Below, one piece after another: positions 1 through 64,000 of a stretch of 64,000 bases of DNA. Position numbers and translations under genes: made by a program. Numbering within the stretch: position 1 is the stretch's first letter; every line of letters begins with the position of its first letter. The DNA comes from Geomonas agri (lineage in GTDB: Bacteria; Desulfobacterota; Desulfuromonadia; Geobacterales; Geobacteraceae). Where the stretch lies: contig NZ_JAINZO010000002.1 of NCBI RefSeq assembly GCF_020179605.1, positions 1,426,001 to 1,490,000 of the forward strand, written 5' to 3'. The notes below the pieces were generated by a model that saw only the letters and a list, made by a program, of their open reading frames with translations, was not told the DNA's origin and searched no databases.

Positions 1-2
1 CA

Positions 3-581
3 GCTGGTGTTTCCCCCTCTCAAGCCGCACCGTCTACCATCCTCAAGGTCGATCTGTACGGCACGGCGCTGGTGCTAGAGGAATTCGGCAACGTGATCGA
101 GCCTGGCGGTGCAGGGGTGGTAATCGCTTCCCAATCTGGACACCGCCTCCCGGCTCTGACGCCTGAGCAGAACAAGGCGTTGGCGACAACCCCTACCGAG
201 GAGCTGCTCGCTCTGCCGATGCTCCAACCGGACCAGGTGACTGACCCGCTCCACGCCTACCAGATCTCCAAACGTGGCAACTCGCTGCGGGTCATGGCTG
301 AGGCCGTGCGGTGGGGCAAGCGTGGCGCACGGGTCAACACGATAAGCCCGGGCATCATTATCACTCCTCTTGCTAATGACGAACTCACCGGTCCGCGTGG
401 CGAGGGCTACCGCAGGATGATCGAACTCTCTCCCGCCGGGCGTGCCGGAACCCCGGATGAGGTGGGGGCGGTCGGTGCGCTGCTGATGGGTCCGGATGGT
501 ACCTTCATCACCGGCAGCGATTTCCTGATGGACGGCGGGGTCACAGCCTCTTACTGGTACGGCGACCTCGCGCCGAAGTGA
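3..581 (+). CDS. Short-chain dehydrogenase/reductase, 5' end outside window
   Basis: The frame is open from base 3, so the gene starts upstream and only about 192 C-terminal residues are here. It has the SDR layout: a strand reading VVIASQSGH, then the YxxxK catalytic pair (YQISK) followed by the RVNTISPGIIITPL segment that lines the NAD(P) site, and a C-terminal GSDFLMDGG strand typical of the family. It should reduce or oxidise a small carbonyl or alcohol with NAD(P)H in the cytoplasm; the substrate cannot be read from the sequence. It begins a same-strand run of carbonyl-metabolising enzymes. The next gene follows after 75 bases with its own ribosome binding site. Confidence 0.9.
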   Translation, partial: AGVSPSQAAPSTILKVDLYGTALVLEEFGNVIEPGGAGVVIASQSGHRLPALTPEQNKALATTPTEELLALPMLQPDQVTDPLHAYQISKRGNSLRVMAEAVRWGKRGARVNTISPGIIITPLANDELTGPRGEGYRRMIELSPAGRAGTPDEVGAVGALLMGPDGTFITGSDFLMDGGVTASYWYGDLAPK

Positions 582-656
582 GCGCAGGGTGCGCAGCCCA
601 TCACAAACAGGCGACTCTTCATTTCCGAATTTACGTAACCTTTTAGGAGAACGAAC

Positions 657-1844
657 GTGAAAAATTTCATTTTCAGCATTCCCACCACCGCTTACTTCGG
701 CAAAGGGCAAATCGAGATCCTCGGCGAGACCATTAAGGCCCATGGGGGCTCAAAGGCGCTGTTGGCGTATGGCGGCGGGAGCATCAAGCAAAACGGCATC
801 TACGAAGTAATCCTCGAGCAGTTTCGCAAAGCCGGTCTCGCCCATGCGGAGTTGAGCGGGATTCAGCCGAACCCGCGGATCGAAAGCGTGGAAGAAGGGA
901 TCGAAGTCTATCGAGCAAACGGTTGCGATTTCATCCTGGCCGTGGGAGGCGGATCGACCCTGGACGCCTGCAAGGCAATTGCCGCCGGCGTGAAATACGA
1001 TGGTCCGGTGACGGATCTCTTTGTCGACGAATCAGGCATCTCGTCCAAGATCGCTGCCGTAGCTCCTCTGGCGACCATTCTGACGATGGCAGGAACCGGC
1101 TCGGAACTGGATATGGGTGGTGTCATCACCGTTGGCGACGATCACAAGAAAAAGGTCGTCCTGCACCCTCTGCTCAACCCCAAGTTCTCCATCCTCGACC
1201 CCGAGTACACCTACACCGTCCCGGAGTATCATTCCATGGCCGGCGTCGCGGACATCCTCTGTCACCTGATGGAACAATACTTTACCCCGGAGGTCGGAGC
1301 CAAGGTTCAGGACCGTATGAACGAGGGGGTCATGAAGGCGGTGCTGGAGGAGGCCCCGAAGATTCTGGCTAATCCCAACGACTATGACGCGCGTGCAAAC
1401 ATCATGTGGGCCAGTTCCATGGCCTTGGCCGGATTCCAGTTTGTGCTCGGCAAGCCGGGATTCCCCTTCCCGCTGCACGGCATGGGGCACGAGCTTTCCA
1501 GCATGTACGACATGACCCATGGCGTCACCCTGGCGCTGTTGACGCCTGCCTGGATGCGTCACACCATGAGTACCACTCCTGAGCACCTGCCGGTCTTCGC
1601 GAAATTCGCCCGTAATGTCATGGAGGTCCGTGAGGACGACGATGCCAAAGCGGCAGAAGAAGGCGTCAAAAAGCTGGAAGCTTTTTACTCGGCCATCAAG
1701 ATGCCGGCAAACCTGCGCGAGGCAGGCGTCAAGGAAGACGACCTTGAAGCGATGGCAGAGAAGGCTGTGGAAAACGGGAAACTCGGCATCCTGAGCACTA
1801 TTGGTAAGGACGAGGCACTTAATATCATGCGGATGGCATTCTGA
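657..1844 (+). CDS. Iron-containing alcohol dehydrogenase (butanol dehydrogenase-like)
   Basis: A 395-aa group III alcohol dehydrogenase, normal length for the family. It starts at GTG 657, 7-10 bases after AGGAGA. The N-terminal dinucleotide domain carries the GGGSTLDACKAIA motif. The metal site is visible as D and H in DILCHLMEQ, then the two histidines of HGMGHELSSMYDMTHG. It reversibly reduces aldehydes to alcohols with NAD(P)H and is cytoplasmic. N-terminal similarity (F-S-IPTTAYFGKGQI) is closest to NADPH-dependent BDH/YqhD enzymes, which clear toxic aldehydes. Its position ahead of a flavin reductase, an exporter and two aldo-keto reductases suggests a carbonyl-detoxifying or fermentative module. 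Exact substrate unknown. Confidence 0.93.
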   Translation: MKNFIFSIPTTAYFGKGQIEILGETIKAHGGSKALLAYGGGSIKQNGIYEVILEQFRKAGLAHAELSGIQPNPRIESVEEGIEVYRANGCDFILAVGGGSTLDACKAIAAGVKYDGPVTDLFVDESGISSKIAAVAPLATILTMAGTGSELDMGGVITVGDDHKKKVVLHPLLNPKFSILDPEYTYTVPEYHSMAGVADILCHLMEQYFTPEVGAKVQDRMNEGVMKAVLEEAPKILANPNDYDARANIMWASSMALAGFQFVLGKPGFPFPLHGMGHELSSMYDMTHGVTLALLTPAWMRHTMSTTPEHLPVFAKFARNVMEVREDDDAKAAEEGVKKLEAFYSAIKMPANLREAGVKEDDLEAMAEKAVENGKLGILSTIGKDEALNIMRMAF

Positions 1845-1867
1845 ACAACAAGTCAAAGGACAGCGAA

Positions 1868-2479
1868 ATGAAAGCAATTGCAATAAACGGCAGCCCAAGA
1901 CCGGGCGGCAATACGGAAATCCTGCTCAAGAAAACCCTTGAACCTCTGAAGGCTGCCGGCTGGGATACGGAGTATCTGCGGATCGGCGGGAAACCGCTGC
2001 GGGGCTGCGTAGCCTGCATGCAGTGCGTCGAACGGAAAAACGGCAAGTGCGCCATCGAGAACGACGCCATGAACCAGTACATCGAGAAGATGCTCACCGC
2101 CGACGCGATCATCCTCGGCTCGCCGACCTACTTCGCAGATGTCACCTCCGAGCTGAAGGCTCTCATCGACCGGGCCGGCTTTGTTGCCCTGGCAAACGGC
2201 GGCGCCTTTAGCGGGAAGATCGGCGCCGCGGTGGTGGCGGTGCGCCGCGGTGGTGGGACACACGTTTTCGACACCATTAACCACATGTACCTCACCTCCT
2301 CAATGATCGTCCCCGGTTCCCTGTACTGGAACCTGGGCGTAGGGTGTCTTCCGGAGGAGGTCAGAGGCGATGAGGAGGCTCTACACAACATGGAGCATCT
2401 TGGCCAGACCATCGCCTGGCTCGGCAGGGCCTTGGCGGCGGCCGGCCCCTTTCCCAAGGTTGCCGTGGCACTGCATTAA
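1868..2479 (+). CDS. Flavodoxin-like NADPH-dependent FMN reductase / iron-sulfur flavoprotein
   Basis: A 203-aa flavodoxin-fold protein. The start MKAIAINGSPRPGGNT is the phosphate-binding loop for FMN (GSPR-GGNT). It is followed by a CVACMQCVERKNGKC stretch, as in iron-sulfur flavoproteins, and a GSPTYFADVT loop that covers the flavin. Such proteins move electrons from NAD(P)H to quinones, ferric iron or other acceptors in the cytoplasm. Only 23 bases separate it from the alcohol dehydrogenase, and it has a good AAAGGA site, so they are probably cotranscribed. Whether the cysteines bind an Fe-S cluster is uncertain, because the C-x2-C-x6-C spacing differs from the classic Isf motif. Confidence 0.88.
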   Translation: MKAIAINGSPRPGGNTEILLKKTLEPLKAAGWDTEYLRIGGKPLRGCVACMQCVERKNGKCAIENDAMNQYIEKMLTADAIILGSPTYFADVTSELKALIDRAGFVALANGGAFSGKIGAAVVAVRRGGGTHVFDTINHMYLTSSMIVPGSLYWNLGVGCLPEEVRGDEEALHNMEHLGQTIAWLGRALAAAGPFPKVAVALH

Positions 2480-2505
2480 GTTGGCCATTAGCTCAGGAGT
2501 TGTAA

Positions 2506-4627
<2,122 letters not shown>

Positions 4628-4688
4628 GCGACAGGGGGAAAGGCAAGACAGCAGGGAGCATTACTCTCCGGGGAAACCAGAGCGGTGA

Positions 4689-5705
<1,017 letters not shown>

Positions 5706-5766
5706 CTGGCGTAGCGAACGCTCTCCGGCGATGCGGAGTAACTACTGTGTGAGGGACCTATTTGCC

Positions 5767-6966
5767 ATGAACCGACTACTCGTCATAGCATCTGCTGGCA
5801 TCGTGTTGATCATGGCCGGCATATCGGAGGCGCACGCCATGCAAAACCATCTGAACGCGAAACAGCGGGCAATCATCCCGGTCGCTGCTTTCACTGCCAA
5901 CAGTGATCTAGATAAATTGAAAGTGGCCCTAAGTGAGGGACTCGATGCCGGGCTTACCGTGAATGAGATAAAGGAAATCCTCGTTCAGCTTTATGCGTAC
6001 GCCGGCTTTCCTCGAAGCCTCAACGGCATTAGCACTTTTATGACGGTCATTGGCGAGCGAGAGAAAAAGGGGATCAGGGACGAGAAAGGGAGGGAAGCAA
6101 GCCCTTTGCCGTCGAACCAAACCAGCCTTGAATTCGGCACCCAGAACCAGACCAAGCTGGTTGGTCAACCGGTGGCCGGGCCTCTTTTCGATTTCGCCCC
6201 GACCGTCGACCGATTCCTGAAGGCCCACCTCTTTGGTGACATCTTTCAGCGTGACGTGCTGACCTGGCAAGATCGGGAATTGGCAACCGTGGCTGCTCTG
6301 GCCAATATCGAGGGTGTTAATCCCCAATTGCAGGGGCATCTTGCCATTGCTCTGCACAACGGCCTGACACCGGAGCAACTGCGCGAGGTTGTAAGCATTC
6401 TGCACGCAAAATGCGGCCCGCAGGTTGCGGAGAATGCCGGAGTCGTTGTTGAACAGGTTGTGGCCTCCAGGAAACCAGTGACCGTTGGTGTACCCCCGGT
6501 TGTAAACCAGCCGAAGAGTGCTGTGCACGGAGCAAAGGAGAAAAACATGAGCCAGCAACACGATGATTTGCGCGATGGCGGGGTTTTCCCTCGCGGAGAG
6601 AAGAACGAGGCGTACGCCAAGTATTTTACAGGCACCAGCTACCTCAACATGCTGTCCACGGAACGGGTTTTAATCGGCAATGTGACCTTCGAGCCTGGAT
6701 GCCGGAACTTCTGGCACATCCACCACAAGGGGGGGCAGATTCTGCTCGTCACCGGCGGACGCGGCTGGTATCAGGAGTGGGGAAAGCCGGCCCGGGAACT
6801 CACCGCCGGCGACGTGGTGAATATCCCTCCGGAAACCAGGCACTGGCATGGAGCTACGAAGGACAGCTGGTTTTCCCATGTGGCAGTGGAAGTTCCGGCA
6901 GTGGGAGGCTCCACCGAATGGTTTGAGCCGGTGTCTGACGAGGCATACAACCGTTTACCCGACTGA
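5767..6966 (+). CDS. Exported carboxymuconolactone decarboxylase-like / cupin fusion protein
   Basis: A 399-aa protein read from ATG 5767, where a signal peptide begins (MNRLLVIASAGIVLIMAGISEAHA); the frame is open further upstream but overlaps the preceding gene. Residues ~20-110 and ~160-245 form two AhpD/carboxymuconolactone-decarboxylase-like helical repeats. The C-terminal ~120 residues form a cupin with the metal-type motif HIHHKGGQILLVTGGRGWYQ and a second half GDVVNIPPETRHWHGA. The AhpD CxxC redox pair is absent, so peroxidase chemistry is unlikely. CMD-cupin fusions occur beside aldo-keto reductases and alcohol dehydrogenases in many bacteria, in line with this neighbourhood. The role may be periplasmic lactone or carbonyl chemistry. 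Reaction unknown. Confidence 0.85.
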   Translation: MNRLLVIASAGIVLIMAGISEAHAMQNHLNAKQRAIIPVAAFTANSDLDKLKVALSEGLDAGLTVNEIKEILVQLYAYAGFPRSLNGISTFMTVIGEREKKGIRDEKGREASPLPSNQTSLEFGTQNQTKLVGQPVAGPLFDFAPTVDRFLKAHLFGDIFQRDVLTWQDRELATVAALANIEGVNPQLQGHLAIALHNGLTPEQLREVVSILHAKCGPQVAENAGVVVEQVVASRKPVTVGVPPVVNQPKSAVHGAKEKNMSQQHDDLRDGGVFPRGEKNEAYAKYFTGTSYLNMLSTERVLIGNVTFEPGCRNFWHIHHKGGQILLVTGGRGWYQEWGKPARELTAGDVVNIPPETRHWHGATKDSWFSHVAVEVPAVGGSTEWFEPVSDEAYNRLPD

Positions 6967-7012
6967 TTGGGGGTAGAACGATGATGACCGCCATAATCAA
7001 AGGGGTGTCAAG

Positions 7013-7717
7013 ATGAACGCTAACGATGATAGTGGGAGCCACAGCCGCCGGCAGTTTCTGAAGGGGTGTGGGCTCGGTGCCGGTTCGCTTGTCTTGCTCG
7101 GCCAGTTTGGAGTTCATTCCGCTGCCTGGGCTCTTTCGGGAGAGCCCGTTCTTAAAATGGTTCTGGTAGATTACAGCAAGTGTACTGGTTGCCGCACCTG
7201 TGAAACTGCCTGCTCTGCGAGCAATCATCCGGTGCCGGTCGGCGGCAATGAGTTGCCGGGACTTGGCAATCCTGCTTATTCAAACATTAGGCTCCACAAC
7301 TTCAATCCCGATGTGGACGTAGCCAATGTCTGCGCCATGTGTGCCGACACCCCTTGTGTCAATGCGTGCCGGGTTGAGCCTGACGGCAAAACTGGGCGAC
7401 GCGCCCTTTATAGGGATGAAGGTACCCATACCATCCGCAACGATCCCGCTCGCTGCATCGGATGTCGCAGCTGTGCTTGGGCCTGCACCTCGCAAAGGAC
7501 CGGCACGATCAGCCCCAACCATGTTACGGGAAAACCGGAAAGGATGTGCACGCTATGCGCTGGCAACCCGCAATGCGTGAAAAGATGCCCGTTCTCGGCG
7601 CTGTCGTATGTTGAAGTCCGACGCGACAGGAAATTCTATGGGCAAAGTCCTGAAAAAATTGCAGCCCAACTGGCCAGGAACTGGTACGGAACGGCCGATT
7701 TCGGAGGTTTAAAATGA
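7013..7717 (+). CDS. Tat-exported four-cluster [4Fe-4S] ferredoxin subunit (aldehyde oxidoreductase partner)
   Basis: A 234-aa DmsB/HycB-type electron-transfer subunit. The N-terminus has a twin-arginine signal (SRRQFLKG followed by a hydrophobic stretch ending HSAAWA). Four cysteine groups are present: CTGCRTCETAC, CAMCADTPCVNAC, CIGCRSCAWAC and CTLCAGNPQCVKRC, enough for four [4Fe-4S] clusters. Its stop overlaps the start of the next gene (ATGA), so it is translationally coupled to the aldehyde:ferredoxin oxidoreductase and very likely carries that enzyme's electrons. The Tat signal implies a periplasmic location, which is unusual for this enzyme class. Confidence 0.92.
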   Translation: MNANDDSGSHSRRQFLKGCGLGAGSLVLLGQFGVHSAAWALSGEPVLKMVLVDYSKCTGCRTCETACSASNHPVPVGGNELPGLGNPAYSNIRLHNFNPDVDVANVCAMCADTPCVNACRVEPDGKTGRRALYRDEGTHTIRNDPARCIGCRSCAWACTSQRTGTISPNHVTGKPERMCTLCAGNPQCVKRCPFSALSYVEVRRDRKFYGQSPEKIAAQLARNWYGTADFGGLK

Positions 7718-9516
7718 GCAGCAAGGCTGGGTACCACGGCGTTATCCTCAGCATCGACCTCTCCACGGGGAAGGCTCAAAAGGTAGCCATTCCATCGGAA
7801 GATCTTGATAACTTCGTCGGGGGGCAGGGGCTCGGTATCAAGATTCTTTATGACCGACTCAAGAAGCCGGGAGTCGACCCGCTATCGCCGGAAAACCCCC
7901 TAATCTTCATGCCCGGGCCTTTCTCGGGACTTCCGGTTCCCTCCTCCTCCAGAACCTGTGTTGTGACCAAGTCGCCAATTACGGCTCCCCGAAAAAGCGA
8001 CTTTTCCCATGCCTCGACCGTTACCTATTCGAACATGGGCGGTTTTTTCGGACCGGAAGTCCGGTTCGCAGGCTACGACGGGATGGTCATAACCGGCAAG
8101 GCACCGGTGCTGTCTTACCTGGTCATCGACGACGCAAAGGTGGAGATCCGTGACGCTAGCAAGTTCAAAGGGATGCGGACGGATGCCTTTGACAAGGCTA
8201 TTCTTGAAGAACTTGGCGATCGTAAGTACAAGACGGTCTATATCGGACCTGCCGGGGAGAATCTCGTTCCCTACTCCAGCATCCTTCATACCGCCGGGAG
8301 GGCTGCGGGCAGAGGGGGCGCCGGTTGCGTGATGGGTTCCAAGAACCTGAAGGCGATTGCGGTGCGGGGCACTGGGCAGCCCGGCGTTGCCGATCATGCC
8401 GGGTTTCTTTCGGCACTGGACAAGGCCAGGTCGGTCCTTAACGGTTCGGCGTATGCAAAGTCGTGGGCGGAACAGGGAACGGCCCGGGGCATTGTCGGCA
8501 ACAGCAACGCCGGAACCGAGGCCGTCCGTAATTACCGGGAAGGGACCTTTACCGAAGCCGAGAAGATTGGCGCTGGAACAGCAAGGCGCGACGTCTGGGT
8601 GAGAGATATCGCCTGCTACTGTTGCCCGCTCGCTTGCAAAAAGAGCGGGATGACCAAAGGGAAGTACGGCGGGATTGTCCACGATGGCCCCGAGTACGAG
8701 ACTGGAGTCATGCTGGGCTCCAACCTGCTGATATCCGACATGGCGGGCCTGCTTAAGGTAATTACCAGCATCGACGATCTCGGCCTTGACCAGATTTCGA
8801 CCGGAAACGTCATCGGCTTTCTCATGGAAGCCTATGAGCGAGGGATGATCAATCGGGGCTTTCTCGACGGAATCGATCTCAAATGGGGAAGTGTCGATGC
8901 GACGCTTGCCATAATTGAAAAGATCGCCGCCAAGGATGGCGTAGGAGCCTTGGCGGCCGGGGGGGTGAGAGCCTTGGCGTGGCAGATTGGCCAGGGCAGC
9001 GAAAAATTTGCCATCCATGTGAAAGGGCTTGAGCTGGCCGCACACAACATTCAGGCCAACCTGCCCCGGGGGCTTTCCTACGCAACCGCTTCTAGGGGAG
9101 CTTGCCATATGAGCGGGGACAACGTCGCCATGCAGAACAGACGGGCCATACTTGATTCGACCGGCATGTGCTTTTTCCCCACCTTCGAGCCAGCCCTAGA
9201 AGAGCCTATGCTCTCTCTGCTGAGCGCAATAACCGGGCGGCAGTTCGATAAGGCAGAGTTTGAGAAAACTGGCGAGAGGATCTTCAATCTGGAGAAGATG
9301 TTCAACTACCGCGAGGGGTTTCGCCGTGAAGACGACCGGCTCCCCGACCGCTTTTTCGATGACGCCTTCACCCTTGGGCCGAAGAAGGGAGCGGTGCTGA
9401 ACCGGGATGTCTTCGAGATGACCCTGACTGAGTATTACAAAGAACGCGGATGGGACCCGGAAACGACCAAGCCGGGAGCATCGAAACTCAAAGAACTTGG
9501 GCTGCATTATCTTTGA
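7714..9516 (+). CDS. Aldehyde:ferredoxin oxidoreductase, tungsten-pterin type
   Basis: A 600-aa AOR-family enzyme of normal length. The N-terminal domain begins GVILSIDLSTGK and carries FVGGQGLGIKILYD, typical of the family. The Fe-S cluster ligands are C-x2-C-x3-C in CYCCPLAC plus a later Cys in DSTGMCFFP. These enzymes bind a bis-pterin tungsten cofactor and oxidise aldehydes to acids, or run in reverse. No signal peptide is visible, while the coupled partner gene just upstream has a Tat signal, so export could be by hitchhiking or the Fe-S partner could keep the signal uncleaved. Physiological direction and substrate are not readable. Confidence 0.95.
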   Translation: MSSKAGYHGVILSIDLSTGKAQKVAIPSEDLDNFVGGQGLGIKILYDRLKKPGVDPLSPENPLIFMPGPFSGLPVPSSSRTCVVTKSPITAPRKSDFSHASTVTYSNMGGFFGPEVRFAGYDGMVITGKAPVLSYLVIDDAKVEIRDASKFKGMRTDAFDKAILEELGDRKYKTVYIGPAGENLVPYSSILHTAGRAAGRGGAGCVMGSKNLKAIAVRGTGQPGVADHAGFLSALDKARSVLNGSAYAKSWAEQGTARGIVGNSNAGTEAVRNYREGTFTEAEKIGAGTARRDVWVRDIACYCCPLACKKSGMTKGKYGGIVHDGPEYETGVMLGSNLLISDMAGLLKVITSIDDLGLDQISTGNVIGFLMEAYERGMINRGFLDGIDLKWGSVDATLAIIEKIAAKDGVGALAAGGVRALAWQIGQGSEKFAIHVKGLELAAHNIQANLPRGLSYATASRGACHMSGDNVAMQNRRAILDSTGMCFFPTFEPALEEPMLSLLSAITGRQFDKAEFEKTGERIFNLEKMFNYREGFRREDDRLPDRFFDDAFTLGPKKGAVLNRDVFEMTLTEYYKERGWDPETTKPGASKLKELGLHYL

Positions 9517-9583
9517 AAACACGTCAGGGGCAAATAGAAAGCCGTGCAGGTTGCACGACGCAAATAGCCCAAAAGGAGCCAGC

Positions 9584-10168
9584 TTGACGACTCAAACGTG
9601 TACTCAGTTACTGCCGGCGTGGCAGAGCTTCTACGTCATGGTCGGTTCTGCTGCAGCAGCAGTCATCGCTATTCAGTTCGTGGTGATCACCCTGATTGCC
9701 AACCTGCGCCGCTCCGTCCCCGCCGAAGCCCTCAGCGCCTTCGCTACGCCGACGGTGGTCCAGCTGGGGAGCGCCCTGCTGCTCTCAGCGATAATGAGCG
9801 CTCCATGGCCGTCTCTATGCTCGGTGGCGATCGCGCTTGCCCTGTTCGGTCTGGGCGGGCTCGTTTACAAGGCCACGGTCATCTATCGCGCGCGCCGCCA
9901 AACTTACTACCAGCCGGAGAGGGCTGATTGGATATGGTATGCGCTGCTTCCAGGTATTGCGTATGTGACCATAGCCATCGCCGCCATGTCTTTGTGGTCC
10001 TACCCCTGTCCCGCGCTCTTCGCCACCGCAACCGGTGCCCTCGCCCTTCTGCTGATCGGCATCCACAACGCGTGGGACACCGTTATACATATCGTTGTCG
10101 TAAGGCTCCCCGGCGAGGCTGAGGAACAGGTCAGCAACAAAATATACCGTCCGGATGGAAGATCTTAG
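9584..10168 (+). CDS. Hypothetical membrane protein
   Basis: A 194-aa protein from TTG 9584, chosen because AAAAGGAG ends five bases before it; an upstream in-frame start overlaps the AOR gene and has no such site. It has about five hydrophobic segments: residues ~15-38, 52-70, 72-90, 116-136 and 140-160. No conserved motif is recognised. A strong stem-loop follows the stop. It may be cotranscribed with the AOR gene 67 bases upstream, but no functional link is evident. Confidence 0.7.
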   Translation: MTTQTCTQLLPAWQSFYVMVGSAAAAVIAIQFVVITLIANLRRSVPAEALSAFATPTVVQLGSALLLSAIMSAPWPSLCSVAIALALFGLGGLVYKATVIYRARRQTYYQPERADWIWYALLPGIAYVTIAIAAMSLWSYPCPALFATATGALALLLIGIHNAWDTVIHIVVVRLPGEAEEQVSNKIYRPDGRS

Positions 10169-10197
10169 CCTTGCTGACAATGACGTCCACCTGATAA

Positions 10198-10240
10198 GGG
10201 GCACAACCTGCTGAACAGCTGCCGGGTTGTGCCCTTTCAT
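10198..10240 (+). terminator. Rho-independent terminator
   Basis: A perfect 10-bp stem, GGGCACAACC at 10199-10208 with GGTTGTGCCC at 10225-10234, followed by TTTCATT. It ends the transcription unit of the membrane protein gene. Confidence 0.75.
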
Positions 10241-10528
10241 TAGCTCACAACACCTTTCAAAACTCCTTTCATTATTATGATGGTGCCTAGGCGAATCTGC
10301 TCCCCCAACCTGTCATCGTCTACCTTCCAAAAAATTGGCTCCTCTTGTACCACAAACCGATATTTTTGCCTCCTCTATGCCCTAAAGTCATTTAGCGGTG
10401 ATCAGCTAAGTCCTCGAATCTCTTTATCCGCTTAGGGATCGACTTATGGGTTTTACCCATTGAACAACGGTTAAAGGGTGGTATAAATCCGAGATTGATT
10501 AAAATAACCCAATGTTCTGGAGGTTAGT
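10241..10528. other. Intergenic region with promoter only
   Basis: AT-richer stretch without a credible gene. Apart from the promoter and palindrome listed at 10446-10487, nothing recognised. Confidence 0.5.
10446..10487 (+). promoter_or_regulatory. Sigma-70-like promoter overlapped by a palindrome
   Basis: TTGAAC at 10460-10465 and TATAAA at 10482-10487 are 16 bases apart, 42 bases before the next start. A perfect inverted repeat ATGGGT-TTT-ACCCAT (10446-10460) abuts the -35 box and could be a repressor or activator site for the two-gene unit that follows. Confidence 0.5.
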
Positions 10529-11098
10529 ATGGAAGGTAACACACTCATCATTATCGGATTGGGCGTAATCGTAATAGTCCTGGCAATCGCAGTGTTCGCG
10601 CTGTTTCAAAAGCGGCAGACTGCAGGCCTGCGCGGTCGGTTTGGCTCGGAGTACGACCGTACCGTCAGGGAAACCGGCAGTCGGGCTCGCGCAGAGGCTG
10701 ATCTGAAACAGCGCGAAAAGCGCGTGGAGCGGCTGAACATCCGGCAGCTCAACTCGGAGGATGCCGCGCGCTTCAAGGACGCTTGGGCCAGGGTCCAGAC
10801 CAGGTTCGTCGACGACCCCAAAGGGGCTGTTACCGAGGCGGATCAACTGCTGGGGGATGTGATGGTGAAGCGCGGCTATCCCGTCGGCGATTTCGAACAG
10901 CGCGCGGCGGATATTTCTGTTGAGCATCCGCGGGTGGTCGAGCATTACCGTGCCGGTCACGAGATCGCCCTGCGGCACGCAAAGGGACAGGCCACGACAG
11001 AAGACTTGCGGCAGGCGATGATTCATTACCGCACCCTGTTCACCGATCTGGTCGGCGAACAAGAGACACCGAGCGTGGTGTTGCGCAAAGACGTATAG
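10529..11098 (+). CDS. Membrane-anchored protein of unknown function, paralogue of next gene
   Basis: A 189-aa protein with CTGGAGGT before ATG 10529. Residues ~5-28 are one hydrophobic helix (LIIIGLGVIVIVLAIAVFALF), so it is a bitopic membrane protein with a charged, largely helical soluble part. The soluble region contains a block (RFKDAWARVQTRFVDDPKGAVTEADQLL) that reappears in the following gene as RSRWDGIQAGFVDEPRRSVEQADNLV. The shared core W-x2-(V/I)-Q-x2-F-V-D-(D/E)-P-x3-(A/S)-V-x2-AD-x-L looks like a conserved helical domain. Function not recognised. It probably forms an operon with its paralogue, 16 bases downstream. Confidence 0.75.
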   Translation: MEGNTLIIIGLGVIVIVLAIAVFALFQKRQTAGLRGRFGSEYDRTVRETGSRARAEADLKQREKRVERLNIRQLNSEDAARFKDAWARVQTRFVDDPKGAVTEADQLLGDVMVKRGYPVGDFEQRAADISVEHPRVVEHYRAGHEIALRHAKGQATTEDLRQAMIHYRTLFTDLVGEQETPSVVLRKDV

Positions 11099-11114
11099 AC
11101 AACGGAGGCTAAAA

Positions 11115-11519
11115 ATGGACGACAAACCTATCGTGAAGGATGAAAGGGCAAAAGCAGGACTTACCACTGCCGACCTCGCCGGGCGCACGGACGCGGGCGG
11201 CCCAGTGAACACTGCTCTCGCCGGGAGAGCAGCCGCACCAGCGGAAGACCAGGCGCCGCTATTGTCCACCAATGAAGCCAACGACCTCCGCAGTCGCTGG
11301 GACGGTATCCAGGCTGGATTTGTGGATGAGCCACGGCGGTCCGTGGAGCAGGCGGACAACCTGGTAGCGGAGGCGATGAAGCGTCTGGCCGAGACCTTCG
11401 CCGATGAGCGGGCGAAGCTGGAGGCCCAGTGGGACCGCGGCGGTGACGTCTCCACCGAAGATTTGCGTTTAGCGCTACGTCGTTACCGTTCCTTCTTCAA
11501 CCGGCTCCTTTCCATCTGA
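11115..11519 (+). CDS. Hypothetical protein, soluble paralogue of preceding gene
   Basis: A 134-aa protein with GGAGG before ATG 11115. It has no membrane helix. The N-terminal ~50 residues are Ala/Gly/Asp-rich and probably disordered. The C-terminal 80 residues carry the same W-x2-IQ-x2-FVDEP-x3-SV-x2-AD core as the upstream gene, and both end with a related segment (STEDLRLALRRYRSFFNRLL versus TTEDLRQAMIHYRTLFTDLV). The pair therefore looks like a membrane and a cytoplasmic version of one helical domain. Function unknown. Confidence 0.75.
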   Translation: MDDKPIVKDERAKAGLTTADLAGRTDAGGPVNTALAGRAAAPAEDQAPLLSTNEANDLRSRWDGIQAGFVDEPRRSVEQADNLVAEAMKRLAETFADERAKLEAQWDRGGDVSTEDLRLALRRYRSFFNRLLSI

Positions 11520-11546
11520 TCACCACACCACATCATGTCCACATCA

Positions 11547-11581
11547 CCACCGCCTGGTCGGATTCCCCAACCGGGTGGTGG
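11547..11581 (+). terminator. Probable terminator stem-loop
   Basis: A 12-bp stem with two G-U pairs: CCACCGCCTGGT (11547-11558) against AACCGGGTGGTGG (11569-11581). No T tract follows, so strength is uncertain. Confidence 0.45.
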
Positions 11582-11663
11582 TCTCCCCTCAAGTCTCCCC
11601 CTCACGTGAATACTGTTAGCCGCAAGCTAAGGGTAAATCGACCGTCGCCTAACGCGACGAGCC

Positions 11664-12125
11664 AGTCACCGAACGCGTTGCACGAGTCGCCGAACGCGTT
11701 GCACGAGTCACCGAACGCGTTGTACGAGTCGCCGAACGCGTTGCACGAGTCGCCGAACGCGTTGCACGAGTCGCCGAACGCGTTGCACGAGTCAACGAAC
11801 GCGTTGCACGAGTCACCGAACGCGTTGCACGAGTCACCGAACGCGTTGCACGAGTCACCGAACGCATTGCACGAGTCACCGAACGGGTTGCACGAGTCAC
11901 CGAACGGGTTGCACGAGTCGTCGAACGCGTTGCACGAGTCACCGAACGCGTTGTGCGAGTCACCGAACGCGTTGCACGAGTCACCGAACGTGTTGTACGA
12001 GTCACCGAACGCGTTGCACGAGTCACCGAATGGGTTGCACGAGTCACCTACCGCGTTGTGCGAGTCACCGAACGTGTTGGACGAGTCATCGAACCCGATG
12101 AGCGAGTCATCCAACCCGTCGAGTG
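11664..12125. repeat. Tandem array of 22 copies of a 21-bp repeat
   Basis: Twenty-two units of consensus AGTCACCGAACGCGTTGCAC plus G, each exactly 21 bases, starting at 11664 with no insertion or deletion to 12125; a further degenerate copy begins at 12126. Five of six frames are open through it. Plus frame 2 reads SPNALHE heptads and has a GTG at 11606; plus frame 1 reads VTERVAR heptads but has no start before 11953; minus frames read CNAFGDS and TRSVTRA. Differences between copies fall mostly at unit positions 5, 6, 13, 18 and 19, and are mainly conservative or silent only in the VTERVAR frame. No ribosome binding site was found for any frame, so it is listed as a repeat and not a gene. 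Confidence 0.9.
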
Positions 12126-12157
12126 GGTCACGTACCCGCGGTTACCGGCAAGGCAAA

Positions 12158-12205
12158 GGCATGCTCCGCTTCCGGCGTATAAAAATAAAAAAATTCTGGC
12201 ATGCT
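12158..12205 (+). promoter_or_regulatory. Direct repeats around an AT-rich -10-like box
   Basis: Two copies of GGCATGCT lie at 12158-12165 and 12198-12205, exactly 40 bases apart, with TATAAA at 12178-12183 between them. This is just upstream of the DUF2459 gene and may be its promoter and operator; no -35 box is evident. Confidence 0.35.
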
Positions 12206-12224
12206 TTGCTGCGTGGAGGTTCAC

Positions 12225-12962
12225 ATGGAAAAGCCACGCACCATACCGTCGGTTTTTACACCGCAATGGCTACCACTGGGATCGTTGGTCCTGCTGCTTG
12301 TCACCCTGGCACTTGCGCTCACCGGTTGCGCTGCGGAGAAGAAATGGCAGTACCTGCCGGCGACGAGGGGGGAGGAACGCTCCATCTACGTCATCGCCCA
12401 CGGCTGGCATGCAGGAATCGCTTTGCCGGCCGAAGAACTGGGCGACGAGTTGGGCTTCGTCAGGGAGTACCTGCGCCCGGGGCGCTACTACGAGTTCGGC
12501 TGGGGCGAGGCGGAGTTCTACCAGGCGGACAAGATCACCCCCGCCATCTTCCTAAAGGCCGTGTTCTGGAAAAATCCGAGCGTGATGCATGTCTTCTCCA
12601 TGCCGGCCGAACCGGCTCAGCAGTTTCCGGGTGCTGACATGGTCGAGCTCAAGTTGTCGGCAACCGGGGTGAAGCACCTGAAGGATAGCTTGCGCACCAG
12701 CTTCAAGCTCGATGCGGCTCATCGCCCCCATCCCCTGAAAGGGGGAGCGCACGGCGAATATCGGTTCTTCACGGCGCAAGGGTACTATCTCATCACCCAT
12801 ACCTGCAATACCTGGACGGCCAAGGTGCTGGCAAGCGGCGGCGTGCCCATGGACACCGTCTTCACCCTGCGCTCGGGGGGCGTGATGAGGCAGGCCAAGG
12901 ACGCCAGGAAAGAGTACCTGAAGCTGCGGCCGGATCGCGCTGAGCAGGAAGGGATGCAATAA
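12225..12962 (+). CDS. DUF2459 (TIGR02117) family lipoprotein
   Basis: A 245-aa protein from ATG 12225, five bases after GGAGG; an earlier in-frame start at 12201 lacks a site. The N-terminus is a lipoprotein signal: hydrophobic LVLLLVTLALALTGC with a lipobox (LTGC) Cys at about residue 34. The mature part has IYVIAHGWHAGIALP, FGWGEAEFYQ and THTCNTWTA, blocks typical of the TIGR02117 family of conserved hypothetical proteins. The conserved His, Cys and Asn suggest a papain-like enzyme fold, but the activity is not known. Predicted to be membrane-attached in the cell envelope. Confidence 0.85.
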   Translation: MEKPRTIPSVFTPQWLPLGSLVLLLVTLALALTGCAAEKKWQYLPATRGEERSIYVIAHGWHAGIALPAEELGDELGFVREYLRPGRYYEFGWGEAEFYQADKITPAIFLKAVFWKNPSVMHVFSMPAEPAQQFPGADMVELKLSATGVKHLKDSLRTSFKLDAAHRPHPLKGGAHGEYRFFTAQGYYLITHTCNTWTAKVLASGGVPMDTVFTLRSGGVMRQAKDARKEYLKLRPDRAEQEGMQ

Positions 12963-13027
12963 GGCACGAAGGATGGTATATATTCTTGGCTAGATTGGAA
13001 AATGCCAATGTCTGTCGGGAGGGGAAG

Positions 13028-13768
13028 GTGCGAGCGCCAGCGGGTCCGGAAAAGGCTTCAGAAATCATGACGGCACTGGTGCCGCCGGCACAGTGGGCCG
13101 TCTACGCCGAGTTCATTGCCGAGGCCTCCAGGCGCGGCATACCCTTTGCCGTGGGGGGCGGGCTGGCGGTGTCGGCCTATTCAGACTGTGTTCGCAACAC
13201 CAAGGACATGGACATCTACATCATGGAGAAGGACAGCCGGATAGTGATGGAGATCTCCCGGGAGCTTCGCTTCACCGAGTACACTACCGTCCCCTATGAT
13301 CCCACCTGGAGCTACCGCAGTTGCCGCGACGGCTACATCCTTGATTTCTTGTGGAAGATGCTGAACGGAAGGGCCTGGGTTGACGAGAACTGGGTGACCA
13401 AGGGGTGGGAGCTCAAGGTCAGGGGCACCGCCTTCAGGCTCCTCCCCGTGGAAGAACTGGTCTGGTCGAAGCTGTACATCATGAGAAACGACCGTACCGA
13501 CTGGCCCGACATTATCAGCCTGCTCTACGCCCGCGGTGCCGAGCTTAACTGGCCGCGGCTGCTCGCGAACCTCGGGGAGGACCGGCTGCTGTTGGGGGGC
13601 GTGGTCAGCCTGCTACGCTGGCTCTGCCCCGGTCACGTCAGCACCTTCCCCGATAGCATCTGGGCACCCTTGGGGTTGCTGCCCCCTTCGTTCGACACGC
13701 CCGGCATTGATCGGGACCGGGTAGCCCTCATCAATGGGGAACACCTTTTTCCGGGAGGACTGCCATGA
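13028..13768 (+). CDS. Nucleotidyltransferase-like protein (AbiEii/DUF6036 type)
   Basis: A 246-aa protein from GTG 13028, preceded by GGGAGGGG; ATG 13067 and TTG 12986 are alternatives. The motif GIPFAVGGGLAVSAY with NTKDMDIYI downstream is the GG/S plus DxD arrangement of nucleotidyltransferase-fold proteins. The later LLPVEELVWSKLYIMRNDRTDWPDI resembles the C-terminal helix of AbiEii-like and DUF6036-like proteins. No partner antitoxin is next to it: its stop overlaps the start of a TIM-barrel gene by four bases (ATGA). It could transfer nucleotides to RNA or protein. Function uncertain. Confidence 0.75.
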   Translation: MRAPAGPEKASEIMTALVPPAQWAVYAEFIAEASRRGIPFAVGGGLAVSAYSDCVRNTKDMDIYIMEKDSRIVMEISRELRFTEYTTVPYDPTWSYRSCRDGYILDFLWKMLNGRAWVDENWVTKGWELKVRGTAFRLLPVEELVWSKLYIMRNDRTDWPDIISLLYARGAELNWPRLLANLGEDRLLLGGVVSLLRWLCPGHVSTFPDSIWAPLGLLPPSFDTPGIDRDRVALINGEHLFPGGLP

Positions 13769-14547
13769 AAATCGGAGCGATGAACCACCCGCGTCAGGAT
13801 CCCGCCCAGGAGATCCGACGCTTTGCGGAGATGGGACTCGATTTCATCGACCTGACGTTGGAGCCGCCGGCCGCGGGGTGGTGGCAGTGCGACGTCGAGG
13901 AGGTGGCCAGGGCGCTGACCGATGCCGGGATGGGAATCGTCGGGCATACCGCCTATTACCTTCCCATCGCCCATCCCTTCGAGGAGGTGCGGCGTGCGGC
14001 GGTGGAGGCGCTGACGCATTCAGCCCGCGTCTTCGCCAAGCTCGGGGCGCGGGTCATGAACATACACCCGGACGCCCATGCGCCGATGCACGACCGGGAC
14101 TTCGTGATAGGCCAGAACCTGAAGAGCCTGGCGGAGGTGATGGCGGCTGCCCAAGGGAGCGGCGTGCGGATCATGGTCGAGAACCTGCCGCGCAACTTCA
14201 ATACGGCGGCCCAACTGGCGGAGCTGCTCGATCCCCTGCCGGAACTGGGGCTGCACCTGGACATCGGTCACACCGAACTCATGCTGAAAACAAGCAGCGC
14301 CGACGAGATCATCGAGCGCTTCGGCTCGCGTCTGCTGCACGTCCACCTGCACGACAACAAGGGGGGGGACGCTGACCTCCACCTCCCCCTCGGCGCGGGG
14401 ACTATCGACGTCGCCAGACATCTCACCACCTTGCAGCGCGCAGGTTACGACGGCACCATCACCCTTGAGGTGTTCACGCCCGACGCCGCCTTTTTGAAGT
14501 ACAGTGCCGACCGGCTGCGCGCCATGTGGAACGAGGCGCGGCAGTGA
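13765..14547 (+). CDS. Sugar phosphate isomerase/epimerase (xylose isomerase-like TIM barrel)
   Basis: A 260-aa AP-endonuclease-2/xylose-isomerase-like barrel. Likely divalent-metal ligands are visible at strand ends: E in VENLPRNF, D and H in HLDIGHTEL, H in LLHVHLHDNKGG, and E in TLEVF. Family members isomerise or epimerise sugars or inositol derivatives in the cytoplasm. Translation is coupled to the nucleotidyltransferase-like gene upstream by an ATGA overlap. The gene is convergent with the methyltransferase. Substrate cannot be assigned. Confidence 0.88.
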   Translation: MKIGAMNHPRQDPAQEIRRFAEMGLDFIDLTLEPPAAGWWQCDVEEVARALTDAGMGIVGHTAYYLPIAHPFEEVRRAAVEALTHSARVFAKLGARVMNIHPDAHAPMHDRDFVIGQNLKSLAEVMAAAQGSGVRIMVENLPRNFNTAAQLAELLDPLPELGLHLDIGHTELMLKTSSADEIIERFGSRLLHVHLHDNKGGDADLHLPLGAGTIDVARHLTTLQRAGYDGTITLEVFTPDAAFLKYSADRLRAMWNEARQ

Positions 14548-14548
14548 C

Positions 14549-15169
14549 TCACCCCTTTTCCGCCCAGCCGCGATAGGTGTACCCGGCCAGTTTTGGCACT
14601 CCCTCCACGTACTGCGCGTCGAGCGCGACCACCCGGAAACCTGCCCCAGCGATCAGCTGCGGGATGGGACGGTCGAGGTGGCACCCCCCGGCCATGTGTT
14701 TCCACCACGGCGTGATGCGCTCTTGCCATCTCAGCACGCCCTGGTCGGGTGCGGCCCCGTGCTCGCAGAAAAGCAGCCTCCCTCCCGGCGCGAGCACGCG
14801 CCGCATCTCCGCCAGTGCTATCCTCCAGTCGGTTATGCTGCACAAGGTGAAGGTCAACAGCACCGTGTCGACGCTTTGGTCCTCAAGGGGGATGGTCGCG
14901 GCCGGCAGGTCGAGCCAGCGCACCGGCAGCCCGCTCTCCTGCACGTTTTTCTGCGCCGCCTTGCGCATCCCCGGTGACGGTTCCAGACCCCAGATGCAAC
15001 TCACCTTGTTCCGGTCGTAAAAGGGGAGGTTCAGGGCAGTCCCCATACCTACCTCCAGCACCCGTCCTCGCGCCAGCGGCACGACCAGCGCCCGTTGCCG
15101 CGCCAGCGCCTTCAGTCCGCAGACGCAGTTGGTTAGATGAGGCAGGCATAGCTCGTGGTAGAGGTTCAT
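14549..15169 (-). CDS. Class I SAM-dependent methyltransferase
   Basis: A 206-aa Methyltransf_11-type enzyme. The SAM-binding motif I reads VLEVGMGTALNLPFY, the acidic residue of motif II is in IWGLEPSP, and post-I motifs DTVLLTFTLCSI and LAPGGRLLFCEHG follow. The C-terminus (W-K-H-M-AGGCHLDRPIPQLI) resembles small UbiE-like and phospholipid N-methyltransferase-like enzymes. The substrate is unknown. The gene is alone on the minus strand, with its stop one base from the stop of the convergent TIM-barrel gene. Confidence 0.88.
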   Translation of the reverse strand: MNLYHELCLPHLTNCVCGLKALARQRALVVPLARGRVLEVGMGTALNLPFYDRNKVSCIWGLEPSPGMRKAAQKNVQESGLPVRWLDLPAATIPLEDQSVDTVLLTFTLCSITDWRIALAEMRRVLAPGGRLLFCEHGAAPDQGVLRWQERITPWWKHMAGGCHLDRPIPQLIAGAGFRVVALDAQYVEGVPKLAGYTYRGWAEKG

Positions 15170-15380
15170 GACGCTACCTCGCCTGGTGAGGCATGGTGCA
15201 GCATGTCGGCGTTGACGGCAAAGCGACAGCGTGGACTGTATCAGCGCGGAGCAGTAATGACATCTGGCACCCTTGTTTTCGCAATGTCACATTTAGCGTG
15301 GGATTAATTTCTGCTAGGATACATAAAACCTTTGCCCGCATTTTGTCAATGCCGTCCGCACATTAACCAAGAGAGGTCTG

Positions 15381-18300
15381 ATGTTCCGCCCGTCCTCGCT
15401 GTCGATCCGCTTTTTGCTGCTGCTCATCGTCTTCGTGGTCGCCCTGCCGGCCGCCGGGGTCATCCTCTATTCCGGCATCCAGTTTCGTAACGCCATGCTC
15501 GACGAGGCGCGGCATCAGACCCTGCAGCTCAGCGAGAGGATCGCGACCGAGCAGCGCAACCTTGTGGTGGCAGCCGAGCAGTTGATGACCTCCCTGGCAC
15601 AGCTTCCCGAGGTGAGGGCGCGGGACAAGGCCAAGGTGGAACCGATCCTGAGGGAGCTGCTCAAGCTGAACCCGATGTACGGCAATATCACCATCGCGGA
15701 CCGCCGGGGGATGATGTGGGCGAGCGCCATCCCGATGAATCAGCCCCTCGATATCAGCACCAGGCGCTTCTTCAAGAGCGCGGTGACCAGCGGCAAACTC
15801 TCCTCGGGTGAGTACATCGTGAGCCGGATCATCACCAAGCCCATCTTCAACCTCGGCTACCCGCTGAAGGACCAGGATGGGCGGTGCGTCGGGGTGATCG
15901 GGGTCAGCATCAACATCGGCAACTACCAGCAACTGCTGCAGCAGATGAACCTCCCCCCAGGCGCCAGCTTCGTGATCCTGGACTACAAGGGGGTCATCCT
16001 GGCTCGGGGCATCGACCACGCGCGCTACGTCGGCAAGCCCTACCCGGAAGCGGCGTTTCGCCAAATGCAACAGGGACCGGAAACCGGTACCGAGACTCGC
16101 GAGGGACTCCAAGGGGACAGCAGGATCATCTCCTACCGTAAGCTGCGGTTGCCGGGGGAGGCCATCCCCTACATGTACGTCACCGCCGGCATCCCGATAG
16201 AGGTCGCCACCAGAGAAGCCAGCCGGGCGATGGTGTTGAGCATTTTGCTGCTCTCCTCGGTGCTGTTCGTTGCCTGCGGCTGCGCCATCCTGATCGGGAA
16301 GCGCTGTATCGGAGATCGCATCAGGATGCTCGAGGGCGCCTCGGAAAAACTGGCCGGCGGGGATGCCGACGTGAAGGTATCTGCACTGGTGGTAGGGGGG
16401 GAACTGGGGAGCCTGGCGCGGACTTTCGACTCCATGGCGGAGCAGTTGCGTGCCCGGGAAGACGCGCTGGCGCGCAGCGAAGCGTTTTTGAACACCATCA
16501 TCCAGACCGAACCCGAATGCGTGAAACTGCTCGACCGCGAGGGGCGCCTGCAAATGATGAACAGTGCCGGCCTTGCCATGATCGAGGCGGATTCGTTGGC
16601 CCAGGTGCAGGGAGCGTGTGTCTATTCGCTGGTCACTCCGGAATACCGGGATGCCTTCGTCAAGCTGACTGAGAACGTGTTCCGCGGCATTCCCGGCAAC
16701 CTCGTCTTCGAGACGACCGGGCTCAAGGGGAGGCGGGTATGGCTGGACACCCATGCCGTTCCGTTCCGCAACGATCAAGGCGAAATCGTTTCCCTTTTGG
16801 GGATCACCAGGGACATCACCGAGCACAGAAAGAGCGAGGAGGAGCGGCGCGAGAACCTGCTGCTGTTCGAATCGTTGATGCGCTACTCCCCCATGGGGAT
16901 CCGCATCTTCGACGGTGAGTCGGGGCAATGCATCCTGCTGAACCAGGCGACGGCCGAGATCGCCGGGGGGCAGGTGGAGGCGATGCAGCAACAGAATTTC
17001 CGTACCCTGAGCTCGTGGCAGGAAAGCGGACTGCTGGAGGTTGCCGAACAGGTGCTGGACGACGGCGTGGCCCGGGTGCGCGACGTTGACCTGCATACCA
17101 GCTTCGGCAAAGAGGTCGCCATGTCCTACAGCCTGTCCCGGCTGTTGATGAAGGACAAGAAGCACCTCTTGGTGGTGGGACGCGACGTCACCGATGAACG
17201 GCGCCTGGCGCAGGAGAAGACGGAGATGGAAGCCCAGATCTTGCACGTCCAGAAGCTGGAGAGCCTGGGCGTACTGGCGGGGGGCATCGCCCACGACTTC
17301 AACAACATCCTGATGGCCATCATGGGCAACGCCGAGCTGGCACTGCTCAGGCTGCCGCAGGAATCGCCGGTCCGGACGAACCTGCAGAACATAGAGAAGT
17401 CCTCGCAGCGTGCGGCGGACCTGGCCCAGCAGATGCTCGCCTATTCCGGCAAGGGGAGTTTCGTCATCGAGGTGGTGGACGTCAATGCCATCATCAGGGA
17501 GATGAGCCACATGCTGGCGGTTTCCATTTCCAAGAAGGTTGAGATGCGCCTGGAGCTCGGCGGCGATCTTCGCCCGCTCGAGGTGGACGCGACGCAGATC
17601 CGGCAGGTGATCATGAACCTGGTCATCAACGCCTCGGAGGCGATCGGCGACCGCAACGGCGTCATCCAGATCCGTACTGGGACCAGGGATCTGGACGGGG
17701 CGGCGCTGTCGCGGCTGTGGCTCACCGACCGGCTCCAGGAGGGGCTCTACGTTTACTTCGAGGTGGTCGACGACGGCTGCGGTATGGACCAGGATACCCT
17801 GGGCAAGATCTTCGATCCCTTCTTCACCACCAAGTTCACCGGGCGCGGACTGGGCATGGCCGCGGTGTTGGGGATCGTCCGCGGACACCGCGGGACCATT
17901 GAGGTGCACAGCGAGCCGGGGCAGGGCTCCTTGTTCCGGGTGTACCTCCCCGCCTACCAGTCTGAGTTTCGGCAGCCCGCGCGACAGGAGCAGAGCGCCG
18001 TCGCGGCGTGCGGTTCCGGCACGGTGCTGCTGGTTGACGATGAGGAGGCGATCCGTAGTCTCGGGCGGGAGATGCTGGAGAGCCTCGGCTACAGCGTGTT
18101 GACCGCCGTTGACGGTTCGGCCGCCGTGGAAATGTACGCACAGCGCAGGGACGAGGTGGACTGCGTGATCCTGGACCTGACCATGCCGCACATGGACGGC
18201 GAGCAGGCCCTGCAGCTGCTGCGGTCGATGGATCCGGAGGTGCAGGTGATCCTCTCCAGCGGCTACAGTGAGCAGGAGATCACCGAGAGGTTCACCGGCA

Positions 18301-18392
18301 GGGGGCTGGCGGGGTTCATACAGAAGCCCTACCGTCTCGCGGACCTGGGGCAGAAGCTGCAGCGCGCCCAAACGAACCGGCGGCGGCAGTAA
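15381..18392 (+). CDS. Membrane hybrid histidine kinase: dCACHE-HAMP-PAS-PAS-HisKA-HATPase-receiver
   Basis: A 1003-aa sensor. Hydrophobic segments at ~8-28 and ~280-303 flank a periplasmic region with double-CACHE features (YIVSRIITKPIFNLGYPL, GVIGVSINIG). A HAMP linker follows (~304-355), then two PAS domains (~365-485 and ~490-605). The H box GGIAHDFNNIL puts the phospho-accepting His at residue 638. The ATPase region has NLVINASEAIGD, DDGCGMD and GRGLGMAAVLGI. A C-terminal receiver has its phospho-acceptor Asp at 932 (VILDLTMPHMDG). It senses an extracellular small ligand and relays phosphate. The HD-GYP regulator encoded convergently is a possible partner, though no direct link is shown. 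Confidence 0.93.
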   Translation: MFRPSSLSIRFLLLLIVFVVALPAAGVILYSGIQFRNAMLDEARHQTLQLSERIATEQRNLVVAAEQLMTSLAQLPEVRARDKAKVEPILRELLKLNPMYGNITIADRRGMMWASAIPMNQPLDISTRRFFKSAVTSGKLSSGEYIVSRIITKPIFNLGYPLKDQDGRCVGVIGVSINIGNYQQLLQQMNLPPGASFVILDYKGVILARGIDHARYVGKPYPEAAFRQMQQGPETGTETREGLQGDSRIISYRKLRLPGEAIPYMYVTAGIPIEVATREASRAMVLSILLLSSVLFVACGCAILIGKRCIGDRIRMLEGASEKLAGGDADVKVSALVVGGELGSLARTFDSMAEQLRAREDALARSEAFLNTIIQTEPECVKLLDREGRLQMMNSAGLAMIEADSLAQVQGACVYSLVTPEYRDAFVKLTENVFRGIPGNLVFETTGLKGRRVWLDTHAVPFRNDQGEIVSLLGITRDITEHRKSEEERRENLLLFESLMRYSPMGIRIFDGESGQCILLNQATAEIAGGQVEAMQQQNFRTLSSWQESGLLEVAEQVLDDGVARVRDVDLHTSFGKEVAMSYSLSRLLMKDKKHLLVVGRDVTDERRLAQEKTEMEAQILHVQKLESLGVLAGGIAHDFNNILMAIMGNAELALLRLPQESPVRTNLQNIEKSSQRAADLAQQMLAYSGKGSFVIEVVDVNAIIREMSHMLAVSISKKVEMRLELGGDLRPLEVDATQIRQVIMNLVINASEAIGDRNGVIQIRTGTRDLDGAALSRLWLTDRLQEGLYVYFEVVDDGCGMDQDTLGKIFDPFFTTKFTGRGLGMAAVLGIVRGHRGTIEVHSEPGQGSLFRVYLPAYQSEFRQPARQEQSAVAACGSGTVLLVDDEEAIRSLGREMLESLGYSVLTAVDGSAAVEMYAQRRDEVDCVILDLTMPHMDGEQALQLLRSMDPEVQVILSSGYSEQEITERFTGRGLAGFIQKPYRLADLGQKLQRAQTNRRRQ

Positions 18393-18457
18393 GCGGCGGT
18401 CCGCCAGCGCGGGGGAGGGCACCGCTCACCCCCGCCAGGGGGGCGGGCGCGACGGGG

Positions 18458-19558
18458 CTAACGGATCATTTCGGTGATGCTGGTGATGGGGAGGGTGTCC
18501 GCGTGGATGCTCTGCTGAAGCGAGTGGAACTCGTCGATATGCTGGAAGAACAGTTCGAGGAGCTGCGGGTCGAAGGCTTTGCCGGCTTCGTCGACCATGA
18601 TCGCCACGCTCTCCTCGATAGTGAACGCCCTCTTGTAGACCCGCTCGGTCAGCAAGGCATCGAAGACGTCGACGATGGAAACCACGCGTGCGAAAATGTG
18701 TATCTCGTCATCCTTTAGTCCGTACGGGTAGCCGGTGCCGTCCCACTTTTCGTGGTGCTGCAGCGCGATGACCCTTCCCGCCTCGATTACCGGATAGTCC
18801 CTGGACCCGGACATGATCTTCCCGCCGATCACGGTATGCCCCTTCATGGTGGCGAACTCCTCCGGCGTGAGCTTGCCCGGCTTGAGCAGTATCGAGTCGG
18901 GGATGCCGATCTTGCCCACGTCGTGCAAAAGTGACGCAAAGTAGAGGATGTCGCACTGGTCGTCGGGGATGCCGGCCAGCTGCCCCAGCCGCTTGGAAAG
19001 CTGGCTGATGCACTTCAGGTGCGATCCCGTCTCCTTGTCCCGGAACTCCGCCGCACGCCCCAACCGCAGCGAAATCTCGTACTCCGTCTGCATGGCCTTG
19101 GCCAGCGCCTGTTGCAGCGCCGCGGTTCTTTTGGCGACTTCGACCTCGAGGACGGCGTTGGTATCCTTGGCGAAGTCCGCCAGCCTCTTGTTGCGGATCT
19201 GGTTCATGACCCGGTGGCGTAACTCACACAGGTTGAACGGCTTGCCGAGGAAGTCGTTCGCCCCCAGTTCCAGCACGCTGGCCACCTCCTGGCCGTCTGC
19301 GGTCACTACGACCACCGGTATGTCGTGCCAGTGCACGTCCTGCTTGATCCGGCGCAAGACCTCGTAGCCGTCCAGTACCGGCATTTTAAGGTCCATGACC
19401 ACCAGGTCCACCTGGGGGTGGGCCGAGATGGCGTCGAGCACCTCCTGGCCGTTGCCGGCCCTGATCAGGGTGCACTCGAACTGCTGCAGCATCTTCTCGA
19501 GCATGTCGAGGTTGAGGGGATCGTCGTCTGCCAGGATCACCTTAACATCTTCGAACAT
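18458..19558 (-). CDS. Response regulator with HD-GYP phosphodiesterase output
   Basis: A 366-aa two-domain regulator. Residues 1-120 form a receiver with acidic DDD at 11-13, phospho-acceptor D56 (VVMDLKMP) and K106. Residues ~160-345 form the HD-GYP domain, with HD at 212-213 in LHDVGKIGIP and the HHEKWDGTGYP motif at 268-278, all key residues intact. The domain hydrolyses c-di-GMP and, in some Geobacter and Vibrio proteins, 3',3'-cGAMP. It should therefore turn phosphorylation into a change in cyclic dinucleotide level. Only 66 bases separate its stop from the stop of the hybrid kinase on the opposite strand. Confidence 0.93.
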   Translation of the reverse strand: MFEDVKVILADDDPLNLDMLEKMLQQFECTLIRAGNGQEVLDAISAHPQVDLVVMDLKMPVLDGYEVLRRIKQDVHWHDIPVVVVTADGQEVASVLELGANDFLGKPFNLCELRHRVMNQIRNKRLADFAKDTNAVLEVEVAKRTAALQQALAKAMQTEYEISLRLGRAAEFRDKETGSHLKCISQLSKRLGQLAGIPDDQCDILYFASLLHDVGKIGIPDSILLKPGKLTPEEFATMKGHTVIGGKIMSGSRDYPVIEAGRVIALQHHEKWDGTGYPYGLKDDEIHIFARVVSIVDVFDALLTERVYKRAFTIEESVAIMVDEAGKAFDPQLLELFFQHIDEFHSLQQSIHADTLPITSITEMIR

Positions 19559-19746
19559 CTTCTCTCCCTACCTGTCAGGATGTTGTGCGCGGGATAATGA
19601 AGCAAGTTTTCCCGTTCCTGCATCGTATCGGACGATTTTCATTTCACTTGAATAAGCATGGCGCACTAACGCCGGAGCGGAGCGCGCCGCGCTGGCCATG
19701 TCCGACGAGGAGAAGAGTCTGATGGAAGGGGAGTTTTAAGCGGCAG

Positions 19747-20667
19747 TCACAGCAGCACCCACACCGTGACGGGGAGGGTAAAGAAGGAGAGGCAGGTCTG
19801 CGCGGTGATGATGGAGGCCATGCTGTCGTGGTCGCCCCCCATCTGCCGGGAGAGGATGTAGGCGGTCGGCGCAGTGGGGACGCTGAACAGCAGCAGTACC
19901 ACCCCTGCCGCCGCGCCGGTCAGGCCGGTTGCCGCGGCCAGCGACCAGGCTAGCACAGGTTTGCAGAGAAACTGTATGGCGCAGCTCACCACCGTCGGTC
20001 TCCAGTGCAGGGCCAGGTTGCCCGCCCGGTAGGCCGCCCCCACCGCCATGAGCCCCACCGGGAAGGCCGCTTTACCGGCCAGGGCCAGGGTGCCGTCGAT
20101 GGCGAGGGGAAGCTGCCACCCTGACGCGTTGATGCCTATTCCCACCAGGCAACCAATGATGAGCGGGTTACGGGCGAGGTCGGTGCAAAGGCGCCTGAGG
20201 TCGAGCCCGCCGCCGCTGCCGACCGCCAAGGAGAAGGCGGACACGCAGAGTACGTTGATGAGCACGATCATGAAGCCTGCCCCCAAGGCGGCGAGGAAAA
20301 GGCCGTCCTTGCCGAAAAGGCTCTCGGCCAGAGCCAGCGCCACGAAGGTGTTGAAACGGACGCCACCTTGGAACAGGGAGGTGAAGACGCCGCCCCCCAT
20401 GCGCCGGTTGGCCGCTCCCCACAGCAGGACCAGGAGCGCACTGGCTACGACCACCCCCTCGACGGTGAGGAGGATGCCGAACCAGGGGAGCGAGCCGATC
20501 TTCTTGCCGGCGAGACTGTGGATGAGGGCGGCGGGCATGAGCAGGAAGTAGGTGAGCCGCTCGGCACTGGGCCAGAAGGAAGGGGACAGGAACTCGCTGC
20601 GTCTGATCAGGAAGCCGGCCAGGATCAGCGACAGCACGGGGGTGAGGGCGTTCACGATGGTGATCAA
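19747..20667 (-). CDS. AEC-family membrane transporter
   Basis: A 306-aa integral membrane protein with about ten hydrophobic segments in two halves. It matches the auxin efflux carrier family: N-terminal ALTPVLSLILAGFLIRR, central IGCLVGIGINASGWQLP, and the C-terminal SVPTAPTAYILSRQMGGD segment of the family. Such carriers move organic acids or aromatic compounds. It lies 81 bases after the LysR gene on the same strand, with a T-N11-A inverted repeat between them, so it is probably the target of that regulator. Substrate unknown. Confidence 0.9.
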   Translation of the reverse strand: MITIVNALTPVLSLILAGFLIRRSEFLSPSFWPSAERLTYFLLMPAALIHSLAGKKIGSLPWFGILLTVEGVVVASALLVLLWGAANRRMGGGVFTSLFQGGVRFNTFVALALAESLFGKDGLFLAALGAGFMIVLINVLCVSAFSLAVGSGGGLDLRRLCTDLARNPLIIGCLVGIGINASGWQLPLAIDGTLALAGKAAFPVGLMAVGAAYRAGNLALHWRPTVVSCAIQFLCKPVLAWSLAAATGLTGAAAGVVLLLFSVPTAPTAYILSRQMGGDHDSMASIITAQTCLSFFTLPVTVWVLL

Positions 20668-20732
20668 GCTACTCTCCTTCTACCTGTTGGTGGAACGAGA
20701 GTAGCACGACATTACATGAGTAAAAAGTTCAT

Positions 20733-20757
20733 AATACTTAGGCGATACTCAAGTATT
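20733..20757 (-). promoter_or_regulatory. LysR-type operator (AATACTT-N11-AAGTATT)
   Basis: A perfect 7-bp inverted repeat with an 11-base spacer, the classic T-N11-A shape bound by LysR proteins. It overlaps the stop codon of the LysR gene and ends about 66 bases before the AEC transporter start, the usual position for activation. Confidence 0.65.
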
Positions 20758-21639
20758 TTTTAAGTAACCGCACTCGCAACGGAGCTCTTCCAGCACGAGT
20801 TGTGTCAACGCGAGACGCGGGTGACGGCGCCTCTGGTACATGCCGACCCGCCGCGTCAACTGGGGGGACCCGAACGGGGTGAGCGTGAAATCAGCTTGCG
20901 CCTCCTCGAGCCGACGCCGGTTCAGCGGCACTACCGCTATCCCCAGGCCCTCATGCACCAGCGTGATCGCCGCCTCCAGGGAATCGACCTCCATCACCTC
21001 GCGCGGGCGGATCCCCTGGGCCAGCAACTGTGCATCGACCAGAGCCCCTGCCCAGGCCGTCTTGTCAAAACGCACGAAAGGATAGGCCGTGAAAAGTTCG
21101 GCGACGGTGGCGGCTGCGCACCCCTTACGGGCGACCACGAAGCAGGGCTCCTCGTCATAGACCTGCCACTGGAACTGCGCCGGGACGGCGAAGGGGGGCT
21201 CGGTGGTCAGGGCTGCATCGAGGTCACCCTGCTCCACTTGCCGCACCAGTTCTGCCGACAGGCTGGACACCAGCCGCACCTGCATCTCCTGGTGGTCCCT
21301 GCGCAGACGTCCCAAGACGGGGGGGAGTGCACCGGTGATCACTGTGGGGACGGCGCCCAGGGTCAGTGCCCCGCGGATCACGCCGGATGGGGAGAGCTCG
21401 GCCCTGATGCCGTCGTAGAGATCCAGGATTTCGCGAGCCCGTTCCACGACCAGCTTGCCGTTGAGGTTCAGCTTGGTGCCGCGGCCGGTGCGTTCGAAAA
21501 GCGGCACGCCCAGTTCTTCTTCCAGGTTCTTCATCTGCAGGCTGATGGCGGATTGGGTGAGGCAGAGTTGTTCCGCCGCAGCGGCGAAACTTCCCTTGCT
21601 GGCTATGGCGGTTAAGATGCGCAGACTGCGTAGGGACAT
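20749..21639 (-). CDS. LysR-family transcriptional regulator
   Basis: A 296-aa regulator of standard length. Residues 1-60 form the winged helix-turn-helix (LRILTAIASKGSFAAAAEQLCLTQSAISLQMKNLEEELGVPLFER shape). Residues ~90-290 form the two-lobed effector domain (RGALTLGAVPTVITGALPP, DAALTTEPPF, VDSLEAAITLVHEGLGIAVVP). It is transcribed toward the AEC transporter rather than divergently, and the likely operator sits at its 3' end. The effector is unknown. The antitoxin gene ends 15 bases upstream of its start. Confidence 0.93.
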   Translation of the reverse strand: MSLRSLRILTAIASKGSFAAAAEQLCLTQSAISLQMKNLEEELGVPLFERTGRGTKLNLNGKLVVERAREILDLYDGIRAELSPSGVIRGALTLGAVPTVITGALPPVLGRLRRDHQEMQVRLVSSLSAELVRQVEQGDLDAALTTEPPFAVPAQFQWQVYDEEPCFVVARKGCAAATVAELFTAYPFVRFDKTAWAGALVDAQLLAQGIRPREVMEVDSLEAAITLVHEGLGIAVVPLNRRRLEEAQADFTLTPFGSPQLTRRVGMYQRRRHPRLALTQLVLEELRCECGYLKNT

Positions 21640-21653
21640 CAGGAACTCCGGAG

Positions 21654-22025
21654 CTATGCCGCGATTGATCTTGAGAGTGAGACGTGGATTTCAACGTCAT
21701 CCCATGGAACGTAAACCTTGTCGTTGGCGTCTTTAGCGATCAAGCCAAGGCCGAGTAGCCCAACGACGGAACTGTGCACGTTACTGTAGTTCCTCCGCAA
21801 TGTCTTGGCAAGGCGGTAGACGGATTGCGGACCAGTCCGTTTCAACGTGTCCAGAAGTTCAAGTCTTTTTGGAGTTATCTCAGTGAATAGCTGTGATGCC
21901 GTCGCAAAATTAAGTTGGTAATCTGCGTCGGGCAGGCGTTCTCCACTATCCAAGCGGGCTGCAATGTCCAACAGTTCATTCTGTGTGTCTTTAAAGTTCG
22001 CTATGCCGATTATTGCCTTGGTCAT
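21654..22025 (-). CDS. Winged-helix antitoxin (HVO_A0114-like), partner of TumE-type toxin
   Basis: A 123-aa protein. Residues ~48-105 form a MarR-like winged helix (ITPKRLELLDTLKRTGPQSVYRLAKTLRRNYSNVHSSVVGLLGLGLI), matching the HVO_A0114 group of DNA-binding proteins that pair with TumE-type toxins. Its start overlaps the toxin stop by four bases (22022-22025), so the two are coupled in toxin-first order. It should bind and neutralise the toxin and repress the shared promoter. The pairing is recalled from family knowledge; not tested here. Confidence 0.8.
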   Translation of the reverse strand: MTKAIIGIANFKDTQNELLDIAARLDSGERLPDADYQLNFATASQLFTEITPKRLELLDTLKRTGPQSVYRLAKTLRRNYSNVHSSVVGLLGLGLIAKDANDKVYVPWDDVEIHVSLSRSIAA

Positions 22026-22318
22026 AGAAGATCTCCTGCCAGCTGTTCGATATCGTTGTAGAAGTCCCGAATGAGCTGCTGGACCGAAGAGAAGCGGTAA
22101 TTCTTCTCACGCTTCCCGTAGTGCACATGGTCGCCTTTGCCAGTCTCGTTGTCGTAACGGACGATGCATTTGCCACTGTGGCCGCAGTATAGACGGTACT
22201 TCAAGCCACGAGGGCGCTCCGCCGTCGGTTGCGGAAGCTGCCAGATCACCACCTCCACGATGAGACCTGAACCGTAGACCTCTTTCTTGGCGTAGACCAG
22301 GGACGGACTCATACGCAT
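22022..22318 (-). CDS. TumE-like toxin (DUF6516)
   Basis: A 98-aa protein from ATG 22318; TTG 22345 and ATG 22312 are alternatives. Conserved blocks seen are VVEVVIWQLP, KYRLYCGHSG, RYDNETGKGDHVHYGKRE and SVQQLIRDFYNDIEQL, which match the DUF6516/TumE toxin family. The GKGDHxH segment is the family core. It is predicted to be an RNase- or nucleotidyltransferase-like growth inhibitor; the mechanism is not evident from the sequence. An inverted repeat, TATTG-N8-CAATA at 22330-22347, just upstream may be the autoregulatory site. Confidence 0.8.
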   Translation of the reverse strand: MRMSPSLVYAKKEVYGSGLIVEVVIWQLPQPTAERPRGLKYRLYCGHSGKCIVRYDNETGKGDHVHYGKREKNYRFSSVQQLIRDFYNDIEQLAGDLL

Positions 22319-22360
22319 TCTATATGGTGTATTGTTTGTATGCAATATATTCGTGCACGA

Positions 22361-23527
22361 TCACGGTAAGGAAATCCGGTAAATGGTGCCGCTGCCGTAG
22401 TCGGCGAGGTAGAGTTCGCCGTCGTCGTCCTCGCCGAAGGTGGAGATGGCGTAGGGCGTATCGACCAGCAGTTTGCTCTGCCATTCGCCGCCGACCCTGC
22501 GTAGTCCCCAGATGCGGCCGCTGCAGAAGTCGCCGTACAGGTAGGTGCCGCGCAATGCCTCCGCCTTCCCGCGGTACACGTAACCGCCGGTGACCGAACA
22601 GTTCCCCTGTTCGTGACGGTAGACGGCAACGGGGAGGGTGAGGCCGGACTTCTTGCAGTCGGGCTTCTTGAAGCAGCGGTCGCCTTCCATGATGTTCCAG
22701 CCGTAGTTGGCACCGTTCCCGGCACCCGCGGGCTGGAAGTCGATCTCTTCCACCTCGTCCTGGCCGACGTCGGCAATGTAGAGGTCGCCGGTGCCGCGGT
22801 CGAAGGAAAAGCGCCACGGGTTGCGCAGACCGTAGGCCCAGATCTCGTTACCGAACGGATTCTTCGGCAGCCGGTAGCGAGATGGGTCCGTTGTCACATC
22901 GATGCGCAGGATCTTGCCGAGCAGCGTGTCGAGCCGCTGGCCGTTGCCGTGGGGGTCGCCGCTGCTGCCGCCGTCACCCATGCCGATGTAGAGCAATCCG
23001 TCCGGGCCGAAGGCGAGTTGGCCGCCATTGTGGTTGGCGTAGGGTTGGACGATGGTGAGCAGTTGTTTGCGGCTGGCCGGGTCGGCACGGTCCGGGTGGG
23101 CGCCGACCTTGAAACTGGCGATGACCGTGTTGCCGATGCCGGTCCTGTTGGTGTAGTCGATGAAGAAGGTCTTGCTGGAGGCGAAGTTCGGGGGGAAGGC
23201 GAGACCGAGCAGTCCCCGTTCGCCACCGGACTTCACCCGCGAGGTTATGTCGAGGAAGGGAACTGGATCAAGCACGCCGTTGCGGATAATCCTGACTTTC
23301 CCCATCTGCTCGAGCACGAAAAGCCGTTTGCTGCCGTCTCTGGCACTGACGATCGACGTTGGCTGCTTGAGCCCCTTGACTACCGGCGTCAGCGTGAGCT
23401 TGGTGGGGAAGCCGGTTTCGGCGGGGGGAGCGGCATGGGCGTTGCCGGCGCTGGTAACAAGGCTGAGGGAAACGGCAATGGCACAGAGTGCGGCAGAGGA
23501 TTGAAGCAAGTTCCTGTTGCAGCTCAT
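22361..23527 (-). CDS. PQQ-dependent sugar dehydrogenase (glucose/sorbosone dehydrogenase family), periplasmic
   Basis: A 388-aa protein from ATG 23527, five bases after GGGAGGT; the longer open frame upstream has no site. A signal peptide is present (residues 1-32, ending GNAHA). The mature part is a six-bladed propeller with the family blocks RDGSKRLFVLEQMGKVRII, GERGLLGLAFPPNF, HNGGQLAFGPDGLLYIGMGDGG, YGLRNPWRFSFD, IADVGQDEVEEI and FCSGRIWGLR. Soluble glucose-dehydrogenase-like proteins of this group oxidise sugars with PQQ and calcium. Geobacter-type genomes often carry them without known PQQ synthesis, so the real cofactor and substrate are uncertain. Confidence 0.88.
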   Translation of the reverse strand: MSCNRNLLQSSAALCAIAVSLSLVTSAGNAHAAPPAETGFPTKLTLTPVVKGLKQPTSIVSARDGSKRLFVLEQMGKVRIIRNGVLDPVPFLDITSRVKSGGERGLLGLAFPPNFASSKTFFIDYTNRTGIGNTVIASFKVGAHPDRADPASRKQLLTIVQPYANHNGGQLAFGPDGLLYIGMGDGGSSGDPHGNGQRLDTLLGKILRIDVTTDPSRYRLPKNPFGNEIWAYGLRNPWRFSFDRGTGDLYIADVGQDEVEEIDFQPAGAGNGANYGWNIMEGDRCFKKPDCKKSGLTLPVAVYRHEQGNCSVTGGYVYRGKAEALRGTYLYGDFCSGRIWGLRRVGGEWQSKLLVDTPYAISTFGEDDDGELYLADYGSGTIYRISLP

Positions 23528-23944
23528 AGGCACCTCCCGGCAGTTCCGATTTGCTAGCAGATGAACGCGGCAAGTATATCCGGCACGGGGGGGATGTCCA
23601 CGAGATAGGGGGCTCGGCTCAAATCTACCCTGTCCTCCCTTCATAAAAGGGGGGGGGACTCCAAGCGAAGTGTACAGACAACTGCCTGGATTCAACGCTG
23701 CCTGAAATTTACAGATGGACCTTTGCAAAGAGTGAACTCTGGTGCACGTGCAGCGCTTCGTGAGCAACGGACTCACTCCCCCCGGTGACGTCCCCGGCAT
23801 TCCGATGGAGTGCCAAGGGGATGATTACGAGTAGGGGGAAATTCACACATTTACATTGATAGTAATTAACGCCACGTGGTATGCTGCGCCTGCCGTGGGC
23901 AGGGCGGCCCGTTGTCTGACAAGCGCTTGATAACAGGGGGGATT
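23528..23944. other. Divergent intergenic region
   Basis: 417 bases between divergent genes. It contains a run of nine or more G near 23648-23656 and a purine-rich AGGGGGATG tract near 23815. No gene, promoter or structured RNA could be supported. Confidence 0.5.
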
Positions 23945-24970
23945 ATGAAAAGGTGGATGCTCAACGTTATGATGGCGGTCATGCTCTCGCTCACCTTGTC
24001 TCCACCCGCGGGTGCGGTGACAGCGTGGTGGATGGAGCCGGGGATACTGGTTGAGGCGGACGAGGCGGTTACTCCTGCACGCACCAGCGGCCAGCGACTC
24101 ACCGTTACCAGCGCCAACAACTCGCTCAGCACCGCCCGGGCCTTGACAGTCGGGGGCACGCCGGTGGATGGCGTCATCGTGACCGGCATGAAAAGCTGGT
24201 ACGCTGTAGCGGCCGAAGACGGCCCCGGCTACATCCGCATCGGGGCGACCGGTCCGCTGCTGATCGAAGACGCCATCGAACTCCCGGGCCAGGTCCCGGC
24301 CGCTTTCGGCCCCTGGTCGCGCAAGAGCGTCGCGCCGCAGCGTGGAGCCGCGCTCATCGAGACCTCCATGATCTCGGTAACCGACCTCGCCCGGATCCGC
24401 AAGGCGCAGCGCGGGCTGATCCGGATCAGCACCGAGAGCACCACGCCGGTCGCCTACCGGATCTCCTTCGTTTCCGAACTCCCCGAAAGCCGGATCGGCT
24501 CCGCGTACGGGCCGGGGAGCGCCGCCAACCAGTACATCCTGGCGCTCGCCAACGGCGGCCCTTTGACCGACCTGTACCGCACCACCCGGATCCGTTACAC
24601 CAGGGAGCGGGCAGTTGCACTTCGGGAACAGTTGTTCGGCAAGGGGGATGCCTCCTCCCAATTTTTCCGGGTGCACCAAAAGGATCTTTCCCTCGACCCC
24701 AACGTCAGCGACGGACTCCCTGCCCAGCACATCATCCTTTCGGACGACCAGTCCCGGCACTGGGCCTTTCTGATCACCTGCGAGCAGCGCGACGGTCTCT
24801 GGGTGGTCGTCGATGCCCGCAAGGACCCTGACCTGAGTGACGCAGAGGTGGCGGCAATTGTCCGCCGCGACCAGGAGGCCAGCGGTAATTTCCGGAGCGG
24901 CGAGGCCGGCCAGTCGACCGGCGCACTCCCGGTCAAGCCGCTGCCGGGCAGTAAGACAAAAGGCAAGTAA
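23945..24970 (+). CDS. Exported hypothetical protein
   Basis: A 341-aa protein from ATG 23945, seven bases after AGGGGGG. A clear signal peptide (MKRWMLNVMMAVMLSLTLSPPAGA) directs it to the periplasm or beyond. The mature part is rich in beta-prone segments and Arg/Ser/Ala; it has one Cys (in LITCEQRDGLWVVVDARKD). The C-terminus is Lys-rich and low in complexity. No domain was recognised. It is followed 49 bases later by the iron-permease-like gene. Confidence 0.75.
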   Translation: MKRWMLNVMMAVMLSLTLSPPAGAVTAWWMEPGILVEADEAVTPARTSGQRLTVTSANNSLSTARALTVGGTPVDGVIVTGMKSWYAVAAEDGPGYIRIGATGPLLIEDAIELPGQVPAAFGPWSRKSVAPQRGAALIETSMISVTDLARIRKAQRGLIRISTESTTPVAYRISFVSELPESRIGSAYGPGSAANQYILALANGGPLTDLYRTTRIRYTRERAVALREQLFGKGDASSQFFRVHQKDLSLDPNVSDGLPAQHIILSDDQSRHWAFLITCEQRDGLWVVVDARKDPDLSDAEVAAIVRRDQEASGNFRSGEAGQSTGALPVKPLPGSKTKGK

Positions 24971-25019
24971 CCAGGGGATGCTCTTTGGGGCCTCAGTAGA
25001 CAAGTGCACAGGAGGAGTC

Positions 25020-25439
25020 ATGGAACAGCATATGTCCCGTTTCAGCCGCTTCGCCACCTGGGCCTCCCATACTTCGGGACACCCGTCCTCCTTCATCTTC
25101 GCCCTGGCGATCATCGTGGTCTGGGCTGTCACCGGGCCGTTGTTCAAGTTCAGCGATACCTGGCAGTTGGTGATCAATACCGGCACCACCATCATCACCT
25201 TCTTGATGGTCTTCGTGATCCAGAACACTCAGAATCGCGACTCGGCGGCGATTCAGCTCAAGTTGGACGAGATCATCCGGTCGCTCGACGGGGCGAACAA
25301 CGCACTCCTCAACATGGAAGAACTGGACGAGAAGGATCTCGAATCGATCAGGGAGAGCTACCTGAAACTGGCTGAGGAAGCGCGCGCCAACTTGCGCAAG
25401 GGGAGAAAACAAAAATACGCGAGTCCACCCGCCGTGTAA
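25020..25439 (+). CDS. Low-affinity iron permease family protein
   Basis: A 139-aa protein from ATG 25020 after AGGAGG. Two transmembrane helices (residues ~28-48 and ~56-76) surround a short loop: SSFIFALAIIVVWAVTGPLF and WQLVINTGTTIITFLMVFVIQNTQNRD. This QNTQNRD-x3-Q-x-KLDE-I-R block defines the Iron_permease (PF04120) family of bacterial homologues of yeast Fet4. The C-terminal half is charged and helical. Metal transport by the bacterial members is weakly supported. A 54-aa membrane protein gene follows. Confidence 0.88.
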   Translation: MEQHMSRFSRFATWASHTSGHPSSFIFALAIIVVWAVTGPLFKFSDTWQLVINTGTTIITFLMVFVIQNTQNRDSAAIQLKLDEIIRSLDGANNALLNMEELDEKDLESIRESYLKLAEEARANLRKGRKQKYASPPAV

Positions 25440-25493
25440 CGGGTAGCAGGCACCGGCGGATGGATCATCATCTAGTTGTGAGGGAGGGACTTT

Positions 25494-25658
25494 ATGTCGA
25501 CACCGTTAATTGCCCTGGCGGCGATCCTGGCGTTTTTCGCCGTCGTCATCATTCCGTTCATGTTCATGAAAAGCGATCAGCAGCCGACCGTCGAACCGCA
25601 GCACGATCATGGCGACCAAGGGAAGAGGGCTGGCCGGAAGAAGAAAAAGAAGCGGTAG
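25494..25658 (+). CDS. Small single-pass membrane protein, 54 aa
   Basis: A strong AGGGAGGG site precedes ATG 25494. The product has one hydrophobic helix (residues ~5-25, LIALAAILAFFAVVIIPFMF), then an acidic/His middle (QHDHGD) and a very basic tail ending in a run of five Lys. Translation is in frame to a TAG at 25656. It stands 54 bases after the iron-permease-like gene and may be coexpressed. No family recognised. Confidence 0.65.
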   Translation: MSTPLIALAAILAFFAVVIIPFMFMKSDQQPTVEPQHDHGDQGKRAGRKKKKKR

Positions 25659-25664
25659 CCGGCT

Positions 25665-25679
25665 TGGGCTGTTTCAGCC
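25665..25679. terminator. Small palindrome between convergent genes
   Basis: GGGCTG-TTT-CAGCCC lies between the stops of the convergent 54-aa and DUF748 genes. There is no good T tract, so terminator function is tentative. Confidence 0.3.
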
Positions 25680-25685
25680 CGTGCT

Positions 25686-28600
25686 TTATCTCGCGATGGC
25701 GTTGAATTCGACGCGGCTGCGGCTCGCGGTGTCTTTCTCGGGAGCCTTGTAGATGTTGTCGCTGGCCTGGAACAGCTTTTCCGGCGGCAGCCCACCCTTG
25801 GCAACCAGGTACTTGATCACGGTGGCGCTGCGCTCCCGCGCCAGCGACTGCAATTCGTTCTCCCCGACCACCGTGTTGGCGACGATCAGTTTCTTCATCT
25901 CGTTGTCAGGCAGGTCCTTCACCATCCCCAGGGCGTTGCGCGGCTTGGGGAACTTCTCCTTCTTGTAGACCGCCTTCAGGAATTTGGAATATTCCTCCGG
26001 CGAGAGCTGGACGTTCTCGCTGCTGTCGCCTTCCTTCGTCTGCTGCTCCTTGACCAGGTAGAGGAACTTTTCGTTCTTCACCTTGCGCAGCAAAAGTTCC
26101 TGCCGATACCCCTCCGGATCTTTCCCCTTGTCGACGAATCCCTTGATCTCCAGTTTAAGCCCCGGGCGATCGGCGATCACCTTGGCCAGTTGGGTCAGTT
26201 TCTTTTCCTCGTCTGCCGGCAGTTCGCTGGAACCGGGTTGGAAATTGATGACGCTGAAATCCTGACCGCTGCCGCCCAGCGAGGAGAGCAGGGCGAAGGG
26301 AGATGTCGCCGCCTTCACCAGCAGGTTCTTCAGCACCTGTCCGATCAGTCCCCAGATGCTGAACTGCGGATCGTCGGTGCGGCCGGTCACCGGGAGGTCG
26401 AGATGGATCTCCCCGTTGCGGTCCTTGAGCAGGGCGACGGCAAGGCGGACCGGGAGGCTGGTCGCCTGGCTGCTCTCCACTTTCTTGCCGAAGGTGAACT
26501 GGTCGATGAAGACCCTGTTTTCGGAGGTGAGCTGCTTCTTCTCGATGAGGTACTTGAGATCGAGGAATAGCTTCCCCTTGTCGATGGCATAGCCGAGGTA
26601 GGTGCCGGAATACGGTGTCACCGGGGATAACTCGATGTCGCGGAAGGAGATCTTCAGATCGACGAAGAGGTCATCCCGCAGCGGGTTGAGCTTGCCGGTG
26701 ATCTGCATCGGCGAGTGGTTCTCCAGGTTGCCGCGCAGGTCGACGTCTGCGAACTTGGATTCCTCGGAGGTCAGCCCGCTGACCCGTCCCCCGAGGTTGT
26801 AGAAGGTGCTGTTGAAGGTCTGGGGCAGGTGGTTGTCAGTGAAGGCCAAGGTCCCGTTCTGGATGGTGACGCTGCCAACCGAGACCTGACGCTGTGCTGC
26901 GGGTGACGGGGCGGCGGTAACTGTGGCAACCGTCGCAACCGCAGCCGTGGTGGCGGATGCCGGCGCCGGTTTCGCCCCTGCTGGCGAGGAGGCTTCGACC
27001 GTTGCAGGCTCCTTCTTCACCAGGTCCTGGAGGTTGAGTGTGCCGTCCTTCCTGATGATGATGCGTGAGTAGACATCGTTGAGCGCGACCTCGCGGATAG
27101 TCAGAGCGAACGGGTCGAAGTTGCCCTGGAACTCGTCGAACTGCAGGCTTTCCCATTTCAGGAGGTCCTGGTCGCCAACGGCGTCGATGCTGTGGAAGTC
27201 GCGCACCCCGGCATTGCCATGAAAACTTCCCTTGGCCTTGCCGTCCTTCAGGGCGAGGTCTAGGTTCATGGTCGTGTCGAGCGAGCCTCCGATCACCGAG
27301 AAGTTGAAGGTTTCGGGGAAGTAGGGTTCGAAGTCGGAGATGGGGAGCCGGGATATGGCGACGTTCCCCCGGTAGCGGAAAGGGGTCGGGGTAATGGTCC
27401 CGTTTAGCTTCAGGGCTGCCCCTTTGCCATAGGTGGCGGAGAAGCGCAGCGGCGCCGGGGCGAACTTCGGGCCCTGCAAGTTGGTAAGGGTCAGGTTCGT
27501 GTTGCGCAGGGTGAACCGCGGCGGTTCTTCGAAGGTCTTGTCGGTGAAGGCGAAGTTCAGCTTTTCCAGCTGAAGCTGCTTCAGGTGATAGGTCATCCCC
27601 CTACGCGATGAAGCTGCTGCGGGGGACACGTCCCCGCTTCGCGATGAAGCTGCTGCTTTTCGCGATGAAGATGCTACCCCCCTGCGCGATGAGTCTGCTT
27701 CGGGGGGCAGGCTCCCCCTATGCACGTCCCTGCGCGGTGAAGCTGTGGAGGAACTCGGAGTACTCGATTGGTCCGGGAACAAGGAGAGCAGCGACAACTT
27801 GCCATCGGCTTCCTTTGACAGGGACAGGGAACCTTGGGACAGGCGGACGTCACCGATTTCGAGGTGGTTGTTGCTTTGGCGGAAGCCGGCGTCCTTGACC
27901 TGGAGCGAGGCGAGGTCGAAGCCTTCCTTGTGACCGTAGCGAGCGGCGAGGCCCGTGACGGAGAGGTTCCCTTTCTGGACCGTCACCCCGGCAGGCTCGC
28001 TGTAACCGACCTCACCGGCCAGCGCCACGGTGCCTTGCACCGGCGCGGTCAGGTACGGGGCCAGGTACGGCCAGGCGCGCTGGATATTCAGCCCTGCGAG
28101 TTGGATGGTGGAGGCGACGGTCAGCGGCGCTGCGGAGAATGTCCCTTCCGTTTTGAGCGTCACCCCCTGGTCCGGTTTGAAGGCGAGCTGGTAGGTCGCA
28201 GTCGTTCCCGGTGCGGTGCTGAAATTTCGTACCGTCGCTTCTATGTCGGCAACGGTGGTCTGGAAGCCTCCCTTGGGTTGGTCGTCCCGGAAATGCACCG
28301 TCCCCCCCTTGCAGGCGAAGTAGGGGAGTACAACGGTGGTCTTGGGGGCAGGCTCCGCTGACTTCTTGGGCTCCTCCTGTTTCTTTTGCGGGGCAACCAG
28401 TCGGGAGTACATCCACTCCCCGCGCTGGTTACGCTCAACGAAAAGTTCCAGCCCGTCGGCAGTGATGGAGTGGAACTGGAAGTCTCCGGCCAGCGCCTCC
28501 AGTTGGGCCGCTTTCACCTCCAGCGACCGGAGGCGCAGCAGCGGTTTGCCGCCGGGGAGATCCACCGCGACAGCATCGAGCCTGGTCAATCCTTTCAGGG

Positions 28601-29396
28601 CCAACTCCGGCTTTTTGTCGGCAGAGATGCGATAGGCGAGGTCGAGGTCGACGTCCAGCTTTCCGGAGGTAAGGTCGGCGGGCGGCTTGACCGGGTAGTA
28701 GGCGACGTATTGGGGCAGGCTCAACTGTTTCAGTCCGATGTGGACAGAGGTTTCCAGCGACTTGCTAAGCGGCTTCAGCTTCCCTGTGAAGCTGAAGGGG
28801 GCGCCGTTGACCACGGCGGAGATACGCGGGTCGATGTAGTTATCCGCCAGGTAGGGGCTGTTGCTGATGAACGGCAGCGCGATGTCGAGGCTGCGGATGC
28901 TGTGTTTCCTGCCCCCGCCAACGATGCGGTCGTCGAAATCGATGGACCCGTTCTTCAGGCGGATGTTGTTGACGGAAAAACGCAGCGGGGCCTTCTTCTC
29001 GTTCTCCTTTCCTTTGGGTTGCCGCTCGATGATGTCGCTGAAGTTGAAGCGGTTGGGGGCCATCCGGACCAGGTTGACCGTCGGGGTGTCGAGGGTGATC
29101 TCGGAGAGGATCAACGCCCTCTTGAAGATGGATGCCGGTGCGACCGACGCCTCTAGGGTGCGGAAGGCGATAAGCGGCGGACCCGTCTTCTCGGCTACTG
29201 CGAAGTCGGTGACGGCGACGTGCAGGGTGAGCGGATTGATGCTGACCGAACCGATGCGCGTGGTACGCCCTGTGGCATCCTCGATGGCCGCTATAGCCTT
29301 GTTTTTTACGATGATAGGCAGTACCGCGGCAGTAAAAAGAATGAGGGCGGCAAGTACTGCGATTGAAACGAGGATATATCTGCTGAGCTTTGGCAC
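25686..29396 (-). CDS. DUF748 (AsmA-like) envelope protein, 1236 aa
   Basis: A very long protein with one N-terminal membrane helix (residues ~7-28) and a large periplasmic part. Repeating AsmA/DUF748 blocks are seen: SEITLDTPTVNLVRM near residue 100, NNIRLKNGSIDFDD, VGSVTIQNGTLAFTDN and DLDLAYRI-type strands. The last ~150 residues resemble an OmpA-like end (VINFQPGSSELPADEEKKLTQLAKVIADRP). Such proteins span the envelope and are linked to lipid transport between membranes. Residues ~551-598 are a Ser/Arg/Ala-rich insertion made of nucleotide repeats, in frame. The Pro/Ala-rich linker near residues 800-830 is also low in complexity. Confidence 0.85.
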   Translation of the reverse strand: MPKLSRYILVSIAVLAALILFTAAVLPIIVKNKAIAAIEDATGRTTRIGSVSINPLTLHVAVTDFAVAEKTGPPLIAFRTLEASVAPASIFKRALILSEITLDTPTVNLVRMAPNRFNFSDIIERQPKGKENEKKAPLRFSVNNIRLKNGSIDFDDRIVGGGRKHSIRSLDIALPFISNSPYLADNYIDPRISAVVNGAPFSFTGKLKPLSKSLETSVHIGLKQLSLPQYVAYYPVKPPADLTSGKLDVDLDLAYRISADKKPELALKGLTRLDAVAVDLPGGKPLLRLRSLEVKAAQLEALAGDFQFHSITADGLELFVERNQRGEWMYSRLVAPQKKQEEPKKSAEPAPKTTVVLPYFACKGGTVHFRDDQPKGGFQTTVADIEATVRNFSTAPGTTATYQLAFKPDQGVTLKTEGTFSAAPLTVASTIQLAGLNIQRAWPYLAPYLTAPVQGTVALAGEVGYSEPAGVTVQKGNLSVTGLAARYGHKEGFDLASLQVKDAGFRQSNNHLEIGDVRLSQGSLSLSKEADGKLSLLSLFPDQSSTPSSSTASPRRDVHRGSLPPEADSSRRGVASSSRKAAASSRSGDVSPAAASSRRGMTYHLKQLQLEKLNFAFTDKTFEEPPRFTLRNTNLTLTNLQGPKFAPAPLRFSATYGKGAALKLNGTITPTPFRYRGNVAISRLPISDFEPYFPETFNFSVIGGSLDTTMNLDLALKDGKAKGSFHGNAGVRDFHSIDAVGDQDLLKWESLQFDEFQGNFDPFALTIREVALNDVYSRIIIRKDGTLNLQDLVKKEPATVEASSPAGAKPAPASATTAAVATVATVTAAPSPAAQRQVSVGSVTIQNGTLAFTDNHLPQTFNSTFYNLGGRVSGLTSEESKFADVDLRGNLENHSPMQITGKLNPLRDDLFVDLKISFRDIELSPVTPYSGTYLGYAIDKGKLFLDLKYLIEKKQLTSENRVFIDQFTFGKKVESSQATSLPVRLAVALLKDRNGEIHLDLPVTGRTDDPQFSIWGLIGQVLKNLLVKAATSPFALLSSLGGSGQDFSVINFQPGSSELPADEEKKLTQLAKVIADRPGLKLEIKGFVDKGKDPEGYRQELLLRKVKNEKFLYLVKEQQTKEGDSSENVQLSPEEYSKFLKAVYKKEKFPKPRNALGMVKDLPDNEMKKLIVANTVVGENELQSLARERSATVIKYLVAKGGLPPEKLFQASDNIYKAPEKDTASRSRVEFNAIAR
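27604..27746 (-). repeat. REP-like repeat cluster inserted in frame within the DUF748 gene
   Basis: Five copies of a core CGCGATGAAGCTGCT (with variants) start at 27604, 27640, 27661, 27685 and 27733 on the plus strand. They are separated by G/C runs, including the palindrome GGGGACACGTCCCC and a GGGGGCAGGCTCCCCC-type arm. Every core-to-core distance (36, 21, 24, 48) is a multiple of three, so the reading frame is kept. It encodes SSRRG/SSSRK-type low-complexity peptide unlike the rest of the protein. Confidence 0.7.
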
Positions 29397-29684
29397 GGGA
29401 GACCTCGATTACCTGGCTTGTCGTTACATATACTATAATTTAACATGCCTGTGACAAAGCGCACGCGGGCTCAACGGACTGTGTTATCGTGCCATGAGGA
29501 TTCGCTCAAAGCGATGCAGGCATAAATGACAGTATATTTCATAAACTTATTTTTGAAAAGGTGGTGTGATCAAAACAAAAGGACTGGCAATCTATATCTA
29601 CTCAGCTAGAATCATATTCTGACTGTCTCAACGTTGAAGAACGTGTGGGTCTGTCTGATTGGAAGTTCTGCTTAGAGGTAGAAT

Positions 29685-32423
29685 ATGCCTTGGATAATCA
29701 TTGCCGCGATAGCGACTGCCAGTTCGGTGACGATACTGGCGCTTGTTAATGTCTACCTCTACTCCCGCTACAAAGAGCCCTTCATGAAACTGTGGGCGGT
29801 GGCATGGAGCATCCTCATCAGCAGGTACATCTTCCTGATCCTTTCGGTCCTTTGGCCTGACTGCCTGGTCTGCAAGCAAATCAACTACCTCTGTATCATC
29901 GCCAGTGCCGTCATCCTCCTGGCCGGCACCAGGAATTTCATCGGCCGCCCCGTCGCGCACGGGTTCACCATCACCGGCGCCGCTATAGCCCTGTGGACAG
30001 TCGGCGTCCTGTCGTCGGGGTTGCCGGTAATTTACGCCATCGTTCCCATCTTCGCCTTCCTCGCCTTTACCTACATCCGCATCGGCATCGACGTGTTGAA
30101 GCAGGCTGAACCGGGGGAGATCGCCAGCCGCGTGGTGGGCTGGCTCTTCATCACCTGGGGTATTCACCAGGCCGATTACCCGCTGCTGCGCCCCATAGAG
30201 TGGTTCGCGCCTTGGGGCTTTCTCTTTGGCAGCATCGTGGCCACCAGCATCGCCATCGGGATGATCCTCATTTATTTCGAGAGAACGCAGCGGGGGCTGC
30301 AGGAAAAAGAGACCCGGCACCTGAACCTGATCGAGTCGTCGCACAACTGGATCTGGGAGGTCGATGCCAACGCCCGTTACACCTTTGTCAGCCCCCAAGT
30401 AAAGGAGCTGCTCGGCTATGCGCCGGAGGAGGTGATCGGGAAGACCCCTTTCGACCTGATGCCGGAGGGGGAGGCTGCCCGCATCGGGGCCATCTTCGCC
30501 GGGATCAGCGCGAAGCGGGAGCCCTTTCACCGGCTGGAGAACACCAATCGGCACAGGGACGGGCGCCTGGTGGTCCTGGAGACCAGCGGCGTCCCGTACT
30601 TCGACGGCCAAGGCAATTTTCTTGGGTACCGTGGCATGGACCAGGACATAACGGAACGCAAGCAGGCGGAGACGCGCCGGGAGGTGAGCAGGGAGGTGCT
30701 GCAGGTCCTGAACGAACCCGGAGACCTCAAGGAGTCAGTGCAAGGGATCATCGAGTTGCTTAGGGTGAAGCTGGATTTTGCCGCGGTGGGGATTCGTCTG
30801 CAGGAGGGGGAGGATTATCCGTACTGGGCCCAGTCGGGATTCCCGCAGGCGATGCTTGTGCAGGAAAATGCCCTTGTGGAGCGTTCCGCGGATGGCGGTG
30901 TCTGCAGGGACCAGGACGGCAAGGTTCGGCTGGAATGCACCTGCGGCCTGGTGATCTCCGGGCGGGTGCCTCTGGGGCATCCTAACGTCACCCCGGGGGG
31001 AAGCTTCTGGACCAACGACTCGTTTCAGCTGCTGGATCTCCCCCGCGATCAGGATCCGCGCCACAACCCGCGCAACGTCTGCATGCACCGCGACTACGCG
31101 TCCATTGCGCTGCTCCCGATCCGCTACAAGGATAAGATCGTGGGGCTGATCCAGTGCAACGATCATCGCAAGGAACGCTTCACCCCGGAGTCGCTGCAGC
31201 ACCTGGAAGGGATCGCGGCCTACGTCGGCGCGGCGCTGATGCGCAAGTGGTCCGAGGAGGAGCGGGTCACCCTCGAGAACCAGCTGCAACAGGCCCAGCG
31301 GATGGAATCGATAGGGCGGCTGGCGGGGGGCGTAGCGCATGACTTCAACAACATGCTGGGGGTCATTATCGGCCATGCCGGCCTGGCGCTGATGGACACC
31401 ACCCCCGCGGACCCGATCCAGGTTCATCTGCAGGAGATCAGCAAGGCGGCGGAGCGCTCAGCCGATCTCACTCGCCAGTTGCTGGCCTTTGCCCGCAAGC
31501 AGGCCATCAAGCCCCAGGTGCTGGACCTGAACGAGACCATCAGCGGCATGTTGAAGATGTTGCAGCGGTTGATCGGGGAGGAGATTCACCTCTGCTGGCA
31601 GCCGGGGAGCAGGATCTGGCCGGTAAAGATGGACCGCTCACAGATCGACCAGATCATGGCCAACCTCTGCGTAAATGCCCGCGATGCCATTGTCAACGTC
31701 GGCACCATCACCATAAAGACCGGCACCGTCACTATCGACGAGACCTACCGGTTGCCCCATCACCAGGCCGTCCCGGGGGAGTACGTCTGGATCTCGGTCA
31801 GCGACGACGGCGAGGGGATGGACGGGGAAACGCTGGGGCACATCTTTGAGCCCTTCTTCACCACTAAGGGGATCGGTGCCGGGACCGGACTTGGCCTGGC
31901 CACCATCTACGGCATCGTCACCCAGAACCACGGCTTCATCGAGGTCACCAGCGAGCCGGGACAGGGGGCGACCTTCACCATCCATATCCCGAGGTACGTA
32001 GGTGCCGACTGTGCCGGGGAACTGCAAGGACAGGCGTCGGAACCGCCGCGCGGCCAGGAAACGGTCCTGCTGGTGGAGGATGAACCGGCGATACTACAGA
32101 TGACAACCATGCTCTTGAAGAACCTGGGGTACGCGGTCCTGACGGCGGGGTCACCGAACGAGGCGATCCGGATCGCGGAGCAGCGGCCGGGTGGCATTGA
32201 CTTACTGATGACGGACGTGGTCATGCCCGAGATGAACGGCCGGGAACTGGCTAGCGTGCTGGGCGTTGGACAGCCGCATTTGAAGTGCCTGTTCATGTCC
32301 GGATATACCGCCGACATCATCGCCCACCACGGGGTCATCGACGACGGGTTGTACTTCATCCAGAAGCCTTTCTCACTCCCGGTGCTGGCAGTAAAACTGC
32401 GCGAGGTGCTGGAACAGGTTTGA
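29685..32423 (+). CDS. Membrane hybrid histidine kinase: 7TM-PAS-GAF-HisKA-HATPase-receiver
   Basis: A 912-aa sensor. Residues ~1-205 contain about seven hydrophobic helices, so the input is probably within the membrane. A PAS domain follows (~212-330: HNWIWEVDANARYTFVSPQVKELLGY), then a GAF domain (~340-525, rich in Cys and His). The H box GGVAHDFNNMLGV has His 552. The ATPase motifs are ANLCVNARDAI, DDGEGMD and GTGLGLATIYGI. The C-terminal receiver has Asp 844 (LLMTDVVMPEMNG). The nearest downstream gene is a TSUP permease. No dedicated response regulator is adjacent. Confidence 0.93.
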   Translation: MPWIIIAAIATASSVTILALVNVYLYSRYKEPFMKLWAVAWSILISRYIFLILSVLWPDCLVCKQINYLCIIASAVILLAGTRNFIGRPVAHGFTITGAAIALWTVGVLSSGLPVIYAIVPIFAFLAFTYIRIGIDVLKQAEPGEIASRVVGWLFITWGIHQADYPLLRPIEWFAPWGFLFGSIVATSIAIGMILIYFERTQRGLQEKETRHLNLIESSHNWIWEVDANARYTFVSPQVKELLGYAPEEVIGKTPFDLMPEGEAARIGAIFAGISAKREPFHRLENTNRHRDGRLVVLETSGVPYFDGQGNFLGYRGMDQDITERKQAETRREVSREVLQVLNEPGDLKESVQGIIELLRVKLDFAAVGIRLQEGEDYPYWAQSGFPQAMLVQENALVERSADGGVCRDQDGKVRLECTCGLVISGRVPLGHPNVTPGGSFWTNDSFQLLDLPRDQDPRHNPRNVCMHRDYASIALLPIRYKDKIVGLIQCNDHRKERFTPESLQHLEGIAAYVGAALMRKWSEEERVTLENQLQQAQRMESIGRLAGGVAHDFNNMLGVIIGHAGLALMDTTPADPIQVHLQEISKAAERSADLTRQLLAFARKQAIKPQVLDLNETISGMLKMLQRLIGEEIHLCWQPGSRIWPVKMDRSQIDQIMANLCVNARDAIVNVGTITIKTGTVTIDETYRLPHHQAVPGEYVWISVSDDGEGMDGETLGHIFEPFFTTKGIGAGTGLGLATIYGIVTQNHGFIEVTSEPGQGATFTIHIPRYVGADCAGELQGQASEPPRGQETVLLVEDEPAILQMTTMLLKNLGYAVLTAGSPNEAIRIAEQRPGGIDLLMTDVVMPEMNGRELASVLGVGQPHLKCLFMSGYTADIIAHHGVIDDGLYFIQKPFSLPVLAVKLREVLEQV

Positions 32424-32475
32424 CTGGAACGTAGAGGGACCGCATCTGTGGGTGCATCGACGCGGTTGGGGTGAG

Positions 32476-33213
32476 ATGGATTTCTTGATCGTACTGCCGG
32501 TTGCTTTTCTCGCTTCGCTGCTCAGCGCCATGAGTGGCGCGGGCTCGGCCATGCTCACCACGCCGGTATGGCTGGCGCTCGGGTTCCCGCTGCCGGTGGC
32601 GATCGCTTCTAACCAGCTGAACGGGGCGGCCTGGACGCTGCTCGCCGCCCGCAACTACCTCAAGGGGCGCCGGGTCGACTGGGTGCTGATAAGGGCGATG
32701 ATCCTGTGCGGACTGGCCGGTGCCTACGCGGGGACCACGATTGTGCGGGGCGTCGACCCCCGCCTGCTGCAACGCGTCATCGGCGTCATCATCCTGTCCC
32801 TGGTGGTCGTGGTGGCGCTGAACCCTTCCCTGGGACGGGACGAGAGCGAGCCTGTGCTCTCGCGATTCGTCACGGCCTTGCTCGCCTTTCCCCTAGGCGT
32901 CTACGAATCCTTCTTCGGCTCCGGCAATGGACTCTTCACTTCGCTGCTCCTCGCCAAGGGGCGCGGTCAGACCCTGGTGGTCTCGCTGGGGTGCTACTAC
33001 CAGATCGCCTTCTTTTGGAACTGTTTTGCTGTTGCCATCTACAGTGCTGCCGGACTGGCCGATGCCCGGCTCATGATACCTTCCACGGTCGGTTCGGTGG
33101 CGGGCGCCTACCTCGGATCAAGGATCGGTCGGCACAAGGGGCACGACTGGGTGCGCGGGCTGTTCGTGCTCCTGGGGGGCGTCCTGGGCCTCAAACTGGT
33201 GCTTGGGTTGTAG
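32476..33213 (+). CDS. TSUP (TauE/SafE) family permease
   Basis: A 245-aa membrane protein from ATG 32476; GTG 32452 is a weaker start. About eight hydrophobic segments in two repeats. Family marks are the N-terminal FLASLLSAMSGAGSAMLTTPVWLALGFP, NQLNGAAWTLLAARNYLKGRRVDW and the repeat-two YESFFGSGNGLFTSLLLAKGRG. The family exports sulfite, sulfoacetate or other organosulfur anions. The DOPA-dioxygenase gene is convergent, 18 bases away. Substrate unknown. Confidence 0.9.
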   Translation: MDFLIVLPVAFLASLLSAMSGAGSAMLTTPVWLALGFPLPVAIASNQLNGAAWTLLAARNYLKGRRVDWVLIRAMILCGLAGAYAGTTIVRGVDPRLLQRVIGVIILSLVVVVALNPSLGRDESEPVLSRFVTALLAFPLGVYESFFGSGNGLFTSLLLAKGRGQTLVVSLGCYYQIAFFWNCFAVAIYSAAGLADARLMIPSTVGSVAGAYLGSRIGRHKGHDWVRGLFVLLGGVLGLKLVLGL

Positions 33214-33231
33214 TCGGGGGGGGCTTGGCGG

Positions 33232-34011
33232 CTAGCCGACCCGGACCGCCAGCATGGAGATGGAGCCGCCGTCGATTCCCTGCACCGGGAAGGTGATCTG
33301 CTCCTCCCCCTGTCTGGTCGCCAGCACGTACAGAAGCGGCAGGTAATGGTCCGGCGTGGGGATCGAGAGCCGGGCATCCTCGCCCAGCGTCTCGTACGCC
33401 ACTAGGGGAGCGTGATCCCCGGCCAGCATCAACTCCCTCGCCCTCGCTTCGAAGCGCACCGCCCACTGGTAGGGCTCGGCAAGGTGTTTCCCCCAAGCAT
33501 AGCTGTGCAGGTTGTGCACGAGGTTGCCGCTGCCGACGATGAGGATCCCCTCCTCGCGCAGCGAGGCGAGCTTCCTGCCCAGGTCGTAGTGGAACTGCGC
33601 CGGTTGCGTCTCGTCGATGCTCAGCTGCAGCACCGGTATGTCTGCCTCGGGATAGAGGTGGCACAAAACGGCCCAGGTGCCGTGGTCGAGACCCCAGCTG
33701 TCATCCCCCTGCACCTCCAGCGGAGAGAGCAGGCGCTGCAGCCGGCGGGCAAGGTCCGGAGCGCCCGGAGCGGGATAGCTCATCCGGTACAGTTCCGGCG
33801 GGAATCCGCCGAAGTCGTGGATGGTGCGGGGGCTTTCGTTGACGGTAACCGCGGTGCCAGGGCGGTACCAGTGGGCGGAAACGCAGACGATCGCCTTCGG
33901 GCGCGGTATGGTTTGCCCTAAGCGGCGCCACCCTTCGGTGTAGTCGTTGTGGGCCAGCGCGTTCATCGGGTTGCCATGGCCCAGAAAGAGTGCAGGCATT
34001 GTTGAGGGCAT
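33232..34011 (-). CDS. ygiD: Class III extradiol ring-cleavage dioxygenase, 4,5-DOPA dioxygenase family
   Basis: A 259-aa LigB-type enzyme. The metal-site histidines are visible in FLGHGNPMNA, CVSAHWYRPG and LDHGTWAVLCHLYP; the C-terminal HDFGGFPPELYRMSYPAPG block is standard. YgiD/DODA enzymes open catechol rings such as L-DOPA using Zn or Fe(II) in the cytoplasm. In E. coli the homologue is dispensable and its natural substrate is uncertain. GAAAGGAG stands ahead of the ATG at 34011. The gene is alone on the minus strand. Confidence 0.9.
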   Translation of the reverse strand: MPSTMPALFLGHGNPMNALAHNDYTEGWRRLGQTIPRPKAIVCVSAHWYRPGTAVTVNESPRTIHDFGGFPPELYRMSYPAPGAPDLARRLQRLLSPLEVQGDDSWGLDHGTWAVLCHLYPEADIPVLQLSIDETQPAQFHYDLGRKLASLREEGILIVGSGNLVHNLHSYAWGKHLAEPYQWAVRFEARARELMLAGDHAPLVAYETLGEDARLSIPTPDHYLPLLYVLATRQGEEQITFPVQGIDGGSISMLAVRVG

Positions 34012-34419
34012 GTCAGGCTCCTTTCCTCTAAAGAGATCCTATAGTTGTACCCGCTTCTGCGCCGTGGTGCAATAGCTGCGGCGTAGCCCCCGTCTTCGCA
34101 GCCCTCTCTTGCAAAACAGCTCAAAAAGGGGCGCCTGAACTGCGTACGCGTTGTGGAGATATATAGCGGCGAGGACACCATCAACGCCAAGGCCGGCTTT
34201 GTCGCAGCCGCCAGCTTCTCGGCCAACCTTGAGGGGCGGACTGCTAGTCACTGGCTGCCGCGGTGTTATCTGAAGCGGCACGCTTGCCGGCAATGATGGA
34301 GGTTGTGCAGCTAAAGTCCCGATTCACCGAAGTTTGTGACCTCGGTCACCCCTGAATGGTGCCTGTTAGGGTATGGTTACTCCACGTTTGCCATCCTATA
34401 CTCAGGAGTCCGTATCTGC
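34012..34419. other. Intergenic region with a possible gene remnant
   Basis: 408 bases between divergent genes. On the plus strand a stretch from about 34153 to 34296 is open and coding-like in composition; it reads VEIYSGEDTINAKAGF and onward, but no proper start or domain is present. It may be a decayed or truncated gene. No RNA or promoter was recognised apart from an AGGAG site of the next gene. Confidence 0.3.
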
Positions 34420-35028
34420 ATGATGCACCGCCTCATAGCTGGCGCAGGGATCACCCTGCTCTTTCTGGTCTGCTCCGCCCCCCTGTTTGCTTCAGATACG
34501 GCTTCCTGCGAACTGAAGGTGAGAGAAGGTTACCGCTTTTATGACATAAGTGGGAAAACCCTCGACGATCTGGTACACGAGATCACTCTCAATGGAACCA
34601 AGTGGAACGATGGCAAAGTGTACTCCGCCATGACCAACTGGGATATTCACTACAAGTATGACGTCGCCTGCCAAAATGGCCGTTACTCTGTCAAATCCGC
34701 AGCCACCCGCGTGGACATCGTGTACAACATGCCCCGTCTCAATCTTGCCACCTGTGCCCCGGAACTGGTCGGTATCTGGAACAACTACCTGACCCACCTG
34801 CAGGGACACGAGTTCGGCCACAAGGACTTGGCGGTGAAGGCCGCCTCGGAGGTGAACGAGATGTTCGGCACGCTCCCCAGTTTCTCCAGCGAAGAGGAAC
34901 TAGCCGCGGAGATCACCAGGCGCACCGAAGAGAAGTTCAAGCAGTTGAAGGAGATCCAGGTCGCGTATGACCACGATACCAGGCATGGCGAAACCCAGGG
35001 TGCCGTGCTGGTGGCGGGATCGCACTAA
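34420..35028 (+). CDS. DUF922 zinc-protease-like exported protein
   Basis: A 202-aa protein from ATG 34420 (ATG 34423 also possible), with AGGAG eleven bases before. A signal peptide covers the first ~25 residues (ending PLFAS). The mature part shows RFYDISGKTLDDLVHEI and, near residue 132, HLQGHEFGHKDLA, an HExxH zinc motif placed as in DUF922 secreted metalloproteases. The helix after it (AVKAASEVNEMF) completes the site. Substrate unknown. The gene is convergent with the Gly-rich repeat protein gene. Confidence 0.85.
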   Translation: MMHRLIAGAGITLLFLVCSAPLFASDTASCELKVREGYRFYDISGKTLDDLVHEITLNGTKWNDGKVYSAMTNWDIHYKYDVACQNGRYSVKSAATRVDIVYNMPRLNLATCAPELVGIWNNYLTHLQGHEFGHKDLAVKAASEVNEMFGTLPSFSSEEELAAEITRRTEEKFKQLKEIQVAYDHDTRHGETQGAVLVAGSH

Positions 35029-35046
35029 AAAGGGGCTACAGGCCCC
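35027..35046 (-). terminator. Rho-independent terminator of the Gly-rich gene
   Basis: On the minus strand GGGGC-CTGTA-GCCCC is followed by TTTTT. It lies 44 bases after the stop of the Gly/Thr-rich protein gene and overlaps the last codon of the convergent DUF922 gene. Confidence 0.65.
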
Positions 35047-35089
35047 GCCCGTAACCCCTTTCCTGCCTTACCTCTCTGCTGTTTCTGTC

Positions 35090-36124
35090 TTACCTGCCAC
35101 TACCGCCGGTCCCCGTACCGGTGCCGCCAGTGCCGGTACCCGTGGTGCCACCCGTACCGGTGCCCATACCGCCAGTACCCATAGAGCCGGTACCCATAGA
35201 GCCGGTGCCGCCAGTCCCCGTAGTGCCTGTACCAGTGGTGCCGGTACCCATGTTACCTGTTCCCATGGAACCTGTGCCGGTAGTGCCGCCGGTCCCCTGG
35301 TTATAGTAGCTGCCGCCGGTTCCTTGGTTCATGGTGCCGCCGGTGCCGCGATCCATGGTGCCGCCGCTGCCCCTGGTTCCTTGGTCATAGTAGCTGCCGC
35401 CGGTTCCCTGGTTCAGGGAGCCACCCGTGCCGGTGCCGTAGTAGCTGCCGCCGGTGCCCTGGTTGTAACTGCCACCCTGGTTATAACCACTGCCACCCTG
35501 GTTGTAGGTGCCGGTACCCGGGTTCAGGGTGCCTCCCGCGCCAGTGCCGCTGGTCCCCTGGTTGTAGTAGCTACCGCCGGTGCCCTCGTTCACGTAACCG
35601 CCGGCTCCTGTGCCCGTGACACCCTGGTTATAGCCCCTGTCCAGGGTGCCACCCATACCGCTGCCGGTGCCGGTGCCGTAATAGCTGCCGCCACTGCCCT
35701 GGTTGTAGGAACCACCCTGGTAGGATCCGCCTTGGTTATAGGTGCCTGTGCCTCTTTGGTCTAAGCTGCTGCCGGTACTGCCGCCCACCGTTCCGCCTGC
35801 ACCGGTGCCCATGCCGCTACCCGATTCCGGTCCCAACCGCTCGACGGTGAAGTCCGGCCGTACCGTGGTCCTGGCCCCTGTTCCGCTGGGGAGTGTGGTG
35901 CTGTAGCCCTGTATGCTGCCACCGCCGGAGGAACCGGAGACCGTGCCGCTCCTGTGGGAGGTTTTTTTATGGTGGGTCATTCCGGCTTTATGTGTTGCCC
36001 CGGATTTGTGCGTCATCTTGTTGCACTGGGACCTTGAACCGGCAGCATAGCTCGTGCCTGTGGTCATGCCCATCATGCCCATCACGGCGATTGTGGTGAA
36101 TAGCAACCTTCTCACTGTTCTCAT
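35090..36124 (-). CDS. Secreted Gly/Thr/Tyr-rich repeat protein
   Basis: A 344-aa protein with GGAGGT before ATG 36124. A signal peptide (ending TSYAA, about residue 28) is followed by a short Cys/His/Lys-rich segment (KMTHKSGATHKAGMTHHKK). The remaining ~240 residues are tandem, imperfect repeats of about 12-20 residues built around NQGTGGSYYNQGTGG, later simplifying to TGTGG/MGTGS. It is almost certainly disordered or a fibrous surface protein. No enzyme motif. The DNA of the repeat is GGTACCGG-rich and may vary in copy number. Confidence 0.8.
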   Translation of the reverse strand: MRTVRRLLFTTIAVMGMMGMTTGTSYAAGSRSQCNKMTHKSGATHKAGMTHHKKTSHRSGTVSGSSGGGSIQGYSTTLPSGTGARTTVRPDFTVERLGPESGSGMGTGAGGTVGGSTGSSLDQRGTGTYNQGGSYQGGSYNQGSGGSYYGTGTGSGMGGTLDRGYNQGVTGTGAGGYVNEGTGGSYYNQGTSGTGAGGTLNPGTGTYNQGGSGYNQGGSYNQGTGGSYYGTGTGGSLNQGTGGSYYDQGTRGSGGTMDRGTGGTMNQGTGGSYYNQGTGGTTGTGSMGTGNMGTGTTGTGTTGTGGTGSMGTGSMGTGGMGTGTGGTTGTGTGGTGTGTGGSGR

Positions 36125-36695
36125 AATTGGACCTCCGTTCCCGGTCCGATGCGACCGGGAGCACCGCCTGCGTCATTTGCAGAAAGGCCTTTATGGTCCT
36201 TGCGGTGCCACGTCTGGGGTTGTATACAAACCGTTGCTGCTGATCTCAACTTACCATAAGGTATTAAAAAAAGCCAATCTTGTCTTGGCGGCGCGGCGGC
36301 TGTAATGCCCTGTATTAGCTGGATATTGGAAATAGCAGGATGCTTGGCGCCGGTGCGGCGGTTTGTTGCGCTGCACAAAAAACAGGCACGGCGGGCTCGT
36401 GAGGGAAATGGGGCCGGCAGGACATGCACCGGCGCGCTCAAGGGGGGATACCGATCAGAGTTCGACGAGGTAATCGGCCTCGCTGGTGGTCGAGTTGCTG
36501 CTGTTCAGGTAGGGGGGCTCAGGGAGTATGACGATGGGGGCGGGGCCGCTGCCGAGGCGCTGCAACTGGTCCGGTATGGGGTGTTGTTTGATTGGCGACG
36601 GCTAATTGTGTCGGGTGCCAGGCAGGCGACAACCGGTGAGGGCTGTTTTTGAGAGAAGGCCGGTGTAGTGGAAGGATGGACGCGAGAAGGGGCTA
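36125..36695. other. 571-base gene-poor region with one possible gene fragment
   Basis: No intact gene supported. Plus-strand frames here are short and poor in coding character. On the minus strand a 48-codon fragment is listed separately at 36455-36601. The rest holds nothing recognised; an AT-rich patch at 36245-36275 may hold the promoter of the Gly-rich gene. Confidence 0.4.
36455..36601 (-). pseudogene. Possible C-terminal gene fragment
   Basis: A 48-codon open stretch just after an in-frame TAG at 36602-36604 and ending in TGA at 36455. About four in five third codon positions are G or C, as in genes here. It reads a Pro-rich segment, then SSNSTTSEADYLVEL. There is no usable start codon, so it may be the tail of a decayed or truncated gene, or a chance frame. 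Low confidence. Confidence 0.25.
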
Positions 36696-38291
36696 CTACC
36701 CGCTGCCCGCGGCATCACGCAGCTTGCGGAGCATGAAACGCATCTGTTCCCTGTTGTAGGGCTTGGGGAGAAATGCCGCATTGGGATCACTGTCGATGAA
36801 AGGGGAAACTTCTTTTTTGCCGTAGCCGCTGCAGAAGAGGATGGGAAGTGAGGCGGCTTCCCGGCGCAGCTCCTGGTACGCTTCAACACCGTCCATCTCG
36901 GGCATGGTCAGGTCCATCAGGACAACGTCAATATCCCGGGAGTGCTCGCGATAGACCTCCAGCGCCTCACGACCATTGCAGGCCGTGATGACGCTCAGGC
37001 CCAGGCCGTTCAGGAGCACGGTGCCGACCTGGCGCAGTTCCGGTTCGTCGTCAACCAGCAGGACTGTCCCTTCCAGCCGTTCCGGCGATTGCATCGGCAG
37101 TTCGGCGGCTGGGGCAGCGCCCCGATGGGACGACGAGGCGGGGCACGTCGGGAAGAAGATTGTGAACGTGGAGCCTTCCCCAAGGGCGCTGGCAAGTTGC
37201 AGGGCTCCATTGTGGCTTCTGATAATGCCCATGGTGGCGGACATCCCAAGGCCGCGCCCGGTGAACTTGGTGCTGAAGAAAGGGTCAAAAACCCGCTGGC
37301 GGGTCTCCTCACTCATGCCACAACCGTCGTCGCTGACCTCGAGGCAGACGTAGGAGCCCGGGGCGATGGCATTGCCGAACGCGTCGCAGCTTCCATCATC
37401 CGCGGTAACGGTGTGCCCGGCAAGGGAGATGCCGACGGTCCCTTTGTGATCCCCGATGGCCTCCACTGCGTTGACCACCAGGTTCATGATGATCTGCTGT
37501 ACCTGCCCTTGGTCGCCCTTGATCAGCGAGAGGTCCGGCTCCATCAGGTACTTGAAAGACACCTTCTTCTTGAAGGCGGGTTGGAGCATGCTCACCACCT
37601 CGCGCACCTGGGCGTTGAGGTCTATTTCCGTTTGCACTAGGGGGCTTTTGCCCGCGTAGTTGAGCATCTGGCGGCACAGGTCGGCGGCACGGTTCCCCGC
37701 CTGTTCGATCTGCTCCAGGTGCTTATGCACCTCGAAGGGAGAGGCCATGCGAGCCATGGCGCAGTGCCCGAGGATAATGGTCAGGATGTTGTTGAAGTCG
37801 TGGGCGATGCCGCCGGAGAGGACACCGAGGCTTTCCAGCCTCTGGGTTTGCTGCAGGTGCTGTTCCAGGGCGAGCCGGTATTCCTCGGCCTTCTTGCGTT
37901 CGGTGACGTCCCGGGCAACGTGCACGCAGGCAGTGATCTCGCCTAGTTCGTTGTATAAGGGAGAGACAGAGATCTCGAAGAAGCCGCCCAGGTGCCGTTC
38001 TTCCATTTCCACGTGAGGAGCTTCGCCGTCCTGAAGCAGTTTCAGAAAAGGACAGGTGCCGGGGACATCGCCGATCTCGTGGAACAGTTCATAGCACTTG
38101 CGGCCCGGGATCTCGGCGGGGCGCATGCCGAGGCGCTCGGCCATGGCGCGGTTGGCGCGGGTGATGGTGTGTTGGGTGTCGGTGATGAAAATGAGGTCGG
38201 GGACGGCGTCGAAGGTGAGTTCCCATTCCCTTTTGCCGCGGCTGAGTGCTTCGTAGAGAAACTGAGTGGTCAGATCGCCATCTACTGACAT
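36696..38291 (-). CDS. Cytoplasmic hybrid histidine kinase: PAS-HisKA-HATPase-receiver
   Basis: A 531-aa soluble sensor with no membrane helix. One PAS domain (~22-140) contains FDAVPDLIFITDTQHTITRANRAMAERLG. The H box GGIAHDFNNILTI lies near residue 167. ATPase motifs are NLVVNAVEAIGDHKG, DDGCGMS and GRGLGMSATMGI. A C-terminal receiver has DVVLMDLTMPEMDG as the phospho-site. Its start overlaps the stop of a 69-aa frame by 10 bases, and the pair stands behind a GEMM-I riboswitch with attenuator, so expression should answer to a cyclic dinucleotide. Confidence 0.92.
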   Translation of the reverse strand: MSVDGDLTTQFLYEALSRGKREWELTFDAVPDLIFITDTQHTITRANRAMAERLGMRPAEIPGRKCYELFHEIGDVPGTCPFLKLLQDGEAPHVEMEERHLGGFFEISVSPLYNELGEITACVHVARDVTERKKAEEYRLALEQHLQQTQRLESLGVLSGGIAHDFNNILTIILGHCAMARMASPFEVHKHLEQIEQAGNRAADLCRQMLNYAGKSPLVQTEIDLNAQVREVVSMLQPAFKKKVSFKYLMEPDLSLIKGDQGQVQQIIMNLVVNAVEAIGDHKGTVGISLAGHTVTADDGSCDAFGNAIAPGSYVCLEVSDDGCGMSEETRQRVFDPFFSTKFTGRGLGMSATMGIIRSHNGALQLASALGEGSTFTIFFPTCPASSSHRGAAPAAELPMQSPERLEGTVLLVDDEPELRQVGTVLLNGLGLSVITACNGREALEVYREHSRDIDVVLMDLTMPEMDGVEAYQELRREAASLPILFCSGYGKKEVSPFIDSDPNAAFLPKPYNREQMRFMLRKLRDAAGSG

Positions 38292-38491
38292 GCCATCACC
38301 CCCAAATTGGGAAGAAAGCGTTGCTGGAGCGGTCGGCCTTCCCGGGCCCTACACTGCAGGTGCATGCCGGGTTGCAAGGGAATGATAAGGCTGCCGCAGT
38401 CAAGCTCCGGTTTCATGAGGGCTCCCGTGATGTGACGCCTGCCGGAGAGCGGGGGGGATGCCGTGACGGAACCAAGGAGCAAGCGATGCAT
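38282..38491 (-). CDS. Small hypothetical protein, 69 aa, leader of the riboswitch operon
   Basis: CGGAGGA stands 11 bases before ATG 38491, and the stop TAG overlaps the start of the hybrid kinase, suggesting translational coupling. No domain recognised; it begins MHRLLLGSVTASPPLSGRR and has three Cys. An internal start (MKPELDCGSLIIPLQPG) would give a 44-aa product. It could be a real small protein or only a coupling leader for the kinase. Confidence 0.5.
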   Translation of the reverse strand: MHRLLLGSVTASPPLSGRRHITGALMKPELDCGSLIIPLQPGMHLQCRAREGRPLQQRFLPNLGVMACQ

Positions 38492-38537
38492 GGCCTATCT
38501 TTCCTCCGGGTTGCATTCCATCATCTGCACTGGACGC

Positions 38538-38584
38538 AAAAAAGCCGGGGCAGAATATCTGAATGATATTTCGGCAACCCGGCT
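38538..38584 (-). terminator. Attenuator at the end of the GEMM-I riboswitch
   Basis: On the minus strand AGCCGGG (38584-38578), which is part of the aptamer's 3' half, can pair with CCCCGGC (38550-38544) followed by six T. An AATATC/GATATT hairpin lies inside. Aptamer folding and terminator folding compete for the same bases. Confidence 0.75.
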
Positions 38585-38650
38585 GTCTCAGTGAGACCCA
38601 ATAGGCTTTCCGCCCCATCCTCGCGGATGGTTGAGTATTATCGTGTATCT
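38562..38650 (-). promoter_or_regulatory. GEMM-I (cyclic dinucleotide) riboswitch aptamer, probably the cGAMP-type variant
   Basis: On the minus strand the sequence has, in order: CACGATAATACTCAACC; the P2 hairpin CCATCC-GCGA-GGATGG with a GNRA loop; GGCGGAAAGCC; a P3-type hairpin GTCTCACTGAGAC; and CAGCCGGGTTGCCGA. This is the GEMM-I consensus (compare Vc2: CAAACC, GGACGCAAAGCC, GGGGTTACCGA). By hand alignment the base equal to G20 of Vc2 is A, the change that marks GEMM-Ib riboswitches, which bind 3',3'-cGAMP in Geobacter. It controls the 69-aa frame and the hybrid kinase downstream. Confidence 0.88.
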
Positions 38651-38766
38651 TGTTGATGTATTTAATTTTTGTCCATTATGCTCTTTGCCCCTCGCTAAGT
38701 CAATCTGCTGACAGCGGCGAACGACTCAATCCCGGTGAGTTGAATCACTAAAAGAGAGTTTTTTTG

Positions 38767-40704
38767 TCAAAAATAGTAGTTCCATAGCAAGTTGTGATCA
38801 GGAAAAGTATGACCTGAGACATCACCGAAGCTCATGCTAAGGGTCAGGCTCTGATGCTGTGCCAGTCGGAAATTCTGTGCCAGCGTAGCCTTGAGAGATA
38901 TACGCTCGTCTCCAACGACGTACCAAAAGGCGGATGCTTCAAGGCTCACCTTCCACCACTCCCTTACCTGCTCAAGCCATCCCAGGCTGATCCCGGGCGC
39001 CACTGCCACGGTGCCGCGCAAGTGCCTACCGCCATCGACGTCAACCTCGGCGAAACCGTACACGATCCCTGACAGGGGGGACCTGCGGGCGACGCCCCCG
39101 CCGCTGTTCACCCTGAAGATGAGAGAGTCCCTGCCGTTCTCCATGACCTCGGTGTCCCAGCCGGCGGCAACCTTCCACGATAACGGCTTGAAGATGCGGT
39201 CGCGGGGGGCGGTGGAGAGGATGTCCAAGAGGTGCAGGGTATGCAGCCGCGGGCGTCCCGTTTCCGGCACGTAGTCGACTCGGGTATCGAAGAACTTGAT
39301 CTGTGCCCCCCTGAGGTAGCTTTGATCCGGATCGAGCAGTCCGTGGAATTCAGGCTGCAGATGGATAGCCGCGTACCAGTCTCCCCGGCGCACGCCTCCA
39401 CCCAGCCCGACCTTGGAGGTGTGATGCCCGGCATCAGGGGGCTCAGGGGGCGTGACGGCGTAGGCGGTTTCGTTCCCCGTCCCGAGTGCACTGCGCTGGG
39501 CCAGGATCTTCAGGTAGAGCCTGGAGTAATCATCCTGCTCCAACTCCTTGCGGGCAAGACGTAACTGCACCAGCTCCGCAGCGAGGTCCAGTACCTCTCT
39601 CTTGGCCTGATCCGTCATGGCCACCACATCGAGGCTTGCCGGGGCGCGCTTTCCCAGGGACAGTTCCAGGGCGGCCTGCTGTCCATGGTCGTCGAGCAGC
39701 GACGCGACCTTCACGATGCGTGCACCCTGAGACGGGCGATAGACCGCCGGTTCCAGGATGCCGCTCTCTTTGGCGATCTCGATAGTGTTGGTGGGGTGAA
39801 CAATAAGCCCGGTGCGGTCGGAGAGGTGCAACGTGGGGCGGGCAGCCTCAATCAGAAACAGCAGGTTGTACGAGCAGTTCTCGTCCAGGAAATAGTAGTC
39901 GGAGGCGATCCGCTGCAGTTCCAGGGCGTGCTGCAGCAGCTTGTTCACCTCCTCCCGGGAAAGCTTCAGGCGGTACTCCCACATGTCCCGGTGTTCCAGG
40001 TCGCTGTACTCCTTAACCTTCTGGTAGTACGGCATCAGGGAGTAGTACCCCTTGTACAGCCCGGTGAGCCCCTTGAACGCATAGAGAAAGCCGTTGGCGT
40101 CGTTGGCGTCGGCCGCGTAATTCACGGCATAGGAGATGAGGTTACTCTTGCTGGAGCCGTCGATTCTGATCAGGGTGTGGCCGAACATGGAGGCGGGGCT
40201 GTTGATGTGCCCCACCGGGAACACCAGCACGGCCGAGCGCGCATCGATGGTCCTGATCTGTTCCTGCTGCTCCGAGCACATCGGTGTCGGGAGCCGGGCC
40301 GGGTCGATGGCGAGTTCCTCGCTGAGCCACGCCAGGCGCGCGGGAAAGCGGCAGATGGGATGTTCCCCGTCCGGCGCGTCTGGCTGGAAAAACGCGGACA
40401 GCGTAGCGGACAGCTCGGCGGCGGGGTCGGTCCTGCCGGTCGGAGCGAGGAAAAAGTTGGCGTCGGAGATACGGCTTACGGTGCCGCCGGTGAAGGTCGT
40501 CTTGTAGTGCAGCAGGATCTGCCAGGGGCGCTGCTCCCAGAGGCGCCTGGCTTGGGCTTCTCCGATCAGTTGGTCACGGTAGCGGAGGTCGGCCGCCGGG
40601 AGGGCGGCAACTGGGACAGTGAGGTCGGCAGCCGTCACGGGGAGGCTGGGGGAAATGAGCAGCAGCAGGAGGGGGAGGACGCGGCGCAGCAGGGTCATGT
40701 TCAT
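38767..40704 (-). CDS. DUF4105 (Lnb N-terminal-like) periplasmic protein
   Basis: A 645-aa protein. The frame is open to 40788, but a terminator of the preceding gene occupies 40749-40781, so translation must start after it; ATG 40704 (or 40716 or 40698) gives a clean signal peptide (LLRRVLPLLLLLISPSLPVTA). The conserved DUF4105 core is seen near residues 150-320: ARSAVLVFPVGHINSPASMFGHTLIRIDG and DEHRDMWEYRLKLS, YYFLDENCSYNLLFLIE. The C-terminal ~250 residues are beta-rich, ending HTFPDHNLLWNYYF with a terminal aromatic, which suggests an outer-membrane barrel. Function unknown. Confidence 0.85.
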   Translation of the reverse strand: MNMTLLRRVLPLLLLLISPSLPVTAADLTVPVAALPAADLRYRDQLIGEAQARRLWEQRPWQILLHYKTTFTGGTVSRISDANFFLAPTGRTDPAAELSATLSAFFQPDAPDGEHPICRFPARLAWLSEELAIDPARLPTPMCSEQQEQIRTIDARSAVLVFPVGHINSPASMFGHTLIRIDGSSKSNLISYAVNYAADANDANGFLYAFKGLTGLYKGYYSLMPYYQKVKEYSDLEHRDMWEYRLKLSREEVNKLLQHALELQRIASDYYFLDENCSYNLLFLIEAARPTLHLSDRTGLIVHPTNTIEIAKESGILEPAVYRPSQGARIVKVASLLDDHGQQAALELSLGKRAPASLDVVAMTDQAKREVLDLAAELVQLRLARKELEQDDYSRLYLKILAQRSALGTGNETAYAVTPPEPPDAGHHTSKVGLGGGVRRGDWYAAIHLQPEFHGLLDPDQSYLRGAQIKFFDTRVDYVPETGRPRLHTLHLLDILSTAPRDRIFKPLSWKVAAGWDTEVMENGRDSLIFRVNSGGGVARRSPLSGIVYGFAEVDVDGGRHLRGTVAVAPGISLGWLEQVREWWKVSLEASAFWYVVGDERISLKATLAQNFRLAQHQSLTLSMSFGDVSGHTFPDHNLLWNYYF

Positions 40705-40748
40705 TCCAGTGTTCATCACAGGGGTGGTGGAGGCATGCTCAAGAGACC

Positions 40749-40781
40749 AAAAAAGGGTGCACAGTGGTTGCTGTGCACCCC
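40749..40781 (-). terminator. Rho-independent terminator of the DUF3015 gene
   Basis: On the minus strand GGGTGCACAG and CTGTGCACCC form a perfect 10-bp stem with a short loop, followed by six T. It lies 24 bases after the DUF3015 stop. Confidence 0.85.
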
Positions 40782-40804
40782 AGGTCACGTATGTGCCGGC
40801 AGGA

Positions 40805-41275
40805 TCAGTTGTTGGTTACCGTCACGACGTTGTCGATGACTTCGGCCATCACGATCTTGTCGGATGTGAAGATCTTGCCGAAGTTGGCCTGCAGCTTCGC
40901 CTTGTAGGCGTCGCTCTGGGGGGAGGGAACCCCCATCATCTCGACGAAGGTGTCCAGGGTTTCGCCTTTGCCCATGGCGATGTCCTTGGCCAGGTTGTCC
41001 ATGTTGGCACGGACGAACTGGTTCAGCTTCTCGTTCTGCACGATTTTACCGGGCTTGGTGCACTCGGAGGTACCCGAGGTGATGCCGAAGGTCTGGGTGC
41101 CCGAGGTGCCGTTGGTGGTCGATTGCAGGATCTCGAACAGGATCGAGCCATCGGCCTTGTTCTCCCACAGCATCGTGCCGAGGCCGCACCCGGTGTTGGT
41201 GTGTGCCTGGCCAGCAGCAAAGGCGGAACCGGTGATCAAAAGAGTCAGTGCGAATGCCAACATCAGCTTTTTCAT
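40805..41275 (-). CDS. DUF3015 family periplasmic protein
   Basis: A 156-aa protein with AAAAGGAG before ATG 41275. A signal peptide of about 20 residues (ending GSAFA) is followed by GCGLGTMLWENKADGSILFEILQSTTNGTSGTQTFGITSGTSEC, the conserved DUF3015 block. The C-terminal half is helical (NLAKDIAMGKGETLDTFVEMM). Two Cys in the mature part could form a disulfide. Function unknown. It stands alone between its own terminator and an AT-rich upstream region. Confidence 0.9.
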   Translation of the reverse strand: MKKLMLAFALTLLITGSAFAAGQAHTNTGCGLGTMLWENKADGSILFEILQSTTNGTSGTQTFGITSGTSECTKPGKIVQNEKLNQFVRANMDNLAKDIAMGKGETLDTFVEMMGVPSPQSDAYKAKLQANFGKIFTSDKIVMAEVIDNVVTVTNN

Positions 41276-41563
41276 GGGTGTTCTCCTTTTTTAGAAAATT
41301 TTAACCAAGTATATGGACCTCTGCGCAACTGTCAACTCGAGGTCTGAAAAAGATAAAGCCACTTTTTAAAAGCCGGTGCGATAAAGGCGGGAGTCACTTC
41401 CGCGGAAATGCCCAAAACAGCGCAAAATAATGCGAGCCTCCCCTGTAAAGAGAAGGCTCGCATGTCGTTTTTTACTGCAGGACGGTACCTGCAAGTAACG
41501 GGTATTTTACTTTCTCAAGCGCGATGCTGGTAGTGATGGTTCCCCCCTTCCCGTTGCTGGTGG
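41276..41563. other. Intergenic region with terminator
   Basis: 288 bases upstream of the DUF3015 gene and downstream of the chemoreceptor gene. Besides the terminator at 41430-41473 nothing was recognised. Confidence 0.5.
41430..41473 (-). terminator. Terminator after the chemoreceptor gene
   Basis: ATGCGAGCCT (41430-41439) pairs perfectly with AGGCTCGCAT (41454-41463). On the minus strand it is followed by TTATTTTG; on the plus strand by T-rich sequence, so it may work in both directions. Confidence 0.65.
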
Positions 41564-43552
41564 CTATGCGAGTTTGAAGCGCCCCACGATCTGTTGCAGT
41601 TCGGCGGCGAGGCCTGACATGTGTGTTGCTGCCTTGGCCGTCTCGTGGGCGCCTCCTGCCGTCTCGGAAACGACGTCGGTTATGGTGCCGATGTTGGCCG
41701 TGATCTCGCCGGTCACGGCAGTCTGCTGTTCGGCCGCGGTGGCGATCTGGTGGATTTGTGAGGTGAGTTCGTTGATGGCGTTCATGATGTCGTCCAGCGC
41801 TGCACCGGAGCGACGCGAGCTTTCCATGCCGGATTCGACTTCCTGCACCCCGAGTTTCATGCTCCCCACGGCGCCGTTGGTGTCGCTCTGGATCGCTTTG
41901 ATCATCGCGCCGATCTCCTTGGTCGCCCGCGTGGTCCGCTCGGCAAGGGCCCGGACCTCGTCTGCTACCACCGCGAAGCCCCGGCCCTGCTCGCCGGCCC
42001 GGGCCGCCTCTATCGCCGCGTTGAGGGCGAGGAGGTTAGTCTGGTCGGCGATGTCCTCGATGGTCCCCACGATAGCGCCGATCTCGTCCGAGCGGGTGCC
42101 CAGGTTCTGGACCGTCTGTGCCGATTCTTTCACCCGCTCGGCTATCTTCTGCATCCCGACCAAGGTCTGCTGCACCACCTGCGCGCCGCCGCGGGCGGTG
42201 TCGCTGGCACGGTTGGAGGACTCAGCGGCCTGGGAGCAATTGCTCGAGATGTCGTTGGATGTGGCACTCATCTCTTCGCTGGCAGTCGCCACCGTTCCGG
42301 ACTGTGCCGCCACTTCTTCGGCAGCGGTCGCGATCTGCACAGCTGTGGCGCTCAGTTGCTGGCACGAGACTGAAAGCTGGCCGGTGTTTCGTGACAGCTG
42401 GGAGACGATGCCGTGCACGTTGTCGATGAAGCGGTTGAACCAGGTGCTTACCTCGCCCAACTCGTCCTTGCGGCCGACTTCGAGTCGCCTGGTCAGGTCT
42501 CCCTCGCCCTCGGCAATGTCCTTGAGCATGCCGAGCATCCGTTTAAGCGGCCGCGTGATGCCCAGGGAGATGAAGGCGCCGATCAGGCAGGTACCGAGGC
42601 TGGCTGCGCCCGCCAGGACCAGGCTGAGGATCAGGGTCAGCCGCGCGTCGTGGGCGAGCCCGCTGGCCGTTGACAGAATCTCCGTGGTTAGTACGTCCTC
42701 GACCTGCTTCATGGTGTCGATCTTTTCAGTGATCACCGGGAACCAGCTCTCCGCCGGGACCCCGAAGTGGCCGGAGAGTCCCTTGGAGAGCACAGTGCCC
42801 CTGATCTCCTCGACTTTGCCGAATACCGGAGCTTTCACTTTCTCCTCGTAGGCGGCTACCGCCTGCGGGGACGCAAACTTGCGGAACAGGTCCAGGTAGT
42901 CCTGCTGAGCCGCGAGGATAGTCATGGTGCGCTGCAGCTTCTCTTGGTCCAGTACGTCCGCTGCCAGCACCGCGTTCAGGGTGGCACGCTCCTTCCCGGT
43001 TTCTTCCTTGGCTTTTACGAAGCTGTAGTAGGCGGTGGCCTGGCGCATCACCTCACGCTTGCCGCTGGTGGTGGCCACAGCGGCCACGACATCGATGTAC
43101 GAGTTGATCAGACCTGTGTAGAAGGTGTAGGCCTGGGCGCCGGTGACCTGGAGGGTGTCGATGCCGGCGCGGGTCTCCTTGAGCTTGCCGATGGCACTGC
43201 CTGCGGCCTGAAGGCTTTGCTTCACCACTGCCACCGACGCCTCGTTCTTCTCAAGGAAGGCTGCAACGGCATCGATCTCGTGGTCAACCTTGGCGCGCTG
43301 CCCTGCCAGCTCCTCGCGGAACTTGCTGCCCTTGGCGTTGAGGTAGCCGGAGGTGTAACCGCGCTCTTTCTGGATCTGGTGCGACAGCTCGCCCACCTGA
43401 ACCGCGAGAGCGGTCAATTTCTGAGTCTGGACCAGCCCCTGCAGGGCCGCGTAGTCCTTCTTGGCGTTGTAAATAGAAAACAAGACCATCCCGAGCACCG
43501 GGACGGCGATCATCAGCAAGAGCTTGGTGCGGATTTTTAGATTCTGAAACAT
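41564..43552 (-). CDS. Methyl-accepting chemotaxis protein with NIT sensor domain
   Basis: A 662-aa chemoreceptor. Helix 1 (residues ~9-27) and helix 2 (~305-330) flank a periplasmic all-helical NIT domain (~50-290) with the typical [15 protein letters not shown] segment, as in nitrate/nitrite sensors. A HAMP domain follows (~332-385). The signalling region contains the highly conserved hairpin tip [38 protein letters not shown]. There is no C-terminal pentapeptide for CheR binding. It probably senses nitrate, nitrite or another anion and feeds a chemotaxis system encoded elsewhere. Confidence 0.92.
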
Positions 43553-43927
43553 GATGGGCCCCTTCCTTTAGTTGCGCGGGTTAATCCAGCCTTCTATCCC
43601 GCGCCAGGGCGCGACTGGCGGCGCCTTATGATAGTACTGCTTCTGTCGTTGATTTTCGTTTTCATTTATCGGCGTGTTGAACGAAATACTTTAGGGAAAA
43701 ATTTAGCGCTGGTGGCGATGGGGATGGAAGTGATCGTTGGTGGTTGGTGGGACGTGCAGGCTTAGGCGCTGTTGGCTCGCAGGTGTGGGGGCAAGTCTTA
43801 GGGGGCAAGTATGGGGGCAAGCACGGGTTCAGGCCGGGGAGCAGGCGCGGGACCGGGACATAAAAAAAGCCGCCGCTCCCCGTGGCGGGAGCGGCGGCTT
43901 GCCGTTTGACGGCCGGTTCGGCGAAGA
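43553..43927. other. Intergenic region, G-rich, with terminator
   Basis: 375 bases. It holds the terminator at 43862-43899 and three copies of GGGGGCAAG between about 43780 and 43822. No gene supported. Confidence 0.45.
43862..43899 (-). terminator. Rho-independent terminator of the purine permease gene
   Basis: On the minus strand GCCGCCGCTCCC and GGGAGCGGCGGC form a 12-bp stem followed by seven T, 28 bases beyond the NCS2 gene stop. Confidence 0.85.
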
Positions 43928-45238
43928 CTACTTGGCGCCGAACAGGAAGTAGGAGAGGGAGAGCAGCGCCAGAACCCACATGCCGCCCTTCATTTCCTTG
44001 ATGCGGCCGGTGGCCCCCTTCATGAGCGGGTAGGCGATGAAGCCCGCGGTCATGCCGACGCCGATGTTGTAGGTGAAGATCATCAGCACCACGGTCAGGA
44101 ACGCCGGTACCAGTTCGGTGAAGTCGTCGAAGTCGATCTTCGCCAGCGGGCTGATCATGTAGGAGCCGATCACGATCAGGGCGATGCCGTAAGCATGCGC
44201 CGGGACGATGGTGAACAGCGGAGCGAAGAAGAGCGCCAGCAGGAAGAACAGGGCGGTGACCAGGGCGGTGAAGCCGGTGCGACCACCTTCCTCGATGCCT
44301 GCCGCGGACTCGATGTAGGCGCCGGTGGTGGTGGTGCCCAGCAGCGGTGCCGCCACGGTAGCGAGAGCGTCCGCCAGCATCGGCTTCTCGATCTCGGGGA
44401 GGTTGCCGTTGTCATCCAAGAGGTCGGCGCGCATGGAGAGGCCTAGCAGGGTGCCGACGGTGTCGAGGAAGGCCATGATGAAAATGGTCAGGATGATCGG
44501 GAAGAAGCTCGGATTGAGCGCGCCCGCGAAGTCGAGCTTGAACAGGATCGGGGTGATGTCCGGCGGCATGCTGACGAAGGATTGCGGCAGCGGGGTCACC
44601 TTGAGGATGATGGAGGCGATGGTGGTGACCACGATGCCGATCATCATGGAGCCGAGCACCTTGCGGGAGATGAGCACCACGGTGAAGAGCAGGCCGAAGA
44701 CGGCGAGGAGCACGGAAGGCTGGGACAGATCCCCCAGTTTTACCGGCGCGCCCGGGACACCCAGCACCACGATGCCGGTTTCGTTGAGGCCGATGAAGGT
44801 CAGGAACAGGCCGATGCCGGTGGCGAAGGCGCATTTAAGCGACAGCGGGATGGACTCTGCGAGCCAGCTCCGAACTTTGAACAGGGTGAGCAGGGTGAAG
44901 ATGACGCCGGCGAAGAAGACGGCGGCCAGCGCGGTCTGCCAGGTGTAACCCATGACCTTGACCACGACGAAGGCGATGAACGCATTCTCGCTCATATACG
45001 GGGCGATGGCGAAGGGGCGGTTGGCGAAGAAGGCCATAAGCACGGTGCCGAACACGGCGGCAATGATGGTGGCGGTGGTAGAGGGCCCGCGCGGGATGCC
45101 GGCGTTCTCGAGGATGGCCGGGTTGACGATGATGATGTACGCCATGGTGAGGAAGGTTGTGAGACCGGCGATGATCTCGCGCTTCATACTGGTGCCGAAA
45201 CGTTGGAACTGGAAGTAGGTGGCTATACGGGAGGTCAT
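43928..45238 (-). CDS. NCS2 (AzgA-type) purine permease
   Basis: A 436-aa membrane protein with about 13 hydrophobic segments, starting at ATG 45238, two bases after the hpt stop. Family motifs are FLTMAYIIIVNPAIL at the N-terminus, ALPFIAPYMSENAFIAF-like FAIAPYMSENAFIAFVV, and TTTTGAYIESAAGIEEGGRTGFTALV, which match the guanine/hypoxanthine AzgA branch. It imports purine bases with protons. Tight coupling to hypoxanthine phosphoribosyltransferase makes a salvage unit: uptake of the base, then conversion to nucleotide. Confidence 0.93.
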   Translation of the reverse strand: MTSRIATYFQFQRFGTSMKREIIAGLTTFLTMAYIIIVNPAILENAGIPRGPSTTATIIAAVFGTVLMAFFANRPFAIAPYMSENAFIAFVVVKVMGYTWQTALAAVFFAGVIFTLLTLFKVRSWLAESIPLSLKCAFATGIGLFLTFIGLNETGIVVLGVPGAPVKLGDLSQPSVLLAVFGLLFTVVLISRKVLGSMMIGIVVTTIASIILKVTPLPQSFVSMPPDITPILFKLDFAGALNPSFFPIILTIFIMAFLDTVGTLLGLSMRADLLDDNGNLPEIEKPMLADALATVAAPLLGTTTTGAYIESAAGIEEGGRTGFTALVTALFFLLALFFAPLFTIVPAHAYGIALIVIGSYMISPLAKIDFDDFTELVPAFLTVVLMIFTYNIGVGMTAGFIAYPLMKGATGRIKEMKGGMWVLALLSLSYFLFGAK

Positions 45239-45240
45239 TG

Positions 45241-45792
45241 CTAGTTTTGCTCCTTCATTGCGTAGAGTGCGGGCAGATTGCGCCAGTATCCTGCTATGTC
45301 CATGCCGCATCCGAACAGGAAGCGGTCTTCAACCTCCAGCCCGACGAAGTCGGCCTTGGCACCGGGTGCCTTCCGGTCGTGGATCTTGTCAACCAGGACG
45401 GCGGTGTAGACCGCGGCGGCCCCCTCCTCCTGGCAAAACTTGGTGATCTCGGCAAGCGTCACCCCTTCGTCCAGGATGTCGTCGATCAAGAGCACCGTGC
45501 GCCCCTTCAGGGAGCGTTCCGGCTTGACCTTCCAAAGCAGGTTGCCACCGAACATCTCAGCGCCGTAACGGGTCGCGTGGAGGTAATCCAGCTCGAGGGC
45601 AAAGGGGAGCTTGTCCACCAGTTTGCCGGTCACGAACAGCCCGCCGTTCATGATGCAGAACGCTATCGGGTCGGTCCCCGCCAGGCGCTCCGCGATTTCC
45701 CGCGCCATACGTGACAGCGCCTCCTCGACTTCCTGCTCCGACCTCAGACAGTCAGCCTTCTGGCGAATGTCCTCCATGTCTTTGAGTACCAT
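45241..45792 (-). CDS. hpt: Hypoxanthine(-guanine) phosphoribosyltransferase
   Basis: A 183-aa enzyme from ATG 45792, three bases after AAGGAGCGG; the longer open frame upstream lacks a site. Motifs: IAFCIMNGGLFVTGKLV (pyrophosphate loop), GRTVLLIDDILDEGVTL (PRPP-binding motif, acidic pair DD) and VGLEVEDRFLFGCGMD (purine and magnesium site). It makes IMP or GMP from the free base and PRPP in the cytoplasm. It is the first gene of a two-gene unit with the NCS2 permease. Confidence 0.93.
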   Translation of the reverse strand: MVLKDMEDIRQKADCLRSEQEVEEALSRMAREIAERLAGTDPIAFCIMNGGLFVTGKLVDKLPFALELDYLHATRYGAEMFGGNLLWKVKPERSLKGRTVLLIDDILDEGVTLAEITKFCQEEGAAAVYTAVLVDKIHDRKAPGAKADFVGLEVEDRFLFGCGMDIAGYWRNLPALYAMKEQN

Positions 45793-45855
45793 TTCCGCTC
45801 CTTCGGAACATTTGTTTAAAGCCGCCGAACCATAGCAGATTTGTCGTGTAAAAAC

Positions 45856-45878
45856 AACTAATTGAACTTTCATTAGTT
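45856..45878. promoter_or_regulatory. Inverted repeat upstream of hpt
   Basis: AACTAAT-N9-ATTAGTT, a perfect 7-bp inverted repeat 64 bases before the hpt start, in AT-rich DNA. It could be an operator for the purine salvage unit. Confidence 0.4.
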
Positions 45879-45884
45879 GAGGTT

Positions 45885-45898
45885 GCCCGTATACGGGC
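45885..45898. terminator. GC-rich palindrome between adenylating-enzyme gene and hpt
   Basis: GCCCGTATACGGGC is a 14-base perfect palindrome 34 bases beyond the stop of the adenylation gene. It could be a weak terminator or a protein-binding site; no T tract follows. Confidence 0.3.
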
Positions 45899-45931
45899 TT
45901 TAGGGCGGGGATGATGCGGGTGAAAGGGGGG

Positions 45932-47503
45932 TCAAGGGGTAAATTCTCGCTCCAAGGCCTTGCGGTCAATCTTGCTGTTGGAGGTGACCGGTAGGGCCGG
46001 CCGGCAGATAATTCGCTCTGGAATCATATACTTAGGTAGGTGCGCTCCACACAGTCCGATGAGGTCCGCCGTTTCCAGGATTGCGCCCTCGGCGTGGGAG
46101 ACGTAGGCTACGATGCGGCTGCCGGTGAGCTCGTCGGGGATGGCGATCACCGCCGCCTGCCTGATTTCGGGATGGCTGTTCAGGACCACCTCGATTTCGT
46201 CAAGTTCCACACGGAAGCCCTTGCTCTTCACCATGTGGTCCTTGCGCCCAGAGAATACGAAGTTGCCGCCGTCGTCCAAGCGTACCAGATCGCCGGTCCG
46301 GTAGGCCCTGGCGTGGCTGGCGGGATTGCGGGGGTCCGGAGTGAAGTGGGCGGCGGTGCGGACGGGATCGTTCCAGTAACCAAGGGCAACCGTCGCGCCC
46401 AGGACGTACAATTCCCCCTCGCGCCCGGGTTCGGTCACCACCTCTCCTTCCTCGTCGATGGCGAAGACCTCGAAGTTGGGGAAGGGGGTTCCGATCGGTA
46501 TCTTCCAGGCTTCCTGCGGAAGCTGTTCAGGGACCCGGAAAAAGAGCGAGGAGTTGGCCTCGGTCTGGCCGTAGATGTTGTAGAAGGCGGCGGCCGGCAT
46601 GAAGCGCTTGAGGACCTTCAGGTACTTGACCGGCATCAGGTCGCCCGAGAAGTGAACCAGGCGCAGCCGTGGCAGTGTGAGCCGCTCCAGGGCCCCCTGG
46701 TCGGCCAACTTAGTCAGCACCGACGCCACCGAGTTCCATACCGTGATCTCTTCGCGCTCAAGGAACTCGGCGAGCCGCACCGGGAATGCGGAGAGCGCCT
46801 CAGGCACCAGCACCACTGTCCCGCCGCCCTTGATGGCGCAGAAGATGTCGAAAATGGAGAGGTCGAAGTGCAGCGGCGCGTGGTTGGCGAGGCGGTCGCC
46901 TGCGCCTATGGCGAAGAACTCCGTCGCCATGTCAATGAAGGTGAGGGCGTTCAGGTGGGAGATGACCACGCCCTTGGGAGAGCCGGTAGAGCCGGAGGTG
47001 TGCAGGATGTAGGCGGGGGACACGCCGCATACCTGCGGAGATAGTGGTGGACGTGGTTGCGGCTCCAGACTGTCCCAGGCGATTAGCTCTACCGTGGGGA
47101 GTGCGCAGCAGGGTGTCGTTACCACCGCCTGCTCCAGTTTCAGCCCTTCGCCCCCCTCCAGGATGATCCGTTCCAAGTGCTCCGCCGAGGCGACGGCGAG
47201 CCGTATTCCGCAATGGTTGATGATGGAGCAGAGCCGCGGCGCGGGAGACGCGGGATCGAGCGGCACGTAGACCGCACCGGCCTTGAGGATGGCGAAGACC
47301 GCGACGATGCATTCGATGGACTTGTTGAGGAGGATGCCCACCCGGTCGCCGCGCCTGACACCGTGGCCGATCAAAAGGGCAGCCAGCCCGTTGCTTGTTT
47401 CATCCAGTTCCCGGTAGGAGAGCGCCCGGTCCTTGAACAGCACGGCCTGCCGTTCCGCGAACCTTGCCGCACTGTGGGTCAAAAGCTGTTGCAGCAGGTA
47501 CAT
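45932..47503 (-). CDS. Amino-acid adenylating enzyme, stand-alone (NRPS A-domain-like)
   Basis: A 523-aa ANL-family ligase, the length of a lone A domain without carrier. Motifs: [16 protein letters not shown] (A3, residues 168-183), LHFDLSIFDI with D214, the Asp that holds the amino group of the amino acid, YGQTEANSS (A5), YRTGDLVR (A7), GRKDHMVKSKGFRVELDEIE (A8) and catalytic K511 (NSKIDRK, A10). It should make an aminoacyl-AMP and load the carrier protein encoded five genes upstream. It closes the six-gene operon and starts 18 bases after the dehydrogenase gene. Substrate code read by hand is tentative (see findings). Confidence 0.9.
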   Translation of the reverse strand: MYLLQQLLTHSAARFAERQAVLFKDRALSYRELDETSNGLAALLIGHGVRRGDRVGILLNKSIECIVAVFAILKAGAVYVPLDPASPAPRLCSIINHCGIRLAVASAEHLERIILEGGEGLKLEQAVVTTPCCALPTVELIAWDSLEPQPRPPLSPQVCGVSPAYILHTSGSTGSPKGVVISHLNALTFIDMATEFFAIGAGDRLANHAPLHFDLSIFDIFCAIKGGGTVVLVPEALSAFPVRLAEFLEREEITVWNSVASVLTKLADQGALERLTLPRLRLVHFSGDLMPVKYLKVLKRFMPAAAFYNIYGQTEANSSLFFRVPEQLPQEAWKIPIGTPFPNFEVFAIDEEGEVVTEPGREGELYVLGATVALGYWNDPVRTAAHFTPDPRNPASHARAYRTGDLVRLDDGGNFVFSGRKDHMVKSKGFRVELDEIEVVLNSHPEIRQAAVIAIPDELTGSRIVAYVSHAEGAILETADLIGLCGAHLPKYMIPERIICRPALPVTSNSKIDRKALEREFTP

Positions 47504-47521
47504 GGCGTTCTCTCTTTGCCC

Positions 47522-48670
47522 CTAGAGCCCCAGGAAGCTGGCGATGATGTTGCGCTGGATCTCTGATGTACCGGAATAGATCTTCCCGGCGATGGCGTCG
47601 CGCAGGTTGCGCTCGAAGTCGAATTCGGTGGAATAGCCGTAGGCGCCATGGATCTGAAGTGCGTCGGTGGCGTTTTGCACGTAGCTCTCGCTGATGAAGA
47701 GCTTGGCCATGGCTGATTCCAAGGGCGCCCGTCGCCCGGCGCTTTTCAGTCCGGCAACCCGGTGCAGCATGAGGCGGGAGAGTTCGACACGCAGCTTCAT
47801 GTCTGCGATCTTGTGCGATACCGACTGGCACTTGCCGATTGCCTGGCCGAACTGGCGCCGCTGCCGGGCATACTCGACGCACTCCTCAAGGATCTTATCC
47901 ATGGCCCCGAGGTGGGCGGCGAAGAGGCAACTCCGCTCCCATTCCATCTCGGAGTTGAAGATGGCGGCGCCGCTTCCCTCCGCTCCCAACCGGTTTTCCT
48001 CGGGGACCTCGCACTCCTCCAGGAAGACCTCACCCAAGGGGCAGGTCCTGAGCCCCATGGTCTCCAGGGGGCGTCCCACGGAAAAACCCGGGGTTCCCTT
48101 CTCCACGATGAAAGCAGAGACGCCGGCGAAACCCTTGCGTGGGTCGGTGACGGCAAAGACCAGCAGGAGGTCGGCTATCGGGGCGTTGGTGATAAAGGTC
48201 TTGGAGCCGTTAAGGAGGTAGTGATCACCGCGCTTCTCGGCCCGGCAGCGCATGCTGAAGGCGTCGGACCCAGCTTCCGGCTCGGTCATGGCGTGCCCCC
48301 CCTTGGCTTCCCCGGAGATGAGACGGGGTAGGTATCTTTCTCGTTGTTGGGGGGTGCCGAAGCGGTGGATAGGGGATTCGCAGGTCCAGATATGGGAGTT
48401 GAGCGAGAAGATGAGGCCGCTGTCGAGGCAGGCGTAGCCGAGCCCTTCCATGGTGGCGACGGCAGTCATGGTGTCCAGCCCGAGCCCGCCGTACTCCTCG
48501 GGCATGGTGATGCCGGGGATGCCGAACTCGGCGCATTTACGCCATCCCTCTTCGGAGAATTCGCAGCGCTTCTCGCGCTCCTTGGCCCCCTGGTTCAGGT
48601 TGCGCCGGGCGAACTCGATGGCCATCTGTTTGAAATTTTCCTGGTCGGTGGTGAAGCCGGTCGTGTCCAT
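47522..48670 (-). CDS. Acyl-CoA dehydrogenase-like flavoenzyme, probably acting on carrier-bound aminoacyl
   Basis: A 382-aa protein from ATG 48670. It has the ACAD fold: GGHAMTEPEAGSD (FAD/substrate), YLLNGSKTFITNA, RRQFGQAIGKCQSVSHKIAD and HGAYGYSTEFDFERN. The usual base, Glu of the IYEGT motif, is Ser 366 (IYSGTSEIQR). A Glu at 245 (MEWERS) sits where isovaleryl-CoA dehydrogenase and prolyl-carrier-protein dehydrogenases keep theirs. Together with the carrier protein and adenylating enzyme, this suggests desaturation of an aminoacyl thioester rather than fatty acid breakdown. Electron acceptor unknown. Confidence 0.9.
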   Translation of the reverse strand: MDTTGFTTDQENFKQMAIEFARRNLNQGAKEREKRCEFSEEGWRKCAEFGIPGITMPEEYGGLGLDTMTAVATMEGLGYACLDSGLIFSLNSHIWTCESPIHRFGTPQQRERYLPRLISGEAKGGHAMTEPEAGSDAFSMRCRAEKRGDHYLLNGSKTFITNAPIADLLLVFAVTDPRKGFAGVSAFIVEKGTPGFSVGRPLETMGLRTCPLGEVFLEECEVPEENRLGAEGSGAAIFNSEMEWERSCLFAAHLGAMDKILEECVEYARQRRQFGQAIGKCQSVSHKIADMKLRVELSRLMLHRVAGLKSAGRRAPLESAMAKLFISESYVQNATDALQIHGAYGYSTEFDFERNLRDAIAGKIYSGTSEIQRNIIASFLGL

Positions 48671-48696
48671 GTGCGCCTCGCGGGCCGGCTGCGGCC

Positions 48697-49353
48697 TTAC
48701 AAGGTGAAGAAGATAGAGGCGAGGCCGTAGTGGGGAGGTCGCCCCGCCTCCTGCTTCAACACGTTGAAGGTGCCGATGGAAACTTGTTGCAGTTCTTTGA
48801 TAGCTGCGATGTAGCGGTTGCGGGCCTGCTCGTCCAGGGAGCTTTTTAGCCCCTCGCAGGCGTAGATCAGGCATTTAAGCGGGCGTTCAACATGGGGGAG
48901 GAGGCACCCCCGTGGCCCCAGATGGGCGCAGCGTGCTGCGGGAGGACGTGCTGTCCGCTCGCTCGGGTGTCCTGGCTCCAAGCGCCGGCATGCCGCCCCC
49001 AGCCGCATGCGCAGGTACTCCGCCAAAGGCGGTGCAGGCTGGCTGGCGTACCCAGTGACACTGCAGCCAGTGTGCCGGCGCAGCCAGTAATCGATGGCGG
49101 TGAAATAGTTTTCGGCGGGTTCCCGGCAGCAGCCCCCTTGGCACCGGTCGCAGCGGGCATAGGAGGGGAGGTTCAGGGAGGCGATGGCGAGCTGGGTGGC
49201 AACCCGGTCCCGGTTCAGCTGCTCCAGGGCCTCGCGGGCCGGTGGCGACAGCTCGTGGTCCTGGTTCAGCAGGTCGTGGCTCAGACTGGCCACGCGCTGG
49301 AACATGCGGTATGGCCTGGAAAAGTGCCAGAAGTTCTGGAAGTCCCGGCGCAT
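48697..49353 (-). CDS. YkgJ-like cysteine-rich protein
   Basis: A 218-aa protein with GGGGGAG before ATG 49353. It has two Cys groups: CDRCQGGCC around residue 68 and CAHLGPRGCLLPHVERPLKCLIYACEG near 145-170. This pattern resembles the YkgJ/YcgN zinc- or iron-sulfur-binding proteins, which often sit beside peptide-modifying or biosynthetic genes, but the spacing is longer than in the core family. Many Arg and Gln residues; no membrane helix. As part of the operon, it may bind metal for one of the enzymes. Role unknown. Confidence 0.7.
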   Translation of the reverse strand: MRRDFQNFWHFSRPYRMFQRVASLSHDLLNQDHELSPPAREALEQLNRDRVATQLAIASLNLPSYARCDRCQGGCCREPAENYFTAIDYWLRRHTGCSVTGYASQPAPPLAEYLRMRLGAACRRLEPGHPSERTARPPAARCAHLGPRGCLLPHVERPLKCLIYACEGLKSSLDEQARNRYIAAIKELQQVSIGTFNVLKQEAGRPPHYGLASIFFTL

Positions 49354-49373
49354 GTCACTCCCCCGCTGCCCGC

Positions 49374-50360
49374 TCAGCCTTGGTCACGCTTGCGCTGGGC
49401 CACTCCTGACAGCGCATAGATCATGGCCCAGGCAGCCAGGTGCGAGGAGTAGCCGTGCGGGTCCTGTCCCGGGTAGACCTCGACGAAGTCGAGCCCGTCG
49501 ATGCCTGAGCGCCCGATGGTCTGGAGCGCAGGGAGCAGTTCCGTGGGCAAAAGCCCGTTGAAGTCGGCGGGGCCGCCCGGGTTGTAGCCGGCATCGATGC
49601 AGTCGCTGCAGATGGTGACGAAGACGTGCCGGGTCTTTTCATGGGCGATGGCGATTGCCTCCTGGGTCACCTCCACCATCCCCCGCTCACGGATCTCCTT
49701 GGTGGTGAAGATGTGCGCCCCCATGCTGCGGGCGTACTCATACTGCGCCGGTGAATTCCTCGGGCCCCTGATCCCCATGTGTACGATACTCTCCTTGCGC
49801 ACGTGGGGGAGTTGCGCGATCCGGTGCAGCGGGCCGCAACGCGGGAAGAGGTCGGCTCCGAATGACTTGGCGTTGTCCAGGTGGGCGTCGAAGTGGATGA
49901 TGCCGATCTCTCCCTGGCCAGCCTCGCCGAGCGCCCTAACGATCTCGGGGGTGAAGGAGTGGTCGCCGCCCAGCACGAAGGGAATGCTGTGACTGCGGTA
50001 GACACCCAGCATCGCCTTATGCACGTTAGCCATGGTCTCGACCGGGTCATTGGGGTTGACCGGGACGTCCCCCATGTCCCCCAACTGCAGATGGTCGAAC
50101 AGGTCGATCTCGTACTCGGGCAGGAAACCGCCGTAGCGCGCCGATGCATGCCTGATGCTGCGCGGTGCGAGCTCGCAACTGCTGAAGGAACCCCAGGTCA
50201 CGGTCCCCTCCCAGGGGACCCCCGCTACGATGACGTCGCAGCCGGCCGGGAGGTTGCGCGGGTCGAGCACCGGGACGCCGAGGAACGACGGGGTGTCCCC
50301 GTACACCCTTGGCAGGGATGCTTTTCGATTGGGAACCATGGGGATCTCTTTGCTGTTCAT
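49374..50360 (-). CDS. Ureohydrolase-family enzyme (agmatinase/arginase fold) with altered metal motif
   Basis: A 328-aa protein with AAAGGAG before ATG 50360. Family motifs are GGDHS (residues 131-135, His 134) and FDAHLD (157-162: D158, H160, D162), which are two of the three manganese motifs. The third, normally SFDxDxxDP, reads CSDCIDAGYNPGG (251-263), so the two Asp are D253 and D256, three apart rather than two. It would hydrolyse a guanidino or related C-N bond to release urea or a similar leaving group. In the operon it could act on a guanidino amino acid such as arginine or agmatine; substrate unproven. Confidence 0.88.
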   Translation of the reverse strand: MNSKEIPMVPNRKASLPRVYGDTPSFLGVPVLDPRNLPAGCDVIVAGVPWEGTVTWGSFSSCELAPRSIRHASARYGGFLPEYEIDLFDHLQLGDMGDVPVNPNDPVETMANVHKAMLGVYRSHSIPFVLGGDHSFTPEIVRALGEAGQGEIGIIHFDAHLDNAKSFGADLFPRCGPLHRIAQLPHVRKESIVHMGIRGPRNSPAQYEYARSMGAHIFTTKEIRERGMVEVTQEAIAIAHEKTRHVFVTICSDCIDAGYNPGGPADFNGLLPTELLPALQTIGRSGIDGLDFVEVYPGQDPHGYSSHLAAWAMIYALSGVAQRKRDQG

Positions 50361-50384
50361 GGTGGCTCCTTTGCGGTCACGCCC

Positions 50385-51035
50385 CTAGCGTGTGCCGTGG
50401 ACGGTTACGTACAGCTTTTTCGACAGCAGCAGGCGCGTCGCCCTGACGCGCCTGAGTTCGCGCCAGCGCAGGGTCCGATGCACCCAGAGCGCCGGTACGT
50501 TATCGGCCCAGAAGAACCCGTAGGCCTTGGTCACTCCCCTCTTTTTCAGTAAGTGCAGCATGCCGTTTTGCAGGGCCGCAGCGATATTCCCGCCACGGTG
50601 TGCCGGGTCCACGAACATGTCGAAGGTGTAGGCCTCCCCGGGGTGGCACCGTATCCCCAGCCATTGTTCGTCGGGGTGGCTGCCGGGGCCTGGACCCTGT
50701 TGACAGTCTGCGCACCAGACGTCTCCGACCACCGTGTTTCCCTTCACCAAGCCAAAGCCGCGGTACCCCTTGCCGAGGTAGCTGAGCGCCTTCAGGTACC
50801 TGCTCTGGAACCGGTACCTGAGGTGCCGTTCCCCGAGGAGTTCCCCGCTCAGTTCCATCACGGCTTCGTCGGCAGGGCGGGTGAAGTCGGTGACCGGGCG
50901 CAGTGCGTCGAGCGCTATCTCCACTGGCACCGCAACCCGGTTCAGGTAGAAGATTTCCCCCAGCAGGCTGCGCCAACCGGAGATGAGAACCTTCTCGTGG
51001 GCCTGCACCAGTCGCATCTTGCAGTACTGAAACAT
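50385..51035 (-). CDS. GNAT-type acetyltransferase
   Basis: A 216-aa protein from ATG 51035, four bases after GGGGGA; an upstream start at 51086 overlaps the carrier protein gene. Residues ~60-200 show a GNAT shape, with FVDPAHRGGNIAAALQNGMLHLLKKRG as the acyl-CoA binding motif (R/Q-x-x-G-x-G/A region) and a following beta strand FFWADNVPALWVHRTLRWRELRRV. The N-terminal ~60 residues are helical. It probably acylates an amine, with the substrate either free or on the carrier protein. Part of the six-gene operon. Confidence 0.82.
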   Translation of the reverse strand: MFQYCKMRLVQAHEKVLISGWRSLLGEIFYLNRVAVPVEIALDALRPVTDFTRPADEAVMELSGELLGERHLRYRFQSRYLKALSYLGKGYRGFGLVKGNTVVGDVWCADCQQGPGPGSHPDEQWLGIRCHPGEAYTFDMFVDPAHRGGNIAAALQNGMLHLLKKRGVTKAYGFFWADNVPALWVHRTLRWRELRRVRATRLLLSKKLYVTVHGTR

Positions 51036-51060
51036 CAGTTCCCCCAACGCTCGAGTGCCG

Positions 51061-51318
51061 CTACTCCTTGGCCGTAAGTTTGACATTTATGAACTGCGCC
51101 ACTGCCGATATGGTTTCGAAATGCTCGGGCACTATCTCGGTGTCCGAGATCTGTACTCCGAATTCCTTTTCCAGGTAGGCAATCAGTCTTTGCACCCCCA
51201 GGGAATCGACGATCCCCTTGTCTATGAGGGAGTCGGAAGGAGAGAGGGTGGCTTTGGGGCCGGGACCTGCCATCTCGTTTTCTATGAACGATCTGATGGT
51301 ATCGGTGTAATCGGTCAT
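51061..51318 (-). CDS. Stand-alone acyl/peptidyl carrier protein
   Basis: An 85-aa carrier from ATG 51318 after GAGGAAG. The phosphopantetheine site is DSLG in GIVDSLGVQRLIAYLE, with Ser 39. The fold is the usual four helices; the first segment (TDTIRSFIENEM) and the conserved VPEHFETISAVAQFI segment match stand-alone ACP/PCP proteins. It is the first gene of the operon and needs a phosphopantetheinyl transferase, which is not in the window. It should hold the aminoacyl group made by the adenylating enzyme. Confidence 0.92.
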   Translation of the reverse strand: MTDYTDTIRSFIENEMAGPGPKATLSPSDSLIDKGIVDSLGVQRLIAYLEKEFGVQISDTEIVPEHFETISAVAQFINVKLTAKE

Positions 51319-51434
51319 CGCTTCCTCCTCACTCACGGGTGGGCCGGTGCGTGCTCTATCGGCGCTGCGGCACACCTGCTTCGTCCGGGGTCCGGGGTGA
51401 CTCCGGTGTGGCGGTTTATGGTTGGTGTATTTTT

Positions 51435-51450
51435 ATTACACAATTGTAAT
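51435..51450. promoter_or_regulatory. Inverted repeat in the divergent promoter region
   Basis: ATTACA-CAAT-TGTAAT, a perfect 6-bp inverted repeat with a 4-base centre, in AT-rich DNA between the divergent carrier-protein operon (start 51318) and the radical SAM gene (start 51546). Good candidate binding site for a regulator of one or both. Confidence 0.45.
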
Positions 51451-51545
51451 CTTTGGCACGCACCTTAGTGTACAGTTGCGCGATTGGCTGTCAAGGGTGG
51501 TCTTTTTTGTTCCACTGGGGTGGGCAAAGATGGTACCTTTGCGCA

Positions 51546-53213
51546 ATGTCGTGGAAGATAATCGAAAGAAAGCGGACCCTGCTCGCCGGTGAAAGCGGCC
51601 CCGGGCGCGGCAAAAGCGGCGGGCGTCTCTCCTGCTGCCTGGTCTACCCCAACCGCTATCATTCCGCCATGAGCAACCTCGGCTTCCAGGCCGTCCATGC
51701 CATGGTGAACGCGCAGCCGGAGGTGAGCTGCGACCGCGCCTACCTGCCCGACCGGGACGAACTGGAGGAACTGCAAAGGACGCGGGGAACGCTCCTGTCG
51801 CTGGAGACGCAGCGCCCCCTTTCCTCGTTCGACTTGGTCGCCTTTTCCATCTCCTTCGAAAGCGACTACCTCAATCTCCCGGCCATCTTCCGGCTGGCCG
51901 GCATTGAACCCTACGCGGCCAAGCGGTCACCGTTGCAGCCGCTGGTCCTGGCTGGCGGAGCGGCCCTTTTCCTGAACCCCGAGCCGGTCGCCCCGTTCCT
52001 CGACCTGGTCTGCATTGGCGAGGCAGAACCAACGCTCCCCCCCCTGCTGGAGCTGATGAAGCGGGGGGCGCCGTCGCGCCAGGAGCTGCTGTTCGAGGCA
52101 GCGCAACTCCCGGGGATCTACGTCCCCTCGCTGTACCAGCCGCAGTATGACGGACCGCGACAGGTTGCCTGGCAACCCGCTCCCGGAGCTCCCGCCAAGG
52201 TGCGGCGCGTCTGGGACCCGGATCCGAACAGCCGGCCGACCGTCACCGAGATTCACACCGAGGCCACCGAGTTCTCCGGGATGCACCTGGTGGAGATCTC
52301 CCGCGGCTGCCCGCGCGCCTGTCGTTTCTGCGCCGCCGGCTTCATCTATCTCCCCTACCGGACCCGCTCGCCGGAACTGGTGCGCAGCGAGGTGCTCAAG
52401 GGGGTGGCCCAGGGCAGAAAGGTCGGGCTGGTGGCAGCGGCGGTCTCGGACTACGCCGGGATCGGAGACCTCTGCTGCGACATCGTCGCCGCCGGAGGAA
52501 AATTTTCGGTCTCATCCTTCCGCATCGATCACTTGGACGGTCGCATGATCGAGGCACTCAAAGCCAGCGGCCAGAAGTCAGTGGCGCTGGCGCCCGAGGG
52601 GGGCTCGCAGCGGTTGCGCGACCTGGTCAAGAAGGGGATCAACGAGGACCAGATTCTGGCGGCCTGCGACATGCTGGTGAGCCACGACATCCTGAATCTG
52701 AAGCTCTACTTCATCATCGGGCTGCCGACGGAAACCCAGGCCGACTTAGAGGAACTGGTGGCGCTGGTACAGAAGATTCGGGAACGGGTCGTCGCTGCCG
52801 CCAAGGAGAACCGGCGCCTGGGGGAGATACAGCTTTCAGTGAACCCCTTCATCCCCAAGCCCTTCACCCCCTTCCAGTGGTGCGCCATGGAACCGGTCAA
52901 ATCGTTGGAAAAGAAGTGGAAGTTCCTGCAGAAGGAGCTAGGTCGCGTGTCCAACCTGAAGCTGCAGATGGAAAGCCCGCGCGAGGCGTTCCAGCAGGCG
53001 CTTTTGTCCCGTGGCGACCGCAGGCTGGCGGAGTTGTTGGTGGCCGCGGACCGGCTGGGGAACTGGAAGGAAGCGCTGCGGGAGCAGCAGCTCGATGCCG
53101 AGGCGTTGGTGAACCGGGAGATAGCGCTGGAGGAGATGCTCCCCTGGGATTTCATCGACGGAGGTGATACCGAGCGGTTGCAGCGGGAGTACCGGAAGGC
53201 GCTTGAGGGCTGA
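51546..53213 (+). CDS. B12-binding-domain radical SAM protein (TIGR03960-like)
   Basis: A 555-aa protein from ATG 51546. The N-terminal ~230 residues have the cobalamin-binding-type Rossmann layout (CCLVYPNRYHSAMSNLGFQAV, DLVAFSISFESDYLNLPAIFRLAG, VLAGGAALFLNPEP). The radical SAM core has CPRACRFC, the CxxxCxxC cluster motif, then GGSQRLRDLVKKGINEDQI. No His of the DxHxxG B12 motif is seen, so cobalamin may not be bound. It matches a widespread single-copy group of unknown function. It is divergent from the carrier-protein operon; whether it takes part is unknown. Confidence 0.9.
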   Translation: MSWKIIERKRTLLAGESGPGRGKSGGRLSCCLVYPNRYHSAMSNLGFQAVHAMVNAQPEVSCDRAYLPDRDELEELQRTRGTLLSLETQRPLSSFDLVAFSISFESDYLNLPAIFRLAGIEPYAAKRSPLQPLVLAGGAALFLNPEPVAPFLDLVCIGEAEPTLPPLLELMKRGAPSRQELLFEAAQLPGIYVPSLYQPQYDGPRQVAWQPAPGAPAKVRRVWDPDPNSRPTVTEIHTEATEFSGMHLVEISRGCPRACRFCAAGFIYLPYRTRSPELVRSEVLKGVAQGRKVGLVAAAVSDYAGIGDLCCDIVAAGGKFSVSSFRIDHLDGRMIEALKASGQKSVALAPEGGSQRLRDLVKKGINEDQILAACDMLVSHDILNLKLYFIIGLPTETQADLEELVALVQKIRERVVAAAKENRRLGEIQLSVNPFIPKPFTPFQWCAMEPVKSLEKKWKFLQKELGRVSNLKLQMESPREAFQQALLSRGDRRLAELLVAADRLGNWKEALREQQLDAEALVNREIALEEMLPWDFIDGGDTERLQREYRKALEG

Positions 53214-53227
53214 CAAGTGGGAAAAGG

Positions 53228-53259
53228 AAACGGCGGCAGGGAGATCCCTGCCGCCGTTT
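53228..53259. terminator. Bidirectional terminator
   Basis: AAACGGCGGCAGGG pairs with CCCTGCCGCCGTTTT. It lies between the convergent radical SAM and elbB genes and has runs of T on both strands. Confidence 0.8.
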
Positions 53260-53279
53260 TAGAATCTAACTGCGGAGCA

Positions 53280-53936
53280 CTACTTGATCAGTTCCAGGGT
53301 AGCTTTGATGGCCTTCTCGATACCCTTGCCGGCTTCGGCGATGCCGCCGGCCAGCATGTAGGCAGGAGTAGAGACGATCAGGTTGTCGCGATCGATAACG
53401 CAGTCGGTGGCCGGGCACTCGATGTGGCTGCTGCCGGTGCCGTTGATGGCCTGGGCGGTGCCGGCATCGTTACCGATGGTGAGCTTGGGAGCGAGGTCCT
53501 TGCCCAAGGCAAGGGCGACCACGGCCGGGGCGATGCAGATGGCGCAGATCGGCTTCTTGGCCGCCGCCATGTCGCGTATCAGTTTGAGCACGTCCGGCTG
53601 CACGCTCCCCTTGGGCCCCTCGAAGGCGAAGCTGCACAGGTTCTTGGCCGCCCCGAAACCGCCGGGGAGGACGATGGCATCGAGCTCTTCCGCCTTGGCG
53701 GTCTTCACGTCGGCGATGTCGCCGCGCGCGATGCGTGCCGCCTCGACCAGCACCTTCCGCTTGGCGCCGGTGTCCTGCATGGTCAGGTGGTTTACTTCGT
53801 CCAGCTCGATGTCCGGGGCGAAGCAGACCGCCTTGGCGCCGCTGTTGTCGATGGCGAGCAGGGTCAGCACCGCCTCGTGAATTTCACTTCCGTCACGCAC
53901 GCCGCAGCCGGAAAGTATTACGCCGATCTTCTTCAT
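53280..53936 (-). CDS. elbB: ElbB, isoprenoid biosynthesis glyoxalase (DJ-1/PfpI family)
   Basis: A 218-aa protein of normal length. The N-terminal KKIGVILSGCGVRDGSEIHEAVLTLLAID is the ElbB signature, with FAPDIELDEVNHLT after it. The nucleophile-elbow region is AICIAPAVVAL, with Cys in CIAP as in DJ-1 superfamily enzymes. The C-terminus has CVIDRDNLIVSTPAYMLAGGIAEAG. E. coli ElbB has glyoxalase activity and supports isoprenoid production. AGGAGG precedes the ATG. Cytoplasmic. Confidence 0.94.
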   Translation of the reverse strand: MKKIGVILSGCGVRDGSEIHEAVLTLLAIDNSGAKAVCFAPDIELDEVNHLTMQDTGAKRKVLVEAARIARGDIADVKTAKAEELDAIVLPGGFGAAKNLCSFAFEGPKGSVQPDVLKLIRDMAAAKKPICAICIAPAVVALALGKDLAPKLTIGNDAGTAQAINGTGSSHIECPATDCVIDRDNLIVSTPAYMLAGGIAEAGKGIEKAIKATLELIK

Positions 53937-54123
53937 GCAGAGGCCTCCTGTCTTGTAGTTTGCAGTCCGATTGCGATATTCTATGCGGGATGTCGGCTCT
54001 GTGCAAGCGGTTTGAACGCCCGTTAATAGAGGGGCTGTGTCATAACGTCAAACTGGCGGCTGACGTGATCTCGACACTTCATGCCTGTGCCGCGGTGCCA
54101 CACAAACTGTGATTAACCCAGCT

Positions 54124-54318
54124 ATGACAAAAACGAGAGAACCTGACATTGACGCCACGCGCTGCACCGGTTGCGGCCGTTGTGTCGCAGCCTGCCCCGG
54201 CCGGCTGCTCACCCTGGAGGTCGTCGGTTACCGCAAGTACGCCTTGCTGGTGAGGCCGCGTTACTGCGACGGCTGCCTCGCCTGCGTTGCCGCCTGCCCG
54301 GTACGCGCCATCTCCTGA
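54124..54318 (+). CDS. Two-cluster [4Fe-4S] ferredoxin
   Basis: A 64-aa protein from ATG 54124 (GTG 54109 also possible). Two CxxCxxCxxxCP motifs are present, CTGCGRCVAACP and CDGCLACVAACP, as in bacterial 2[4Fe-4S] ferredoxins. Cytoplasmic low-potential electron carrier. It stands alone, eight bases from the stop of the convergent MFS gene, so partners cannot be inferred. Confidence 0.85.
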   Translation: MTKTREPDIDATRCTGCGRCVAACPGRLLTLEVVGYRKYALLVRPRYCDGCLACVAACPVRAIS

Positions 54319-54326
54319 ACCCAGCC

Positions 54327-55559
54327 TCACTCCCCCAGTTTGTCCACCTGCAGCAGCCTCGGAAAGAGCTTCATCCACAACAGAACAACCACCATGGTGC
54401 CGACCCCGCCGATCAGCACCGCCGGCACCGTGCCGAAGAGCGCCGCGGTGACCCCTGACTCGAACTCCCCCAACTGGTTCGAAGTGCCGATGAACATGGA
54501 GTTGACAGCGCTTACCCTGCCGCGCATCTCGTCCGGCGTCTCGATCTGCACCAGGGAGGCGCGGATCACCACGCTCACGATGTCCGCCGCGCCCAGCGCC
54601 ATCAGGGCGGCCATGGAGAGCGGGAACGAGGTAGAGACGCCGAAGACCACGGTGGCAACGCCGAAGAGGAACACACTCAGGAACATGATGCGCCCCACCC
54701 GGTGCCGCAGCGGGTGGCGGGCGAGAAACAGCGAGACCCCCAGCGCCCCCAGGGCCGGGGAAGCGCGCAGAAGACCAAGGCCGAGCGGTCCGGTATGCAG
54801 GATGTCCCGGGCGAAGACGGGGAGGAGGGCCGTTGCGCCCCCGAGGAGCACCGCGAAGAGGTCGAGCGAGATGGCGCCCAGGATCTCCTGCCGGCTCTTG
54901 ATGAAGGCGATGCCTGCGAAGACGGAGCGCACCGTGGCCGGTTCGCGGGGAACGGGGGCGCGGTCAAGGCGGATGCGGGACAAGAGGAGGCTCGCGGCGA
55001 AGAAAAGGAAGGCGGCACTGGCATAGACCGTGGTCGGCCCGAGGGCATAGAGGAGGCCCCCCAGTGCCGGCCCGGCGATGCTGGCGGTCTGGTTGGCGGA
55101 GGCGGACCAGGCCGAGGCGCGCGGGATGAGCTCCTGCGGCACCAGCCACGGCACAAGTGCCAGCATGGTTGGACCCTCGAAGGCGCGCAGCGCCCCGGCG
55201 ACGAACACGATGGCGAGGATAGCATCCTTGCCCAGCCAGCCGCCATGGGAGCCCAAGGCAAGCAGTACCAGCGCGAGGCCTTCAAGGACTTGGCAGGCGC
55301 CGGCGATGCGCCTTCGGTCGTAGCGGTCGGCAACGTGGCCGACCGCCAGCGTCAGCAGGAACATGGGGAGAAACTGGGCCAGGCCAACCAATCCCAGGTA
55401 GAAGACGGAGCCGGTGAGTGCGTAGATCTGCCACCCCACGGCGACCGCCTGCATCTGCAGCGCGATGGACGAACAGACGCGCGCCAGCCAGAAAAGCCGG
55501 AACGGTCGGTGCCGCAACACTGATTGTTGGAAGTCTGCTGCCTCAACGGTGGATGTCAT
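54327..55559 (-). CDS. MFS transporter (EntS/DUF894-like)
   Basis: A 410-aa membrane protein from ATG 55559; TTG 55607 would add 16 residues. Twelve hydrophobic segments. FRLFWLARVCSSIALQMQAVAVGWQIYALTGS at the N-terminus, the loop ADRYDRRRI and VPRELIPRASAWSASANQ-like QELIPRASAWSASANQTASIAG match the enterobactin-exporter-like MFS group. It should export a siderophore or other small molecule. No biosynthetic partner is next to it. There is no conspicuous ribosome binding site. Confidence 0.9.
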   Translation of the reverse strand: MTSTVEAADFQQSVLRHRPFRLFWLARVCSSIALQMQAVAVGWQIYALTGSVFYLGLVGLAQFLPMFLLTLAVGHVADRYDRRRIAGACQVLEGLALVLLALGSHGGWLGKDAILAIVFVAGALRAFEGPTMLALVPWLVPQELIPRASAWSASANQTASIAGPALGGLLYALGPTTVYASAAFLFFAASLLLSRIRLDRAPVPREPATVRSVFAGIAFIKSRQEILGAISLDLFAVLLGGATALLPVFARDILHTGPLGLGLLRASPALGALGVSLFLARHPLRHRVGRIMFLSVFLFGVATVVFGVSTSFPLSMAALMALGAADIVSVVIRASLVQIETPDEMRGRVSAVNSMFIGTSNQLGEFESGVTAALFGTVPAVLIGGVGTMVVVLLWMKLFPRLLQVDKLGE

Positions 55560-55730
55560 AGCAAGGGGATCCGGTTTGTTACTGGCAGTGCACCTGACGC
55601 GTGACAATATCTACCTTTTGCACCACTCTTGTAAATGACTTTCCCGCTGTTGACAACAGGGTTCTTTAACCTACTCTTCAAATGGTGGCACGGTCACCGG
55701 AAATTCTGGTGCAGGCAAAGGAGGAAGGTC

Positions 55731-55889
55731 ATGCTTTACTTCATCAAGCACAATATCATCCACACCCATCCGGTAGCCAAGGGGTGCACAGCTGTCTATG
55801 AGCAGGAACAGCTGCGCGACACGGTGCCGTACGAGGTGCAGGAGTGTCCTTACTGTATGAAGGTCTGGCCGGGCAAGAAGGAAGAGTGA
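55731..55889 (+). CDS. Small protein with CxxC motif, 52 aa
   Basis: AAAGGAGGAAGG stands four bases before ATG 55731, a very strong site. The product begins MLYFIKHNIIHTHPVAKGC and has QECPYCMKVW near its end, a CxxC pair preceded by a lone Cys. It could bind zinc or act as a redox site. No family recognised. A stem-loop terminator follows, then the tRNA genes on the other strand. Confidence 0.75.
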   Translation: MLYFIKHNIIHTHPVAKGCTAVYEQEQLRDTVPYEVQECPYCMKVWPGKKEE

Positions 55890-55924
55890 GACCGGGAAGA
55901 ACTGAAGCAGACGGCAGGAATGAG

Positions 55925-55958
55925 AAAAGGCCGCATCCCGAGAGGGAAGCGGCCTTTT
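55925..55958. terminator. Bidirectional terminator
   Basis: AAAAGGCCGC (55925-55934) pairs with GCGGCCTTTT (55949-55958), with TCCC/GGGA continuing the stem inward. It ends the 52-aa gene on one strand and the tRNA cluster on the other. Confidence 0.85.
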
Positions 55959-55965
55959 CCTTTGA

Positions 55966-56040
55966 TGGTGATCCCAAGGGGACTTGAACCCCTGTTACCG
56001 ACGTGAAAGGCCGGTGTCCTAACCACTAGACGATGGGACC
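55966..56040 (-). tRNA. tRNA-Glu (TTC)
   Basis: 75 nt including encoded CCA. On the minus strand: acceptor GGTCCCA with TGGGATC, D arm with AGTGGTTAGGA, anticodon loop CTTTCAC (anticodon TTC), T arm GGGGTTCAAGTCCCC. Last gene of a Lys-Glu-Lys-Glu cluster. Confidence 0.95.
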
Positions 56041-56112
56041 AAATTGTTGCATCCCGTCCCATCAGGGTTGGGGGCTGTCGCAAGGCCCAGTCATGCGACA
56101 GTGGAAAAAGGG

Positions 56113-56188
56113 TGGTGAGCCGCGTTGGGATCGAACCAACGACCACCTGATTAAAAGTCAGGTGCTCTACCAACTGAGCTAGCGGCTC
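56113..56188 (-). tRNA. tRNA-Lys (TTT)
   Basis: 76 nt including CCA. Acceptor GAGCCGC/GCGGCTC, anticodon loop CTTTTAA (anticodon TTT), T arm TTGGTTCGATCCCAA. Identical to the copy at 56311-56386. Confidence 0.95.
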
Positions 56189-56229
56189 GCTTAAGCTTTG
56201 TGCCGAGGCACAAGCGCTGTTTGTTTGAG

Positions 56230-56307
56230 TGGCGTCCCCAGCCGGATTTGAACCGGCGTCGCCGCCGTGAAAGGGCGGTGTCCTGGGCCGGGCTAGACGA
56301 TGGGGAC
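56230..56307 (-). tRNA. tRNA-Glu (TTC), second type
   Basis: 78 nt including CCA. Acceptor GTCCCCA/TGGGGAC, anticodon loop CTTTCAC (anticodon TTC), T arm CCGGTTCAAATCCGG. The D loop is GC-rich (AGCCCGGCCCAGG) and the body differs clearly from the tRNA-Glu at 55966-56040. Confidence 0.92.
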
Positions 56308-56310
56308 GGG

Positions 56311-56386
56311 TGGTGAGCCGCGTTGGGATCGAACCAACGACCACCTGATTAAAAGTCAGGTGCTCTACCAACTGAGCTAGCGGCTC
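56311..56386 (-). tRNA. tRNA-Lys (TTT)
   Basis: 76 nt including CCA, identical by eye to the copy at 56113-56188. First gene of the cluster, three bases before the second-type tRNA-Glu. Confidence 0.95.
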
Positions 56387-56458
56387 AAACAGTGCAGCGA
56401 AGCAAGAACAACCTTATAGCAAATCGGTTTCTGCCAGTCAACACTTTTTATTAAAAAA

Positions 56459-59072
<2,614 letters not shown>

Positions 59073-59181
59073 GGGTCGTCCTAACGTCCGGGAGTACCGG
59101 CAGTCCGGCAAAAGGTGGCAAAAAACGAGGAATCGTAACAGTATGGCGGGGGGAAGTCAAGACATTCCCCCCGCCTAAAGG

Positions 59182-60654
59182 CTATTCGATACCCAGCACC
59201 CGCACCACACTGCCTCCCTTGCCGCCGAAGGTATCCTTCTGGGCCACTTCGAGGAGGACCAACTCCTTTGTGGCGGGGTTGTAGGAGTAGTCGGCGAGGT
59301 AGTTCTGGCTCTGCTTGGTACGCCACTTCTCTTCGAGGGAGGAGCCGTTCCAGGTGAAGTCGACCATGGAGTATTTCGAGTAGGAACGCAGGTTACCCAT
59401 CACGAAGAAACCGGAGTTTTGCGGCACCAGGATTTCGCCCTTGTCGGTTACAGTGATTCGCTGCTCAAGGAAACGGGTGCGGAACGGATTCAAGTTGGCT
59501 CTTTCGTTTTCCCAATCCCTACGCTGAAAGTAGGTTTCGGAGCCGCCAAGCTTGTCGGAGCTTCTCCAGAGTTCCTCGCCGGTGTCCGAGTAGACCAGCA
59601 GGTATCCGCTTTCGCTGAACGCGGTCAGGTAGCTTTTGCCGGCCTGGTCGCGGAACAGGTTGAAGTTGAAGATGTTGGCGTAACGGGGCATCTTGATCGG
59701 GTTGCTGAGCTTCACGCCTTTGTCTACGATGCTCGCCTCGTACACGTCGCCGTAGAAGTCCTCGGTGCGTCCCATCTGCTGAGCGTAGAGTTTCTTGGGG
59801 CCACCATAGGCGGCCACAGCCCGGAACATGTAGGGGACCTCCTCCGCGACCAGCTTTAAGGTGTCGTTTTGCAGAGCGTAAATGCGGGAGGCGATGTTGT
59901 CGCGGTCCAGGATGGTGACAAAGATCAGTACCCGCCCGTTGGCTTCAGGGCCCATGGCGTCAATGGCGAGTATCTTCATATGGCCGGGGAGTGCCGCCTC
60001 GGCAACCAGCTGAAGCTTGGTCCCAGGGCGGTAGACGTGGATTCCGCTAGTGTCGGCGACTACGGCATCCTTGGTTCCCCAGGTGGCCACCCCGCTAAGG
60101 ATGCCGGTGATGCGCTGGCTGATCCACCCCGGAGTCGTTTCGCTGTGCACGATTTCGGTGGAGGGCGCCTTGACTATCTCGTCGGAGGCGGCTTTTTTGA
60201 TGATCTCTGCCTGGGGAGCCTTCACGGACACCTCGGGGACAGCGACTGCAGCAGCACCCTGCGGGTACTGTTTGGCGATGTCGCTTTTCAGTTTGCCCGA
60301 GACCTTCCCCACGGCGGGAATCAGCACATCCATGCTCTCGCCCTGCTCGAAAGCGGTGGAAAGCATTTTACCGCTGGAGCTTTTTGCTATGGCATCGAGA
60401 CTGAACATCTTGCCGAAGGTGGCATAACTTCCGGAGACTATCACGTCCGCCTCCGCGGCCGTGTCGACGGTCACGATTCCGTCGCCTGCCAGGCGGGTAG
60501 CCAAAAGACGCTGCAGTGTGGCTTTCAGGTTGCCGCTGTCGGGGGATGAAACGGTGAACTCGGCGATATAGGCGCGGATGGTGCCGGCTGATGCAGCAAC
60601 GGCCATGAGCAGCGTGCCCAGAAGAACCAGGGTGGCGAATATTGGTCTTTTCAT
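59182..60654 (-). CDS. Exported protein: TolB-like N-terminus plus propeller-like C-terminus
   Basis: A 490-aa protein with AGGAGCAAT-type site before ATG 60654. A signal peptide spans residues 1-23 (ending AASAG). Residues ~24-130 resemble the TolB N-terminal/GNA1162-type domain (AEFTVSSPDSGNLKATLQRLLATRLAGDGIVTV and ADVIVSGSYATFGKMF). Residues ~190-490 form repeated beta units, with LVYSDTGEELWRSSDKLGGSE and DKGEILVPQNSGFFVMGNL, which fit a beta propeller or FG-GAP-like fold. Periplasmic or outer membrane; function unknown. Confidence 0.75.
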   Translation of the reverse strand: MKRPIFATLVLLGTLLMAVAASAGTIRAYIAEFTVSSPDSGNLKATLQRLLATRLAGDGIVTVDTAAEADVIVSGSYATFGKMFSLDAIAKSSSGKMLSTAFEQGESMDVLIPAVGKVSGKLKSDIAKQYPQGAAAVAVPEVSVKAPQAEIIKKAASDEIVKAPSTEIVHSETTPGWISQRITGILSGVATWGTKDAVVADTSGIHVYRPGTKLQLVAEAALPGHMKILAIDAMGPEANGRVLIFVTILDRDNIASRIYALQNDTLKLVAEEVPYMFRAVAAYGGPKKLYAQQMGRTEDFYGDVYEASIVDKGVKLSNPIKMPRYANIFNFNLFRDQAGKSYLTAFSESGYLLVYSDTGEELWRSSDKLGGSETYFQRRDWENERANLNPFRTRFLEQRITVTDKGEILVPQNSGFFVMGNLRSYSKYSMVDFTWNGSSLEEKWRTKQSQNYLADYSYNPATKELVLLEVAQKDTFGGKGGSVVRVLGIE

Positions 60655-60867
60655 TGATTGCTCCGCTTTTTGGGTGGTTTAAGTCGCGGAATTATCGCAG
60701 AGCATTCCTCATTAGTCAAACGGTTTCATGCCGTGATGGTGCTTGTAGTGCACGTTGAGAGGAAGCCGGAACTGGATGGACGGGCACGGTGGGTGCTGGT
60801 TAAGCGAAGCCTCGTTTTTTATTGTGCTAAAGGGGGCGGTGGCGTGGTTGAAGTGGAGGCGGAGACG

Positions 60868-60899
60868 AAAAAACCCCGCGTTGGGAAGCGGGGTTTTTT
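60868..60899. terminator. Perfect bidirectional terminator
   Basis: AAAAAACCCCGC pairs with GCGGGGTTTTTT around an 8-base loop. It lies 36 bases beyond the stop of the small periplasmic protein gene at 60935. Confidence 0.9.
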
Positions 60900-60934
60900 C
60901 GTATAGGTGGTGGGGGGATCTGCTTGTCACGGCG

Positions 60935-61201
60935 CTAACGCCCAGGCTTCTCCATATCATGCAACATTTGTTGAGTCTCGGTCAGTTTCTCCTGCAGCTG
61001 CTTAAGCTCTTGAGGGGTGTACACCCGCGTCCCTTTCTCGATTTCTTGGTTCAGTCGCTGTATCCGCTTGTAAATGTCGTCAACCTGGTCCACGCAATTT
61101 TTGGATGCCAGGAGGCACTCGTCTTTGGTCTCTGCAAAAGACGGTGCGGCAGCGGTAACAGTAGCGATACTTAGTGCGGCAAACATGAGGATAACTCTCA
61201 T
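60935..61201 (-). CDS. Small periplasmic protein, paralogue of next gene
   Basis: An 88-aa protein with GGGGGAGGGAAG before ATG 61201. Signal peptide of ~22 residues (ending PSFAE). The mature part has DECLLASKNCVDQVDDIYKRI, then a helical stretch with GTRVYTPQELKQLQEKLTETQQML. Two Cys are seven residues apart and may form a disulfide. It shares about 60% of its mature sequence with the 61229 gene, so they are tandem duplicates. Function unknown. Confidence 0.82.
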   Translation of the reverse strand: MRVILMFAALSIATVTAAAPSFAETKDECLLASKNCVDQVDDIYKRIQRLNQEIEKGTRVYTPQELKQLQEKLTETQQMLHDMEKPGR

Positions 61202-61228
61202 AGTCTTCCCTCCCCCTGGTTCAATCGC

Positions 61229-61507
61229 CTATTTGCCCCCATGAAGTTCGATACTTCTTAACAGATCCTGCGTCTCAGCAAGTTTGGTCTGCAACCTCTT
61301 CAGCTCGTCCTTGGTGTAGACCCTGTTCCCTTTTTTAATCTCGGCGTCCAGCTTGTTGACCCGTTTGTAAATGTCGTCAACCTGGGTGATGCAGTTTTTG
61401 GAGGCAAGTAGGCATTCGTCCCTGTCGCTTTGCGCCGTCTGGCCGATGGCCGGCACAACTGAACACCAGAGAAGTGCTGCTGACAACATAAAGGTCGCCT
61501 TGTTCAT
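61229..61507 (-). CDS. Small periplasmic protein, paralogue of preceding gene
   Basis: A 92-aa protein with AAAAGGAG before ATG 61507. Signal peptide ends VPAIGQ, about residue 23. The mature part repeats the pattern of its neighbour: DECLLASKNCITQVDDIYKRVNKL and GNRVYTKDELKRLQTKLAETQDLL. The two Cys and the V-Y-T-x-x-E-L-K-x-L-Q core are kept. Helical, probably a small coiled-coil or chaperone-like periplasmic protein. Function unknown. Confidence 0.82.
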   Translation of the reverse strand: MNKATFMLSAALLWCSVVPAIGQTAQSDRDECLLASKNCITQVDDIYKRVNKLDAEIKKGNRVYTKDELKRLQTKLAETQDLLRSIELHGGK

Positions 61508-61642
61508 AGTGTTCTCCTTTTTTAGTGAAATATAATGAACCAGGGTATTAAAGCATCATTGGCCGAGTTGTCAAACTGGGGGGGACAGGTTTGTCGTGGT
61601 GCAGAAGTGGCTAGAAAGCGAAGACCTTGCAGGGGGGGACGC

Positions 61643-61674
61643 AAAAACGCCGGAGATTGCTCTCCGGCGTTTTT
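61643..61674 (-). terminator. Rho-independent terminator of the porin gene
   Basis: ACGCCGGAGA pairs with TCTCCGGCGT, flanked by five A and five T. It lies 40 bases past the porin stop. Confidence 0.85.
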
Positions 61675-61713
61675 GTCATGACAACAGTTGGTACGTCAGC
61701 CGTGGGGCGACGA

Positions 61714-63084
61714 TTAGAAGGTGTAGTTCAGCTGTACGGCGGTCAGGTACGGGTTGGTAGCGTCAGCTTTGCCGAACGGCAGCAGGGTACCGGTCTTCTT
61801 GTTAACACCATCACCCAGTACCAGGTAAGCGCCGGTGAGGCTCGCGGTCAGGTTGTCGTATACCTTGTAGCCGACAGTCGCGTTAACCTCGGTGCCGATG
61901 GAGGAGCTGTTAGCGGTGCCTTTCTTGGCAACCTGTGCATAGCCGACGTTGGCGTTGGCGAATACCTTGCCCGAAGCGATCTCGTAGCCGCCGAAGAAGC
62001 CGAGGAGGCCCCTGTCACCTTTGGTCAGGTCGGTGCCGCCGATCGCGGTCGAGGAGTTGATGGTCTGGCCGTTACGAATCAGCAGCCACATGTTGGACGG
62101 GTTGTAGTAGGAGACGGAGCCGTCGGTAGCAAGCTGGCGGAAGGACTTGAAGTCACCGGTGGTCTTGTCATTGCCGGAGAGGTAGAGTACCGCAGCGTTG
62201 ACTTTACCCGGGCCGACGTTCACTTTGGCGATGGCAGAACCTGCCCATGCGCTCAGGTTGCGGCCAGCTGCGTAATCACCGAACTGGTATGCGGCGAACG
62301 CGGTCAGGTTGGCCGGGCCGACCTGGGCGTTGGCGTTCGCGCCGACCATGTGCAGCAGTTCGTAGGTAGCGGTGGGGTAAGCGATGTTGGCATTGGCGCT
62401 TTTGTCGTTCTGGACGTTGTAGTAGGAGGCGCCGACGGTGAGGTCCTTGTTTACTGCAAACTTGCCGTCAACCATGATCAGGTCGAGGGACTCTTTGCCG
62501 GGAAGAACTTCGCTGCCTGCAGAGCTGCCAGCTGCCTTGAAGTTGTTGTCGCCGAGGCGGAACCAAGCGAGGGTCGGGGTGAAAGCGCCAGCTTTGGCGG
62601 AAGCAACAACACCGGTGCCGTCCCAAGCGCCGAACACACCCTGGTAGGCGTCGCTCATCGGCTGGATACCTACCTTCATGTTCACCGGGGTCTCGGGAAC
62701 GTTGAAGTCAAGGTAGACGTTCTTGGTTTCGAGGCTGATCCTGTCTGCGTCAAGAGCACCGGCGTCGCCGGCGGGATACTTGCCGGAGGCAGTCGTGGTG
62801 TTCTGGCCGCCAAAGCGGGCATCGAGCTCGAAGTGGGTAACCAGCTTGAGGTTGTCGTTCGCTTTCGCGATGTACATGATGCGAGCCCTTTGCTCGGCGT
62901 AGAACGTGGACTTGGCGTCCTTGTCGAGGTTGAAGGTACCCCCACCGGTCTCAGCGTTGGTCTGGAATGCGAAGACCCTGTACAACCCGTGGAACTCGTT
63001 CTCCAGCGCCATTGCCGGAACGGCGGTTGCTGCGCTCAGAGCGCTGACGGCTGCGAATGCAAGCAATTTCTTTTGAAAACTCAT
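61714..63084 (-). CDS. Outer-membrane porin-like protein
   Basis: A 456-aa protein with AGGAGGTAGACG before ATG 63084. Signal peptide of ~26 residues (ending VPAMA). The mature part alternates hydrophobic and polar residues over many short strands (FYAEQRARIMYIAKANDNLKLVTHFELDARFGG, KNVYLDFNVPETPVNMKVGIQPM) and ends AVQLNYTF with the terminal Phe used by the BAM complex. It resembles the Geobacter porin family found as abundant outer-membrane proteins. Solute specificity unknown. Confidence 0.88.
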   Translation of the reverse strand: MSFQKKLLAFAAVSALSAATAVPAMALENEFHGLYRVFAFQTNAETGGGTFNLDKDAKSTFYAEQRARIMYIAKANDNLKLVTHFELDARFGGQNTTTASGKYPAGDAGALDADRISLETKNVYLDFNVPETPVNMKVGIQPMSDAYQGVFGAWDGTGVVASAKAGAFTPTLAWFRLGDNNFKAAGSSAGSEVLPGKESLDLIMVDGKFAVNKDLTVGASYYNVQNDKSANANIAYPTATYELLHMVGANANAQVGPANLTAFAAYQFGDYAAGRNLSAWAGSAIAKVNVGPGKVNAAVLYLSGNDKTTGDFKSFRQLATDGSVSYYNPSNMWLLIRNGQTINSSTAIGGTDLTKGDRGLLGFFGGYEIASGKVFANANVGYAQVAKKGTANSSSIGTEVNATVGYKVYDNLTASLTGAYLVLGDGVNKKTGTLLPFGKADATNPYLTAVQLNYTF

Positions 63085-63428
63085 CGTCTACCTCCTGGTT
63101 TGTTTTGTTACAACGCGATTGAAGTTCCTGCTGTACTGTCAATTCGCCACATGGCGAAGGTGCAGTCTCACTATAAAGAAAGAGCTCTTAAGTCAACCGC
63201 TGCTAATGAGCAGGGTGGAGTCAAGAGCTCTTTTGTGTGATCCTCGGGCTGTTTTGAGTCAGCAATATTGTCTCCCCATCTTTTGCGTAGAGGGTCTCGC
63301 AGATCAGCCAGTACAGCCTATCCCAATGAGCAAACCGCTGTTATATAAAACTGAGGCCACTATATAATTTTTCAAACAAATGTCAACAGAAAAAAACTTC
63401 GCTCATTAGATATAAGAACACGCATATT
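63085..63428. other. Intergenic region upstream of the porin gene
   Basis: 344 bases containing the long palindrome at 63179-63233 and AT-rich sequence near 63340-63415, a likely promoter zone for one of the two minus-strand genes. No gene supported. Confidence 0.5.
63179..63233. repeat. Long inverted repeat in the porin leader
   Basis: AAAGAGCTCTT at 63179-63189 and AAGAGCTCTTT at 63223-63233 are perfectly complementary. An inner CTGCT-AATG-AGCAG hairpin adds to the fold. It could be a terminator of the epimerase gene or a structured leader of the porin mRNA. Confidence 0.5.
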
Positions 63429-63842
63429 TTAGTGAGTGTCCTCGGGCACCTCACACAGCTCAGTCAGCACGCCGTTACTGCTCTTGGGGTGCAGGAACGC
63501 GATGCGGGCCCCGTGCGCGCCGTTTCTGGGGGCGGCGTCAATCATCCTGGTGCCGCCGGCGATGAGTCTCGCGATTGTGGCTTCAATATCCTGCACTCCG
63601 TAGGCTACGTGGTGCACCCCGGGACCGTTCTTCTCGAGGAACTTGGCCACCGGGCTTTCCGAAGAGGTCGGTTCGAGAAGTTCTATCTTGGACTCTCCGA
63701 TGGAGAGAAAGGCAACTTTTACTAGCTGGCTAGGTACCTCTTCGATACCGGAGAAGTTCATTCCGAGCGTGTCACGATAAAAAGGAAGCGCTTCTTCAAT
63801 AGATGTAACGGCTACGCCAAGGTGGTTGATCTTCGTGAGCAT
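63429..63842 (-). CDS. mce: Methylmalonyl-CoA epimerase
   Basis: A 137-aa vicinal-oxygen-chelate enzyme of standard length. Metal ligands are visible: H in INHLGVAV, E in KIELLEP, H in GPGVHHVAYGV and E in VLTELCEV, and the two repeats (VTSIEEALPFYRDTLGM and VQDIEATIARLIAGG) are typical. It interconverts (2R)- and (2S)-methylmalonyl-CoA in propionyl-CoA metabolism, a pathway known in Geobacter-type bacteria. Methylmalonyl-CoA mutase is not in the window. Confidence 0.95.
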   Translation of the reverse strand: MLTKINHLGVAVTSIEEALPFYRDTLGMNFSGIEEVPSQLVKVAFLSIGESKIELLEPTSSESPVAKFLEKNGPGVHHVAYGVQDIEATIARLIAGGTRMIDAAPRNGAHGARIAFLHPKSSNGVLTELCEVPEDTH

Positions 63843-64000
63843 GTCTTTTCCCCTGATGACTGCGTCAGAAAGTTCCTGACGGTGGCAGATAATATCGAAT
63901 AAATTTAAAAATGCAAGTAACGGTAATGAAAAAGTTACTTTACAGATGGGTGGCAGTTCGTGAAAAACGCTATGAGTGAGTGGAATGGGATGTAACGCGG
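63843..64000. other. Window end, no gene seen
   Basis: AT-rich 158 bases upstream of mce; possible promoter but no clear boxes. Confidence 0.4.

Follow-up and report, generated by a model that had tools for sequence, protein, structure and literature searches.

A candidate carrier-protein acyl cassette with a cysteine-marked arginase-fold enzyme in Geomonas agri and its relatives

Overview

In a 64,000-nucleotide stretch of Geomonas agri DNA (the window), six minus-strand genes form a conserved cassette that we read, at a probability of about one half, as a pathway in which an aminoacyl group is loaded on a carrier protein, oxidised and moved by a GNAT-fold acyltransferase, probably onto an amino sugar. 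The evidence consists of gene order, homology, kept catalytic residues, co-occurrence and gene neighbourhoods; the reactions, the acceptor and the substrate are what we infer from it. The ligase would adenylate a polar alpha-amino acid and load it on the carrier protein, and the flavin dehydrogenase would oxidise the bound aminoacyl group, at alpha-beta or at C-N, to give a dehydroamino acid or an imine. The arginase-fold enzyme would most likely hydrolyse a C=N bond, which could belong to a guanidino/amidino precursor or to the imine that the dehydrogenase produces, and the GNAT would then transfer the finished acyl group from the carrier to an amine. Outside the Geomonas group, an amino sugar in a surface polysaccharide would most likely provide this amine; Geomonas itself does not seem to encode the acceptor near the cassette. 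Thiotemplate amino acid chemistry is known mostly from antibiotics and toxins. If our reading is right, anaerobic metal-reducing and sediment bacteria also use it to decorate the sugars of their surface.

Organization of the operon

The six frames, all intact, span positions 45932 to 51318, with gaps of 25, 24, 20, 26 and 18 bases (n=5, in gene order from the carrier gene), in the order and within the range of gaps that the initial annotation had given:

51061..51318, minus strand: acyl/peptidyl carrier protein, 85 aa, with the phosphopantetheine site in GIVDSLG; PP-binding, 32.7 bits
50385..51035, minus strand: GNAT-fold acyltransferase, 216 aa, candidate off-loading enzyme; Acetyltransf_1 over gathering
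49374..50360, minus strand: arginase-fold enzyme in which Cys251 replaces the first Asp of the DxD metal motif; Arginase, 207 bits
48697..49353, minus strand: Cys-rich protein (CxxCxGGCC ... C ... RPLxC), named by its motif
47522..48670, minus strand: acyl-CoA-dehydrogenase-like flavoenzyme of the prolyl-carrier-protein dehydrogenase type; PDB relative 4irn, NCBIfam PigA/RedW
45932..47503, minus strand: stand-alone adenylating enzyme (ligase), pocket code DLFNHSISSK; AA-adenyl-dom and motif mapping
51467..51494, minus strand: promoter-like site TTGACA-16-TACACT, 5' of the carrier gene; 10/12 consensus bases

Pfam gathering thresholds were passed for PP-binding, Acetyltransf_1, Arginase, the N-terminal, middle and C-terminal Acyl-CoA_dh models and AMP-binding. 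Two promoter-like sites were found in the region with 1.0 expected, which makes the site weak evidence. Because the next gene 3' of the ligase, hpt, lies 139 bases downstream, the ligase is probably the last gene of the operon.

The cassette genes form one unit

Of 48 family genomes, the same 16 carry the arginase-like gene, the dehydrogenase gene and the ligase gene, and the other 32 have no close relative of any of the three. An empty site, with an rSAM-hpt distance of 200-202 bases, is visible in three of seven cassette-free congeners (G016, G017 and G019). The core set is also present in Nitrospirae, Deltaproteobacteria and Syntrophaceae MAGs, and has been kept in soil and sediment bacteria; several of the relative loci are MAG contigs, whose organism labels may be wrong, and at four (L058, L064, L066 and L067) a contig end truncates the locus. 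It is scarcely credible that the operon is a stray neighbourhood of genes without a shared pathway. The Geomonas cassette is indeed flanked by apparently unrelated genes, but the joint presence and absence, the empty site and the recurrence of the set in several phyla largely refute this reading, and because of them we conclude that the genes form one unit that did not arise by chance.

A search of gene order in relatives, which the initial annotation had proposed, thus found the neighbourhood conserved. That annotation had also called the composition of the unit unfamiliar, and a literature search for the gene set or the ligase code returned no paper on either among the matches listed. The contig scan for relatives used two short peptide patterns and misses distant members. 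Of 395 genomes sampled from the phylum, a set that contained the own genome and two of its family, 5 matched at E <= 1e-60. In the tree, support for the exact cassette clade is only 52, rising to 87 when L093 is added.

Proposed amino acid activation and oxidation on the carrier

The carrier scored 32.7 bits against a PP-binding gathering threshold of 20.8, PltL and other peptidyl carrier proteins are among its relatives in the PDB, and the DSLG motif with the serine attachment site is kept in all 20 aligned members. It stayed below the equivalog cut-offs of the ornithine-lipid ACP (OlsHI, 44.0/130 bits) and the cispentacin ACP (AmcB, 51.2/80 bits). The ligase passed AA-adenyl-dom of NCBIfam (367.8 bits, cut-off 317.4) and has the prolyl ligase 6o6e_B among its PDB relatives. 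For the dehydrogenase, the best PDB relative was the prolyl-ACP dehydrogenase 4irn (424.7 bits) and the closest NCBIfam models were PigA (444.8 vs 500 bits) and RedW (439.4 vs 650 bits), so that it lies under every equivalog cut-off shown. Its presumed catalytic Glu is kept (the alignment row of L078 is an unrelated dehydrogenase). These homologies support the earlier proposal of amino acid activation on a carrier combined with a flavin dehydrogenase, which resembles those of prolyl-carrier systems. At L065, genes for EtfB, EtfA and an Fe-S membrane protein lie upstream in the same gene run, and a similar Fe-S membrane protein was named by reading at L060 (here and below, by reading means recognition of frames with no family search behind the name); such neighbours fit the needs of a true dehydrogenase. 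At L057, a phosphopantetheinyl transferase gene is one gene away from the carrier gene.

Since dehydrogenase, ligase and carrier each have PDB relatives from prolyl systems, we considered that the ligase loads L-proline and the dehydrogenase yields a 1-pyrroline-5-carboxyl- or pyrrolyl-carrier, as for anatoxin, pyoluteorin and prodigiosin. Locus L061 would suit this route, with a near-proline code (7/10 positions) and a dehydrogenase even closer to 4irn (464 bits). However, of the 10 positions of the window code DLFNHSISSK, counting the flanking D and K, only 4 agree with the proline code published for stand-alone ligases (L(L/F)YLALVC, PMC3874040), and 16 of the 17 other readable codes match it at 4 to 6 (n=18 codes, from 19 ligase rows minus the incomplete L066). 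The window dehydrogenase moreover carries an extra Glu four residues ahead of the presumed catalytic one (SEMEWER), which neither 4irn nor L061 has. We therefore hold a pyrrole or 1-pyrroline-5-carboxyl pathway to be unlikely, and because the ligase is without the proline code we dropped a plain pyrrole product, itself unlikely in the window, as first choice. The pocket codes were placed by motif mapping, not by structure, on what we take to be the GrsA numbering. A Cys code agrees with the window code at 6/10 positions and with that of L060 at 8/10. The Cys pocket of PchE is narrowed by an Ile-Trp pair, as far as the consulted portions of PMC8807600 and PMC11253843 go; because these two positions are Ser-Ser in the cassette ligase, the code gives only a hint of cysteine as substrate.

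The anatoxin module AnaB/AnaC/AnaD (PMC6053186, seen in part; PDB 4irn) shares with the operon a stand-alone ligase, a carrier and an ACAD-type dehydrogenase, and it is against its 4irn that the window dehydrogenase scored highest in the PDB. The operon differs in that its code is not that of stand-alone proline ligases, in being without a polyketide synthase and in having arginase-like and GNAT genes in addition. The same three enzyme classes recur in the pyrrole modules whose genes we take to be PltF/PltL/PltE, PigI/PigG/PigA and RedM/RedO/RedW. Although PigA and RedW are its best NCBIfam models, the operon dehydrogenase falls below their curated cut-offs, and the operon is without a pyrrole-using partner.

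An arginase-fold family with a cysteine at the metal site

The arginase-like enzyme scored 207.3 bits against PF00491 (cut-off 22), and stayed under the NCBIfam cut-offs for agmatinase (110.8/302 and 101.2/174.3 bits), arginase (52.5/227.6 bits) and formimidoylglutamase (110.6/229.15 bits). Its metal-ligand columns read HDHDCD, whereas those of all 13 distinct ordinary relatives aligned read HDHDDD; five of the six canonical His/Asp ligands are thus kept and one is Cys. The first Asp of DxD is Cys in 33/33 distinct sequences of the family (34 rows, L094 being the same sequence as L070). The control alignment had 14 rows, of which the own paralogue is identical to L039, hence 13 distinct sequences, three of them 98% alike; two of the 15 control loci, L032 (no readable frame) and L035 (DMD by pattern), lay outside it. 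The fold named in the initial annotation, which spoke of a ureohydrolase, is correct, whereas the canonical metal site is not retained. Because this ligand is lost, release of urea cannot be assumed, and we dropped the typical ureohydrolase as a candidate. The guanidino product suggested by the initial annotation is one possibility. With 33 distinct members seen, the family would be a clear case in which to look, on a few small proteins, for new C=N chemistry or for a new metal bound by a classic fold.

Members of this family also occur free-standing. Cassette and free-standing members share 67 invariant positions, including Glu294, IRGPRN and CSD, and 10 of the 11 free-standing loci (all but L070) carry amino-acid-type ABC transporter genes, identified by reading or shared families. 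A gene of the ornithine-cyclodeaminase family accompanies four of them (L072, L074 and L075 by family search, L080 by reading). The nearest solved arginase-fold relatives, at 117.5 bits only, are nickel guanidine hydrolases (GdmH; Nitrospira guanidinase, PMC11410670); the PDB entries are 7esr/7oi1, the best match and a guanidine hydrolase according to the literature, and 9fek, which agrees with the Nitrospira numbering. The enzyme keeps the guanidine-binding Glu and five of the six metal ligands, but its first DxD Asp is Cys, and R174-C175 stand where the guanidinase has H222-T223 (by alignment and the published numbering). The invariant positions, the neighbouring genes and the guanidine hydrolase match would suit a true amidinohydrolase that acts ahead of the ligase and turns a guanidino or amidino compound, in free form, into the amino acid to be loaded. 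Against it stand the lost metal ligand and the residues His179, Cys254 and Arg12/Lys13, which set the cassette members apart from most free-standing ones and may mean another substrate. We regard such an amidinohydrolase as a real, though doubtful, possibility.

Arginase-fold chemistry is an attack of water on the carbon of a C=N bond, and the imine from the dehydrogenase could therefore be hydrolysed on the carrier, so that a carrier-bound oxidative deamination would deliver a 2-oxoacyl group. In agreement with this, family members co-occur with imine-making enzymes (of the ACAD type, and DAO in L080) and with imine-using OCD/ketimine-reductase-like enzymes, the latter below curated cut-offs, and Arg12/Lys13, basic residues found in cassette members, might serve to dock a carrier protein. 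The invariant double-Arg motif, present in free-standing members too, rather suggests a small free carboxylate as substrate, and we know of no arginase-fold enzyme that hydrolyses a carrier-bound imine. We hold this scheme to be improbable. A new pathway type, in which an arginase-fold iminohydrolase with a Cys metal ligand would open or hydrolyse the C=N of the bound dehydrogenated amino acid and a GNAT or hexapeptide transferase would pass the resulting unusual acyl group to a surface amino sugar, is put forward only as a long shot.

The GNAT, the Cys-rich protein and the polysaccharide neighbourhoods

We return to the reading in which a finished acyl group is moved from the carrier to an amino sugar. 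The GNAT passed Acetyltransf_1 (cut-off 20.7) with 24.3 bits for the longer frame and 24.6 bits for the frame starting at 51035, and 10 of 15 aligned members matched it at E up to 0.01. Judging by its start codon and the homologues, the gene probably starts at 51035 and not at 51086. The mean AlphaFold pLDDT is 84.8; no NCBIfam family was assigned, and a PDB profile search gave no usable relative (best E 0.11), so the sequence appears too diverged for naming its acceptor. The GNAT fold seen in the initial annotation thus stands, and for its role an off-loading acyltransferase would fit better; this would also explain why no thioesterase was seen. At L069, a hexapeptide transferase fills the GNAT slot between the carrier and arginase-like genes.

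The Cys-rich protein had been likened to YkgJ and counted as part of the pathway. Searches against Pfam at E 0.01 and against NCBIfam matched no family, and with the limit raised to E 1 Pfam gave only a chance-level phage family. At this looser limit the YkgJ / CxxCxxCC Pfam profile hit neither the window protein nor either of two homologues, which leaves only a resemblance to what we take to be the YkgJ motif, and the name was dropped. The fold model (pLDDT 55) is too poor for use. The gene was seen only in Geomonas/Citrifermentans relatives and is a local add-on, not part of the core.

Twelve loci among L057-L069 could be assessed for their surroundings, all from relatives outside Geomonas, Citrifermentans and one Geobacter MAG. 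Surface-polysaccharide genes clearly surround eleven of them, ten according to family search and L060 by reading; at L057 the setting is less clear. Among the cultured relatives with the cassette are Geomonas paludis and Geobacter sp. AOG1, and in the latter it lies in a polysaccharide cluster. Related arrangements are known. In the O-antigen cluster of Flavobacterium psychrophilum (wfp; PMC6519341, from the part consulted), the predicted role of an acyltransferase is to modify UDP-Qui2NAc4N with a group that it takes from a dedicated carrier; like the relatives described here, this polysaccharide cluster combines a dedicated carrier with a predicted amino-sugar N-acyltransferase, but its acyl group is predicted from fatty-acid-type enzymes, in contrast to the amino acid activation here. 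In lincosamide synthetase (PMC4351081, abstract), a stand-alone A-domain likewise loads an amino acid on a carrier for amide joining to an amino sugar; the condensing proteins are different, and the abstract names neither an ACAD-type dehydrogenase nor an arginase-fold enzyme.

In the window and at L050-L056, no polysaccharide gene was seen near the cassette among the frames read. We counted this against our best explanation, together with the sub-equivalog scores of the dehydrogenase, the divergence of the GNAT, the proline-like L061, in whose cassette no GNAT was detected, and the neighbourhood of L057. At this last locus an NRPS-like protein, named by reading, is encoded downstream, which suggests that in some hosts the product of the cassette may feed a peptide.

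A six-gene cassette behaves as one unit

The initial annotation had described a minus-strand operon (45932-51318), and its six genes were indeed present in the claimed order, all intact and separated by gaps of 25, 24, 20, 26 and 18 bases. The carrier protein, GNAT, arginase fold, acyl-CoA-dehydrogenase fold and AMP-binding ligase all scored above their Pfam cut-offs, but the Cys-rich protein could not be retained as a member of a named family, since it had no family match and the sole phage model was at chance level (E 0.23). The genome is of Geomonas type, and by the arginase-like protein its nearest named relatives were Geomonas paludis and G. anaerohicana (97% identity).

Strong matches (at least 65% identity for the arginase-like protein, E <= 1e-130 for the dehydrogenase and ligase) coincided for the three enzymes in 16 of 48 family genomes (G000, which is the window's own, G007-G009, G011-G015, G020-G023, G025, G028 and G033), and none of the three reached this level in the remaining 32; the arginase-like search gave weak matches only (24-33% identity) in 10 further family genomes. 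In three of seven cassette-free congeners (G016, G017, G019), the two flanking genes, a radical-SAM gene and hpt, are both kept, divergent and 200-202 bases apart; in the window ~5.7 kb separates them. In the other four, the radical-SAM gene was present and hpt gave no match at the limit used. We conclude that the cassette is a real unit, gained or lost whole. Its parts are already known; none of the papers listed by our literature searches described their combination.

A wider scan of genome contigs yielded 31 loci, 20 with at least one cassette partner (L050-L069) and 11 free-standing ones with none (L070-L080), an unrelated dehydrogenase being present at L078. The core set comprises carrier, acyltransferase, arginase-like, dehydrogenase and ligase genes, whose order differs in L058, L060, L061, L064, L065, L066 and L068. 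Of the 16 family loci, 11 carry the Cys-rich gene; it was not found in the five of lowest identity.

Proposed carrier loading and dehydrogenation

The closest solved relative of the dehydrogenase was the prolyl-ACP dehydrogenase 4irn (424.7 bits), and a Glu is conserved in the helix that we take to hold the catalytic base in this group. An extra Glu, four residues before the presumed catalytic one, is shared by 19 rows (those of the window and of L050-L069 minus L061 and L067) and missing from L061 and 4irn; L067 had no row in the alignment. EtfB, EtfA and an Fe-S membrane protein lie upstream of the cassette at L065, and a similar Fe-S membrane protein was read at L060.

Motif mapping gave the pocket code DLFNHSISSK in 13 of 18 readable ligases, the other five codes being DLFNHSVSSK, DLFNLSLSSK, DLFNISVSSK, DLFNISLSSK and, at L061, DIFYVALVIK; the first Asp and last Lys typical of alpha-amino-acid enzymes are retained. 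Compared with the published inner code L(L/F)YLALVC of stand-alone proline enzymes (PMC3874040), L061 is near (7/10 with flanking D and K), whereas the window is not (4/10). Against the predicted Cys code DLFNLSLIWK, the window scored 6/10 and L060 8/10. Judged by these residues, the ligase likely takes a polar alpha-amino acid that is not proline.

A cysteine at a metal-ligand position of the arginase-like enzyme

The putative arginase-like step is the most interesting point of the cassette. At the six metal-ligand columns, each of the 34 rows examined in the Cys family has H-D-H-D-C-D (33 distinct: the window, the 31 loci, L093 and L094, the last identical to L070); the pattern is H-D-H-D-D-D in 13 distinct ordinary relatives belonging to this same bacterial family. 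Guanidinase ligands are His/Asp throughout (PMC11410670). The Cys family has 67 invariant positions; residues including Arg12, Lys13, His71, His179 and Cys254 distinguish the cassette members from most free-standing members. In the tree, cassette members formed one clade of 21 tips (support 52, or 87 once L093 joins), with support of 92 for the whole family.

Free-standing L071-L080 have amino-acid-type ABC transporters nearby (by reading and shared families). Ornithine-cyclodeaminase-family genes occur at L072, L074 and L075 (family search) and, by reading, at L080, which also carries a DAO-type oxidase; an MttB-type methyltransferase lies at L095 (surroundings of L093) and DUF362/Lar_N at L070. 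These neighbours would suit free-standing enzymes that act on a small free nitrogen compound, and L071-L080 possibly represent an unrecognised catabolic pathway.

Proposed off-loading and the putative acceptor

The GNAT gave a good fold model (pLDDT 84.8) and is too diverged for naming; at L069 a hexapeptide transferase takes its place. The window's own genome holds two further carrier-ligase sets, each with an acyltransferase and an NAD-synthase-like gene:

L089 (G000:C4:30000-49900), about 9670-13095: ligase, NAD-synthase-like protein, carrier protein, hexapeptide transferase adjoining the carrier gene
L090 (G000:C1:807000-826900), about 9041-14539: ligase, carrier, NAD-synthase-like protein, asparagine-synthase-like protein, GNAT

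Such swapping of acyltransferase type between carrier sets is predicted by a transfer role, in which the acyltransferase would move the acyl group off the carrier; this would also explain why no thioesterase is needed.

We infer the acceptor of the acyl group from relatives of the cassette. Thirteen loci (L057-L069) lie outside the Geomonas/Citrifermentans/Geobacter UBA9964 group; L066 was too short to judge, and family search placed surface-polysaccharide genes near the cassette in 10 of the 12 assessed. The window's group is the exception, with no polysaccharide genes seen near the cassette.

Surface-polysaccharide genes near the cassette (family search)
L058: UDP-GlcNAc 2-epimerase
L059: polysaccharide pyruvyl transferase
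L061: glycosyltransferase
L062: DegT aminotransferase
L063: hexapeptide transferase and XrtA-type proteins (sub-threshold scores)
L064: bacterial sugar transferase
L065: DegT aminotransferase and polysaccharide-synthesis dehydratase
L067: ABC exporter ATPase and hexapeptide transferase
L068: polysaccharide deacetylase
L069: polyprenyl glycosylphosphotransferase

L060 was judged a polysaccharide locus by reading its neighbour genes. The context of L057 is less clear, with an aminotransferase by reading, FemAB-type and phosphopantetheinyl transferase genes by search, and an NRPS-like protein downstream. The further locus L042 carries DegT, ABC exporter and hexapeptide genes.

Other features of the window

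Two further features lie elsewhere in the window:

11664-12109: a 21-base unit repeated in tandem ~21 times (89% matches), inside an open frame, which would encode ESPNALH repeats
55966-56386, minus strand: four tRNA genes, Glu-Lys-Glu-Lys alternating
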